47,803 bases of DNA from Draconibacterium sp. (GTDB lineage: Bacteria > Bacteroidota > Bacteroidia > Bacteroidales > Prolixibacteraceae), in NCBI GenBank assembly GCA_011620585.1, contig WOYV01000098.1, positions 1 to 47,803 of the forward strand, read 5' to 3'. Of the stretch, positions 1 through 47,803 are shown piece by piece. The notes beneath the pieces were generated by a model, which did no database searches, was not told where the DNA came from, and saw only the letters and a list, made by a program, of their open reading frames with translations. The translations under genes and the position numbers were made by a program. Positions within the stretch are counted from its first letter, which is position 1. Every line of letters begins with the position of its first letter.

Positions 1-159
1 GATACCTGGTCTTATTATTCTAAAATAACTGCTTCCTTTCCACCAAATATTTCCAAAACAAGGTTTCTGTTTATTTTGCCAGGTTTCGCCCTCAGTACCG
101 ATTGATACGAACTGGTCTGACACTAACTTGCCAATTTCGGTTTCATCAGGAATGGTCTC

Positions 160-200
160 AAGGATCCGATCTTTCGAAAAGATCGGATCCTTTTCGTTCT
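160..200 (+). terminator. Rho-independent terminator upstream of hisS
   Basis: A perfect 14-bp inverted repeat (160-173 with 179-192, arms AAGGATCCGATCTT) surrounds a 5-nt loop and is followed by TTTTCGTTCTTTTT. It would end transcription entering from the left edge and insulate hisS. The gene it terminates is not recognisable in the first 159 bases. Confidence 0.75.
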
Positions 201-207
201 TTTTCTG

Positions 208-215
208 TATTTTTG
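208..215 (+). promoter_or_regulatory. -7 promoter box for hisS
   Basis: TATTTTTG fits the Bacteroidota -7 consensus TAnnTTTG and lies 19 nt before the hisS ATG, giving a very short leader. No clear TTTG -33 box was seen because the terminator hairpin occupies that place. Confidence 0.55.
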
Positions 216-234
216 CGGCCAAATAAGAATAAGC

Positions 235-1596
235 ATGGCACAAAAACCTTCGGTACCCAAAGGAACCCGCGATTTCTCACCTGTTGAAATGGTGAGAAGA
301 AACTATATTTTCGACACGATCAAGGATGTTTTTCGTTTGTACGGTTTTCAGCCTATTGAAACACCGGCCATGGAGAACCTTTCAACACTGATGGGAAAAT
401 ACGGGGAAGAAGGCGATAAGTTACTGTTTAAAATCCTGAATTCAGGCGATTTTATTTCGAAGGCGCCACAGGATTTGCTCGATGAGAAAAACTCGAACAA
501 GCTTACGACCCATTTTTCGGAAAAAGGATTGCGTTACGACCTTACTGTGCCTTTTGCGCGTTACGTTGTACAATACCGTAATGATATTGTTTTTCCGTTT
601 AAACGTTACCAGATACAGCCGGTTTGGCGGGCCGACCGCCCTCAGAAAGGACGTTACCGCGAATTCTACCAGTGCGATGTGGACGTAATTGGCAGCGACA
701 GCCTGTTGAATGAAGCCGAACTGGTTCAGATCATCGACGATGTTTTTCAGCGTTTGCAAATAAATACGGTGGTAAAAATCAATAACCGCAAAATACTCGC
801 CGGGATTGCTGAGGCAATTGGCGAAGCAGAACGAATGGCAGACATCACGGTCGCTATCGATAAACTCGATAAAATCGGACTTGAAAAGGTAAATGCGGAA
901 ATGCTCGAAAAAGGCATTTCGCAAACTGCCGTTGATAAACTTCAACCTATTCTGAAACTGGAAGGAAATACTGCTGAAAAGTTGGAACAGATTGCCACTG
1001 TAATCGGAAGTACAGAAGTTGGTGCAAAGGGAATTGCTGAAATGCAGACACTTTGGGGCTACATCACGAAGTTCGATCTGAAAACTGAAGTGGAACTTGA
1101 CCTGACGCTTGCCCGTGGTTTAAATTACTACACCGGCGCCATTTTCGAGGTAAAATCAAAAGACGTGCAAATCGGAAGTATTTGTGGCGGTGGCCGTTAC
1201 GACGACCTCACCGGTATTTTTGGCATGCCCGATGTTTCGGGAGTTGGCGTTTCGTTTGGCGCCGAGCGTATTTACGATGTGCTAACGGCTCTCGATCTTT
1301 TTCCACAGGATTCGCTTGAAAACACAAAAGTTCTCTTTATTAACTTTGGAGAAACAGGGGAAGCTTATTGTTTGCCGGTGTTGGCCCAGCTTCGGAAAAA
1401 CAATGTAAATGCAGAAATCTTTCCTGAAAGCGGAAAAATGAAAAAACAGATGAACTATGCCAACCGCAAGGAAATTCCATTTGTAGTACTGGCAGGAGAA
1501 GAAGAAATAGCAGCAAAGAAATTCACCTTGAAAAATATGGAAACAGGCGAGCAGCAATTGCTAAGTGCCGAAGAACTGATAAAAGTCCTGTGTTAA
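235..1596 (+). CDS. hisS: Histidine--tRNA ligase
   Basis: Class II aminoacyl-tRNA synthetase that charges tRNA-His with histidine using ATP in the cytoplasm. The 453 residues open with the family signature PKGTRDFSP (about residues 7-15). The class II motif 2 region GRYREFYQ is near residue 138, the histidine-specific motif ARGLNYYTG near 293 and GGGRYDDL near 318. A C-terminal anticodon-binding domain follows, with [13 protein letters not shown] at its start. The start is the ATG directly after the promoter box. It is monocistronic, with a terminator before it and about 230 bases of non-coding sequence after it. The identification is firm. Confidence 0.97.
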
Positions 1597-1826
1597 TATT
1601 CTGAATTATTGGAAATTGCGACTCTAATTCGTTGTAGCATGAATATCCCGGTTCCAAACCGACTGGTAAAAACCCTTGGAGGCGACGTTCGCTTTCCGTG
1701 AACATCGTTTTGTTTCAAGGTCTTCTTCATCATAAATATTAGCATTTACAAGAATTCTACTTTCCAGGAAGACCCCATTTTCTGATGTAATCCATTCAAT
1801 ATTTTAACAGTTCTCAAAGTACTATC

Positions 1827-3335
1827 ATGACAAAACGCGTTTTTGAAATAACACCTAATAACCTCACATACAGCATTATTGAAGATATTCTTGACAACGA
1901 CATTAAACTGGTCCTTTCTGATATATCGGTCGAACTCATCCAAAAAAGCAAAAAATATCTTGATCGAAAACTTGAGAAATCGGAGAAACCATTATACGGA
2001 ATCAATACTGGTTTTGGAGCGCTTTGCGACATCGAGATTTCGAAGGAAGACCTGAGCAAACTTCAGCATAACCTGGTGGTTTCGCATGCCTGCAACATAG
2101 GCGACGAAGTTCCGGCCGACGTGGTAAAACTGATGCTGTTGTTAAAAGCACATGCTTTATCAAAAGGAAATTCCGCGGTTCAACTGATTACCGTACAACG
2201 TATTCTCGATCTTTTTAACCACAATGTATTACCCATTGTACGCGAACAAGGATCGCTTGGTGCAAGTGGCGATCTCGCCCCGCTTGCCATGTTGTTTCTG
2301 CCATTAATTGGCTTGGGTGAAGTAAATTTCGAAGGAAAGAAAGCTAAGTCTTTCGAGGTACTTCAACAATTTGGCTGGGAACCTGTAAAACTGGAAGCCA
2401 AAGAAGGGCTGGCATTGCTGAATGGAACCCAGTTTATGAGCGCCCACGCGGTTTACACCTTGCTAAAAACTTTCCGCATTATCGATCAGGGAGATATTAT
2501 CGGGGCACTTTCGCTCGATGCCTACGACGGGTTACTGGAACCTTTTTCTGAAAACATTCAACGGATCAGACCGCACAAAGGACAAGCCGAAACCGCCAAA
2601 AATTTCAGGCATGTGCTTGCCGGCAGCGAAATGCAATCGAGAGCCAAAAAACACATCCAGGATCCCTATTCGTTCCGTTGTATCCCACAGGTACATGGCG
2701 CGGTAAAAGACGCCGTAAAATATGTGGCCAAAGTAGTTGAAACCGAAATTAACTCGGTAACAGATAATCCTACGGTATTTCCCGACGAAGACCTGATTAT
2801 TTCGGGAGGTAATTTCCATGGCGAACCACTGGCACTCTCGCTCGATTTTCTGGTAATGGCGCTTAGTGAATTGGGGAGTATTTCGGAACGTAGGACCTAC
2901 CGTTTAATTTCGGGTGAACGGGAACTACCTGAATTCCTGGTGGCCAACCCCGGGCTGAACTCTGGTTTTATGATCCCGCAATATGCTGCCGCCTCCATTG
3001 TAAGCCAAAACAAACAATATTGTACGCCGGCTTCGGTCGATTCCATTCCTTCGTCGAACGAACAGGAAGACCATGTGAGTATGGGTGGCAACGCCGCAAC
3101 AAAAGCTTTAAAAGTGGCGCTGAACACCGAAAAAATTCTGGCAATTGAATTATACAATGCAGCACAGGCAATGGATTTCCGCAGGCCGGTAAAAACTTCT
3201 CCTTTCCTCGAAAGCTTTTTGAAAGACTACCGGAAAAAAGTAAGTTTTGTGGAAGAAGATACTTTAATGTACGAAGGAATCAACAACACGGTTGATTTTA
3301 TGAATCATACCCGCACCAAACGATTGGCGCGATAA
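1827..3335 (+). CDS. hutH: Histidine ammonia-lyase
   Basis: Removes ammonia from L-histidine to give trans-urocanate, the first step of histidine degradation. The 502 residues carry the Ala-Ser-Gly triad (GSLGASGDLAPLA, near residues 142-154) that cyclises into the MIO electrophilic cofactor. The substrate-selectivity position reads NLVVSHACN near residue 84. The Ser-His pair there is typical of histidine rather than tyrosine or phenylalanine lyases. A phosphoenzyme-like C-terminal helical region with SIPSSNEQEDHVSMG is also family-typical. No hutU, hutI or formiminotransferase gene is present in the window, so the rest of the pathway must be elsewhere or the enzyme serves another purpose. 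The start is the only ATG upstream of the conserved fold. Confidence 0.95.
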   Translation: MTKRVFEITPNNLTYSIIEDILDNDIKLVLSDISVELIQKSKKYLDRKLEKSEKPLYGINTGFGALCDIEISKEDLSKLQHNLVVSHACNIGDEVPADVVKLMLLLKAHALSKGNSAVQLITVQRILDLFNHNVLPIVREQGSLGASGDLAPLAMLFLPLIGLGEVNFEGKKAKSFEVLQQFGWEPVKLEAKEGLALLNGTQFMSAHAVYTLLKTFRIIDQGDIIGALSLDAYDGLLEPFSENIQRIRPHKGQAETAKNFRHVLAGSEMQSRAKKHIQDPYSFRCIPQVHGAVKDAVKYVAKVVETEINSVTDNPTVFPDEDLIISGGNFHGEPLALSLDFLVMALSELGSISERRTYRLISGERELPEFLVANPGLNSGFMIPQYAAASIVSQNKQYCTPASVDSIPSSNEQEDHVSMGGNAATKALKVALNTEKILAIELYNAAQAMDFRRPVKTSPFLESFLKDYRKKVSFVEEDTLMYEGINNTVDFMNHTRTKRLAR

Positions 3336-3361
3336 ATTAATTGTAATGGCTCGTCATTCTT

Positions 3362-3769
3362 TTACAATTTTTCCTTTTTAAGGATATCCCCAGTTTCGTT
3401 GAGCAGGAGAAAGTAACGCTGAAGTTCGTTGTCGCGTACAATGAGTTCGTATTGTAAAATACCTTTACACTCTATTTTTATCGCGTTCATTAGTTCGCCC
3501 TCTTTATCGGCCACTTGTGACAAGTTCACCGGTAGTTGGCTCAGTGGCAGATTAATCTTCAGACAAAAAACCGAACCATCGGGTTGAAATGTGGCAATGT
3601 GTTCCAACTCATCCAGATAAAATACAGCTTCGTGATTTTTACCCGTCTTTTGCCACTCGACATTGATCGACTGACTAAAACGTTCTTCAAATTTTTGTTT
3701 CACAGCTTTCGGAACCTCTACCTCCCTGCTGCCCGCAAATATTTTCTGAAAAAAATTCTTGATCTCCAT
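3362..3769 (-). CDS. Small PepSY-like protein
   Basis: A 135-residue acidic protein without a signal peptide or membrane segment. Residues about 20-60 (VPKAVKQKFEERFSQSINVEW, then an aromatic/acidic strand) resemble the PepSY-like domains common in Bacteroidota, in which a helix is followed by a beta sheet. A second similar unit seems to lie in the C-terminal half (YELIVRDNELQRYFLLLNE). It sits about 65 bases downstream of an ECF sigma gene on the same strand, so the two are probably co-transcribed. It could be a sigma-associated modulator, but nothing in the sequence proves a function. It converges on hutH, separated by 26 bases. Confidence 0.7.
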   Translation of the reverse strand: MEIKNFFQKIFAGSREVEVPKAVKQKFEERFSQSINVEWQKTGKNHEAVFYLDELEHIATFQPDGSVFCLKINLPLSQLPVNLSQVADKEGELMNAIKIECKGILQYELIVRDNELQRYFLLLNETGDILKKEKL

Positions 3770-3835
3770 TGGCTTATTATTGCATTTTTCTGTTCTTTCT
3801 TATGACGTAAAATATGTATATGGTAACGGCTTGGC

Positions 3836-4405
3836 TCATAACTTTTTTAATTCGTGCTGAAACAAATAAATTACCCGGGTGCGCGCCCTTTTCAATCTCA
3901 TTTTTACCGCATCTTCGCTGATTCGAAGAGTTTGTGCAATTTGTTTTCCCGGCAGATTATCCTGGTATTTCATCAGTAAAAGCGCTTTTTCTTCGGGGTG
4001 GATCATTTCGAGTATCCTGAGAAGATTTTCGTAACTCATTTGCTCCAAGTCGGCTTCCGACTCATCCGGGATATCCGGGATCTCATTTTCGCTGTTCCAG
4101 TTTGGATAGTGCAGCTTTTTTTTCCGGCGCAGGTAATCGATCGAATAATTGTAAGTTATGGCATACAACCAGGATGAGAACCGTGAATTACCTTTGAACC
4201 CCGGTAATTTTTCATAGGCTTTCGACAGGATGTCGTTGGCAAAATCTTCTGCCATATCGCGGTTTTTCAAAAAACTGTGACATTTATCCACCACCTTCAA
4301 ATAATATCGCTTATACAATATTTCGAAGAGTTCCGTGCGGTTGTCTTCTACAATCCGCCGGGCCAGTTCTTCATCGCTGATATCATTCCATTTTTCCTTT
4401 GCCAT
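3836..4405 (-). CDS. ECF-type RNA polymerase sigma factor
   Basis: A 189-residue sigma-70 family protein with only regions 2 and 4. Region 2 spans about residues 25-100 and includes DMAEDFANDILSKAYEKL and the DNA-melting stretch RFSSWLYAITYNYSIDYLRR. Region 4 (about 130-180) holds the helix-turn-helix GKQIAQTLRISEDAVKMRLKR. It directs core RNA polymerase to a specific promoter set. No membrane anti-sigma factor follows; the next gene is the small soluble PepSY-like protein, an unusual partner if it is one. The start is the ATG at the family-typical distance from region 2. Confidence 0.92.
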   Translation of the reverse strand: MAKEKWNDISDEELARRIVEDNRTELFEILYKRYYLKVVDKCHSFLKNRDMAEDFANDILSKAYEKLPGFKGNSRFSSWLYAITYNYSIDYLRRKKKLHYPNWNSENEIPDIPDESEADLEQMSYENLLRILEMIHPEEKALLLMKYQDNLPGKQIAQTLRISEDAVKMRLKRARTRVIYLFQHELKKL

Positions 4406-4557
4406 AAGCTAAAATTCAGAAAAAGAAAAAAATATTTATTTCATGCGTTACTTCCATTTCAATCTCCGTCTAAATGAAAATCTCGGACATAAATATATTA
4501 CCAACGAATGTAATAATTGGCTCCGAAATTAAATATGAAATAATACTAAGATTTAGG

Positions 4558-5160
4558 ATGAAAACAAAATTGATGACCCTTTTTACAGCCCTGAGCGTGG
4601 CTGTTTTATTAAGCAGTTGTGGAAAAGTTCCACAAGCAGAAATTGATGCTGCCAATGCAGCCATTGAAGCAGCTCAAACTGCCGGCGCCGATGTGTATGT
4701 TGCAGGTGATTTTGCCGCCCTACAGGATTCGATGAATGTTGTTAACCAGAAAGTTGAAGAACAAAACGGGAAACTGTTCAAGAATTACAAAGCAGTGGGC
4801 GCAACGCTGGCAGCAGTAACTCAAATGGCTGGCGAAGTACAGGCCAAGGCTGAAGCTAAAAAAGAAGAAATCCGTAACGAGATTATTGCTTTGCAAGCCG
4901 AAGTAAGCGCACTGAACAACCAAAACAACGAACTGGTGGCACAGGCCCCAAAAGGAAAAGAAGGAACTGCTGCACTGGAAGCGATTAAAAGCGATATTGG
5001 CGTAGTTGAAGCTTCGATGGCCGAAGTAAACAACCAACTTACAGCCGGCGAATTAATGCCCGCCCTCGACAAAGCCAAAGCAGCCAAAGAAAAAGCACAG
5101 GCTTTAAACACTGAACTTAGCGAAGTGATTGCCAGGTACAGCAAAAACAAGAGAAAATAA
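4558..5160 (+). CDS. Alpha-helical lipoprotein with C-terminal lysine (Lpp-like candidate)
   Basis: A 200-residue protein. An upstream ATG at 4474 is in frame, but the ATG at 4558 is preferred because it places a normal lipoprotein signal peptide at the N-terminus: basic start, hydrophobic core and lipobox LLSSC with Cys21. The mature 180 residues are rich in Ala, Glu, Lys and Gln and predicted to be almost wholly helical (two or three long heptad-rich helices). The protein ends RYSKNKRK, with lysine as the last residue. Braun's lipoprotein of E. coli also ends in lysine, and that residue is joined to peptidoglycan by L,D-transpeptidases; two such enzymes are encoded immediately downstream. 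A strong hairpin separates this gene from them. The anchoring role is inferred. Confidence 0.85.
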   Translation: MKTKLMTLFTALSVAVLLSSCGKVPQAEIDAANAAIEAAQTAGADVYVAGDFAALQDSMNVVNQKVEEQNGKLFKNYKAVGATLAAVTQMAGEVQAKAEAKKEEIRNEIIALQAEVSALNNQNNELVAQAPKGKEGTAALEAIKSDIGVVEASMAEVNNQLTAGELMPALDKAKAAKEKAQALNTELSEVIARYSKNKRK

Positions 5161-5186
5161 TTAAGGTACAGCCCTTTAAAGAATTT

Positions 5187-5217
5187 CCCCGGGACATTAA
5201 TTGCCCGGGGATTTTTC
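5187..5217 (+). terminator. Hairpin terminator or attenuator after the lipoprotein gene
   Basis: CCCCGGG (5187-5193) pairs with CCCGGGG (5204-5210) around a 10-nt loop and is followed by ATTTTT. It lies 27 bases after the lipoprotein stop and about 20 bases before the next start. If leaky, it would give much lipoprotein mRNA and little transpeptidase mRNA. Confidence 0.75.
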
Positions 5218-5230
5218 TATCTGATAATTT

Positions 5231-6346
5231 ATGCGAAGAAAAACTTTTTACTGGTTATCCACCGTTGCGCTGTTTTTAAGTTTTGCTGTTTTCCGGGTAA
5301 TACGAAATGTGCCTCAACCACCAGGCCCTGAAATGAAAATGGCTTTGGAAGCCTTGAGTGAAGCACAAAAAGCAAATGCACAGCTCTATGCACGCGATGC
5401 ATTTAACCAGGCACAAATGGCTTACGATTCAGCCATGGAAAACTGGTCGAAAGAAAACAGCAGATTCTTTCTTTTTCGTGATTACTCGCAAGTAAATAAC
5501 TGGGTTTCTGTGGTATTGGAAAAAGCCGACGAAGCTCAAAAGCTTTCGGGCAAACGCACCAAATCAACCAGTAAAAGGATACAAGAAGGATTGATTCAGT
5601 TGGATAAAAAGATCGCTATTTTCGAATTGTATTATAAACGAATGCCTTTGCCCCAAAGCATTCTGAAAAATCATAACAAAGGTGTAATGAAGCTTTCAGA
5701 AACCAGGCATGCGTTTGGGAATAAGCGTTTTAGCGAAGCTGAAAAATATTTTGAACAAGCCTGGGAATTGATCAATTCATCGAACGACAAAGCCGAAATC
5801 CTGGTACAGAACTGGTTCAGTTCTCACGTTAGCTGGCAAAAAAATGCCAAACAAGCCATACAACTTTCTGCCAACAGCAAAAAAGTAATTTTGGTTGACA
5901 AATTTGCTCACAAGTGCTTTTTATATCAGAATAAAAAGCTTGTAAAAACCCTGGATGTTGAATTTGGCCCAAACTGGATGGGCGACAAAATAGTAAAAGG
6001 CGACAAAGCCACACCTGAAGGGACTTACAAGATCACAGCGAAAAAAAGCGGAGCACAAACCAAATTTTACAAAGCCTTACTGATCGACTATCCGAATAGT
6101 GAAGATAAGATCAGGTTCGAAAAAGCGAAGAGCAAGAAACTGATTCCTGCGAAAGCCGATATTGGCGGATTGATTGAATTTCACGGAATGGGAGGAAAAG
6201 GGGTTGACTGGACAGATGGATGTGTTGCACTGATGAATACCGACATGGATGCCTTATTTAGGTTTGCAGGCGTTGGAACCCCTGTAACCATTGTAGGCTC
6301 GGTGCAGCCGCTCGAATCAATAATTAAAGATTCTGTATTACAATGA
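5231..6346 (+). CDS. L,D-transpeptidase (YkuD domain) with N-terminal helical domain
   Basis: A 371-residue envelope protein. Residues about 5-23 form a signal anchor. Residues 35-200 are helical and resemble the DUF4398-like repeats often fused to envelope enzymes (EALSEAQKANAQLYARDAF). The YkuD catalytic domain covers about 217-355, starting KKVILVDKFAHKCFLYQ. The active site is seen as His318-Gly and Thr-Asp-Gly-Cys331 followed by VALMN, the nucleophile being Cys331. Enzymes of this family make 3-3 peptidoglycan cross-links or attach lipoproteins to diaminopimelate. The stop overlaps the next gene's start (ATGA), so the two are translationally coupled. Confidence 0.92.
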   Translation: MRRKTFYWLSTVALFLSFAVFRVIRNVPQPPGPEMKMALEALSEAQKANAQLYARDAFNQAQMAYDSAMENWSKENSRFFLFRDYSQVNNWVSVVLEKADEAQKLSGKRTKSTSKRIQEGLIQLDKKIAIFELYYKRMPLPQSILKNHNKGVMKLSETRHAFGNKRFSEAEKYFEQAWELINSSNDKAEILVQNWFSSHVSWQKNAKQAIQLSANSKKVILVDKFAHKCFLYQNKKLVKTLDVEFGPNWMGDKIVKGDKATPEGTYKITAKKSGAQTKFYKALLIDYPNSEDKIRFEKAKSKKLIPAKADIGGLIEFHGMGGKGVDWTDGCVALMNTDMDALFRFAGVGTPVTIVGSVQPLESIIKDSVLQ

Positions 6347-7056
6347 AAACAAAACTGTTGAAATACTATTTGCAGTCGCTTCAACAAATCGACCGGTTAA
6401 AACTCGCAAGAAACATTCGCACACCTCTTGTTTTAATCATTTCGGTTCTGGTTTTTGTTTCGGTCATTCTGTTTTTCACACCCTGGTTGATGAACCAACC
6501 CTTGTTTTTTAAAACACAACAAAAACACGCGGAACAAAAAATGGAAGAACCAGACGCAACGATGCTAAAGGTGGGTATTGTTCTGCTTCAGAAAAAGATA
6601 GACCGGCTTACTCCAGGTGGTGTTTATTTGGTTATCAACACCTCTGACAATTCTTTTTCGCTCTATAAAAACAAGGAACTGGTTCGCGAAGGCGCCTGCT
6701 CCACCGGAAGTTATATAAAATTGGAAGCAGGAAATGAAAAAAGCTGGATTTTTGAGACACCCAAAGGAGTATTCACCATAAGAGGAAAAGTTACTGATCC
6801 GGTGTGGAGAAAACCTGATTGGGCTTTTGTGGAAGAAGGGTTGGCCGTTCCTCCTCCCGGTGACCCATCGCGTTACGAATATGGTGTTTTAGGCGATTAC
6901 GCTCTCAGTTTAGGCGATGGTTATCTTATACACGGAACGCTTTACAAGCGATTTCTAGGGTTGCCGGTTACGCATGGCTGTGTGCGCATGGGCGACGATG
7001 ACCTGGAAACGGTTTATAACACGTTACCAATTGGCGCCAAAGTTTTTATTTTCTGA
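6343..7056 (+). CDS. Second L,D-transpeptidase (YkuD domain), membrane anchored
   Basis: A 237-residue protein with a transmembrane segment at about 26-47 (PLVLIISVLVFVSVILFF) and a periplasmic YkuD domain at about 85-237. It opens with VYLVINTSDNSFSLYKNKEL, and the catalytic signature is complete: His197-Gly in LIHGT and Thr-His-Gly-Cys213-Val-Arg. The active-site spacing is shorter than in the preceding transpeptidase, and the sequences are distant, so this is not a recent tandem copy. The two probably differ in acceptor. The start ATG overlaps the preceding stop by 4 bases. The enzyme class is firm; its substrate is unknown. Confidence 0.93.
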   Translation: MKTKLLKYYLQSLQQIDRLKLARNIRTPLVLIISVLVFVSVILFFTPWLMNQPLFFKTQQKHAEQKMEEPDATMLKVGIVLLQKKIDRLTPGGVYLVINTSDNSFSLYKNKELVREGACSTGSYIKLEAGNEKSWIFETPKGVFTIRGKVTDPVWRKPDWAFVEEGLAVPPPGDPSRYEYGVLGDYALSLGDGYLIHGTLYKRFLGLPVTHGCVRMGDDDLETVYNTLPIGAKVFIF

Positions 7057-7082
7057 CAAATATTCTTTTTACCAAATCTAAA

Positions 7083-7847
7083 ATGAAGCATACTCTGCTA
7101 AAAATATTGACCATTTTTGTTCCGGTATTGTTGTTACTGGTTGCCTTGCAATACAGCATCTTTTCGGTTTTATCGGTTCGAAAACAATATCAGGATATTT
7201 GCGACTCAGCCGAAAACAATATTCCTCAACCTAACGAAGAAGACTCCACCTGGGTTCAGTTGTACAAAGAAAAAACCTGGCTCGAATCGCGGTTAAACTC
7301 GGCAAAAAGTGATTCTATTTGTCTATCAATCAATTTAAAAGACAGTGTTATACAACTCGAACTTAAAGGGGTGGTTTTACTAAGTTCACCAATGATCACG
7401 TACTCAACCGATCGCTTACTGAAAGAACTGACTCCCGGAGGATACCATAATTTATTTAGCAAGGAAGTACAGGCAATAAACGACTTATCTACAATCGAGA
7501 AGGTTCCGTTAATTATAAAACAAGCGCCAAAAGATACCATTGAATACGCCCGTCAGAGCCACGCAGTCGACAGTTTACCCAACGAAGAAGTTCATTGGCT
7601 GATGCAATTCGAAAACGGAATCGAATTACACATCGAAGGAAGTGACAGCGATTTGCATAAAAAGATATGGCGAAATAAATTCTGGCAAAAACAAAACTTC
7701 GCGACAACACTTGCAAAATTGAAGAAAACGTTGAGATTTGAAACACCTGAATATCATCCAAGAATTATGGTAGTGATCTCTAAAACCGATGCAAAAGCAA
7801 TTTACAGGGCGCTACCCGAAAAGCCATTAATTTGTATCCGAATGTAA
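7083..7847 (+). CDS. Membrane-anchored protein of the transpeptidase cluster, unknown function
   Basis: A 254-residue protein with an N-terminal membrane segment (about residues 7-27) and an extracytoplasmic remainder. No family is recognised with certainty. It follows the second transpeptidase by 26 bases. Residues about 78-105 (ICLSINLKDSVIQLELKG) resemble the opening strands of the YkuD fold, and the C-terminus RIMVVISKTDAKAIYRAL resembles its closing strand. However, there is no His-Gly...Ser/Thr-x-Gly-Cys active site. It may be a catalytically dead transpeptidase relative acting as a partner, or a separate accessory protein. The gene itself is well supported by length, operon position and signal anchor. 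Confidence 0.8.
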   Translation: MKHTLLKILTIFVPVLLLLVALQYSIFSVLSVRKQYQDICDSAENNIPQPNEEDSTWVQLYKEKTWLESRLNSAKSDSICLSINLKDSVIQLELKGVVLLSSPMITYSTDRLLKELTPGGYHNLFSKEVQAINDLSTIEKVPLIIKQAPKDTIEYARQSHAVDSLPNEEVHWLMQFENGIELHIEGSDSDLHKKIWRNKFWQKQNFATTLAKLKKTLRFETPEYHPRIMVVISKTDAKAIYRALPEKPLICIRM

Positions 7848-7867
7848 AAAATACAAACTGTCCGGTA

Positions 7868-9484
7868 TCAGCGTTTCACAAGTTTACCCGTCGAAAACTC
7901 ATGGTCGCCCTGGATCATTCTGTAGAAATACACCCCGCTGTTTAATTTCGGAAAAGCGAAATTAAAACGATTGGCCCCATCTATTACCGGAAGTTTTGTC
8001 TCTTGTAATAAGGCGCCATTCAGGTTGTATAATCGCAATATACATTCATCATTGCTTTGGGTCACAATCTCCAGGTTCAACTCATTGGTAAACGGATTCG
8101 GATAAAAAGTCATTGACCACTCTTCCGACGTATCCTGAACCAGTGAGTTAATATCGCACGTTCCGGGTAGTTCATTGTCGACCCGTCCCAAACGGGTACT
8201 TATCCAATCTTTTAACCAGTATATTTCGTTTTGATAGGTATTCCCGATGTAATAATTGGGCCAAACATATTGGCTAAGGATGGGCCAGCGGCTAAAGTTC
8301 CTGTCGATAGAACTCCCTAATAGCGTGGTTATGCTGTCAATCACACCAAGAATATTTTCTTCGCTTAAAATGTCTTCTCGTAATCCGTCCCAGCGACAGC
8401 GCATCGGGTTCGTGAAGGTGGCATCAGACATCAGTTTTTTCCACCAAAAAGGTACCTGCCAGTAATCGTCGCCAATATCCTGAAAAACAAACAATCCGTA
8501 AGTAGTCCAGCCATCGTAATAATAGGCATTTCCGAAGGCCAGATTATAATCCCAAAAAGGTCCGGCATTAAGTTTGCCGTCCTTGTCCTTGTTCATAAAA
8601 GCGCTTAAACGATAACCATCTACATTTTTCGAAAGTTCGTTTACAATTACATAATCGTAAAAGGTTTCCACATTCATGTAATTCTGATAGCCTTTATTGT
8701 TGTCGCGCCACAAATTACTGATTGCAGTTTCAAAATCGTTTACATATTGCTGAATGTAATTTTTTTGTTCGGGCTGAATATCGTCCGATTCGGGATAATC
8801 GTATTGATAAAATGTGCGGGAATAGTTACTGTTTGTGAACTGCGACCACCATCCATCGCCACCATCGCCGGTTTGCTTGTCAATTTTGATGATATATCCG
8901 CCTGTCAAATCTGCTCCACTAAGTTCGTCTGCCTTCAATTTGTTAATATCCACCCGGTCGGGGCCGCGCTTAATTTTTTCCATTAATACATAAACTCCCT
9001 GGTATTCGTTATTCAGAAACAGTTCTGCAAAACGGCAACGTGGTGCATAATTATCACTCATTTTATCGGCGAGTGTAAATGTTAATACATTTCGCATCAG
9101 ACTTTTATCGGAATAGGGAGCATATAAAATCCAGTCTTCCTCAGTGGGCATACCAAGCAAGGGAAAATCCATATCGGCACCGTCGGCATCTTTTAATTCG
9201 AAACCATACGATTTTTTGGAGAACATTTGAGAAGAAGAACCCCTGACTTCAATTTGAATTTTTCCTTTGAAATGGTTCCGGGGATCGGATGTAGAATTAT
9301 CTGTTCCATTTTCGTGCCACGCAATTTCCATGGTAGCATTAATCTTTGGATCGTCGGGAATGGTTTGTCCGTTGGTATTTAAATAAACTATGGGAAGATG
9401 GGTGGTAAACGATTTATTCTGTGCTGGTGCGATCTGAGAAAAAAATAATAGCACAAAAAAGGCCAGTTCAGTTTTTAGTTTCAT
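7868..9484 (-). CDS. Secreted CotH-family protein with type IX secretion tail
   Basis: A 538-residue protein. Residues 1-21 are a signal peptide ending in AQ. A CotH domain follows (about 50-440), recognised by EVRGSSSQMFSKKSYGFEL, LNNEYQGVYVLMEKI and GPFWDYNLAFGN. CotH relatives are atypical protein kinases of spore coats, but in Bacteroidota they are mostly secreted and of unknown substrate. The last 80 residues form a type IX secretion sorting domain: FYPNPFTNELNLEIV, then a beta-sandwich ending in SGVYFYRM and FSTGKLVKR. The protein is thus exported and probably attached at the cell surface. It is the last gene of the minus-strand block, downstream of a terminator. Confidence 0.9.
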   Translation of the reverse strand: MKLKTELAFFVLLFFSQIAPAQNKSFTTHLPIVYLNTNGQTIPDDPKINATMEIAWHENGTDNSTSDPRNHFKGKIQIEVRGSSSQMFSKKSYGFELKDADGADMDFPLLGMPTEEDWILYAPYSDKSLMRNVLTFTLADKMSDNYAPRCRFAELFLNNEYQGVYVLMEKIKRGPDRVDINKLKADELSGADLTGGYIIKIDKQTGDGGDGWWSQFTNSNYSRTFYQYDYPESDDIQPEQKNYIQQYVNDFETAISNLWRDNNKGYQNYMNVETFYDYVIVNELSKNVDGYRLSAFMNKDKDGKLNAGPFWDYNLAFGNAYYYDGWTTYGLFVFQDIGDDYWQVPFWWKKLMSDATFTNPMRCRWDGLREDILSEENILGVIDSITTLLGSSIDRNFSRWPILSQYVWPNYYIGNTYQNEIYWLKDWISTRLGRVDNELPGTCDINSLVQDTSEEWSMTFYPNPFTNELNLEIVTQSNDECILRLYNLNGALLQETKLPVIDGANRFNFAFPKLNSGVYFYRMIQGDHEFSTGKLVKR

Positions 9485-9494
9485 AGGTAGGACA

Positions 9495-9521
9495 CAAAAA
9501 AGCCCGGAAAAACTCCGGGCT
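9495..9521 (-). terminator. Terminator after the DUF1080 gene
   Basis: Read on the minus strand, AGCCCGGA (9521-9514) pairs with TCCGGGCT (9508-9501) around a short loop and is followed by TTTTT. It lies in the gap between the DUF1080 stop and the CotH-family start, so the latter needs its own promoter or read-through. Confidence 0.75.
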
Positions 9522-9546
9522 CTAAAATTATCTTTTTTTCTCCAGA

Positions 9547-10302
9547 TTACAATTCCCTGATCCAGATATTCCGATAACTCACCGGATTTCCATGATCCTG
9601 TAAAACGATGCCCTTAGGGCCGTGTGGTTCAACAAAATATTCAGGAATTCCGATGTATTCAGTCGGGCCACGAAGCTTTACGTTATTTTGCACCAACACA
9701 CCGTTGTGTAAAACCGTAACCGTTGGATGAGTAAAGTAAGTTCCATCTTTGTTAAAACGCGGCGCGGTGTAAATAATGTCGTATACCTGCCAAACACCCG
9801 GTTCTTTGCAGGCATTAACAAGCGGAGCATACTGTTTGTACAAACTACCTGCCTGACCATTGCGGTAAGTGCGGTTGTTGTAATTATCCAAGACCTGTAC
9901 TTCGTACAATTCCTGCAGGAAAACACCGCTGTTCCCTCTGCCCTGGCTTTCGCCTTTTACCTCGGCAGGGGCTCTCCATTCGATGTGTAACTGGAAATCT
10001 TCGAAAACACGTTTCGTTTTTATGATACCTTTTCCGGCAGCCACGGTGGCACAGCCATCTTCAACCAGCCAACCCGGTTCAGCGCCGTCGGCATTGGTCC
10101 ATTCGCGCCCCAGATCAGTACCGTCAAAAAGCACGATAGCATCCGAAGGGGCATCAGCAGGTGTTTCTCCGGGCGTGATCACCGGTACTTCCGGGTCCCA
10201 GATTTCGGTCATTTCAGGTTTCATTTGAATCGACTCATCATTTTGAGCTACTACCCAGGTTGCTACAAAAAGAAGCGCCAGGGTTAAAATTTTTATCTTC
10301 AT
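9547..10302 (-). CDS. Secreted DUF1080 (3-keto-disaccharide hydrolase-like) protein
   Basis: A 251-residue protein with a signal peptide (residues 1-19, cleaved near VVAQ). The rest is a single DUF1080 domain, a concanavalin-like beta sandwich, seen from DAIVLFDGTDLGREWTN, the FEDFQLHIEWRAP strand, the GRGNSGVFLQ loop and the final PVSYRNIWIREL. Members of this family include 3-keto-glycoside hydrolases and many sugar-binding proteins; which applies here cannot be told. It lies 21 bases downstream of the sugar phosphomutase gene on the same strand, so it may be transcribed with the rhamnose genes, although its role is extracytoplasmic. Confidence 0.9.
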   Translation of the reverse strand: MKIKILTLALLFVATWVVAQNDESIQMKPEMTEIWDPEVPVITPGETPADAPSDAIVLFDGTDLGREWTNADGAEPGWLVEDGCATVAAGKGIIKTKRVFEDFQLHIEWRAPAEVKGESQGRGNSGVFLQELYEVQVLDNYNNRTYRNGQAGSLYKQYAPLVNACKEPGVWQVYDIIYTAPRFNKDGTYFTHPTVTVLHNGVLVQNNVKLRGPTEYIGIPEYFVEPHGPKGIVLQDHGNPVSYRNIWIREL

Positions 10303-10323
10303 AATTAAATATTTAGTTGATTA

Positions 10324-12066
10324 TTAAAGTCCTAATTCTTCCATGATCGCATCGATTTTGGCATCTGCTTTTTCTTCGGCAGCACCAAATCCATCGCGGC
10401 TTTTCAGCTCGCCTAATACTTCAAAATAGAATTTGATTTTTGGTTCGGTTCCCGAAGGACGAACGGAAATTTTTGTGCCGTCGTTAGTGAAAAACTGGAG
10501 CACGTTGGAAGTGATCTTCTGATCAATCTTTTTCTCTTCACCCGTAATCAGGTTTTTGGCTACGAGAGTTTTGTAATCTTTTACCCACTCCATTGGCGAA
10601 CCGCCCAGTTCTTTCGGAGGATCGTTCCGGAAACGGGTCATAATCTGCTGAATTTCTTCAGCTCCTGATTTTCCTTTCCTTACCACATATTTCATTTTCT
10701 CGCGCGAGTAGCCATATTCGAGGTAAATATCCTGCAACAATTCATACAACGATTTGCCCTGATCCATCGCCCAGGCAGTAATTTCCGCCATTAAAGCACA
10801 CGATGATACGGCATCTTTATCACGAACAAAATCGGATGGCATAAAACCAAAGCTTTCTTCGCCGCCGCCAATATATTTTTTCGCTCCTTCGTTTTCGCGA
10901 ATCACCTCGGCAATGAATTTAAATCCGGTGTACACGTCATAATATTCGATGTTGTTCCGGCGGGCAACTTCTGCAATCATTTCGGTAGAAACAATAGTTT
11001 TTACCACGAACTCGTTGCCTTTCAGTTTCCCTTCTTTCTTCATATTTACAATAATGTAATAGAAGAAAAGCAATGCGGTCTGGTTTCCGTTTAGGATCAC
11101 ATATTCGCCTTTGTCGTTTTTCACGGCAACCCCAATCCTGTCCGCGTCAGGATCGGAAGCCAGCACAACATCAGCATTTATTTGCGCAGCTTTTTTTGTT
11201 GCCATTTCCATGGCAGCCGGTTCTTCGGGGTTGGGCGAAATTACAGTTGGAAAATCTCCGCTAACCACGTCTTGCTCGGGAATATTAATAATGTTTTTGA
11301 AGCCAAATTCTCGCAAAGCTGCTGGGATCAATTTTACACCAGTTCCATGAATCGGGGTGTAAATTATTTTCATGTCTTTATGACGCTCAACAACTTCGGG
11401 CGAAATCGATACTTTCCTTACTCCAGCCAAAAACTTGTTATCCATTTCTTCGCCCATGATTTCGATCAATTCATCGGGGCCATCGAATTTTATACCCTGG
11501 GGCTTGATCTTTGCCACTTCGTTTACAATGTTTACATCGTGTGGCGAAACAATTTGTGATCCATCGTCCCAGTATGCTTTGTAGCCGTTGTATTCTTTCG
11601 GGTTATGCGAAGCGGTCAAAATTATCCCGCTCTGGCAGCCCAGTTCGCGAATAGCAAACGACAGTTCGGGAGTAGGACGCAAATCTTCAAAAAGATAGGC
11701 TTTGATGCCGTTTGCCGCAAAAATTTTAGCGCTGGTTTCAGCAAATAAGCGACTGTTGTTCCGGCAATCGTGACCGATGGCAACTTTTATCTGATCGAGT
11801 CCTGCAAAATTTACTTTCAGATAATTGCTCAATCCCTGGGTGGCCGCACCCACCGTGTATATATTCATTCGGTTGGTTCCAACACCCATAATTCCGCGAA
11901 GGCCCCCGGTCCCGAATTCAAGGCTCCGGTAAAACGAGTCGATGAGTTCGGTTGGATCACCGGCATCGAGTAATGCCTGTACTTTTTTACGTGTTTCAGC
12001 ATCGTAAGTATCCGACAACCACTCGGCTGCTTTAGCTCTTACTTCCAATAATTCTTGATTATCCAT
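10324..12066 (-). CDS. Phospho-sugar mutase (phosphoglucomutase/phosphomannomutase)
   Basis: A 580-residue alpha-D-phosphohexomutase of the long PgcA type, interconverting hexose 1- and 6-phosphates. The catalytic serine lies in TASHNPKEYNGYK near residue 152. The metal-binding loop is DPDADR near 305, the sugar-specificity loop GGEESFG near 402, and the phosphate-binding loop RPSGTEPKIKFY is near the C-terminus. It is downstream of rfbA, rfbC and rfbD on the same strand with a 1-base gap to rfbD. Supply of glucose 1-phosphate for dTDP-glucose synthesis is the natural role in this setting. Sugar preference cannot be read from the sequence. Confidence 0.94.
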   Translation of the reverse strand: MDNQELLEVRAKAAEWLSDTYDAETRKKVQALLDAGDPTELIDSFYRSLEFGTGGLRGIMGVGTNRMNIYTVGAATQGLSNYLKVNFAGLDQIKVAIGHDCRNNSRLFAETSAKIFAANGIKAYLFEDLRPTPELSFAIRELGCQSGIILTASHNPKEYNGYKAYWDDGSQIVSPHDVNIVNEVAKIKPQGIKFDGPDELIEIMGEEMDNKFLAGVRKVSISPEVVERHKDMKIIYTPIHGTGVKLIPAALREFGFKNIINIPEQDVVSGDFPTVISPNPEEPAAMEMATKKAAQINADVVLASDPDADRIGVAVKNDKGEYVILNGNQTALLFFYYIIVNMKKEGKLKGNEFVVKTIVSTEMIAEVARRNNIEYYDVYTGFKFIAEVIRENEGAKKYIGGGEESFGFMPSDFVRDKDAVSSCALMAEITAWAMDQGKSLYELLQDIYLEYGYSREKMKYVVRKGKSGAEEIQQIMTRFRNDPPKELGGSPMEWVKDYKTLVAKNLITGEEKKIDQKITSNVLQFFTNDGTKISVRPSGTEPKIKFYFEVLGELKSRDGFGAAEEKADAKIDAIMEELGL

Positions 12067-12067
12067 C

Positions 12068-12928
12068 TTATAATTTTTCTAATCTTTTTAAACAAAGCTG
12101 TAAACTGTCTCTCCAATACGGGATTTCAATTCCAAATGTATTCTTTATCTTCGATTTTTTCAAGACGCTATAATGGGGCCGTTTAGCAGGCGTAGGAAAT
12201 TCGTGACTTTCAACCGGCTGCACTTTGCATTTTATCCCTGAAAGTTCGAAAATGGCCAATGCAAAGTCGTACCAACTCGCAACTCCTTCATTTGAGTAAT
12301 GATAAATTCCAGGTACAATTTGATCCGATTTTTCAATGATTCGAAGAAGTGTATTTGCAAGATCGGCGGCATAAGTGGGCGTTCCCACCTGGTCGGAAAC
12401 AACTTTTAACCCCTCTCTTTCCCGACCCAGCCGAAGCATCGTTTTCACAAAATTATTCCCAAAAGCCGAATAAAGCCAAGATGTTCGGACAATAACAGAA
12501 TCCGGATTTTCGGCGAGCACCCTTTGTTCTCCTTCGAGTTTGGTGCGCCCGTAAACTCCTTGCGGATCAACCTGGTCTTCTTCAGAATAGGGCTGGCTAG
12601 CGTTGCCTGCAAAAACATAATCCGTGGAAATATGGATCATAGTGGCAGCCGTTTTAGCGGCACATTTTGCCAGGATGCCGGGAGCTATTGCATTTACCAG
12701 GAGTGTGTTTCCCTCATCGGTTTCTGCTCTGTCAACCGCAGTATAAGCCGCGCAGTTAATTACGGCTTCCACTTTATTCTCAGCAAAAAATTGTTCGACA
12801 GCTTCATCGCTGGTAATATCCAGTGAATCGACATCTGTATATAAGAAATTAAATGAAGGATATAAAGCAGCGAGTTCTTTTATTTCGCTACCCAATTGTC
12901 CGTATGCTCCAGTTACAAGAATATTCAT
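12068..12928 (-). CDS. rfbD: dTDP-4-dehydrorhamnose reductase
   Basis: A 286-residue Rossmann-fold reductase that performs the last step of dTDP-L-rhamnose synthesis, the NAD(P)H-dependent reduction of dTDP-4-dehydro-L-rhamnose. The dinucleotide loop GAYGQLG is at residues 7-13. The STDYVFAG strand carries the catalytic threonine, and the YGRTKLEGE motif carries the Tyr-x3-Lys pair near residue 130. The length is normal for the family. It lies between rfbC (1-base gap) and the sugar phosphomutase, forming a tight operon. The product feeds cell-surface polysaccharide assembly. Confidence 0.95.
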   Translation of the reverse strand: MNILVTGAYGQLGSEIKELAALYPSFNFLYTDVDSLDITSDEAVEQFFAENKVEAVINCAAYTAVDRAETDEGNTLLVNAIAPGILAKCAAKTAATMIHISTDYVFAGNASQPYSEEDQVDPQGVYGRTKLEGEQRVLAENPDSVIVRTSWLYSAFGNNFVKTMLRLGREREGLKVVSDQVGTPTYAADLANTLLRIIEKSDQIVPGIYHYSNEGVASWYDFALAIFELSGIKCKVQPVESHEFPTPAKRPHYSVLKKSKIKNTFGIEIPYWRDSLQLCLKRLEKL

Positions 12929-12929
12929 G

Positions 12930-13484
12930 CTACATCCTGAAATTCATTTCTGCGTCCGAAAAAGCCGTCGCATTTATATCTTTTTCCGATACAATGGCCT
13001 CGTCCCGGCTAATTTGCCAGTCGATTGCGAGTTGCTGGTCGAAAGGTTGTATCGATCGTTCTGCTTCGCGATGGTAAACATTATCACATTTATAGGTAAA
13101 AATAGCGGTTTTGCTTAATACCGAAAAGCCATGGGCAAAACCCCGCGGAATAAATAACTGTTTCTTATTTTCATCGCTAAGTTCAAGCCCGAACCACTTC
13201 CCGAAAGTCGGTGAACCTAAGCGCAAATCCACCGCAACATCATACACAGTTCCCTGCACTACCCTAACCAGTTTAGCCTGTGCAAATTCGGCAATTTGAT
13301 AATGCAACCCACGGACAACGCCACGAACTGATTTAGATTCATTATCCTGAACAAAGGTCGCATTAATACCCGCGTCAAAATAGCGTTGCTGATGAAAGGA
13401 TTCGAAAAAATAACCTCGTGCGTCGCTGAAAACGCTGGGCTCAACTATAAGCAATCCAGGTAAGCCGGTTTTAATTACATTCAT
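12930..13484 (-). CDS. rfbC: dTDP-4-dehydrorhamnose 3,5-epimerase
   Basis: A 184-residue cupin-fold epimerase acting on dTDP-4-dehydro-6-deoxy-D-glucose at C3 and C5, the step before rfbD. Family marks are FSDARGYFFESFHQQRY near residue 20, the NESKSVRGVVRGLHYQ segment with the catalytic His near 60, and FIPRGFAHGFSVLS near 115. The length is typical. The gene is 3 bases from rfbA and 1 base from rfbD, which fixes its role in the rhamnose pathway. rfbB, the dTDP-glucose 4,6-dehydratase between rfbA and rfbC in the pathway, is not in the window. Confidence 0.95.
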   Translation of the reverse strand: MNVIKTGLPGLLIVEPSVFSDARGYFFESFHQQRYFDAGINATFVQDNESKSVRGVVRGLHYQIAEFAQAKLVRVVQGTVYDVAVDLRLGSPTFGKWFGLELSDENKKQLFIPRGFAHGFSVLSKTAIFTYKCDNVYHREAERSIQPFDQQLAIDWQISRDEAIVSEKDINATAFSDAEMNFRM

Positions 13485-13487
13485 TGC

Positions 13488-14369
13488 TTAAAACGGAAAT
13501 ATTTGTTTATCGGCCAATTTTAAAAGATATTGCCCGTATTGGTTTTTACTAAGCGGTTTGGCCAGCTCTATCAACTGATCGCTAGTGATAAAGCCTTTTT
13601 TATACGCGATTTCTTCGATACACGAAACTTTTAAGCCCTGCCGTTGTTCGATCGTGGCAATAAAATTCGAAGCCTGCAACAAACTGTCGTGAGTTCCGGT
13701 GTCGAGCCAGGCAAAGCCACGACCCAACAACTTCACATTTAAACGTTCCTCGTTTAAATATAAGCGGTTAAGATCGGTAATTTCCAACTCACCACGTTTC
13801 GATGGCTTTAAATTTTTAGCCTTCTCTACAACATCATTCGAGTAAAAATAAAGCCCTGTTACGGCATAATTCGATTTGGGTTGCCCGGGTTTTTCTTCAA
13901 TACTTATTACTTTACCGGTATCGTCAAATTCCACCACTCCGTAACGTTCCGGATCGTTCACGTAATAACCAAAGACAACGGCGCCGTCTTCCAACTGCGC
14001 GGCATCTTCGAGTATTGTGCGGAAATTATATCCGTAAAAAATATTATCTCCCAAAATCATACAAACATTATCATCGCCAATAAACTCTTCACCCAGAATA
14101 AATGCCTGTGCCAAACCATCTGGCGATGGTTGCACCACGTACGAAAGTTGTAATCCAAGTTGCGAACCATCGCCAAAAAGATTCTGGTAAAGTACAATGT
14201 CGGTGGGTGTTGAGATGATCAGTATTTCCCTGATTCCAGCCAGCATTAAAACCGAAAGCGGGTAATAAATCATGGGTTTATCGTAAACCGGGATAATCTG
14301 TTTTGAAATGGATCGCGTTATCGGGTAAAGTCGTGTGCCGGAACCGCCTGCCAGGATTATTCCTTTCAT
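13488..14369 (-). CDS. rfbA: Glucose-1-phosphate thymidylyltransferase
   Basis: A 293-residue nucleotidyltransferase making dTDP-glucose from dTTP and glucose 1-phosphate. The N-terminal [17 protein letters not shown] (residues 8-24) is the nucleotide-binding signature with the catalytic lysine close by. [10 protein letters not shown] near 107 holds a metal-binding aspartate, and [19 protein letters not shown] near 160 is the family-typical sugar-binding region. It is the first gene of the minus-strand rfbA-rfbC-rfbD-mutase operon and begins about 90 bases downstream of a candidate promoter. The enzyme is normally inhibited by dTDP-rhamnose. Confidence 0.96.
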
Positions 14370-14456
14370 AATGTCTGTTTTTAATGTTTGATAAGTGTCA
14401 CCCTCACTTTGAGATTACGACATCCGCCAGGGAAACCATCAAAAGCACGGGTCCGA

Positions 14457-14473
14457 CAAATGTACTATTTTTG
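14457..14473. promoter_or_regulatory. Back-to-back -7-like boxes between rfbA and rpsA
   Basis: On the minus strand TACATTTG (14464-14457) points to rfbA, and on the plus strand TATTTTTG (14466-14473) points to rpsA. Both fit TAnnTTTG. Neither has a clear TTTG at the -33 position, so the assignment is tentative. Confidence 0.35.
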
Positions 14474-14567
14474 CGTTACATCCTCAGAGGTACTTTCCAA
14501 ATAATCACAGCATTCAGTCTCAAAGTCTTATATATTGTTTGCACAGTCAATAAAATAGCTACATTCC

Positions 14568-14598
14568 TTTGTTATAACTAAATAAAGTTTTATTTTTG
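14568..14598 (+). promoter_or_regulatory. Complete Bacteroidota promoter for rpsA
   Basis: TTTG (14568-14571) and TATTTTTG (14591-14598) are separated by exactly 19 bases, matching the TTTG-N19-TAnnTTTG consensus. Transcription would start about 14605, leaving a leader of about 45 bases before the rpsA ATG at 14652. Confidence 0.75.
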
Positions 14599-14651
14599 CG
14601 CGCGTTTTAAAATCAATATAATGTCTAACTCATTAATTTATTAAGAAATAC

Positions 14652-16679
14652 ATGACTACAGAAAAAAATGAAAATCTTGAGCCGGAAGTAAACAAAGTAC
14701 CGGCACAGGAAGAAACCAAAGCTGCGGAAGCAGTACAAGAAGAGGCTCCTGTTGCAGAAGCAGCGGAAGAAGCCACAGAAGAAGTTAAGGTTGAAGAACC
14801 TGTTGCAGAAACAGTGGAAGAAACCCCCGAAGAAGCAAAAGTTGAAGAACCTGTTGCTGAAGAAAAACCGGCTAAAAAAGCAAAAAAAGAAACTGCCCCA
14901 AAAGCTGAAAACCAGGAATTTGACTGGGCTAGCCTTGAAGAAGGGGCAGGCGCAGTTTCAGCCAAAGAAAGAGGAGAACTGGAAGCCTTGTACAACGACA
15001 CACTGAACACAGTTTCCGAAAAAGAAGTACTTCAGGGAAAAGTAATTTCGCTGAACAAACGCGAAGTGGTTGTCGACATCGGTTACAAATCAGACGGTAT
15101 CGTTAGCTTGAACGAATTCCGTTACAACCCGGAACTGAAAGTAGGCGACGAAGTAGATGTTTACATCGAAAGTCTCGAAGATAAAAAAGGACAAATGATC
15201 CTGTCGCACAAAAAAGCACGTGCAACACGTTCATGGGACCGTGTTAACGAATCGCTTGAAAACGACGAAATCATAAAAGGTTACATTAAGTGCCGTACCA
15301 AAGGGGGCATGATCGTGGATGTATTCGGTATCGAAGCATTCCTGCCGGGTTCACAAATCGATGTGAAACCAATCCGCGACTACGATGTATTTGTGGGTAA
15401 AACCATGGAATTCAAAGTGGTTAAAATCAATCACGAATACCGCAACGTTGTTGTTTCGCACAAAGCGCTTATCGAAGCCGAACTCGAACAACAGAAAAAA
15501 GACATCATTGGTAAACTTGAAAAAGGCCAGGTTCTTGAAGGAATCGTTAAAAACATTACCTCATATGGCGTATTTATGGACCTTGGAGGCGTTGACGGTT
15601 TGATCCACATTACCGACCTGTCGTGGGGACGTATTTCTCACCCAAGCGAAATTGTTGAACTCGATCAGAAACTCAACGTAGTTATTCTTGATTTCGACGA
15701 CGACAAAAAACGTATCGCCCTGGGCCTGAAACAACTGACCCCTCACCCATGGGATAACCTGGACGCCAAACTTAAAGTTGGCGACAAAGTAAAAGGGAAA
15801 GTTGTTGTAATTGCCGACTACGGTGCATTTGTTGAAATCGCTGCCGGAGTTGAAGGCCTGATCCACGTATCGGAAATGAGCTGGAGCCAGCATCTGCGCA
15901 GTGCACAAGACTTCCTGAGCGTTGGCGACGAAGTGGAAGCTTCAATTCTTACGCTCGACCGCGACGAACGCAAAATGTCATTGGGTATCAAACAACTCAA
16001 AGAAGACCCATGGACAAACATCGATACTGAATACGGTGTTGGAAGTAAACATACTGCAACAGTCCGCAATTTCACCAACTTTGGTGTATTTGTTGAAATT
16101 ACCGAAGGAGTTGACGGCCTGATCCACATTTCGGACCTTAGCTGGACGAAAAAGATCAAGCACCCATCAGAATTCACTGCCATCGGCGATCCTATCGAAG
16201 TAGTAGTACTCGACATCGACAAAGACAACCGTCGTTTGAGCCTCGGTCATAAACAACTCGAAGAAAATCCATGGGATGTTTTCGAAACCATTTTCACAAC
16301 CGATTCTATCCACGAAGGAACTGTGGTTGAATTAATGGATAAAGGCGCTGTTATCGCGCTTCCTTACGGTGTGGAAGGTTTTGCAACCCCACGCCACCTT
16401 GTAAAAGAAGACGGTTCGTCGGTTAAACAAGACGAAAAACTGGATTTCAAAGTGATCGAGTTCAACAAATCGGCCAAACGAATTATCGTTTCTCACTCAC
16501 GAATTTACGAAGATGCTAAACGTGCTGAAGAAACTGAAACACGTAAAGCAACTGCACGCACCAACAAACGTGCTGTAAAATCGGTGAGCGATAATATTGA
16601 GAAAACCACTCTTGGCGATATCAGCGAATTGGCTGCTTTGAAATCGCAAATGGAGAAGGCCGAGAAAAAAGACAAATAA
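14652..16679 (+). CDS. rpsA: 30S ribosomal protein S1
   Basis: A 675-residue RNA-binding protein that helps the 30S subunit capture mRNA. Six S1 (OB-fold) repeats run from about residue 120 to 640, with recurrent units such as GVFMDLGGVDGLIHITDLSW, GAFVEIAAGVEGLIHVSEMSW and GVFVEITEGVDGLIHISDLSW. The first 100 residues are an added acidic tail of Glu, Ala, Val and Lys with imperfect repeats of VEEPVAE. Such an extension is not part of the E. coli protein. In Bacteroidota, which mostly lack strong Shine-Dalgarno use, S1 is expected to matter for initiation. The gene has its own canonical promoter. Confidence 0.96.
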   Translation: MTTEKNENLEPEVNKVPAQEETKAAEAVQEEAPVAEAAEEATEEVKVEEPVAETVEETPEEAKVEEPVAEEKPAKKAKKETAPKAENQEFDWASLEEGAGAVSAKERGELEALYNDTLNTVSEKEVLQGKVISLNKREVVVDIGYKSDGIVSLNEFRYNPELKVGDEVDVYIESLEDKKGQMILSHKKARATRSWDRVNESLENDEIIKGYIKCRTKGGMIVDVFGIEAFLPGSQIDVKPIRDYDVFVGKTMEFKVVKINHEYRNVVVSHKALIEAELEQQKKDIIGKLEKGQVLEGIVKNITSYGVFMDLGGVDGLIHITDLSWGRISHPSEIVELDQKLNVVILDFDDDKKRIALGLKQLTPHPWDNLDAKLKVGDKVKGKVVVIADYGAFVEIAAGVEGLIHVSEMSWSQHLRSAQDFLSVGDEVEASILTLDRDERKMSLGIKQLKEDPWTNIDTEYGVGSKHTATVRNFTNFGVFVEITEGVDGLIHISDLSWTKKIKHPSEFTAIGDPIEVVVLDIDKDNRRLSLGHKQLEENPWDVFETIFTTDSIHEGTVVELMDKGAVIALPYGVEGFATPRHLVKEDGSSVKQDEKLDFKVIEFNKSAKRIIVSHSRIYEDAKRAEETETRKATARTNKRAVKSVSDNIEKTTLGDISELAALKSQMEKAEKKDK

Positions 16680-16718
16680 GCAGTTGGTGTATTCTAACTG
16701 AATTTCGTAAATTGAAGC

Positions 16719-17072
16719 ATGGCAGTCGAAATTCGAAAAAACGGAACGTATACTTTAGTAAAAGTAAACACCGACAGACTAGATACCAACAACGCACCCG
16801 ACCTTAAATCGGAATTGGTCCTTGTAAATAATGAAGGGGAAAAGAACATCGTCCTCGACCTTAGCAATGTAAACTATTGCGATTCATCAGGTTTGAGGGC
16901 AGTTCTGGTCGCCAACCGGCTCTGCGAAGACGCCATCGGGACATTTATCCTGAGTGGTTTGCAGCCCGATGTGGACAACCTCGTTAAGATTTCGATGCTC
17001 CATACAGTATTATTAATTACAGATACTGTGGATGAAGCCGAAAAATTGCTGGAAAAGAAAGAAACGCTGTAA
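16719..17072 (+). CDS. STAS-domain anti-sigma factor antagonist-like protein
   Basis: A 117-residue single STAS domain. The conserved phosphorylation loop NYCDSSGLRAVL lies near residues 52-63, with a serine at the position phosphorylated in SpoIIAA-type antagonists. In the classic scheme an anti-sigma kinase is released by binding of the unphosphorylated form. No cognate kinase or phosphatase is encoded nearby. The gene follows rpsA by about 40 bases and precedes RNase Z by 8, so it is likely translated from the same transcript as RNase Z. Its partner is unknown. Confidence 0.88.
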   Translation: MAVEIRKNGTYTLVKVNTDRLDTNNAPDLKSELVLVNNEGEKNIVLDLSNVNYCDSSGLRAVLVANRLCEDAIGTFILSGLQPDVDNLVKISMLHTVLLITDTVDEAEKLLEKKETL

Positions 17073-17080
17073 ATGCAGAA

Positions 17081-17992
17081 ATGTCTTTCGAACTAACCAT
17101 ATTGGGGAGTAATTCAGCATTACCAACTTCGAACAGATATCCAACAGCCCAGGTACTTCGAGTGCCTGGGCGTTGTTTTTTAATCGATTGCGGCGAAGGA
17201 ACTCAAATACAACTTCGACGAAACAAAATCAATTTCAGCAGCATTCAGCACATTTTTATTTCCCATCTGCACGGCGACCATTATTACGGATTGATTGGTT
17301 TGATTTCGACCCTGAACCTGATGGGGAAAAAAGGCGACCTGCATATTTATGCGCACTCCGAACTTAAAAATCTGATTCAGCCCCAACTCGATTATATACG
17401 AGGTGAAATGACGGTTCGCCCGGTGTTTCATCCTCTTAATTTTAAAAAGCCACAAACCATTTTCGAAACTAAAACGGTTGAAGTGATCTCGTTCCCGGTA
17501 AAACACAGCGTGCCAACCTGTGGTTTTTTATTCCGCGAAAAACCAAAATCTGCCAATATCCGAAAAGAAAAAATTAAGGAATACAACATCCCGATTGCCA
17601 ATATCAGGGAAATAAAAAACGGCGCTGACTTTTTAACGTCAGATGAACGACTAATTCCGAACGATGAACTAACAATTCCTGCTCCGAAACCCCGCTCCTA
17701 TGCCTTTTGTACCGATACCGCTTTTTATCCGCCACTGGCAGAGATAATACGCGGAGTTGATGTATTGTACCATGAATCTACTTTTTTGGAAGAACTAAAA
17801 GAACTGGCAACAAAAACGTTACATTCAACAGCCAAAGATGCAGCAGAAATGGCAATTCTTTCGGGTGCAAAAAAACTGCTGATCGGGCATTTTTCGGCAC
17901 GTTTTAAAAAGACTGACCGATTTTTGGAAGAAGCAAAACAGGTTTTTGAAAATACTGAAGTTGCTGAGGAAGGAAGAAAATATTCGTTCTAA
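17081..17992 (+). CDS. rnz: Ribonuclease Z
   Basis: A 303-residue metallo-beta-lactamase-fold endonuclease that removes 3' trailers from precursor tRNA. The zinc motif HLHGDHYYG is near residues 61-69. VKHSVPTCGF near 139 gives the next metal-binding histidine, AFCTDTAFYP near 209 the bridging aspartate, and HSTAKDAAEMA with LLIGHFSARFK near the C-terminus complete the site. The length matches bacterial RNase Z. It is preceded by the STAS gene with an 8-base gap and converges on the helicase gene, 9 bases away. Confidence 0.95.
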   Translation: MSFELTILGSNSALPTSNRYPTAQVLRVPGRCFLIDCGEGTQIQLRRNKINFSSIQHIFISHLHGDHYYGLIGLISTLNLMGKKGDLHIYAHSELKNLIQPQLDYIRGEMTVRPVFHPLNFKKPQTIFETKTVEVISFPVKHSVPTCGFLFREKPKSANIRKEKIKEYNIPIANIREIKNGADFLTSDERLIPNDELTIPAPKPRSYAFCTDTAFYPPLAEIIRGVDVLYHESTFLEELKELATKTLHSTAKDAAEMAILSGAKKLLIGHFSARFKKTDRFLEEAKQVFENTEVAEEGRKYSF

Positions 17993-18001
17993 ACTCAATA
18001 A

Positions 18002-19426
18002 TTATTCATCAAAAAATCCTTTATCAAAATTCACGAGGAACAATTTTTCAGTGGGCCGGGTAAAAGCGGTGTACAGCCAGCGGTAATATTCTTTATCCAA
18101 CATATCTTCCACGAGGTACCCATGATCGACAAAAACAGCTTTCCATTGCCCTCCCTGTGCTTTGTGACAGGTAAGCGCATATGCATATTTGACTTGAAGG
18201 GCATTGAAATAAGGATTTTCGCGAATCTTTTTCCAGCGCTCGCGTTTGTTCCGGATATCCGTATAATCTTCCGACACGGCATCGAAAAGCTGCCGGTTTT
18301 GATCGGATGAAAAGGAAGCCGACTCGAGTGTTAATGTTTCCAAAAATATTTTGCAATCGAGTTCAACGTTATCATAATCAATAAAACGCAGGCTCACATT
18401 GGCAAACCGGAAACCATACAATTCTTCGTAACCACGAATGCCAATAATCTCGGCTATATCGCCATTCGCAATAAAATCAATACCCGAGTCTTCCACCGGC
18501 CAGAAATAATTATTCTTCACCACCATCAGTAAATCGCCGCGTTCGATTTCATTTTCTTTATAAAGAATAGAACCGCGGATACCCTTGTTAAAAATATTGG
18601 CCCGTTTATTCGAACGGGTAACCACTGTAGTTTCAAAAATCCCGTATTTGTCGTAACAGCCCGAAATTGTCTCGATCAAATCTGCTCCTGAAACCTGTCT
18701 CAAATCATCAAATCCTTCCAATTCTATCGAAAAAAATCCACTGTTTTCTCCTTTAGCGCCCAGTAAATTCCTGATATTGGTGGCATTGTATAATATTCCA
18801 GAATCTTGTGCCTGCCGCACTACTTCTGTCAGTTCAACCGTTTTTACACTAAAACCCGAATTTTCGAGTACCGAAGGTTCCAGTGCAGGACTAACAGTTA
18901 AGCCAACCGGAGGAAGCTGTGCGGTATCTCCTACCAAAATCAGGCGACAGTTTTCACCTGAATACACATACTCCAGCAAATCGTCGAGCAGTCGTCCACT
19001 TCCAAAAACCGAACCTCCTGATGATGAATCCGGGATCATTGAGGCTTCGTCGACAATAAAATATGTGTTCTTAAACAAGTTTTTGTCGAGCACAAAACGT
19101 CCCATTCCATCGGCCGACGACTTCTGTCGGTAGATACTTTTGTGAATTGTAAATGCTGGTTTGCCCGTGTAGCCAGCCATTACCTTGGCTGCACGCCCGG
19201 TGGGGGCCATCAGCACCGAACGAATTTTTAACATATCCAAAACTTGTGTTAACGAAAAAATCATGGTCGTCTTTCCAGTTCCTGCATAACCTTTGATCAA
19301 CATGATAGTGCCGGGCTGATCGGAAACAATATATCCGGCCAAAACATCAATCAATCGTTGTTGACTTTCGGTAGGCGGGAAAGGCAGTTTTTGAGCCAAT
19401 AAGGTATTTAAGTGATTTTTGATCAT
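18002..19426 (-). CDS. RecD-like ATP-dependent DNA helicase
   Basis: A 474-residue superfamily 1 helicase. The start is taken at the ATG giving MIKNHLNTLL; a TTG three codons upstream is also possible. Walker A is GYAGTGKTT near residue 46. The Walker B region is YFIVDEASMI near 130, and motif III is LVGDTAQLPPVG near 165. Near the C-terminus YALTCHKAQGGQWKAVFVD marks a UvrD_C_2 domain, followed by YTAFTRPTEKLFL. It lacks the N-terminal region of RecD2 and no recB or recC is nearby, so it is a short stand-alone RecD/Pif1-like enzyme, common in Bacteroidota. Its DNA substrate is not known. Confidence 0.9.
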   Translation of the reverse strand: MIKNHLNTLLAQKLPFPPTESQQRLIDVLAGYIVSDQPGTIMLIKGYAGTGKTTMIFSLTQVLDMLKIRSVLMAPTGRAAKVMAGYTGKPAFTIHKSIYRQKSSADGMGRFVLDKNLFKNTYFIVDEASMIPDSSSGGSVFGSGRLLDDLLEYVYSGENCRLILVGDTAQLPPVGLTVSPALEPSVLENSGFSVKTVELTEVVRQAQDSGILYNATNIRNLLGAKGENSGFFSIELEGFDDLRQVSGADLIETISGCYDKYGIFETTVVTRSNKRANIFNKGIRGSILYKENEIERGDLLMVVKNNYFWPVEDSGIDFIANGDIAEIIGIRGYEELYGFRFANVSLRFIDYDNVELDCKIFLETLTLESASFSSDQNRQLFDAVSEDYTDIRNKRERWKKIRENPYFNALQVKYAYALTCHKAQGGQWKAVFVDHGYLVEDMLDKEYYRWLYTAFTRPTEKLFLVNFDKGFFDE

Positions 19427-19474
19427 GCAAGCCAAAATAACGTTCGGTAAAGGAAGCTAATTTATTTTTTTTTT

Positions 19475-19482
19475 TAAATTTG
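19475..19482 (+). promoter_or_regulatory. -7 promoter box of the DUF3822-rsmD group
   Basis: TAAATTTG matches TAnnTTTG and lies 36 bases before the ATG at 19519, in the divergent gap after the helicase gene. An uninterrupted T run just upstream replaces the usual -33 box. Confidence 0.55.
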
Positions 19483-19518
19483 CAGACAAACGAAAAATGA
19501 ACCTATAAAAACATTAAA

Positions 19519-20151
19519 ATGAGAACCGTTATTCAGATCTTACTAGTTATTGCAGCAGTTGTCCTTTCTTATTTTATTTATCAAAGTATTCAGCGTCCGA
19601 TTCAATTTGAAAAAGCAAAGGAAGCACGTTACGAAGCAACAGTTGCAAAATTGAAAGATATTCGAAAAGCAGAACTCGCTTATAAAAATATTTACGGGCA
19701 ATTTACCGGAAGTTGGGATACACTGATCAACTTTATATTGCATGATTCGCTTAGAAACGTGAAAGCTATTGGAGAATTGACCGATAGTATGATCGAAGCC
19801 AAAATTACTGAAAAGAAAGCTATTCAAATGGGATTGATCATCCGTGATACCATCCGTGAGTCAGTACTCGAATCGTTATTCGGCAAAAACTACGATGCCA
19901 ATAGTTTAAAATATGTTCCGGCCCCGGGAGAACCAACCGAATTCCACCTTGCACAGACTATTATTACCACAGGCTCAGGAATTAAAGTTCCTGTTTTCGA
20001 GGCAAAAGCACACAACAATGTGATACTTCGTGGTTTAGACGAGCAATTAATTATTAACTTGAACGATCAACTCAGGACCAACGAAAAATATCCGGGACTG
20101 AAAGTAGGTTCAATAACCGAGACAAATAACAACGCCGGTAACTGGGAGTAA
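19519..20151 (+). CDS. Conserved hypothetical membrane-anchored protein
   Basis: A 210-residue protein with one N-terminal membrane segment (about residues 4-22, VIQILLVIAAVVLSYFIYQ). A helical stretch containing EKAKEARYEATVAKLKDIRKAELAY follows. The helix plus AYKNIYGQFTGSWDTLINFI resembles the pseudopilin-like layout of a hydrophobic helix followed by a small globular domain, but there is no prepilin cleavage site. No function is recognised. It is the first gene of a three-gene group with a DUF3822 protein (5-base gap) and rsmD (3-base gap). Confidence 0.8.
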   Translation: MRTVIQILLVIAAVVLSYFIYQSIQRPIQFEKAKEARYEATVAKLKDIRKAELAYKNIYGQFTGSWDTLINFILHDSLRNVKAIGELTDSMIEAKITEKKAIQMGLIIRDTIRESVLESLFGKNYDANSLKYVPAPGEPTEFHLAQTIITTGSGIKVPVFEAKAHNNVILRGLDEQLIINLNDQLRTNEKYPGLKVGSITETNNNAGNWE

Positions 20152-20156
20152 TACAC

Positions 20157-20966
20157 ATGTATGATTTCGTAAGCGAATCGTTTAACAAAAATATTTCATA
20201 CGAATATAAATTATCCATTCAGGTTAGCCTGAATGGATTTTCTTTTTGTATTCAAAAAGCTACCGGCAACGGGGTACTTGTTTTTAAGAATTCTGATTTT
20301 GCAATTAGTGGGGATCATTTGCTGGCACGCCGGTTCAGGGATTGGTACAACGAAGAGGGATTGTTGCAGCTAACTTATAAAAGTTGTGATTTGGTAATAA
20401 ACAGTGCCAACTTTTCGCTTGTTCCCGAACAACTGGAAAGCGAACACCTGAAAAAAATCATCAGTGAATTGCTCCCCGATGGAAAAGAAACAGAATATGC
20501 TGAAGGCTGGATTAAATCGATTCGTGCCAAACTGGTCTATCACCTTCCCTTGGAACTGAGAAAAACAATAACCGAAACTTTGGGGGAAAGCCGCTTGCTT
20601 CATCCTGTTCAGAAACTGGTCGGGTATGAAAAAAGAGCCGCAGACCATAACCTCATCCTGGCATATTTCGATGAGAAAGACCTTTATTTCTTACTAAAAA
20701 AAGAGGGTGAATTGATTACCTGCAATTATTTCCACATCAACCATGCCAACGATGCGGTGTATTTTTTTCTTTCTGTATTGCAGCAGTTTGGACTTTCAGC
20801 CAAACAAGTGGTTATTAAAACAAGTGGAAAGGCAATTTACCTAAACGAACTTATAGTCATGCTCGCGAAATACTTTAAAAGTGTAAAAACATTGCTGCCT
20901 GGGCATGCTGATAAAAATGAGTTAACAACAGAAATACTGAGCGAAAAAGTATGCCTATTTAATTAG
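20157..20966 (+). CDS. DUF3822 family protein
   Basis: A 269-residue soluble protein of a Bacteroidota family with an actin/HSP70-like fold. The N-terminal strand LSIQVSLNGFSFCIQ, the central HPVQKLVGYEKRAADHNLILAYFDEKDLYFLLKKEG region and the C-terminal LLPGHADKNELTTEILSEK are typical of the family. Nothing shows an intact ATPase site. It is regularly found beside rsmD, as here, which suggests a ribosome or envelope link, but the function is unknown. No signal peptide is present. Confidence 0.82.
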   Translation: MYDFVSESFNKNISYEYKLSIQVSLNGFSFCIQKATGNGVLVFKNSDFAISGDHLLARRFRDWYNEEGLLQLTYKSCDLVINSANFSLVPEQLESEHLKKIISELLPDGKETEYAEGWIKSIRAKLVYHLPLELRKTITETLGESRLLHPVQKLVGYEKRAADHNLILAYFDEKDLYFLLKKEGELITCNYFHINHANDAVYFFLSVLQQFGLSAKQVVIKTSGKAIYLNELIVMLAKYFKSVKTLLPGHADKNELTTEILSEKVCLFN

Positions 20967-20969
20967 TAA

Positions 20970-21506
20970 ATGAGAATAGTCGGTGGCCAATACAAAGGAA
21001 GGATATTTAATCCGGGTAAGCGATTTAAATCGCGTCCAACAACAGATATTGCAAAAGAAGGTTTATTCAACATTCTCGAAAACCGTTACGAGCTCTCGAA
21101 CAAAAAAGTACTCGACCTTTTCTCTGGAACAGGAAGCATGGCTTTCGAATTTTTAAGCCGTGGGTGCGATAGCGCCACGCTGGTAGAAATCAATTTTAAC
21201 CACTATAAATTTATTCAGAGTGTGCTGGAAACGCTGCAAATACAGAATGCACAGGTTTTTAGGGCCGATGCATTTAAATTTGCACAGAAATCAGCCGATC
21301 GCTTTAACATCATTTTTGCCGATCCACCATTCGACCTTCCAAACCTGGATTCTATTCCTAACGTTGTCCTCAACTCTACCTTACTGGCCGACGAAGGCGT
21401 TTTTATACTCGAACACTCCAAAGAGTACAATTTTATTTCACATCCTAATTTCAGCGAAAACAGAAAATACGGAAAAGTTAATTTTAGCTTCTTCGAGAAA
21501 GCATAA
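20970..21506 (+). CDS. rsmD: 16S rRNA (guanine966-N2)-methyltransferase
   Basis: A 178-residue SAM-dependent methyltransferase for G966 of 16S rRNA. The N-terminus MRIVGGQYKGRIF is the family start, followed by RPTTDIAKEGLFNIL. The SAM-binding motif is LDLFSGTGSMAFEFLSRG near residue 47, and the catalytic motif is FADPPFD near 111, equivalent to the (D/N)PP(F/Y) signature. The length is normal. It is the third gene of a co-directional group and ends at a bidirectional terminator. Confidence 0.94.
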   Translation: MRIVGGQYKGRIFNPGKRFKSRPTTDIAKEGLFNILENRYELSNKKVLDLFSGTGSMAFEFLSRGCDSATLVEINFNHYKFIQSVLETLQIQNAQVFRADAFKFAQKSADRFNIIFADPPFDLPNLDSIPNVVLNSTLLADEGVFILEHSKEYNFISHPNFSENRKYGKVNFSFFEKA

Positions 21507-21507
21507 A

Positions 21508-21540
21508 AAAGGGCCCTTTCCAAAAAAGAAAGAACCCCCA
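21508..21540. terminator. Bidirectional terminator between rsmD and the thioredoxin-like gene
   Basis: On the minus strand GGGTTCTTTC pairs with GAAAGGGCCC (10 bp, two G-U) and is followed by TTTTTT, ending the thioredoxin-like transcript. The same stem can fold on the plus strand after rsmD. Confidence 0.6.
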
Positions 21541-21560
21541 AAAATCAATTGTAATAACTA

Positions 21561-22169
21561 TTAGTCTAATTTTCGTTTGATACCACACCCAACCGGGTTG
21601 GTTTCTGGTACCGCAACTACCTCGCCTTCAGCCAGGCTTCCTATTGCATCTTTCACGTAAGCTTTCGAAACCTGGTCAGCGCTATCGTAATTATCATCGA
21701 TGGCGCCTTTATAAGCTAATTTCATATTGTTATCGAATAAAAAGGCATGTGGTGTGACCTGGGCTCCAAACGCGTTGGCAATCTGGCTGTTTTCATCCAC
21801 AACATAGTGAAACTTGTAATCCTGTGTTTTGGCTTTGGCTTTCATTTCTTCCAGCGAATCGTCGCCCGATCGTTTCTGATAATTCGAGTTGAGAACGATC
21901 ATTCCAACCTTGTTCTGGTCGGCCCAGCTTTTAAGGTCGTTGTACCGGCCTTCCCATTTTTTCACAAAAGGGCAGGTATTACACGAAAACAGTACAAGCA
22001 AACCATTCTCCTTTTTAGCATCGGCCAATGAAATGCTTTTCCCACTTACGTCGGTCATTTTGAATTCGGTGAAAACCGCTTGCTCTCCTATCGAAAGTTT
22101 TCCTGTGTTGTTGCCGGCCCAAACCGATACACTGATAAAAAGGGTTAAGATAAATAAATAACGTTTCAT
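21561..22169 (-). CDS. Secreted thioredoxin-family (peroxiredoxin-like) protein
   Basis: A 202-residue protein with a signal peptide (residues 1-18, ending SVWA). A thioredoxin-like domain follows, related to the AhpC/TSA-like group that carries CNTCPFVKKW near residue 60. The CxxC is Cys-Asn-Thr-Cys. The strands MIVLNSN, FHYVVDEN and the cis-proline region GAQVTPHAFLFD are visible. It is therefore a periplasmic thiol oxidoreductase or reductase, with substrate unknown. A candidate -7 box TATTTTTG lies on the minus strand at 22255-22248. It is divergent from pdxH. Confidence 0.9.
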   Translation of the reverse strand: MKRYLFILTLFISVSVWAGNNTGKLSIGEQAVFTEFKMTDVSGKSISLADAKKENGLLVLFSCNTCPFVKKWEGRYNDLKSWADQNKVGMIVLNSNYQKRSGDDSLEEMKAKAKTQDYKFHYVVDENSQIANAFGAQVTPHAFLFDNNMKLAYKGAIDDNYDSADQVSKAYVKDAIGSLAEGEVVAVPETNPVGCGIKRKLD

Positions 22170-22290
22170 AGCTTTGGGTCTTTAATTAATAATACTTATT
22201 TGTCTTTTATTAAAACAAGATTCCAGAAATTTGGTTCAGTGTGTAAACAAAAATAGAGTTCTCCGGTTATTGGGATGACTATTATACAAG

Positions 22291-22926
22291 ATGGAACTCG
22301 AATCGGTTAGAAGAGAATACAAACGGGCTGAACTCAGTGAAACAGATATTGAGAAACAGCCTATCCTGCTTTTTGAAAAGTGGATGAAAGAAGCGTTGGC
22401 ATCGAACCCTAATGATGCAACTTCAGTGGCGTTAACTACAATTGGAATGGATGGATTTCCGCAATCCCGGATTGTTTTGCTGAAAAATTACAGTGATGAG
22501 GGTTTTGTATTTTTCACCAACTACCACAGTCAAAAAGGTCGGGCAATTGAAAACGATGCCCGCGTTGGAATGCACTTTTTTTGGCCCGAGCTCGAACGTC
22601 AGGTCCGTATTTCGGGTTTAGCCAAAAAAACAAACAAAGACGTCTCTGATGAATATTTTCATTCGCGGCCGTTTGACAGCCAGGTTGCCGCGGCCATATC
22701 CGGACAAAGTACCGAAGTGGCGAACCGGGCTTTTCTCGAAAACAAATTTCAGGAACTCAAAAATGAACTTCACGGAAAATATCCTGAACGACCTAAAAAC
22801 TGGGGTGGATATTTGGTAAAACCTGTGAAATTTGAATTTTGGCAGGGCCGCGAAAACCGGCTTCACGACAGGATCGTTTTTGAAAAAGAGTCGGATACCT
22901 GGGAAATTAAACGGCTGGCGCCTTAA
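22291..22926 (+). CDS. pdxH: Pyridoxamine/pyridoxine 5'-phosphate oxidase
   Basis: A 211-residue FMN-dependent oxidase making pyridoxal 5'-phosphate. Family marks include PNDATSVALTTIGMDGFPQSRIVLLK (about residues 40-65), GFVFFTNYHSQKGRAI near 75 and the C-terminal FWQGRENRLHDRI motif binding FMN and substrate. Its stop codon shares the palindrome TTAA (22923-22926) with the stop of dnaX on the other strand, so the two genes overlap by 4 bases tail to tail. The identification is firm. Confidence 0.96.
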   Translation: MELESVRREYKRAELSETDIEKQPILLFEKWMKEALASNPNDATSVALTTIGMDGFPQSRIVLLKNYSDEGFVFFTNYHSQKGRAIENDARVGMHFFWPELERQVRISGLAKKTNKDVSDEYFHSRPFDSQVAAAISGQSTEVANRAFLENKFQELKNELHGKYPERPKNWGGYLVKPVKFEFWQGRENRLHDRIVFEKESDTWEIKRLAP

Positions 22927-24661
22927 AAATCGAGGTTAAGCTTTTGTTTCAACAAAGCAAGGCTTGGGTTTTTACCTGCCATTTCCTGGTACTTTTCGAT
23001 ATCTGAATAGATTACCTTTTCGCGAATGATTTCGGCAACAATAGTCTTGAAATTTATATTCGAATTGCGAAGTTCCTTTCTTAAAAACGAAACCAACTCG
23101 GGCCTGACATCCATCAGTAAATCTTCCTGAATTCGGTTGTCTATTTCCAGGATTAAAGTATAATCTTCCTGTATTTTAGGAATAGTTGAAAGCGTGGCTT
23201 TAATACTTGGCCGATCCTCGTAACGTGTAAGAAACTCATTCCACTTCACCGTCAGTTCTTCTACGGTAAACGGTTCTTCATCGCCGGCTTTCGAATATAT
23301 TTCGTGTTGTTCCTTGGCCGAAAGTTTCTTTTCGTCATCAAACTCGCCACGTAGTGCTTTACTAATCGATGGCGTACTGTTTCCGGCGCTCCCTCTTCGT
23401 ACGGTCCGTTTAGGTGGCGTGTTTACCGGAGTTTCTGTGGATTTTTCAGGCGCCGGCCTTTTTACCGGTTCGTTTTGAGCCGGATTTGTTTGAGTTACAT
23501 TTTCAGGAATTTCTTTGCCTGGGAAAATGGGCCCGAGAATATCGTCGCTTTCGTCAGCTATTTTTTTTTTAAGGTTAGCTGCGCTATCCTAATCAGGGCC
23601 AGTTCTATCAGCAAACGTTTATTCTGACTTGCTTTAAAATTCAAATCACTGTCGTTTGCAATTTGCAGCGCCTCAAGCAAAAAATCACTGTTGGCAATTG
23701 CAGCCTGATTTTTGTATTTTTCCTTGATCTCGCCGCCCACTTCGAGCAGTTGAATCGTTACCGGATCTTTGCAAACCAGTAAATCGCGGAAATGACTGCT
23801 TAACCCATTTATAAAATGATGGCCATCGAAACCATGGTTCAAAATATCGTTAAAAATGAGAAGGACTTCAGTAACATTGTTTTTCAGAAACTCATCGACC
23901 AACCTGAAATAATAATCGTAATCGAGCACATTCAGATTGGTGATTACATCCTGGTAAGTAATTTTCTTTCCTGAAAAACTAACTATCTGATCGAAAATAG
24001 AGAGCGCGTCACGCATGGCGCCGTCGGCTTTCTGTGCAATAATATTCACGCCTTCGCCTTCAATCTCAACTCCTTCGCTTTTCGCTACATATTCGAGATA
24101 ATCAGAAATGTCGTCCACACCAATCCGGTTAAAGTCGAAAATCTGACAACGCGATAAGATGGTAGGAATGATCTTGTGTTTTTCGGTAGTAGCCAAAATA
24201 AAAATGGCATGTTTTGGCGGTTCTTCAAGTGTTTTCAAAAAAGCATTGAAAGCTGCCGACGACAACATGTGCACCTCGTCGATAATATACACGCTGTATT
24301 TTCCCATTTGCGGGGGAACTCTAACCTGGTCTGTCAAACTGCGGATATCGTCTACCGAATTGTTCGAAGCAGCGTCAAGCTCATGAATATTAAATGATCG
24401 GCTGGTATTGAATGACTTACACGATTCGCATTCGTTACAGGCTTCAGTTTCAGCAGTAAGATTGGTACAATTTATTGTTTTGGCAAAAATACGGGCACAA
24501 GTGGTCTTCCCTACTCCGCGCGGACCGCAAAACAAATAAGCATGCGCCAGTTGTTTGCTTTTGATCGCGTTTTTCAGGGTAGCGGTAATCGACGATTGAG
24601 CGACTACGGTTTCGAACGAATCGGGCCTGTATTTCCTAGCTGATACAATAAAATTCTCCAT
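22923..24661 (-). CDS. dnaX: DNA polymerase III subunit gamma/tau, interrupted by a -1 frameshift
   Basis: The clamp-loader ATPase. The first frame (24661-23558, 367 residues) holds clamp-loader domains I-III: Walker A GPRGVGKTT at 46-54, four zinc-binding cysteines at about 64-80 (CNECESC), and DEVHMLS near 127. It ends LTLKKK then TAG, immediately after an A10 run. The remaining gene, with no stop from 23561 to 22923, is in the -1 frame: a Pro/Glu-rich linker and then the tau C-terminal domain including TVKWNEFL and LRKELRNSNINF. A -1 shift would give a 579-residue tau, a normal family length. The short product would correspond to gamma. This may be programmed, or an A11 miscalled as A10. 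Confidence 0.9.
23561..23570 (-). promoter_or_regulatory. A10 slippage site within dnaX
   Basis: The coding strand reads TTA followed by ten A and then TAG, so the zero frame ends right after three lysine codons. A slip of one base back on AAA AAA gives ATA GCT GAC and opens the 212-codon tau extension. The run suits either ribosomal -1 slippage or transcriptional slippage as in Thermus dnaX. A weak upstream AGGA (in TTAGGATAG) and a weak downstream GGG/CCC pairing exist, but no strong stimulatory stem is seen. Confidence 0.6.
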
Positions 24662-24768
24662 ACTTTCAAAGTTGCTCTGCAGACGTTCAAAGATAATTAA
24701 ATATGCCTGTTTTGGAGTGTTTTTTTATTAACAACAATTTGGTAACTTTCGAAACAACTGTACACGAA

Positions 24769-25326
24769 ATGATTAGAAAAACAAAAAAAAGGCTGGGCGC
24801 AATTCTATTTGTTGCATCGTTTTTTATACTGATGACTGCAAATGCGCAGTACAAAACTTTTTATGATTTTTCGGCCAAAACCATCGACGGTGAACTCCTG
24901 GATTTTTCGGTATATAAAGGTAAAAAAGTACTCGTGGTTAATACCGCTTCGGAGTGCATGTTAACACCTCAGTATAAAAAACTGCAGGAGTTGTATGAAG
25001 AATACGGGGGTGATGACTTTGAGATTGTGGCTTTCCCGTGTAACGATTTTGGAAAACAGGAACCCGGATCGAACGAAGAGATTAAGTTGTTTTGCGAACA
25101 ATATCGGGTGAGCTTTACGTTAATGGAAAAGATTTCGATTAAAGACGACGAACAGCACCCGGTTTACGAATGGCTCACCAGCAGCAAAGAAAACGGGACA
25201 CTCGATGCCAAAGTTCGCTGGAATTTCCAGAAATTTATGATCGATACCACCGGACATGTAATCGATTATGTTGGTCCGGCTTTAAGTCCGATGAATCAAA
25301 AAATTATCGATTGGCTAAAAGAATGA
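24769..25326 (+). CDS. Glutathione peroxidase-family protein, secreted
   Basis: A 185-residue thiol peroxidase. The start at 24769 is preferred to an in-frame ATG at 24703 because it yields a clean signal peptide (residues 1-27, ending TANAQ). The peroxidatic motif reads NTASECMLTPQY with Cys63; the second motif FPCNDFGKQEPGSNEE and the third RWNFQKFMID complete the catalytic Cys-Gln-Trp-Asn set. It reduces peroxides, in bacteria usually with thioredoxin rather than glutathione. The signal peptide suggests action in the periplasm. The stop TGA directly abuts the stop of a decayed convergent gene. Confidence 0.92.
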   Translation: MIRKTKKRLGAILFVASFFILMTANAQYKTFYDFSAKTIDGELLDFSVYKGKKVLVVNTASECMLTPQYKKLQELYEEYGGDDFEIVAFPCNDFGKQEPGSNEEIKLFCEQYRVSFTLMEKISIKDDEQHPVYEWLTSSKENGTLDAKVRWNFQKFMIDTTGHVIDYVGPALSPMNQKIIDWLKE

Positions 25327-25624
25327 TTACGAATTGAACATCTTACCCGGACGTTTTTCTTTGTGCGGAACTTTTCCGTGGATTACCGCCATGCCACTCG
25401 GTTCGTGTCTTTTTCCGTTAGAAGTTGATTATTTTCTTATCTCCCTTCTTAAATTCCTGTTTAAAATATCCGAAACTGTACAACGGAAGAAATACGACGA
25501 AAAATACAACCAATCCTGCAACAATCCGGGGTTTGGCGTTAACCGAGGTAAACAGATGAATAAAAAGCGCCACCACTTCCATCAGTAAAACACCGGGACC
25601 GGCAATCAAAAGAATAGTTTTTTT
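25327..25624 (-). pseudogene. Small two-helix membrane protein, frameshifted
   Basis: On the minus strand one frame reads KKTILLIAGPGVLLMEVV and further to KKGDKKIINF (stop at 25418-25420), with two hydrophobic segments. A second frame continues with NGKRHEPSGMAVIHG and KVPHKEKRPGKMFNS, ending in TAA at 25327-25329 exactly next to the glutathione peroxidase stop. Joining them needs a one-base skip near 25420. The first frame also has no ATG before its first hydrophobic segment: a TAA precedes NKKTILL, and the first ATG is inside it. The family is not recognised. It may be a decayed gene or a victim of sequence errors. Confidence 0.45.
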
Positions 25625-25649
25625 ATTTTATTTTATCGTTTTTTATAAA

Positions 25650-26211
25650 CTAAGAGGTTGCTGCCGACGAGGCTGCCTTTCGTTTTTGTTTGTAAGGGAA
25701 AAGACGGTAATGTAAACCACCCGGTTCGATGAATGACAAAAGTATCATTTCCTCTTCCACATCGGTGCCCATCATAATTTGATGCTGTACCTCGTGTACC
25801 AATTGAAAAATTACTTTTTTATTCGGAATATATGGGTTGGTCCATCAGAAAAACAGAAAACGTTTGGGTTCCATTCTAATCAATCTTTTTTCGGTCAAAT
25901 CGTTAAGGACGGCGTTCCTGATATCTTTCATCTTAAAATAAAACCGCCCCATCCAAGTAGATATCTTGCGCGGAGAAGACAATCTGGCCTTTCGTTCGAG
26001 CATGTATCGATGAATTGGCACATCCGATTTGGGACCAGTAACGACGAACTTTTTGTTATCGAAACGTATTTTTGTGTAAATAAAATTCCATAAAAAGGTT
26101 CCCGATCAACCCACAATCAATGGCAGTATATAACCGCGAATTGATTCCACCCTTCCCGGGATAAATGGCTAAAAGATATAGTTTTTGAGAAAAAGGAATT
26201 GGCGTTTCCAT
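25650..26211 (-). pseudogene. GPP34 (Golgi phosphoprotein 3-like) family gene, broken
   Basis: The frame from ATG 26211 gives METPIPFSQKLYLLAIYPGK and LIGNLFMEFYLHKN, the N-terminal pattern of GPP34 proteins (SxxxKLYLLAL..KG...LxGxLLxEL). It then hits TAA near 26059. The next frame resumes with RFDNKKFVVTGPKSDVPIHR, passes VLNDLTEKRLIRMEPKRFLF, meets an in-frame TGA at 25845-25847, and continues with NKKVIFQLVHEVQHQIMMGTD to a TAG at 25650. So there is at least one indel in an A-rich run (about 26066-26075) and one in-frame stop. Intact members bind phosphoinositides in eukaryotes; the bacterial role is unknown. Confidence 0.7.
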
Positions 26212-26325
26212 TTTTAATTGACATTGTTTTTTCCTTACTTTAATGCCTCGGTAAACGACTGCAAAAGTTACAAAGAAACCGTATGAATCAAAAAAAATAT
26301 TACCAATTAAATACCTGATTAATAA

Positions 26326-27360
26326 ATGAAAAAAGGATTTGCAAGCGATAATAATTCGGGCGTACTGCCTGCTGTTTTTAAAGCCATGGAAGCCGCCAAC
26401 AATGGTCATGTGTTAGGTTATGGCAACGATCCCTTCACACAAAAAGCGATTTCGTTGTTTAAAGAGCGATTCGGCGAGGATACCGAAGTGTTTTTTGTTT
26501 TTAACGGAACCGGGGCGAATGTGCTTGGACTGTCGAGCATCACTCAGAGCTTTCATTCGATAATCTGTGCCGAAACCGCACATATTCAGGAAGACGAATG
26601 TGGAGCTCCCGAGAAATTCACCGGATGTAAACTCATTCCAATTGAACCTGTTCACGGAAAGATAACTCCCGAAGCGGTACTCCCGCATTTGAAAGGTTTT
26701 GAATTCGAACATCACTCACAGCCGCGGGTTATTAGCATTTCTCAGGTTACCGAAATGGGAACGGTATATAAACCGGAAGAGGTACAAGCGCTTGCCGAAC
26801 TGGCACACCGGAATGGAATGTATTTACATATGGATGGCGCACGAATTGCGAATGCTGCTGTTTCGCTGGGTCTCGATTTCAGAAAATTTACACGAGATTG
26901 CGGAGTGGACGTACTTTCGTTTGGTGGCACTAAAAACGGAATGATGATGGGAGAAGCAGTACTTTTTTTTAATCCTGAACTCTCCCGCCTGACCAAATAC
27001 ATCCGGAAACAAAGTACGCAATTGTATTCGAAAATGCGTTTTGTAGGCGCCCAGTTTGTGGCTTATTTCGAAAACGACCTTTGGAAAGAACCGGCCACGC
27101 AAGCCAATAAAATGGCAAAACTACTCGAATCGGAAGTAACAAAAATTCCGCAGATCAGAATTACTGAACCAGTGGAAGCCAATGGCATTTTTGCCGAAAT
27201 ACCGCGTAAACTGATCGAACCCTTGCAGAAAGAGTTTTTCTTTTATATCTGGAACGAACAAACTTCAGAAGTACGCTGGATGTGCTCGTTCGACACCACG
27301 GAAGAGGAAATAATGAGTTTTACAAAGCTGATAAAGAAACTCCTCTATCTAAAAACCTGA
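26326..27360 (+). CDS. Low-specificity L-threonine aldolase
   Basis: A 344-residue PLP enzyme cleaving L-threonine or allo-threonine to glycine and acetaldehyde. The N-terminus FASDNNSGVLPAVFKAM is typical. The cofactor lysine is Lys203 in LSFGGTKNGMM, and the aspartate that binds the pyridine nitrogen lies in LHMDGARIANAAVSLG near 167. The length is normal. It stands alone after the decayed GPP34 gene, which is divergent to it. The enzyme type is firm; stereospecificity is not readable. Confidence 0.92.
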   Translation: MKKGFASDNNSGVLPAVFKAMEAANNGHVLGYGNDPFTQKAISLFKERFGEDTEVFFVFNGTGANVLGLSSITQSFHSIICAETAHIQEDECGAPEKFTGCKLIPIEPVHGKITPEAVLPHLKGFEFEHHSQPRVISISQVTEMGTVYKPEEVQALAELAHRNGMYLHMDGARIANAAVSLGLDFRKFTRDCGVDVLSFGGTKNGMMMGEAVLFFNPELSRLTKYIRKQSTQLYSKMRFVGAQFVAYFENDLWKEPATQANKMAKLLESEVTKIPQIRITEPVEANGIFAEIPRKLIEPLQKEFFFYIWNEQTSEVRWMCSFDTTEEEIMSFTKLIKKLLYLKT

Positions 27361-27441
27361 TCAGGAAAAACGAGATTTGGAAATTCAGGACTTGTTGCTT
27401 ATTCATTATCTGTAACTTGTCTCCCGGAATTTGCAGAAGAT

Positions 27442-28167
27442 ATGGCTTTATTCAGATACTATCCCAGCAATCCCAAAAACCTGGACCCGGAGATGGAAAA
27501 GAAAATTTTTTTCCATAGCCTGTTGTTCCCGGCTTTATTTGTATTGGTCATCTGGATTGTTAAAATTGTCGAAATTACTTCGGGAATCAATTTGGTTTAC
27601 TTTGGCATTTTCCCGCGTAGCATTAATGGATTGGCCGGCATTTTATTTTCGCCCTTTATCCATTCCGACTTCAACCATCTCATTTCCAATTCTCTCCCAT
27701 TTTTCCTGCTGGGATTTATGCTCATCTATTTTTATCGGCGCATTTCGTATCGTATTTTTTTTATTCTTTATTTTCTTTCCGGGATAAGTGTTTGGCTGTT
27801 TGGGCGCGAAGCCTGGCACATCGGCGCCAGCGGAGTAGTTTATGCCATGGCAGCCTTTCATTTTGTTAGCGGAATTATTCGTTCGGATGTGCGTTTGCTA
27901 ACCTTTTCGGTTGTTGTGGTTTTTCTTTACGGTGGGTTAGTTTGGGGGCTGCTGCCCATTAGGCCCGAAATATCGTGGGAAGGACATTTATCGGGAGCAA
28001 TTGCTGGAGTAATTTTGGCTCTATACTACAGAAAATACATTATCCGTCGCGAAAAATTCGATTGGGAATATGAAATAGAAGAAGATGATGAAGAATCGCC
28101 TGAGATAAATACAAAATATAAAACCGAGGAAGATAATACTCAAAACGACGAAGTTGAAAAAGAATAA
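27442..28167 (+). CDS. Rhomboid-family intramembrane serine protease
   Basis: A 241-residue membrane protein with about six transmembrane segments. The oxyanion region HSDFNHLISNSLPFF precedes the catalytic serine Ser130 in GASGVVYAM, and the catalytic histidine is His182 in WEGHLSGAIAG. These three elements are the full rhomboid signature, so the protease should be active. The C-terminal 45 residues are cytosolic and very acidic (EIEEDDEESPEINTKY). It cleaves membrane-embedded substrates that cannot be predicted here. It lies between threonine aldolase and nusB on the same strand. Confidence 0.93.
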   Translation: MALFRYYPSNPKNLDPEMEKKIFFHSLLFPALFVLVIWIVKIVEITSGINLVYFGIFPRSINGLAGILFSPFIHSDFNHLISNSLPFFLLGFMLIYFYRRISYRIFFILYFLSGISVWLFGREAWHIGASGVVYAMAAFHFVSGIIRSDVRLLTFSVVVVFLYGGLVWGLLPIRPEISWEGHLSGAIAGVILALYYRKYIIRREKFDWEYEIEEDDEESPEINTKYKTEEDNTQNDEVEKE

Positions 28168-28260
28168 AACCAAGTTTTTGGAATGCGTTTATTATTTCTC
28201 TTCACATTATTTTTAACTTCAGGCGATAGCACTATCTTATATGAGTTCCAAAAAAAGGTG

Positions 28261-28268
28261 TAAATTTG
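28261..28268 (+). promoter_or_regulatory. -7 promoter box of the nusB operon
   Basis: TAAATTTG matches TAnnTTTG and lies 25 bases upstream of the nusB ATG at 28294. No clear TTTG -33 box is present. Confidence 0.55.
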
Positions 28269-28293
28269 CGCCATATTTACGAAGTTCATTAGA

Positions 28294-29241
28294 ATGATTA
28301 GCAGAAGGATTATCCGCACCAAGGTGTTACAAGTATTGTACGCCTACTATTCGTCAGAAGAAAAGTCGCTTAATAAAACCGAAAAAGAGCTTTTCTTTTG
28401 CATTCACAAAGCCTACGATCTTTACCATTACCTGTTCGCGCTGGTAATCGAGATTGCGGATTACGCCGAAGGCCGCATCGAAATCAAAAAAAACAAACAT
28501 CAGCCAACTTACGAAGACCTGCATCCGAATACTAAATTCATTACAAACCAGGTAATCGAACAACTTCGCCAGAACAAGCAGTTGAATACGTATATCGGCC
28601 AGAAAAAACTTTCGTGGAAAGAAAATCCCGAGCTGATCAAGGAACTTTATTTGCTGATGACTGAATCGGAAGCTTACGAAGGTTATATGAACGATCCTGT
28701 CCGTTCGTATCTCGATGACCGTAAATTTATCGAACGCCTGTTCAACAAAGTGATCCTCGTTTCTGAAGACCTGTATGTTGTGCTCGAAGAAATGAGCATT
28801 TACTGGAACGACGATGTGGATTTTGTGATCTCGATGATTACAAAAACACTAAAACGGTTTAACGAACATTCTGGTGCCGATCAGGGTTTAATGCCGATGT
28901 TTAAAGACCAGGAAGACAAGGACTTTACAAAAGATTTGCTTCGCCTAACCATCATTAACCAGGATGAATTGCGGGAATTGATCAAAGTACATTCAAAAAA
29001 CTGGGATGTTGAACGCATCGCATTTATGGATATCCTGATTATGCAACTTGCCATCACCGAATTTTTGTATTTTCCTACCATTCCAACAAAAGTTTCGCTT
29101 AACGAATACATCGAACTTTCGAAATTTTACAGTACCGATAAAAGCCGGAATTTTATCAACGGCATACTCGATAAAACATTGAAAGATTTGAAAACCACTG
29201 AAAAGATAAACAAAGCAGGTCGCGGGTTAATTGGGGAATAA
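28294..29241 (+). CDS. nusB: Transcription antitermination factor NusB (long Bacteroidota form)
   Basis: A 315-residue protein, about twice the length of E. coli NusB. The N-terminus RRIIRTKVLQVLYAYYSSEE matches the family start. The canonical helical core is at the C-terminal end (WDVERIAFMDILIMQLAITE, FPTIPTKVSLNEYIELSKFYS, then FINGILDKTLKDL). The central 150 residues are the insertion seen in Bacteroidota homologues. It binds boxA RNA with NusE in rRNA antitermination. The stop and the next gene's start overlap in TAATG, suggesting translational coupling to the DUF1573 lipoprotein. Confidence 0.93.
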   Translation: MISRRIIRTKVLQVLYAYYSSEEKSLNKTEKELFFCIHKAYDLYHYLFALVIEIADYAEGRIEIKKNKHQPTYEDLHPNTKFITNQVIEQLRQNKQLNTYIGQKKLSWKENPELIKELYLLMTESEAYEGYMNDPVRSYLDDRKFIERLFNKVILVSEDLYVVLEEMSIYWNDDVDFVISMITKTLKRFNEHSGADQGLMPMFKDQEDKDFTKDLLRLTIINQDELRELIKVHSKNWDVERIAFMDILIMQLAITEFLYFPTIPTKVSLNEYIELSKFYSTDKSRNFINGILDKTLKDLKTTEKINKAGRGLIGE

Positions 29242-29666
29242 TGAGCAAGTTATTGGGTTCAATAGCCATACTGTTTTTGATATCCTGCACGGGCAATACC
29301 GGACGAAATCGAACAGAAACGACAGAAAAACTTGCGAATACTACCATTGAATTCACAGAATACTCACACAATTTTGGAACATTACACGCCGGTGAGATAG
29401 TGCTTTTCACTTTCGAATTTACCAATACCGGAAACTCTGATTTTCGGATCGGAGATGTAGATTGTGCTTGCGGATGCGTGGTCACACGATACATAAATGA
29501 AACCGTTAAACCGGGAGAAAAAGGGTGGGTTGAGGTTGAATTTGATTCTTCAGGGCTTGCCGGAAGAGAATATAAATCGATTGATATATATGGAAATATC
29601 GATGAATTAAAACATTTAGCTATTTTTGCGCAGGTAGAGAACGAATTACTCGATATTAAATATTAA
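29241..29666 (+). CDS. DUF1573 lipoprotein
   Basis: A 141-residue lipoprotein with signal peptide and lipobox LFLISC (Cys16). The mature part is one immunoglobulin-like DUF1573 domain: IEFTEYSHNFGTLHAGEIV, FEFTNTGNSDFRIGDVDCAC, GWVEVEFDSSGLAGREYKS. The CACGC cysteine cluster is common in this family. The function is unknown. The gene overlaps the nusB stop by one base and precedes yajC by 12 bases, a gene order seen often in Bacteroidota, so it is probably part of that operon. Confidence 0.9.
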   Translation: MSKLLGSIAILFLISCTGNTGRNRTETTEKLANTTIEFTEYSHNFGTLHAGEIVLFTFEFTNTGNSDFRIGDVDCACGCVVTRYINETVKPGEKGWVEVEFDSSGLAGREYKSIDIYGNIDELKHLAIFAQVENELLDIKY

Positions 29667-29678
29667 AAATTAAAAATC

Positions 29679-30002
29679 ATGTTGAATAGTATTTTATTAA
29701 TGATGCAACCTGCCGAAGGTGCCGAAGCCAACCCACTGATGAGTTTTCTTCCTCTTTTGCTGATCATTGTAGTGTTCTACTTTTTTATGATCCGCCCGCA
29801 GGTAAAACGCCAAAAAGAAACCCGTAAATTCCGTGAAAGTCTTGCAAAAGGCGATAAAGTGGTAACTACCGGAGGAATATATGGAAAGATTTCGGAAGTT
29901 AAAGACACATACATTGTATTGGAAATTGCCAAAGATGTGCTGATCAAAGTCGATAAAAACGGCATTGTGAAAGACATGAGCGACGTTCAGCCACAAAAAT
30001 AA
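29679..30002 (+). CDS. yajC: Preprotein translocase subunit YajC
   Basis: A 107-residue protein with one transmembrane helix (about 24-42, FLPLLLIIVVFYFFMIRP). The conserved cytosolic part follows: RPQVKRQKETRKFRESLAKGDKVVTTGGIYGKI. It associates with the SecDF-YidC translocon in the inner membrane. It is the third gene of the nusB operon and its stop is directly followed by a long inverted-repeat element. Confidence 0.95.
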   Translation: MLNSILLMMQPAEGAEANPLMSFLPLLLIIVVFYFFMIRPQVKRQKETRKFRESLAKGDKVVTTGGIYGKISEVKDTYIVLEIAKDVLIKVDKNGIVKDMSDVQPQK

Positions 30003-30003
30003 C

Positions 30004-30114
30004 AGCCGCTCCTAACCTCCCCTGGGGGATTTTAACAGAAAGGAGTGAAAAATTTAAATTTTTCACTCCTTTCTGTCTTTCTACACCTCCTCTTTGGGGA
30101 GGCCGGGAGGGGCT
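30004..30114. repeat. Nested inverted-repeat (MITE/REP-like) element filling the yajC-ychF gap
   Basis: An imperfect outer inverted repeat (left AGCCGCTCCTAACCTCCCC at 30004-30022; right end complementary to AGCCCCTCCCGGCCTCCCC, 30096-30114) encloses a perfect 42-nt palindrome at 30035-30076. The palindrome arms are 21 nt with no loop (ACAGAAAGGAGTGAAAAATTT and its complement). The element reaches to within 2-3 bases of both convergent stop codons. GC-rich CCTCCCC-type repeats recur in Bacteroidota genomes. Here it can also act as a terminator for both genes. Confidence 0.8.
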
Positions 30115-30116
30115 TC

Positions 30117-31217
30117 CTACACGTTAAACCGGAAGTGCATAATATCGCCATCCTGCACCACATATTCTTTTCCTTCGATAGCCATTTTACCCGCCTCTTT
30201 ACAGGCGTTTTCTGACCCCAGGGTAATGTAGTCGGTGTATTTGATCACTTCGGCCCGGATAAAGCCTTTCTCAAAATCGGAGTGAATTATGCCAGCAGCC
30301 TGCGGGGCCTTGCACCCTTTTCTAAAAGTCCAGGCACGCACTTCTTTTTCGCCTGCGGTGAAATAGGTTTCCAGGTGGAGCAGCTTGTAAGCCGTTTTGA
30401 TCAACTTGCTCACACCCGATTCGCTTAGTCCGAGATCATCCAAGAACATCTGACGTTCTTCGTAATCTTCCAACTCCGCAATATCGGCTTCAGTGGCAGC
30501 TGCGATCATCAGCATTTCTGCACTCTCGTCTTTTATCGCCTCTTTCACAGCATCGACGTATGCATTGCCTTTTAACACCGAAGCCTCATCGACGTTACAA
30601 ACGTATAAAACAGGTTTGTTTGTAAGCAATTGCAGACCCTTTACGGTCAATGCATCCAAAGGATCCACCTCGATTGTTCGTGCCGATTTTCCCTGTATTA
30701 ATACTTCGCGGTAAGCCGAAAGAATCCGGTACATACGTTTGGCCTCCAGATCGTTGCCTGCTTTGGCTTGTTTTTCTACTTTGGTAATCCGGCTTTCAAC
30801 CGTTTCAAGGTCTTTTAACTGTAACTCGATATCTATCGTTTCTTTGTCGCGCACCGGGTCGATGGTGGTATCAACGTGTGTAATATTATCATGATCAAAA
30901 CAACGCAACACATGAATAATTGCATCAGTTTCGCGAATGTTTGCCAAAAACTTGTTTCCCAGTCCTTCGCCTTTACTTGCCCCACGAACCAAACCGGCTA
31001 TGTCAACAATCTCCACAGTAGTTGGTACTACTCGTTGAGGTCTCACCAGCGATTCCAATTTGCTTAGTCGCTCGTCGGGAACTGTAATAACCCCCACATT
31101 GGGTTCGATTGTACAAAAAGGAAAATTTGCCGACTGCGCTTTTGCACTCGACAAACAGTTAAAGAGCGTTGATTTTCCCACATTCGGCAAACCAACTATT
31201 CCACATTTTAAAGCCAT
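30117..31217 (-). CDS. ychF: Redox-regulated ATPase YchF (Obg-like)
   Basis: A 366-residue universal P-loop protein. G1 is GLPNVGKSTLFN at residues 8-19, and the switch region is PTTVEIVDIAGLVRGASKGEGLG near 66. The G4-like motif is the altered NVDE, which makes this GTPase-fold protein prefer ATP. The C-terminal TGS domain contains the family sequence RAWTFRKGCKAPQAAGIIHSDFEKGFIRAEVI. It interacts with ribosomes and stress pathways. A -7-like box TACCTTTG lies on the minus strand at 31249-31242, about 25 bases upstream of the ATG. Confidence 0.96.
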   Translation of the reverse strand: MALKCGIVGLPNVGKSTLFNCLSSAKAQSANFPFCTIEPNVGVITVPDERLSKLESLVRPQRVVPTTVEIVDIAGLVRGASKGEGLGNKFLANIRETDAIIHVLRCFDHDNITHVDTTIDPVRDKETIDIELQLKDLETVESRITKVEKQAKAGNDLEAKRMYRILSAYREVLIQGKSARTIEVDPLDALTVKGLQLLTNKPVLYVCNVDEASVLKGNAYVDAVKEAIKDESAEMLMIAAATEADIAELEDYEERQMFLDDLGLSESGVSKLIKTAYKLLHLETYFTAGEKEVRAWTFRKGCKAPQAAGIIHSDFEKGFIRAEVIKYTDYITLGSENACKEAGKMAIEGKEYVVQDGDIMHFRFNV

Positions 31218-31380
31218 TTTACTTTTTTAATTTTTGCGCTGCAAAGGTAGTCTTTTTTTGCATGTTTTAATGGGAAGAAACATAACGGCCAAGCCTCCGT
31301 AAGGCTTGTTTGTTACATATTTAAAAAATCCATTGTTTTAATGTTCTCATTGATTACATTTGCTGAAACTGAGCGAACTT

Positions 31381-32130
31381 ATGATACTAAAAAACATTTC
31401 TGTGGACTGTGTTATTTTTGGTTTCGATGGAGAAAAACTAAACGTTTTACTTTGGCAGGCAGAGCCGGAAATTCTTGAAAATTTTTTGACTACTAAGGAA
31501 GAATACGAAGAAATAAAGTTTCTTTTCGAGAAAAACCCGGCGTTAAACAAGTCGGATGATTTCTGGGGTTTGATTGGAACCCACCTTCCTACTGAAGAAG
31601 ATTTGGATGGATATGCAAAGAAGATTTTACAGATTACCACCGGGCTCGATGAAGTTTATTTAACCCAGGTACACACTTTCGGGGCTACTAAAAGAGTTCC
31701 ACATTACCGTGTTCTCACCATTGCATATTATGCACTTATAAATCCAGCTTATCACGATATGAAATTATCGCCGTTGGCTAAATCGGTAAAATGGTTTGAA
31801 ATTAATAAACTGCCTAAATTATTGTTCGACCACATCGACATAATTAATGAAGCCTTGAGTACTTTACGCGAACAGGTAAAATATCACCCGGTTGGATTCC
31901 ACCTGTTACCCGATAAATTTACTCTTACCGAGTTGCAAACCTTGTACGAAGTAATACTCGGAGACAAGCTGGATACAAGGAATTTCAGAAAGAAAATTCT
32001 AAAAATGCGCCTGCTGGTTGATACTATGGAAAAACAAACTAATGTTGCACACCGGGCAGCCAAATTGTACACTTTCGATATGAAAATTTACAATCGGTTG
32101 ACCCAGGAAGGATTGAATTTTAGTATTTGA
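31381..32130 (+). CDS. Nudix-fold transcriptional regulator (NrtR/AraR-like)
   Basis: A 249-residue protein with an N-terminal Nudix-fold domain (ILKNISVDCVIFGFDGEKLNVLL) and a C-terminal winged helix (KFTLTELQTLYEVILGDKLDTRNFRKKIL). The Nudix box is degenerate: the usual REUxEE core is replaced by around GYAKKILQITTG, so hydrolysis is unlikely and ligand sensing is the expected role. Relatives in Bacteroidota regulate sugar or NAD metabolism. ATG 31381 is chosen over an upstream TTG at 31360. No metabolic operon lies next to it, so its target cannot be read from context. Confidence 0.87.
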   Translation: MILKNISVDCVIFGFDGEKLNVLLWQAEPEILENFLTTKEEYEEIKFLFEKNPALNKSDDFWGLIGTHLPTEEDLDGYAKKILQITTGLDEVYLTQVHTFGATKRVPHYRVLTIAYYALINPAYHDMKLSPLAKSVKWFEINKLPKLLFDHIDIINEALSTLREQVKYHPVGFHLLPDKFTLTELQTLYEVILGDKLDTRNFRKKILKMRLLVDTMEKQTNVAHRAAKLYTFDMKIYNRLTQEGLNFSI

Positions 32131-32181
32131 CCGGAGATTAAACCTTTACCGGCAAACATTGTCTTATTCAAAATTCTTTTC

Positions 32182-32730
32182 ATGCCGGAAACGGATCAGA
32201 AAATAATAGCTGACCTTAAAGATGCAGGCAAACGTGACCTTGCCTTTCACGTCCTGGTAAAAACTTACCAGGAACGTTTGTACTGGCATATCCGGAAAAT
32301 GGCGATGAACCACGACGATGCAGATGATATTCTTCAGAATACTTTTATGAAAGTTTGGCGAAGTATTGATAGTTTCAGGGAAGAATCGAGTCTTTACACC
32401 TGGCTTTATCGAATTGCCACAAACGAATCGATCACCTTTTTAAACTCGAAAAAGAAAAAAAATCTAATGTCGTTAAATGAAGACAACGAATACCTGATGG
32501 ATAACCTGATGTCGGATCCGTATTTTGATGGCGATGAAATTCAGATAAAACTTCAAAAAGCGATCTTGCGTTTACCCGAAAAACAACGTATTGTTTTTAA
32601 CCTCAGATATTATGAGGAAATGAAATATGAAGAGATGGCAAAAGTGCTCGAAACCTCGGTGGGCGCGCTGAAAGCTTCGTTTCACCATGCAGCAAAAAAA
32701 GTGGAAAAGTACATTCGGAACACTGATTAA
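32182..32730 (+). CDS. ECF-type RNA polymerase sigma factor
   Basis: A 182-residue sigma-70 protein. Region 2 (about 25-95) has NHDDADDILQNTFMKVWRSI and LYTWLYRIATNESITFLNSKKKK. Region 4 (about 120-175) has LPEKQRIVFNLRYYEEMKYEEMAKVLETSVGALKASFHHA. It is distinct from the sigma factor at 3836-4405. It is followed by a membrane-spanning putative anti-sigma factor and a periplasmic CpxP-like protein on the same strand, the usual layout of an envelope-stress regulon. Confidence 0.94.
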   Translation: MPETDQKIIADLKDAGKRDLAFHVLVKTYQERLYWHIRKMAMNHDDADDILQNTFMKVWRSIDSFREESSLYTWLYRIATNESITFLNSKKKKNLMSLNEDNEYLMDNLMSDPYFDGDEIQIKLQKAILRLPEKQRIVFNLRYYEEMKYEEMAKVLETSVGALKASFHHAAKKVEKYIRNTD

Positions 32731-32785
32731 ATTATTTGTGTTAAACCTTTTGAAAAATATATAGTCAATATTAAAAATTGGGAAA

Positions 32786-33232
32786 ATGGATGAGTTGAAA
32801 AATATCGCACCGGAATTGTCGAAACTGGAAAAAGTGAATCCCTTCAGGACTCCCGATCAGTACTTCGATGATTTTTCTGCCCGCCTGCAAATGCGCATCG
32901 AGGCAGAGAAACAAACCGTTGTTCCCCAAAAAAACCGGTTTATTCAATTTCTGAAACCTGCACTTGGGTTGGCAGCGAGTTTTGCACTAATTTTTTTACT
33001 GGTTTATGTTCCGTTAAAAACATTTATGCCCGGCCAGGAAAATACCGTCGCAGAAGTTACTGAAACTGAAGATTTAAATTTGATGAACGTGATCGAACAT
33101 CTCGATGAATCATCCTTCATTTCTTTGCTTAATGGCAGTGATTACAACACTGACTTTACCGAAGAAGACCTCACATTGTACGTTAGTGCAAATTTTAACG
33201 ATTACGAGATTTTTGAAAACCTGGATAATTAA
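32786..33232 (+). CDS. Putative membrane anti-sigma factor
   Basis: A 148-residue protein with a cytosolic N-terminus (about 1-55, with the motif NPFRTPDQYFDDFSARL common in Bacteroidota sigma-associated proteins), one transmembrane helix (about 58-78, GLAASFALIFLLVYVPL) and an acidic outer part. There is no recognisable zinc anti-sigma motif. Assignment as anti-sigma factor rests on topology and position 55 bases after the ECF sigma gene. The gene downstream starts 7 bases after its stop. Confidence 0.8.
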   Translation: MDELKNIAPELSKLEKVNPFRTPDQYFDDFSARLQMRIEAEKQTVVPQKNRFIQFLKPALGLAASFALIFLLVYVPLKTFMPGQENTVAEVTETEDLNLMNVIEHLDESSFISLLNGSDYNTDFTEEDLTLYVSANFNDYEIFENLDN

Positions 33233-33239
33233 TCGAATC

Positions 33240-33716
33240 ATGAAAAAAATAATCTTTCTTCTAACCATCACCGCATTTTTTATTAACCCTTCGCTGGTTT
33301 TGGCACAAAACGATGATAAAGCGCACCAGGACAGGTGGGAAAAATATCGTTCCGAAAAAGTAGCGTTTCTTACCAACAAACTTGATCTTTCGTCCAGCGA
33401 AGCCCAAAAGTTTTGGCCGGTTTACAACGAAATGGATAAAGAAAGATCTGAAGTTCAACGAGACAGACGTGAATTGGACCGCCAAGTGCGTGAAGCCACC
33501 GAAAAACTCTCCGACGCTGAGATTACAAAACTTACCCGAGCTTATGCCAGCAACGCCGAAAAAGAAGGCTCACTTGCAACAAAATATAACGAAGAATTTC
33601 TAAAAATACTTTCACCACAGAAAGTATTGAAGTTGTACAAAGCCGAAAACGAATTCAGAATGTACATGTTTAGAAAGTATCGTGACAATCAGCGAAGACA
33701 GGATGAGGGAGAATAA
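33240..33716 (+). CDS. Periplasmic CpxP/Spy-like helical protein
   Basis: A 158-residue protein. The start at 33240 is chosen over an in-frame upstream ATG that would lie inside the previous gene, because it gives a signal peptide (1-22, ending LVLAQ). The mature part is highly charged and helical: RWEKYRSEKVAFLTNKLDLS, SSEAQKFWPVYNEMDKERSE and KILSPQKVLKLYKAENEFR. The LTxxLxLS...QKFWPVYNE pattern resembles Spy/CpxP chaperone-like sensors. It is likely the third gene of the ECF sigma operon, in which it could sense envelope stress. The function is inferred. Confidence 0.87.
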   Translation: MKKIIFLLTITAFFINPSLVLAQNDDKAHQDRWEKYRSEKVAFLTNKLDLSSSEAQKFWPVYNEMDKERSEVQRDRRELDRQVREATEKLSDAEITKLTRAYASNAEKEGSLATKYNEEFLKILSPQKVLKLYKAENEFRMYMFRKYRDNQRRQDEGE

Positions 33717-33733
33717 TATTGAAAACGGGAAAT

Positions 33734-33765
33734 AAAAAAGACAGATCGTTTGACCTGTCTTTTTT
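33734..33765. terminator. Bidirectional terminator
   Basis: AAAAAAGACAG (33734-33744) is complementary to CTGTCTTTTTT (33755-33765) around a 10-nt loop. It lies between two convergent genes and supplies a T run on both strands. Confidence 0.8.
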
Positions 33766-33775
33766 ATTGTAATAT

Positions 33776-34066
33776 TTACAACGCTTTAAACCAATCCTGA
33801 AATAATTTTCCAACCCAGGGAATTTCTTTTTGTTCTCCGTTGATCGCTCCGATTAAACTAATAATCCAGAAAATAAAAATTATGATATTAGCAATCCATC
33901 CTATTACTGGAATAAACCACAGTATTATACTAAGTAAAAACAATCCCAGAAGTTGTCTAAGATAGAAACTTGTAAGTTCATCTTTTTCACTTGAATTCAG
34001 AATTAAGGCAATCACCCAGCCAATCCAATAAATATGCGCAACAATCGCTTTAGTTTTTCCATTCAT
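33776..34066 (-). CDS. Small integral membrane protein (DUF4870-like)
   Basis: A 96-residue protein with three predicted membrane helices (about 8-22, 38-53 and 57-74). The order KAIVAHIYWIGWVIALIL, SFYLRQLLGLFLLSIILW and the IGWIANIIIFIFWIISLIGA helix matches small DUF4870-type proteins. The C-terminal tail EIPWVGKLFQDWFK is amphipathic. The function is unknown. It is monocistronic, facing a bidirectional terminator. Confidence 0.82.
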   Translation of the reverse strand: MNGKTKAIVAHIYWIGWVIALILNSSEKDELTSFYLRQLLGLFLLSIILWFIPVIGWIANIIIFIFWIISLIGAINGEQKEIPWVGKLFQDWFKAL

Positions 34067-34129
34067 GGTGTTGAGATTTTAATTTCGTTAAATGTAAGGA
34101 ATTAAAATTTTATTCAACAAATGGGCGTC

Positions 34130-34157
34130 AAAAAAAAATATGAGTTCGTTTTCGAAC
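34130..34157 (-). terminator. Candidate terminator for ribBA
   Basis: On the minus strand GTTCG (34157-34153) pairs with CGAAC (34148-34144) around AAAA, followed closely by a T run (34138-34130). It lies about 100 bases after the ribBA stop. Confidence 0.45.
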
Positions 34158-34253
34158 CATATCTAATACAATTACTGAAATGAGTAACTCAATGAGTTTA
34201 AAAGATTTGCCCTATCCGTTTCATATAGAATGGAGCGTGCAAAAACAGTAAGA

Positions 34254-35480
34254 TTATTGGTCGTAGTTAAAGCGTTTCAGGTTGTGTCCCATCCGATCAC
34301 GCTTGGTTTTCATGTATTTCTGGTTGTGCGGATTGGGCTGAATTTCGAGAGGTACAATTTCGCTAACTTGCAGACCATATCCTTCGAGCCCCACACGTTT
34401 CACCGGATTATTGGTCATAAGGCGCATTTTAGTAACACCAAGGTTGCGAAGAATTTGCGCCCCAATTCCATAATCCCGTTCATCAGCTTTAAATCCAAGA
34501 TGAAGATTTGCCTCTACAGTATCAAGCCCCTGATCCTGAAGCTTATAAGCAGCAATTTTATTTAACAGGCCAATACCACGACCTTCCTGCATGATATAAA
34601 CAATAGCGCCTTTTCCTGCTTTTTCAATCATTTCCATCGAAGCATGCAACTGATCGCCGCACTCACAACGCATCGAACCAAAAATGTCACCCGTCATACA
34701 CGAGGAATGGACCCGGGTAAGAATGGGTTCATTTGGTTCCCACGAACCTTTAATTAAGGCCAAATGTTCAACACCGTTGGATTTCTGACGGTAAGGAATT
34801 ATTCTAAAATCGCCATAATGGGTAGGCAGATGAACCTCTTCTCCCCTTTCAATAAGATTCTCACCCTGAAAGAGATAGGAAATCAGATCTTTAATGGTAA
34901 CAATCTTTAGATTGTGCTTTAGTGCAAATTCGTAAAGTTGAGGCAAACGCGCCATGGTTCCGTCGTCGTTCATAATTTCAACAAGAACTCCCGAGGGTTT
35001 TAAACCCGCCAAACGGGTGAGGTCGACAGCAGCTTCAGTATGACCGCTTCTACGTAATACTCCCCGATCTTTAGCTTTGAGCGGGAAAATATGTCCCGGG
35101 CGCCCCAACTGCTCGGGACGCGTATTGTCATCCACCAGCATTTTGATGGTAATCGCGCGGTCGGCAGCAGAAATTCCGGTACTTACATCAGGATGGATCG
35201 CATCAACCGAGACAGTAAAATTGGTTTCGTTAGATGAGGTATTCTTTCCCACCATCAAATCGAGTTTGAGTTGATCACAACGTTCTTCGGTAAGAGCCAC
35301 GCAAATCAAGCCGCGCGCCTGACTGGCCATAAAATTCACCACTTCGGGTGTAATCAGCTCCGATGCCACAATCAGATCCCCTTCATTCTCCCGATCTTCA
35401 TCATCCACCACAATCACCATTTCGCCGCTTCGTATAGATGAAATAGCTTCGGGAATCGTATTTAACTTGATTTCTGTCAT
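34254..35480 (-). CDS. ribBA: Bifunctional 3,4-dihydroxy-2-butanone-4-phosphate synthase / GTP cyclohydrolase II
   Basis: A 408-residue fusion catalysing both entry steps of riboflavin synthesis. The RibB half (about 1-205) has [17 protein letters not shown] and [17 protein letters not shown]. The RibA half (about 206-408) has the zinc cysteines in [19 protein letters not shown], followed by GTP-binding [13 protein letters not shown] and LMTNNP. Both active sites look complete. Flavin is needed in quantity by the Rnf complex encoded 1.3 kb away, although no operon link exists. The gene is monocistronic and minus strand. Confidence 0.96.
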
Positions 35481-35652
35481 AACTGCCTTTTAAAATCAGG
35501 CGCAAAATTACAAACTTTTATCGAACCGAACATGATATTTTACTTTAACCGAAGTGCTATATACAATCTTAACTTTCGCGATTGAACTTTTCATTTTCTT
35601 GGATTATATTGCGTTCGATTACCTTTGAAACCTATTCAGTAGCACTCAATTT

Positions 35653-36622
35653 ATGAAAAAAATACTGGTATTGTTGCACATCCTGCTTTCCACAAATCGT
35701 TTATCAACCGGGCGTTGATTAACGGCATCCGAAACATGGATGGAATCCTGGTTCATGAATTGTACGAACTTTACCCCGATTTTTTTATCGATGTGGAAGC
35801 CGAACAAAAGTTGTTACTGGAGCACGATATAATTGTTTGGCATCATCCATTTTATTGGTACAGTGCTCCCGCCATTTGTAATTCATGGCTCACATGTTAT
35901 GACAGGAGACATGCTGGCAAAACAAACTCGAATACGACGAAGTGGAGGACCATGAAAACCCTGTAATTCTTGCCGGGTTCGGACGTTTTGGATTGGTAAT
36001 TGGAAGGGTCCTGCTGGCCAATAACATCAAGGTCACCATCCTCGACAATAATCCTGAGAACGTAGAAGTACTTCGTAAACACGGGTTTAAATTATATTTT
36101 GGCGATGTTACCCGTCCACAACTCCTTGAAAATGCAGGAATTAAAAATGCGCGTGTTCTCATCCTGAGCATGGCCGAGCACGAAGAAGCGTTGAAAGTGG
36201 CGCATTATGTTCGCGAGAAATACCCTCATGTAAAGATACTGGCCCGGGCCAAAGATATCTTTCATGTGTTCGAATTCTTTAAACTCGATGTACGAAATGT
36301 TCAACGTGAAATGTTTGAGTCGGCCATGGAACTAAGTGCCGATGCCTTGGTCGAATTAGGTTTTACCCGCTACGAAGCTTACCGAACCATATGCATGTTT
36401 AAACATCATGAAGAACAGGTTCGCGATGAACTTTACCAACACTGGCTCGACGACCATAACCAGTTCATACGCGAATCGAAATGGTTCCGCGAACAAGTAC
36501 AGAAAACGCTGCAAGCCGAAAAAAACTATTCGATACACGAAACCGATTTTGCCTGGGGTGTGAATTCGTTAAAAAAGGAAAAACAGGCGAATCATGATGA
36601 AGCCTCATCAAATAATAGTTAG
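35653..36622 (+). pseudogene. Collapsed kefF-kefC remnant (potassium efflux system)
   Basis: From ATG 35653 the KefF-type start MKKILVLL is followed by a frame loss (one G missing near 35676; the next frame reads HPAFHKSFINRALINGI). The quinone-reductase core runs to HHPFYWYSAPA. It then jumps to a later KefF segment (PFVIHGSHVMTGDMLAKQ) at about 35870, and near 35930 to the C-terminus of KefC (EYDEVEDHENPVILAGFGRFG). That TrkA-N domain and the tail run intact to 36622. All of the KefC antiporter membrane domain is missing. An open frame of up to 226 codons covers the TrkA-N part and could still be translated from GTG 35942, but no potassium efflux is possible. Confidence 0.85.
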
Positions 36623-36765
36623 TTATATGTGTTTCCAAGATTTGATATAAGCGATGGTTCAGATTTGAGTTACGCGAAGCTTTTTGTACTAAATTAGACT
36701 GACTATAAATTGCGCCATTTTCAGAAAATTTGATTTTTTGTCATTTCCAGATTTAATATAAAATC

Positions 36766-36773
36766 TAAATTTG
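36766..36773 (+). promoter_or_regulatory. -7 promoter box of the rnf operon
   Basis: TAAATTTG fits TAnnTTTG; TTTG at 36737-36740 is 25 bases upstream, longer than the usual 19-21. A start about 36780 gives a 20-base leader before the likely rseC start at 36801, the same spacing as at hisS. Confidence 0.55.
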
Positions 36774-36800
36774 CAATCTCTAAATAGCAAAATAAGAGTT

Positions 36801-37217
36801 ACGGAAACAAATATCAGACATAGAGGATTTGTAAAAGAGGTGGGCAACAACAAGTTGATAGTTAACATCATCAGCCAGTCAGCCTGTTCCACTTGCCATT
36901 CGAAGGGAGCATGCACAGTTTCCGATTTTGAAGACAAGGAAATCGAGATCAATGAATTTTCCGGAGACTACCGGGTTGGGCAAGAAGTAACCATCATTTT
37001 TAAAGAATCAAAAGGATTTACAGCCTTGATGTGGGGTTATATGATCCCATTTCTGTTGGTGCTAATTACACTTATTGCGGCTACTGAAACCACGGGAAAC
37101 GAGCTATTGTCCGGACTTCTGTCGTTGGCAGTATTAATACCATATTATACAGCATTATATTTTTTAAGGCATCATTTAAAAAAAATATTCAAATTCGAAC
37201 TCGAAGAAATCAATTAA
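36801..37217 (+). CDS. rseC: SoxR-reducing system protein RseC
   Basis: A 138-residue protein, the usual first gene of Bacteroidota rnf operons. The N-terminus IRHRGFVKEVGNNKLIVNI, the cysteines in SACSTCHSKGACTVSD and two membrane helices (about residues 78-95 and 103-120, MIPFLLVLITLIAA) are typical. No ATG, GTG or usable TTG exists near the expected start. Family alignment puts the start just before NIRHRG, where the codon is ACG (36801); the TTG at 36771 lies inside the promoter box. This is either a non-canonical ACG start or a mutated ATG. rnfB follows 3 bases after its stop. Confidence 0.85.
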   Translation, partial: TETNIRHRGFVKEVGNNKLIVNIISQSACSTCHSKGACTVSDFEDKEIEINEFSGDYRVGQEVTIIFKESKGFTALMWGYMIPFLLVLITLIAATETTGNELLSGLLSLAVLIPYYTALYFLRHHLKKIFKFELEEIN

Positions 37218-37220
37218 CCT

Positions 37221-38084
37221 ATGAGTATTATCGTAATATATACCATTGTCACATTATCACTGATTGGCGCTACTGCGGCCATTATCCTATATTTTGTGGC
37301 ACAGAAATTCAAGGTTTTTGAAGATCCGCGGATCGATGAAGTAGAAGGTGCGCTTCCGGGAGCTAATTGCGGAGGTTGCGGTTTTGCAGGTTGTCGTGCT
37401 TTCGCCGAAGCCTGCGTTAAAGCCAGCGATCTTGGTGATTTGAACTGTCCGGTGGGCGGAAACGACACCATGGCAAGCGTAGCCACTACCCTTGGATTGG
37501 AGGCGGTGAAGAAAGATCCGCGAGTAGCATTTATCCGTTGTAACGGAACGTGTGACAATCGTCCCAAAACCAGCTCGTTCGATGGCGCATCTACCTGTTC
37601 GATTGCATCGTCGGTGTATAGTGGTGAAACTGATTGCCAGTTTGGTTGTCTGGGTTACGGCGACTGTGTCGATGCCTGCGATTTTGATGCCATTGACTTA
37701 CGCGCAGAAATGGGCGTTCCGCTTATTCTCGACGATAAATGCGTGGCTTGCGGCGCTTGTGTAGATGCGTGTCCGAAAAACCTGATCGAATTGCGAAAGA
37801 AAATGCCAAAAGACCGCAAAATTGTGGTGGCATGTCGTAATACCGACAAAGGCGGCGTGGCCCGAAAAGCGTGCAGTGTTGCTTGTATCGGTTGCGGTAA
37901 ATGCGAAAAAGTATGTGCTTTCGATGCTATAACCATCGAAAACAACCTGGCATTTATCGATTCGGATAAATGTAAATTGTGCAGAAAATGTGCGCCGGTT
38001 TGCCCAACCAATTCCATTCTTGAGTTAAACTTTCCACCCCGAAAGGTGAAGCCGGAACCTGAATTAGAAACCAAAGAAAATTAA
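37221..38084 (+). CDS. rnfB: Electron transport complex subunit RnfB
   Basis: A 287-residue iron-sulfur protein of the ion-translocating ferredoxin:NAD+ oxidoreductase. An N-terminal membrane helix (about 3-22) is followed by the 4Fe-4S domain NCGGCGFAGCRAFAEACV (about 49-66). Ferredoxin-type cysteine motifs come after: CLGYGDCVDACDF, CVACGACVDACPKN, CIGCGKCEKVCAF and CKLCRKCAPVCPTN. It takes electrons from reduced ferredoxin at the cytoplasmic face. The gene sits between rseC and rnfC with gaps of 3 and 6 bases. Confidence 0.97.
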   Translation: MSIIVIYTIVTLSLIGATAAIILYFVAQKFKVFEDPRIDEVEGALPGANCGGCGFAGCRAFAEACVKASDLGDLNCPVGGNDTMASVATTLGLEAVKKDPRVAFIRCNGTCDNRPKTSSFDGASTCSIASSVYSGETDCQFGCLGYGDCVDACDFDAIDLRAEMGVPLILDDKCVACGACVDACPKNLIELRKKMPKDRKIVVACRNTDKGGVARKACSVACIGCGKCEKVCAFDAITIENNLAFIDSDKCKLCRKCAPVCPTNSILELNFPPRKVKPEPELETKEN

Positions 38085-38090
38085 TACAGG

Positions 38091-39422
38091 ATGTTGAAAA
38101 CGTTCAAGCTGGGCGGAGTACATCCTCCCGAAAATAAGTTGTCAAAAAATCAGAAGATTGAGACCCTCGCTTTGCCAAAGTCCGTGTTTATTCCGGTGGC
38201 CATGCACATTGGTGCTCCGGCAACTCCACTGGTAAAAAAAGGAGACAAGGTAAAAGTTGGCCAGGTGATTGCCCAAAGCAGCAGTTTTGTATCCACCAAT
38301 ATTCACTCCTCGGTTTCGGGAACAGTGAAAAAAGTAGATTTCTCCGCCGATAGTTCGGGCTATCCAAAACAAGGAATTTTTATCGATGTTGAAGGGGATG
38401 AATGGATGGATGAAATCGACCGTACAACCGATCTTGTAAAAGAGATATCGGTCGATGGGGCCGAAATTGTAAAACGAATCCAGGATGCCGGTATTGTTGG
38501 TTTAGGAGGCGCTACCTTCCCTACGCATGTAAAACTCGTTCCACCAAAAGGGATGAAAGCTGAGCTTCTGCTGATTAACGGTGTCGAATGCGAACCCTAC
38601 CTGACAGCGGACCATCGTTTGATGCTTGAAAAAGCCGACGAAATCATGGTAGGAATCCAGTTGCTAATGAAAGCAATGAATGTGGATAAAGCCGTAATTG
38701 GGATCGAAAACAATAAACCGGACGCAATTCAGCTTTTAAAAGAAAAATGCAAAACTTGCCCGGGAGTAAGTGTGGTTGCCTTAAAAGTGCAGTATCCGCA
38801 GGGTGGTGAAAAACAGCTGATCAACGCAGTAACCGGTCGTGAAGTTCCATCCGGAGCCCTGCCAATTGCAGTTGGCGCAGTGGTGAGTAACGTAGGTACT
38901 GCCTTTGCTGTTTACGAAGCTATTCAGAAAAACAAACCACTGTTCGAACGCGTGGTTACGGTAACCGGGAAAGGTGTTTTGAAACCCTCGAATTTCCTGG
39001 TGCGTATCGGCACCCCAACTTCAGAACTGGTAGAAGCAGCCGGAGGATTACCCGATGATACAGGTAAAATTATCAGTGGCGGACCAATGATGGGCAAAGC
39101 TATTCCTTCGCTGGATGTGCCGGTAACCAAAGGAACATCGGGAATTTTGCTGATGCGAGAGGAAGAATCGAAACGGAAAGAAGTATTGAATTGTATTCGT
39201 TGTTCGCGTTGTACCAGTGTTTGCCCGATGGGACTTGAACCTTACTTGCTAATGACTTTGGGTGAAAAGCAAATCTTCGATCGTGCAGAGCAGGAACGCG
39301 TGATGGATTGTATTGAATGTGGTTCGTGTAGTTACACTTGCCCATCGAATCGTCCTCTGCTCGATTACATCCGTTTTGGGAAAGGGAAAGTAGGAGCGAT
39401 TATCCGTTCAAGAAAGAAATAA
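38091..39422 (+). CDS. rnfC: Electron transport complex subunit RnfC
   Basis: A 443-residue peripheral subunit carrying FMN, NADH-binding and iron-sulfur sites. The N-terminal GGVHPPENK is the family signature. The nucleotide/FMN domain includes GLGGATFPTHVKL near 142 and LLINGVECEPYLTADHRLM near 160. The two 4Fe-4S motifs are CIRCSRCTSVCP near 367 and CIECGSCSYTCP near 406. It is the site of NAD+ reduction. After its stop, a REP-like hairpin and about 110 bases separate it from rnfD, an unusually wide gap in this operon. Confidence 0.97.
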   Translation: MLKTFKLGGVHPPENKLSKNQKIETLALPKSVFIPVAMHIGAPATPLVKKGDKVKVGQVIAQSSSFVSTNIHSSVSGTVKKVDFSADSSGYPKQGIFIDVEGDEWMDEIDRTTDLVKEISVDGAEIVKRIQDAGIVGLGGATFPTHVKLVPPKGMKAELLLINGVECEPYLTADHRLMLEKADEIMVGIQLLMKAMNVDKAVIGIENNKPDAIQLLKEKCKTCPGVSVVALKVQYPQGGEKQLINAVTGREVPSGALPIAVGAVVSNVGTAFAVYEAIQKNKPLFERVVTVTGKGVLKPSNFLVRIGTPTSELVEAAGGLPDDTGKIISGGPMMGKAIPSLDVPVTKGTSGILLMREEESKRKEVLNCIRCSRCTSVCPMGLEPYLLMTLGEKQIFDRAEQERVMDCIECGSCSYTCPSNRPLLDYIRFGKGKVGAIIRSRKK

Positions 39423-39434
39423 AAAAGAATAAAA

Positions 39435-39497
39435 CGTCATTCTGAACTTGTTTCAGAATCTCAAACAGAAAGAACATGAAACAAGTTCAGGTTGACG
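39435..39497. repeat. REP-like hairpin element between rnfC and rnfD
   Basis: The left arm at 39435-39455 (CGTCATTCTGAACTTGTTTCA) and the right arm at 39477-39497 are 21-nt inverted repeats with two mismatches around a 21-nt centre. Sequences beginning GTCATTCTGAACTTGTTTCAG are familiar REP elements in Bacteroidota and are usually linked to RAYT transposases, of which none is in this window. Being inside the operon, it may stabilise the upstream mRNA or lower rnfD onward. Confidence 0.8.
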
Positions 39498-39530
39498 GAT
39501 TCAACAAGAAATATTACAAACAGCTGACTA

Positions 39531-40511
39531 ATGAGTAGTAGATTATTAACAGTTTCGCCTTCGCCGCACGTACATTCGAGCGAATCGACCCAAAAGATCA
39601 TGTATCGGGTTGTTTATGCGATGATTCCAGCGCTGGCATGGTCGGTATTCGTTTTTGGATGGGATGCCCTTCGTGTTACGCTGATTGCCGTAGCCGCCTG
39701 TATTGCCATCGAGTACCTCATTCAGAAATACCTTTTAAAAGTTTCGCCAACCGTAAGCGACGGATCGGCATTGATCACCGGGATTCTGCTGGCTTTTAAC
39801 GTTCCGGCCAACCTGCCGTGGTGGATTATAATTATTGGCGCCATCGCAGCCATGGGAATTGGGAAACTTTCGTTTGGCGGAATCGGAAACAACGTTTTTA
39901 ACCCGGCTTTGGTGGGCCGCGTTTTCCTGTTGATCTCATTTCCGGTTCACATGACATCGTGGCCGGTGAATCACCAGGCCGGAATTGATGCAATTACCGC
40001 TGCCACACCACTTGGACTATTAAAAGAAGGAATTAAAAATGGTACTCCGATATCTGACATTGCCGGATTGCCGCACCTAAACGACATGTTGCTCGGAAAC
40101 ATTGGCGGTTCGCTGGGTGAGATTTCTGCCATTCTACTGATTTTTGGCGGAATTTACATGCTCTGGAAAAAAGTAATTACCTGGCAGGTCCCGGTTTCGA
40201 TAATTCTGACTGTAGCTATTATTTCAGGCATTTTCTGGATGATCAATCCTGAAGTATATGTGAATCCGGCTTACCATCTGCTTACCGGTGGTTTAATGCT
40301 GGGGGCTGTTTTTATGGCAACCGACATGGTTACATCGCCAATGACTGGCAAGGCCCAGGTTATTTATGGAATAGGAATCGGGATCATAACCATCAGCATT
40401 CGTATGTTTGGCGCTTACCCCGAAGGTATTTCCTTCGCCATCCTGATTATGAATGCGGTAACGCCATTGCTGAATTATTACATCAAACCAAAACGTTTCG
40501 GAGGAAAATAA
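39531..40511 (+). CDS. rnfD: Electron transport complex subunit RnfD
   Basis: A 326-residue integral membrane subunit with about nine to ten helices. The N-terminus LLTVSPSPHVHSSESTQKIM is typical. The covalent FMN threonine is in AITAATPLGLL (about 154-164). The helix following GGLMLGAVFMATDMVTSPMT and GKAQVIYGIGIGIIT are strongly conserved. It forms the membrane flavin route for electrons and ion movement together with RnfG, RnfE and RnfA. rnfG begins one base after its stop. Confidence 0.96.
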   Translation: MSSRLLTVSPSPHVHSSESTQKIMYRVVYAMIPALAWSVFVFGWDALRVTLIAVAACIAIEYLIQKYLLKVSPTVSDGSALITGILLAFNVPANLPWWIIIIGAIAAMGIGKLSFGGIGNNVFNPALVGRVFLLISFPVHMTSWPVNHQAGIDAITAATPLGLLKEGIKNGTPISDIAGLPHLNDMLLGNIGGSLGEISAILLIFGGIYMLWKKVITWQVPVSIILTVAIISGIFWMINPEVYVNPAYHLLTGGLMLGAVFMATDMVTSPMTGKAQVIYGIGIGIITISIRMFGAYPEGISFAILIMNAVTPLLNYYIKPKRFGGK

Positions 40512-40512
40512 G

Positions 40513-41094
40513 ATGGCAAAACGTGAATCTACTTTTATGAATATGGTGGTAACCCTGGTATTGGTTACCGGAATAGCAGCTGCCGTTTTGGGTTTTGTAT
40601 ACGATTTTACCAAGGCGCCGATTGAAGCGGCAAAACTGAAAGCACAAACCGAAGCTATTACCCAGGTACTTCCTGCTTTCGATCAACTTGGAGAGAGTTA
40701 CAAGGTGCAAACTGAATCCGGTGGTGACAGCCTCGAACTCTTTCCTGCTTACAAAGCGGGTGAACTGGTAGGGACGGCTGTTAAAACTTACACAAGAACA
40801 GGATTTAGTGGTTATATTTCGATTATGGCAGGTATTGATAAAGACGGAAACTTTTCGGGATACTCAGTACTGGAACACGCCGAGACTCCCGGATTGGGCT
40901 CAAAGATGGACACATGGTTCAGAAATTCGGATAAACCCAAACAAAATGTAATTGGCAAAAATCCGGAAACTACCAGGTTTACTGTTTCCAAAGATGGCGG
41001 TGACATTGACGCAATAACTGCTTCTACCATCTCTTCCCGTGCATTTTTGGATGCGATGAAAAGAGGATATACCGCATATGAAGCGAAGAAATAG
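40513..41094 (+). CDS. rnfG: Electron transport complex subunit RnfG
   Basis: A 193-residue subunit with an N-terminal membrane helix (about 9-28) and an outer FMN-binding domain. The covalent FMN threonine is expected in DIDAITASTISSRAFLDAM near 165-175. Conserved ETPGLGSKMDTWFR near 120 precedes it. It shuttles electrons through covalently bound flavin on the outer side. The stop at 41092-41094 abuts the remains of a four-helix-bundle gene, so the following operon genes are displaced by about 330 bases. Confidence 0.96.
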   Translation: MAKRESTFMNMVVTLVLVTGIAAAVLGFVYDFTKAPIEAAKLKAQTEAITQVLPAFDQLGESYKVQTESGGDSLELFPAYKAGELVGTAVKTYTRTGFSGYISIMAGIDKDGNFSGYSVLEHAETPGLGSKMDTWFRNSDKPKQNVIGKNPETTRFTVSKDGGDIDAITASTISSRAFLDAMKRGYTAYEAKK

Positions 41095-41346
41095 TTCAGC
41101 AATGGATAATATTGCCGAAGGATTTGAAAGAGGGGGAACAAAGAATTTATTCAATTTCTATACATTTCAAAAGGCTCAGCTGCTGAAACCCGATCTCAAT
41201 TATGTCGTGCTCTGGATAATGAGTACATTTCTGAAGGAGAATTTAAAGGTGCTTATGGGTTAGCCGATGAAGTTGGAAAACTTGAAAGAGGTTTAATAAA
41301 TCACTTAAAAGAAAGTGAATTAAAAGGTGACAAATTTAAAGAGTAA
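41095..41346 (+). pseudogene. Four-helix-bundle (S23/IVS-type) protein remnant within the rnf operon
   Basis: The first frame after rnfG reads [15 protein letters not shown], matching the [18 protein letters not shown] core of the four-helix-bundle family (TIGR02436 type, also found in 23S rRNA intervening sequences). A one-base deletion near 41142 then shifts the frame. The next frame continues [40 protein letters not shown] and [18 protein letters not shown] to TAA at 41344-41346. The N-terminal half (about 50 residues) is absent, the homology beginning right at the rnfG stop. It is debris of an inserted gene, not an rnf component. Confidence 0.8.
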
Positions 41347-41387
41347 AACTTATACGTTTAGTAAAATCATATTTTCAGGACTACACT

Positions 41388-41415
41388 CTGAACATTGAAC
41401 ACTAAACTCTAAACT
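41388..41415 (+). repeat. Degenerate 7-nt tandem repeat before rnfE
   Basis: Four successive heptamers are seen: CTGAACA, TTGAACA, CTAAACT, CTAAACT. They lie 9 bases upstream of the rnfE start codon, after the four-helix-bundle remnant, and could be part of the inserted segment. Confidence 0.5.
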
Positions 41416-41423
41416 GTAGAAAT

Positions 41424-42008
41424 ATGAATCAGTGGAAGAATTTTACAAAAGGATTTATTAAGGAAAACCCGGTATTTGTATTGGTACTTGGGATGTGTCC
41501 CACGCTTGGCGTAACCTCTTCGGCCATTAACGGCCTGGGAATGGGACTCGCCACCACTTTTGTTTTAATGATGTCGAACATTGTTATTTCATTGGTAAAA
41601 GGCGTAATTCCCGATAAAGTAAGAATACCTTCATTTATTGTGATTATTGCGGCTTTTGTAACTGTGGTCCAGCTATTAATGCAGGCATTTGTGCCCGCAT
41701 TGTTTAAAAGTCTGGGCTTGTTTATCCCGCTCATCGTAGTAAACTGTATTGTGTTGGGCCGCGCCGAAGCTTTCGCTTCAAAAAACAAAGTGGGTTCTTC
41801 AGCCATCGACGGGCTGGGAATTGGGCTTGGATTCACTTTCGCCCTGGTATTGCTTGGCAGTATTCGCGAAATTCTGGGTAGCGGAAAGCTGTTTAATATT
41901 ACCCTGTATTCCGAAAACTTTGGTACACTGATATTTGTGCTGGCGCCCGGTGCATTTATCGTTTTGGGATATTTAATTGCATTAATAAACCGACTAAAAA
42001 AGAGCTAA
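41424..42008 (+). CDS. rnfE: Electron transport complex subunit RnfE
   Basis: A 194-residue membrane protein with six helices. The start [20 protein letters not shown] and [18 protein letters not shown] are the family signature, followed by the second half [20 protein letters not shown] and [18 protein letters not shown]. RnfE and RnfA form a pseudo-symmetric pair of inverted-topology membrane subunits that together hold an iron-sulfur centre through conserved cysteines (MCPTLG, NCIVLG). rnfA follows 12 bases after the stop. Confidence 0.96.
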
Positions 42009-42020
42009 GGAGGATATAAA

Positions 42021-42593
42021 ATGAATTATTTTGTAATTGTACTAAGCGCAATATTAGTAAACAACATTGTTTTAATGAAGTTTTTGGGAATCTGCCCGTT
42101 TTTGGGTGTTTCCAAACGGTTATCAACTGCAATGGGAATGGCCGGTGCCGTAGCTTTCGTAATGACACTGGCAACTATTGTAACCTACCTCATTCAAATC
42201 TACATTCTGAATAAGTTCGGACTCGCCTATTTGCAAACCATAGCTTTCATTCTTGTTATCGCGGCCCTTGTTCAGTTGGTTGAAATTATTTTGAAAAAAG
42301 TAAGTCCTCCACTTTACCAGGCTCTCGGAATCTTTCTTCCGCTGATAACCACCAACTGTGCTATTCTGGGTGTGGCAATTCTTACTATTCAAAACGAGTT
42401 TAATTTGCTTGAAGGTGTGGTATTTGCCATTTCAAACGCCATTGGTTTTGGATTAGCGCTTACATTATTCGCAGGTATCCGTGAACACCTCGATCTTCAA
42501 GATATCCCAAAGGGTTTAAAAGGCACTCCCATCGCCTTGATTACTGCAGGAATTCTGGCTATGGCATTTATGGGATTCTCGGGTTTAGTGTAA
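42021..42593 (+). CDS. rnfA: Electron transport complex subunit RnfA
   Basis: A 190-residue membrane protein with six helices, homologous to RnfE in inverted topology. The N-terminus [20 protein letters not shown] and [20 protein letters not shown] is typical. The second conserved cysteine is in [16 protein letters not shown], and the C-terminus ends in [15 protein letters not shown] and [20 protein letters not shown]. It completes the set rnfB-C-D-G-E-A. A non-coding stretch of 137 bases follows with its own promoter, so the rnf transcript probably ends here. Confidence 0.96.
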
Positions 42594-42669
42594 GTTAAGC
42601 TTACATTAATGAATGAACAAATCAGCTTTAGCTGAGAGTAATATAATGCCTTTACTGGCAATTAAATCG

Positions 42670-42692
42670 TAAATTTGCTATCTACAGATAGC
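42670..42692 (+). promoter_or_regulatory. -7 box with a hairpin at the expected transcription start
   Basis: TAAATTTG (42670-42677) matches TAnnTTTG. It runs straight into GCTATC-TACA-GATAGC (42677-42692), a perfect 6-bp hairpin with a 4-nt loop that would sit at or near the 5' end of the transcript of the ATPase gene. Confidence 0.5.
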
Positions 42693-42730
42693 ATAAAACT
42701 GAGATTTTCGTAATTTAGAACCGATACAAA

Positions 42731-43912
42731 TTGGAATTTTTTCAACAAATACATCGCTCATTGCTCAACAGTCCGAAGGATACCATTAAACGTGAGTTGA
42801 TGGACACCATTAACTGGGACGACCGGCTGATCTGTATCAAAGGTTTTCGGGGAGTTGGGAAAACAACCTTTATTCTCGACTACATCAAACAAAATTATGC
42901 AGACAGTAACGATATACTTTACCTCAATCTGAATAACTTCTATTTCACCAAACGGAAAATCAGCTCGTTTGCCGACGAGTTTGCCAAACGTGGAGGAAAA
43001 GTTCTTGTTCTGGACCAGATACAGAAATACCCGGAATGGTCGGAAGATCTTAGAAAATGTATGGATGAAATTCCGGAACTGAAGATCATTTTCACTTCTT
43101 CGCCTGTGTTGCGCATCACAGAAGGAAATCCCGACCTCGAAGGAATAGCAAAAATCTATCATCTCGAGGGTTTATCGTTCAGAGAATACCTGAATCACCA
43201 GGTAACCAAGAATTTCAGAACTTACTCATTTCAGGAAATCATTGAGAACCATATAGAAATTTCAAAAGAAATCGTTTCAGAGGTTAGGCCACTTGCCTAT
43301 TTCGACGATTACCTGAAACACGGTTATTTTCCATATTATATGGACGATCCGAATTTCTACATGAATAAACTTTTAAAGAATACCAACCTGGCGCTTGAGA
43401 TCGATGTGCCTTATATCAATCAAATCGAATTTAAGTATCTCGCAAAACTCAGAAAACTGTTGCACATCATCGCGTCGGAAACGCCATTTACCCCGAATGT
43501 GAGTAAATTAGCAGCTTCTGTCGAAACATCGAGAGCAACGATCATGAATTATCTGAAATATCTTAAGAATGCGCGATTGATCAACCTCTTGTATTTAAAT
43601 GGAAATGGTGATGACGACCAGATGAAAAAACCGGACCAGGTGTATATGCATAATACGAATCTTTTGTATGCGATTGCGCCCAACAATACCGAAAGCCTGA
43701 CCATGCGCCTGACGTTCTTTTACAACCAGGTAGGATACAAGCACCAACTGGCCAAATCGCCTGAAGCAGATTTTTGTGTTGATGGTAAATATAAATTTAA
43801 TGTCGGAGGACGGAAACTCGAACCGAAAGGTGAAATATATGCGGCTTCCGACGTAATAGAAACAGGTGAAGGGAACAAAATACCACTATGGCTTTTCGGA
43901 TTTTTGTACTAA
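42731..43912 (+). CDS. AAA ATPase with DUF4143-type C-terminus
   Basis: A 393-residue protein starting with TTG; no ATG lies upstream in frame near the start. Walker A is GFRGVGKTT near residues 38-46. The Walker B region is VLVLDQIQKYPEW, in which the usual Asp-Glu is Asp95-Gln96. The sensor-type region FTSSP follows, and then HLEGLSFREYL, the family's signature. The C-terminal half contains a winged helix (SKLAASVETSRATIMNYLKYL) and the DUF4143 nuclease-like domain (YKHQLAKSPEADFCVDG). These proteins are common in Bacteroidota with unknown function. It lies between rnfA and nifJ, co-directional with both. Confidence 0.88.
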   Translation: MEFFQQIHRSLLNSPKDTIKRELMDTINWDDRLICIKGFRGVGKTTFILDYIKQNYADSNDILYLNLNNFYFTKRKISSFADEFAKRGGKVLVLDQIQKYPEWSEDLRKCMDEIPELKIIFTSSPVLRITEGNPDLEGIAKIYHLEGLSFREYLNHQVTKNFRTYSFQEIIENHIEISKEIVSEVRPLAYFDDYLKHGYFPYYMDDPNFYMNKLLKNTNLALEIDVPYINQIEFKYLAKLRKLLHIIASETPFTPNVSKLAASVETSRATIMNYLKYLKNARLINLLYLNGNGDDDQMKKPDQVYMHNTNLLYAIAPNNTESLTMRLTFFYNQVGYKHQLAKSPEADFCVDGKYKFNVGGRKLEPKGEIYAASDVIETGEGNKIPLWLFGFLY

Positions 43913-43953
43913 AAACAACTTGAACTAAAATAAATTCAAAAACATTTAATAAG

Positions 43954-46900
43954 ATGGCAAAACAAAAAAAATTCATCACATGTGACGGTAACTACGCAGC
44001 AGCGCATATGAGTTACATGTTTAGTGAAGTAGCATGTATCTACCCCATTACTCCGTCGTCGACAATGGCTGAGTATGTAGACGAGTGGGCTGCTTTTGGT
44101 AAGAAAAATATGTTTGGGCGTCCTGTACGTTTGGCCGAAATGCAAAGCGAGGCAGGCGCTGCAGGCGCTGTTCACGGAGCTTTGCAATCGGGGGCTCTCA
44201 CTTCAACGTACACAGCATCTCAGGGCTTGTTGCTGATGATCCCGAATATGTACAAAATTGCAGGTGAGTTGTTACCAACCGTATTTCATGTAAGTGCACG
44301 TGCATTAGCCGGACATGCACTTTCGATTTTTGGTGACCACAGCGATGTGTACGCCGCCCGTCAAACCGGATTTGCCATGTTGGCATCGGGTTCGGTACAG
44401 GAAGAAATGGACCTGGCAGGTGTTGCCCACCTGGCAACCCTGAAATCAAGAATTCCATTTCTGGCATTCTTCGACGGTTTCCGAACTTCACACGAAATTC
44501 AGAAAATTGAAGCCATCGAAATGGAAGACATCGTTCCGATGGTTGACCAGGAAGCCCTACAGTCGTTCCGCGACAGGGCTTTGAATCCTGAAAACCCTGT
44601 GACCCGTGGTACCGCCCAAAACCCTGACATCTTCTTCCAGGCAAAAGAATCGGCCAACAAATTTTACGATGCCGTACCCGATATCGTAGCCGATTATATG
44701 GACCAAATAAGCGCATTGACCGGAAGAAAATATCGCCCGTTTGATTATTATGGCGCGCCGGATGCTGAAAACGTGATCATTGCTATGGGTTCGGTTACCG
44801 AAACCATTAAAGAAACTATCGATTATCTTGCATCTCAAGGTAAAAAAGTAGGTCTAATTTCGGTTCACCTGTTCCGTCCGTTCTCGGCAAAACACTTTGC
44901 TGAAGCGCTCCCAGGATCAGTAAAACGAATTGCAGTTCTCGACCGCGCCAAAGAACCGGGAGCTGCCGGTGAACCTTTGTACCTCGATATCCGTTCGCAT
45001 TTCTACGGAAAAGAAAATGCCCCTGAAATTGTTGGCGGCCGCTACGGGTTAGGTTCAAAAGATACCACCCCGTCTCAGATTCTTGCGGTTTATGAGAATC
45101 TTGAAATGAATGAACCGAAAAATGGCTTCACCATTGGTATTGTTGACGATGTTACTTTCACTTCGCTTCCGTTAAAAGAAGAAGTAGATATGACACCAAA
45201 AGGAACTTACCAGGCCAAATTTTACGGGTTGGGATCAGACGGTACTGTGGGAGCCAACAAAAACTCGATCAAAATTATTGGCGATGCTACCGATAAATCG
45301 TGCCAGGGCTATTTCCAGTACGACTCGAAAAAATCGGGTGGCTTTACCTGTTCTCACCTGCGATTTGGCGACAAACCAATCCGCTCGACTTACCTGGTAA
45401 CAACACCAGATTTTGTGGCTTGTCACGTTCCGGCATACATCCATCTTTACGACGTATTAAAAGGCTTGAAAAAAGGTGGCTCGTTCCTTCTGAACTCGAT
45501 TTGGGATGAAGAAGAAACCAAAAACCAGTTGCCCGACAAAATGAAAAAATACCTGGCAGACAACGAGATCAATTTCTACATTATCAACGGAACACAACTG
45601 GGAGAAGAACTTGGGTTAGGTACACGTACCAACACCATCATGCAGTCGGCATTCTTCAAAATTACCGGTGTAATTCCTTACGAAATGGCTGTTGACCAAA
45701 TGAAAAAAGCCATTGTTAAATCGTATGGTAAAAAAGGTGAACACATTGTAAACATGAACTTTGCCGCAGTAGATGCCGGTGGTAAAAACGTAACAAAAGT
45801 TGAAGTTCCGAAAGAATGGAAAAGTATTAAGGTTGCCAAAGTAAACGGCGTTTCGGATCGTCCGGAATATATAGCCAATGTGGTAGATGTGATCAATGCC
45901 CAGCAAGGCGATGATCTGTCGGTTTCAACCTTTGCCGGTTCAGAAGACGGACAATTCCCGCTTGGAACAGCAGCCTACGAAAAACGCGGGATCGCTGTTA
46001 ACGTGCCTGAATGGCAGGCCGACCACTGTATCCAGTGTAACCAGTGTGCATATGTTTGTCCGCACGCTGCTATCCGTCCGTTCCTGATGACCGAAGAAGA
46101 AGTGGAGGCTGCACCTGCAGGAACCGAAGTACGTGTAGCAACACCATCAAAAATGTTTGGCGGGTTGAATTTCCGTATCCAGGTTTCAGTACTCGATTGT
46201 ACCGGTTGCGGGAACTGTGCCGATGTTTGTCCTTCGAAAGAAAAATCGCTTGTAATGAAGCCACTTGGAAGCCAGCAAGCTGAAATTGAACGTTGGAACT
46301 TCATGGACAAAAATGTTACAGTAAAAGAAAACGTTGTTGATAAAACCAAATCGGTTAAAAACTCACAATTTGCCCAGCCACTCTTCGAATTCTCGGGAGC
46401 TTGTGCAGGTTGTGGTGAAACACCTTATATTAAGCTAATCACCCAATTGTATGGCGAACGTATGATGGTAGCCAACGCTACCGGCTGTTCATCCATCTAT
46501 GGTGGTTCGGCTCCTTCTACTCCGTATTGTAAACACAAACAATCGGGCAACGGTCCGGCCTGGGCAAACTCGCTTTTCGAAGACAATGCCGAATACGGTT
46601 TTGGGTTCTCAGAAGGTGTAAACGCACAGCGTAACCGCATCGAAGACATCATGACACAGGCGCTATCAAACGGCGCTTCCGATGCCGAAAAAGAAGCTTT
46701 TGCTGAGTGGATCGAAAAGAAAAACGATGCTGACGGTTCGGTAGTCGCTACCAACAAAGTATTGGCAACTATCAAAGGAAGCGACAGTAGTTATGCAAAA
46801 GAAATTAGCAAACTGAAACAATACCTGGTTAAAAAATCGATCTGGGTATTTGGCGGCGACGGCTGGGCCTACGACATTGGTTACGGTGGCCTCGACCACG

Positions 46901-47505
46901 TGATGGCCAGTGGCGAAGATGTAAATGTTTTGGTTATGGATACCGAAGTTTACTCAAATACAGGTGGCCAGTCATCGAAATCTACTCCGGTAGGTGCAGT
47001 GGCAAAATTCGCCGCATCAGGTAAAAAGATCCGTAAAAAAGACCTTGGCGCCATGATGATGAGCTATGGTTATGTTTATGTAGCCCAGGTGGCCATGGGA
47101 GCCAGCCAGTCGCAATATCTCAAAGCGCTTAAAGAAGCCGAAGCATATCCGGGCCCGTCGCTGATTATTGCATATTCTCCCTGTATTAACCACGGCTTAC
47201 GCGCAAGCATGGGGAAATCGCAGGAAGAGGAGAAAAGAGCTGTTGAAAGTGGATACTGGTCACTTTTCCGTTTCAACCCGCTGTTGGAAGAAGAAGGAAA
47301 GAACCCGTTCCAACTGGATTCGAAAGAACCGGACTGGAGCAAGTTCCAGGAATTCCTGAACGGTGAAGTGCGCTATACTTCGTTAAAGAAATCGTTCCCG
47401 GCTACTGCCGACGAACTCTTTGCTTCAGCCGAAGAAAATGCAAAATGGCGTTATGCCTCTTACCAACGTAAGGCTGCCATGGATTATTCGAAAACGGAAG
47501 TATAA
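43954..47505 (+). CDS. nifJ: Pyruvate:ferredoxin (flavodoxin) oxidoreductase
   Basis: A single-chain PFOR of 1183 residues oxidising pyruvate and CoA to acetyl-CoA and CO2 while reducing ferredoxin. Domain I contains ACIYPITPSSTMAEYVDEWA (about 28-47). The ferredoxin domain has two 4Fe-4S motifs, CIQCNQCAYVCP near 692 and CTGCGNCADVCP near 749. CAGCGETPYIK near 817 binds the proximal cluster, and the thiamine diphosphate site is GDGWAYDIGYGG near 968 with DTEVYSNTGGQSS shortly after. All expected cysteines are present. The product, reduced ferredoxin, is the substrate of the Rnf complex encoded upstream. Confidence 0.97.
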   Translation: MAKQKKFITCDGNYAAAHMSYMFSEVACIYPITPSSTMAEYVDEWAAFGKKNMFGRPVRLAEMQSEAGAAGAVHGALQSGALTSTYTASQGLLLMIPNMYKIAGELLPTVFHVSARALAGHALSIFGDHSDVYAARQTGFAMLASGSVQEEMDLAGVAHLATLKSRIPFLAFFDGFRTSHEIQKIEAIEMEDIVPMVDQEALQSFRDRALNPENPVTRGTAQNPDIFFQAKESANKFYDAVPDIVADYMDQISALTGRKYRPFDYYGAPDAENVIIAMGSVTETIKETIDYLASQGKKVGLISVHLFRPFSAKHFAEALPGSVKRIAVLDRAKEPGAAGEPLYLDIRSHFYGKENAPEIVGGRYGLGSKDTTPSQILAVYENLEMNEPKNGFTIGIVDDVTFTSLPLKEEVDMTPKGTYQAKFYGLGSDGTVGANKNSIKIIGDATDKSCQGYFQYDSKKSGGFTCSHLRFGDKPIRSTYLVTTPDFVACHVPAYIHLYDVLKGLKKGGSFLLNSIWDEEETKNQLPDKMKKYLADNEINFYIINGTQLGEELGLGTRTNTIMQSAFFKITGVIPYEMAVDQMKKAIVKSYGKKGEHIVNMNFAAVDAGGKNVTKVEVPKEWKSIKVAKVNGVSDRPEYIANVVDVINAQQGDDLSVSTFAGSEDGQFPLGTAAYEKRGIAVNVPEWQADHCIQCNQCAYVCPHAAIRPFLMTEEEVEAAPAGTEVRVATPSKMFGGLNFRIQVSVLDCTGCGNCADVCPSKEKSLVMKPLGSQQAEIERWNFMDKNVTVKENVVDKTKSVKNSQFAQPLFEFSGACAGCGETPYIKLITQLYGERMMVANATGCSSIYGGSAPSTPYCKHKQSGNGPAWANSLFEDNAEYGFGFSEGVNAQRNRIEDIMTQALSNGASDAEKEAFAEWIEKKNDADGSVVATNKVLATIKGSDSSYAKEISKLKQYLVKKSIWVFGGDGWAYDIGYGGLDHVMASGEDVNVLVMDTEVYSNTGGQSSKSTPVGAVAKFAASGKKIRKKDLGAMMMSYGYVYVAQVAMGASQSQYLKALKEAEAYPGPSLIIAYSPCINHGLRASMGKSQEEEKRAVESGYWSLFRFNPLLEEEGKNPFQLDSKEPDWSKFQEFLNGEVRYTSLKKSFPATADELFASAEENAKWRYASYQRKAAMDYSKTEV

Positions 47506-47523
47506 AAAACCATTTCTATATAT

Positions 47524-47559
47524 AAAAAGCCGTTGCAATTGCTTTTGCAGCGGCTTTTT
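47524..47559 (+). terminator. Terminator after nifJ
   Basis: AAAAAGCCGTTGCAA (47524-47538) pairs with TTGCAGCGGCTTTTT (47545-47559), 15 bp with one G-T, ending in a T run. It is symmetric enough to work for the convergent gene at the right edge too. Confidence 0.85.
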
Positions 47560-47711
47560 GTCTCTTCGCAGCTCAGATATCATCACACATTAAGAATGGG
47601 ATTCAATATCTATCACAAGCCGCAGGAATACTTATGCAGTATTCAGTGGTTCCAGACCACCATCTGCTGGAAACCTTTGCCGGCGAAAAAAATTCAGGAA
47701 TTCGATAAAAA

Positions 47712-47803
47712 TCAAGAAGTTAACCCGAACTCTTTCGCGAGCAGTGTATATGCTTTCTTTCGGGCTTCCATTTCGGCATAACCATTCACCAGAAAGATCT
47801 CAT
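47712..47803 (-). CDS. Possible C-terminus of a minus-strand gene (partial)
   Basis: Reading inwards from the right edge on the minus strand, 30 codons stay open (EIFLVNGYAEMEARKKAYTL and LAKEFGLTS) and end in TGA at 47714-47712. The composition looks like coding sequence and the position convergent to nifJ behind a terminator is reasonable, but the fragment is too short to name. Confidence 0.4.
   Translation of the reverse strand, partial: EIFLVNGYAEMEARKKAYTLLAKEFGLTS

Follow-up and report, generated by a model that had tools for sequence, protein, structure and literature searches.

A conserved run of ten A at the domain III/IV boundary of dnaX in Bacteroidia as a candidate transcriptional-slippage site

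The window, i.e. the whole stretch of DNA analysed here, comprises 47,803 nucleotides from a Draconibacterium genome. Its minus strand carries a dnaX gene that is divided between two reading frames. The zero frame (23558..24661, minus strand) starts with ATG at 24661, extends over 367 codons to 23561 and ends with ...CC TTA AAA AAA AAA TAG. Its stop codon TAG (23558..23560, minus strand) directly adjoins a run of ten A, preceded by CTT, at the domain III/IV boundary (TT-A10-TAG; 23561..23570, minus strand), which its sequence and conservation mark as the candidate slippage site. After the run the -1 frame (22923..23561, minus strand) reads ATA GCT GAC ... and stays open for 212 codons (23561-22926) until TAA at 22923-22925; it encodes the tau linker and C-terminal part and requires a net shift by one base at the run to be reached. 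The third frame is closed by a TGA (23554..23556, minus strand), so that the two off-frames of the window end 0 and 2 codons past the run. As context only, a convergent ORF resembling pyridoxamine 5'-phosphate oxidase (22291..22926, plus strand) shares its last 4 bases with the end of the tau frame.

Pfam assigns the clamp-loader ATPase, the lid and domain III (residues 243-362) to the zero-frame protein (P0001), which identifies it as a gamma-like clamp-loader protein of domains I-III. The NCBIfam DnaX model NF011531 (614 positions) is matched by this protein at positions 1-365 and by the -1 product (P0003) at positions 429-612. Since both match one profile, they are successive parts of a single DnaX. 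The sequence-only reading of the locus had described a 367-residue protein with domains I-III that stops right after TTA and ten A, followed by 212 stop-free codons of tau in the -1 frame; both descriptions are borne out by the sequence and the profile matches, and its figure of about 579 residues for tau fits 367+212. Along its entire 212 residues the -1 product shares 58% identity with the corresponding region in a close relative whose gene is continuous with A11 (G021, locus L006). Among 55 genes of the genus and family, differences from the window in the -1 frame amount, per 100 codons, to 41 at the first, 31 at the second and 63 at the third codon position, a pattern that indicates protein-level constraint (purifying selection) on this frame. 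Separate translation of the tau part by re-initiation was considered and is not favoured: no Met occurs in the -1 product before residue 150, and the earliest possible start codon of the tau frame (ATG, GTG or TTG) is a GTG at 23249, about 104 codons past the junction.

The genome (3.94 Mb, 132 contigs, 99.7% complete) contains a single dnaX, and no intact second copy was found in it. A or T runs of at least 10 occur at 17 distinct places in the 3.94 Mb (26 overlapping matches). Besides dnaX, just one sense-strand run among the 17 is flanked by more than 100 open codons on each side, which places the A10 of dnaX beyond chance expectation. This other sense-strand A10 (L447, contig C98:5807-5816) has 157 open codons before and 169 after it. 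Within the window itself there is also a T11 run (A11 on the minus strand) at 19465-19475; it lies between the divergent ORFs 18002-19435 (minus strand) and 19519-20151 (plus strand) and is probably intergenic.

Close relatives had been named in the sequence-only reading as the place to look for conservation of the run and its stop. Our search of the nearer relatives covered 101 genomes, that of the window included. The dnaX genes were anchored by tblastn. From the genus, 37 genomes were sampled, 36 of which had the locus and 35 a gene reaching the junction (window included). The run is A10 in 32 of these 35 genes, A11 in two, in which tau is continuous, and A9 in one, which also contains stops and needs the other shift. 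Genomes with A10 listed with a single contig include G008, G013, G030, G032 and G034. Where the frame is resolved (34 genus genes), the stop adjoining the run is kept throughout (TAG in 33, TAA in one), as is the second stop at the position of the window's TGA (34/34), which follows the first in the context CTGA, TTGA, ATGA or TTAA. The TAG arises from a tau-frame Ile codon, for which all 31 -1-type genes of the genus use the uncommon ATA (14% of the codons for Ile across domains I-III); A, V, N or D follows as the next residue. In other genera of the family (24 genomes) a run of at least nine was present in 22 of 22 genes fetched. A few close relatives have A11 with continuous tau or A9 with the other shift (L006 in G021, L040 in G016, L050 in G059 and L020 in G006); these represent true changes of ground state or else faulty assembly of single genomes. 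G023 (contig ending before the junction) as well as G051 and G252 (partial) were set aside, and G026, G054, G066, G071, G077, G094, G258, G260 and G315 gave no strong dnaX match.

We extended the sample to 145 genomes of the order, 36 from other orders of the class, 18 from elsewhere in the phylum and 80 named loci from a contig collection (the best 80 of at least 593), some of which may be of the same species as genomes already included. The 18 phylum genomes were chosen by hand from 109 with a match among 111 drawn outside the class, and their counts are therefore not a sample. Runs of at least nine A within 60 codons of the domain III anchor were found in 68/145 genes of the order, 35/36 of the other orders, 11/18 of the hand-picked phylum genomes and 60/80 of the best-matching named loci, counts that are not independent because related species have ancestry in common. 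Species of Pedobacter, Mucilaginibacter, Hymenobacter, Sphingobacterium, Aquimarina and others have the same run. In 337 genes the junction (60,379 nt) contained 234 such runs, compared with 6 in the remaining 527,119 nt of the same genes. The longest run located 20-55 codons after the anchor measured 9-13 A in 228 of the 337 genes (10 in 171, 9 in 16, 11 in 35, 12-13 in 6), compared with 7-8 in only 12; it was 6 in 10 genes and shorter in 87. The lysine-rich protein explains part of this, since synonymous resampling with real codon use still produced a run of at least nine in 39.5%. According to the sequence-only reading, an uninterrupted frame lacking the A run in relatives would have pointed to an error or a private mutation. 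Such genes do occur in the order, where 77 of 145 have no run of at least nine, but there are none among the junction-reaching genes from the window's genus and family (0/57). This distribution indicates lineage-specific loss. In one Bacteroidales dnaX without A-run (L355) an in-frame TAG follows domain III and the same frame is open beyond it; this may be readthrough, error or decay.

Altogether 231 genes had the run, and a single tau frame could be assigned in 225 of them. The other six are cut by contig ends (L032, L307, L323) or have a longest frame that is closed after 40-95 codons (L072, L177, L218). Within 6 codons, stops end both non-tau frames in 196 of the 225 genes (87%); at 4,500 control positions the share was 13%, and synonymous resampling gave 31%. 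Shared ancestry enters into these figures as well. In the group in which tau is already in frame, which lies mostly outside the window's family, closure still amounts to 84.5%. With respect to the ground state the 225 genes fall into three groups: tau is in frame in 110, a -1 shift is needed in 105 and a +1 shift in 10. Two of the +1 genes (G287 and G359) belong to one genus and have the same flanks, and another (L020) could be an assembly error. A FastTree phylogeny based on the N-terminal part implies no fewer than 34 changes of ground state. When only the 169 genes with A10 are counted 19 changes remain, so errors in run length cannot be the sole source of the flips. Genes with tau as ground state likewise have a run of 10 in the majority (73/110). 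Relatives thus keep the run near 10 while the genomic reading frame flips between species.

Signals that accompany frameshifting elsewhere were looked for around the run. Downstream of the run in the window no hairpin was found above control level (z +0.9 for 68 nt, +0.7 for 51 nt). Across genes the downstream sequence is on average not more structured than controls, with two measures slightly above them: 16% of 204 genes fall in the most stable tenth, and stems occur in 20/225 compared with 6.2%. Upstream and downstream folding was compared in 199 of the 225 genes, with the own genus thinned to about one in four and short contigs skipped. In these 199 genes the upstream 36 nt had a mean z of -1.06 compared with -0.03 in control windows, and stems of at least 6 bp abutting the run on its 5' side are found in 47/225 genes compared with 3.3% of 9,000 control sites. 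Such stems are present in 1/34 genes of the window's genus and 1/22 of its family, and in 14/65, 12/35, 2/11 and 17/58 at the other levels. In the window the 5'-abutting hairpin is absent (upstream 36 nt, z +0.35). A conserved upstream hairpin in the window's family was rejected: RNAalifold gave no structure for 49 distinct sequences and stems were at control level, so the idea is kept for other lineages only. Among these, Flavobacteriaceae-like and other dnaX genes have a hairpin such as CCTCTATC..GATGGAG abutting the 5' side of A10 (L106, L107, L109, L111, L112, L117, L118, L327, L332, L351, L356, L358 and others). In the genus of the window slippage would thus have to rely on the A10 by itself, as it does on A9 in Thermus.

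No Shine-Dalgarno-like element was seen by eye shortly upstream of the run in the window, where an AGGA ends 16 nt before it; at this place genus genes have AGGA in 7/35 and CGGA in 25. The heptamer A_AAA_AAG is not in phase in the window, which has A_AAA_AAA followed by TAG instead, and it is in phase in 30/105 genes of the -1 type and 13/110 with tau as ground state. Among the 34 of 37 tRNA matches covered by ARAGORN, only tRNA-Lys(UUU) was found. The argument from two lysine tRNAs that the available text of a 2016 review makes for Thermus (PMC5009743) consequently does not apply here, and the ribosome may slip on the AAA codons.

We consider it probable (roughly 0.77) that the A10 run is a programmed transcriptional-slippage site, and we infer from the comparisons above a shift at the level of transcription and the production of both proteins, with roles as gamma and tau. 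RNA polymerase copying the run would produce mRNAs with differing numbers of A. An mRNA with 10 A (or 10 +/- 3n) would stop at the adjoining TAG and yield the gamma-like protein of 367 residues, and an mRNA with 11 A (or 8) would bring the downstream frame into register and yield tau of about 579 residues. An mRNA in the third frame would meet the TGA two codons later and likewise give a gamma-like protein. That gamma and tau arise by programmed recoding at A10, as the sequence-only reading supposed, is strongly supported by the conservation among relatives. That reading had left the choice between polymerase and ribosome open; here the comparative evidence favours transcriptional slippage over -1 ribosomal frameshifting, on account of the mixed direction of the shift, the stop that ends the third frame, the abrupt lower bound of run length at about nine A and the lack of a clear downstream structure. 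The accessible part of Antonov 2013 takes a shift direction that differs between orthologues as the mark of transcriptional realignment (PMC3711429), and among the orthologues studied here direction is not conserved (110 tau-ground, 105 -1, 10 +1). Against slippage, or at least not in its favour, are the single type of tRNA-Lys found, the missing 5' hairpins in the window's genus, the AAA codons that lie in phase for ribosomal -1 slipping, the genes with A_AAA_AAG in phase and the two slightly raised downstream measures. The share of the lysine-rich protein in producing the run and the lack of the run in about half of the order count on this side too.

The same in-phase codons (TTA AAA AAA AAA TAG) with their adjoining stop are what an explanation by programmed -1 ribosomal frameshifting on A_AAA_AAA would build on, an arrangement reversed with respect to E. 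coli in that tau would be the shifted product. It would agree with the single type of tRNA-Lys found, as in E. coli, and reversed dnaX cases are treated as seemingly ribosomal in the portion of the 2016 review available to us (PMC5009743). However, it is difficult to reconcile with the ten orthologues that need +1, even if L020 is possibly an assembly error, given the pair from one genus with the same flanks. Likewise it would not account for the early stop in the third frame, into which a -1 shift never leads, nor for the rarity of runs of 7-8, which would be sufficient for the heptamer. A clear downstream structure is not seen, and according to the available text of the review the E. coli ribosome shifts much less readily on A_AAA_AAA than on A_AAA_AAG (PMC5009743). 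We therefore regard ribosomal -1 frameshifting as unlikely.

Two further explanations place the cause in the DNA or in its reading. Long homopolymers in coding sequence are typical contingency loci, and replication slippage could toggle cells between tau-on and tau-off; A9, A10 and A11 are indeed all present in the genus. Yet phase variation of this kind is very improbable: genus members hardly depart from a length of 10 (32/35) and the free variation among close relatives is not observed, 10 is also the main length where tau is the ground state, and tau is expected to be essential, as judged from E. coli. Runs of ten A are also error-prone on some sequencing platforms, and G021 and G016 do have A11. 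A true A11 recorded as A10 had been put forward as the main alternative, and a private frameshift mutation was considered alongside it. A misread A11 is excluded as a general explanation by the exact A10 in 32/35 genus genes, single-contig genomes among them. The stops conserved in both off-frames of the 34 genus genes and the same split with A10 in other families argue against it as well, and we hold error or private mutation to be scarcely credible. Judged by sequence comparison, the A10 of dnaX is a real and conserved device of a known type, with neither sequencing error nor private mutation behind it. The run and its stop very probably let one gene make a short and a long clamp-loader protein.

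Other signals are found at the same junction where the A-run is missing. One family of the order, designated f2 (a match in 74 of 79 genomes), often has a split dnaX that lacks an A-run. The sequence AGGCAATC-N-C-R-GGAG is present in 32/32 loci (the 30 best-matching, L360-L389, plus L241 and L341), the zero-frame stop follows 0-5 codons later and tau lies in the +1 frame. The exact 15-base element was detected in 11 of 12 genomes searched, once in ten, twice in G061 and not in the remaining one. Of 20 further f2 loci chosen for other genera, 11 (L484-L489 and L498-L502) are split with tau in +1, one of them cut by a contig end; all 11 contain AGGCAA[TC]C. Nine are continuous, three of these with an A9-A10 run near the junction. 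Thus AGGCAA[TC]C and the +1 position of tau are kept in all 43 split f2 loci examined. In six of the 11 the stop follows directly after AGGCAATC[GA], which places the shift site at or before AGGCAATC. We consider the AGGCAA[TC]C element a candidate +1 ribosomal frameshift signal; its N-AGG-C resembles the CUU-AGG-C of yeast Ty1. In family f87, Bacteroidaceae-like by inferred name, dnaX was continuous and without A-run in the 30 loci read from 61 genomes (L126, L148, L400-L427). By eye, 29 of the 30 (not L402) have a short G+C-rich hairpin of the GGGC-NNN-GCCC type at the same junction, with compensating changes in several loci (e.g. GGCC-UAGC-GGCC and GUGGGC-UUCG-GCCCAC).

An extended form of the slippage reading, to which we give even chances, is that the dnaX junction of Bacteroidia is a standing slippage cassette. 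A10 and both off-frame stops would be kept while the genomic frame drifts among the three registers. Which subunit is encoded would be nearly neutral, since RNA polymerase would always supply mixed frames. After loss of the A-run other signals could appear, and the f2 element looks like a +1 ribosomal frameshift that has replaced slippage. For annotation this means that what looks like a broken replication gene, and may be labelled by automated pipelines as truncated or frameshifted, is in fact a device for recoding that has been conserved. Its occurrence in three ground states among orthologues moreover offers a natural experiment on whether polymerase or ribosome slips in each lineage and on the way in which one recoding mechanism takes the place of another at a single site. 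Direct testing is possible, as several relatives with the run bear isolate names.

Among known systems, the E. coli dnaX shares with the window the gene, the products as we deduce them and a shift on lysine AAA codons. According to the accessible part of Antonov 2013, its signal consists of A_AAA_AAG, an upstream Shine-Dalgarno-like element and a downstream hairpin, with tau as the unshifted product (PMC3711429). None of these features was found in the window, where the short product is the default of the zero frame, the reverse of E. coli. In some Bacteroidia lineages the hairpin abutting the 5' side of the run, e.g. CCTCTATC..GATGGAG-A10, recalls the stem-loop-mediated slippage reportedly described for IS630 of Roseiflexus by Penno in 2015. 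In contrast to that system, the 5' hairpin is absent in the window's genus (1/34) and the slippery sequence is A10 instead of T5C5. The T5C5 slippery sequence and the stem-loop-mediated transcriptional slippage of Roseiflexus IS630 are covered in the part of the 2016 review available to us, which also describes Thermus and the reversed dnaX cases (PMC5009743).

Closer to the window is Thermus thermophilus, whose dnaX is said to undergo transcriptional slippage (Larsen, 2000). As in Thermus, the window has a run of at least nine A at the gamma/tau boundary and both non-tau frames stop shortly after it. The ground state is tau in Thermus and gamma in the window, and the Thermus arrangement is found in some Bacteroidia relatives (110/225 genes with tau as ground state). 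The Thermus gene makes gamma and tau with a nine-A run and off-frames closed near it, as given in the available text of two papers (PMC1088944, PMC5009743). From the accessible part of Antonov 2013 (PMC3711429) come 17 two-ORF dnaX genes of 12 genera, 12 of them with poly-A and nine of these with 10 A, for which transcriptional realignment was predicted. The window agrees with them in that gamma is encoded in the zero frame and ends after domain III, tau needs -1 and about ten A lie between the two. Bacteroidota may already be on the genus list of that study. As far as its accessible part goes all 17 genes are -1, whereas the orthologues studied here also include tau-ground and +1-needed genes. 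In the open-licence literature no other paper on dnaX slippage or realignment in Bacteroidia was found by title or start of the abstract among the matches listed. New with respect to the open-licence literature searched, where we did not find it in print, is the class-wide reach of the run with flipping ground states; also new is a candidate +1 signal free of an A-run (AGGCAATC) at the same junction in another family. The dnaX of the window itself joins the known type represented by Thermus dnaX and the two-ORF dnaX genes of Antonov 2013.
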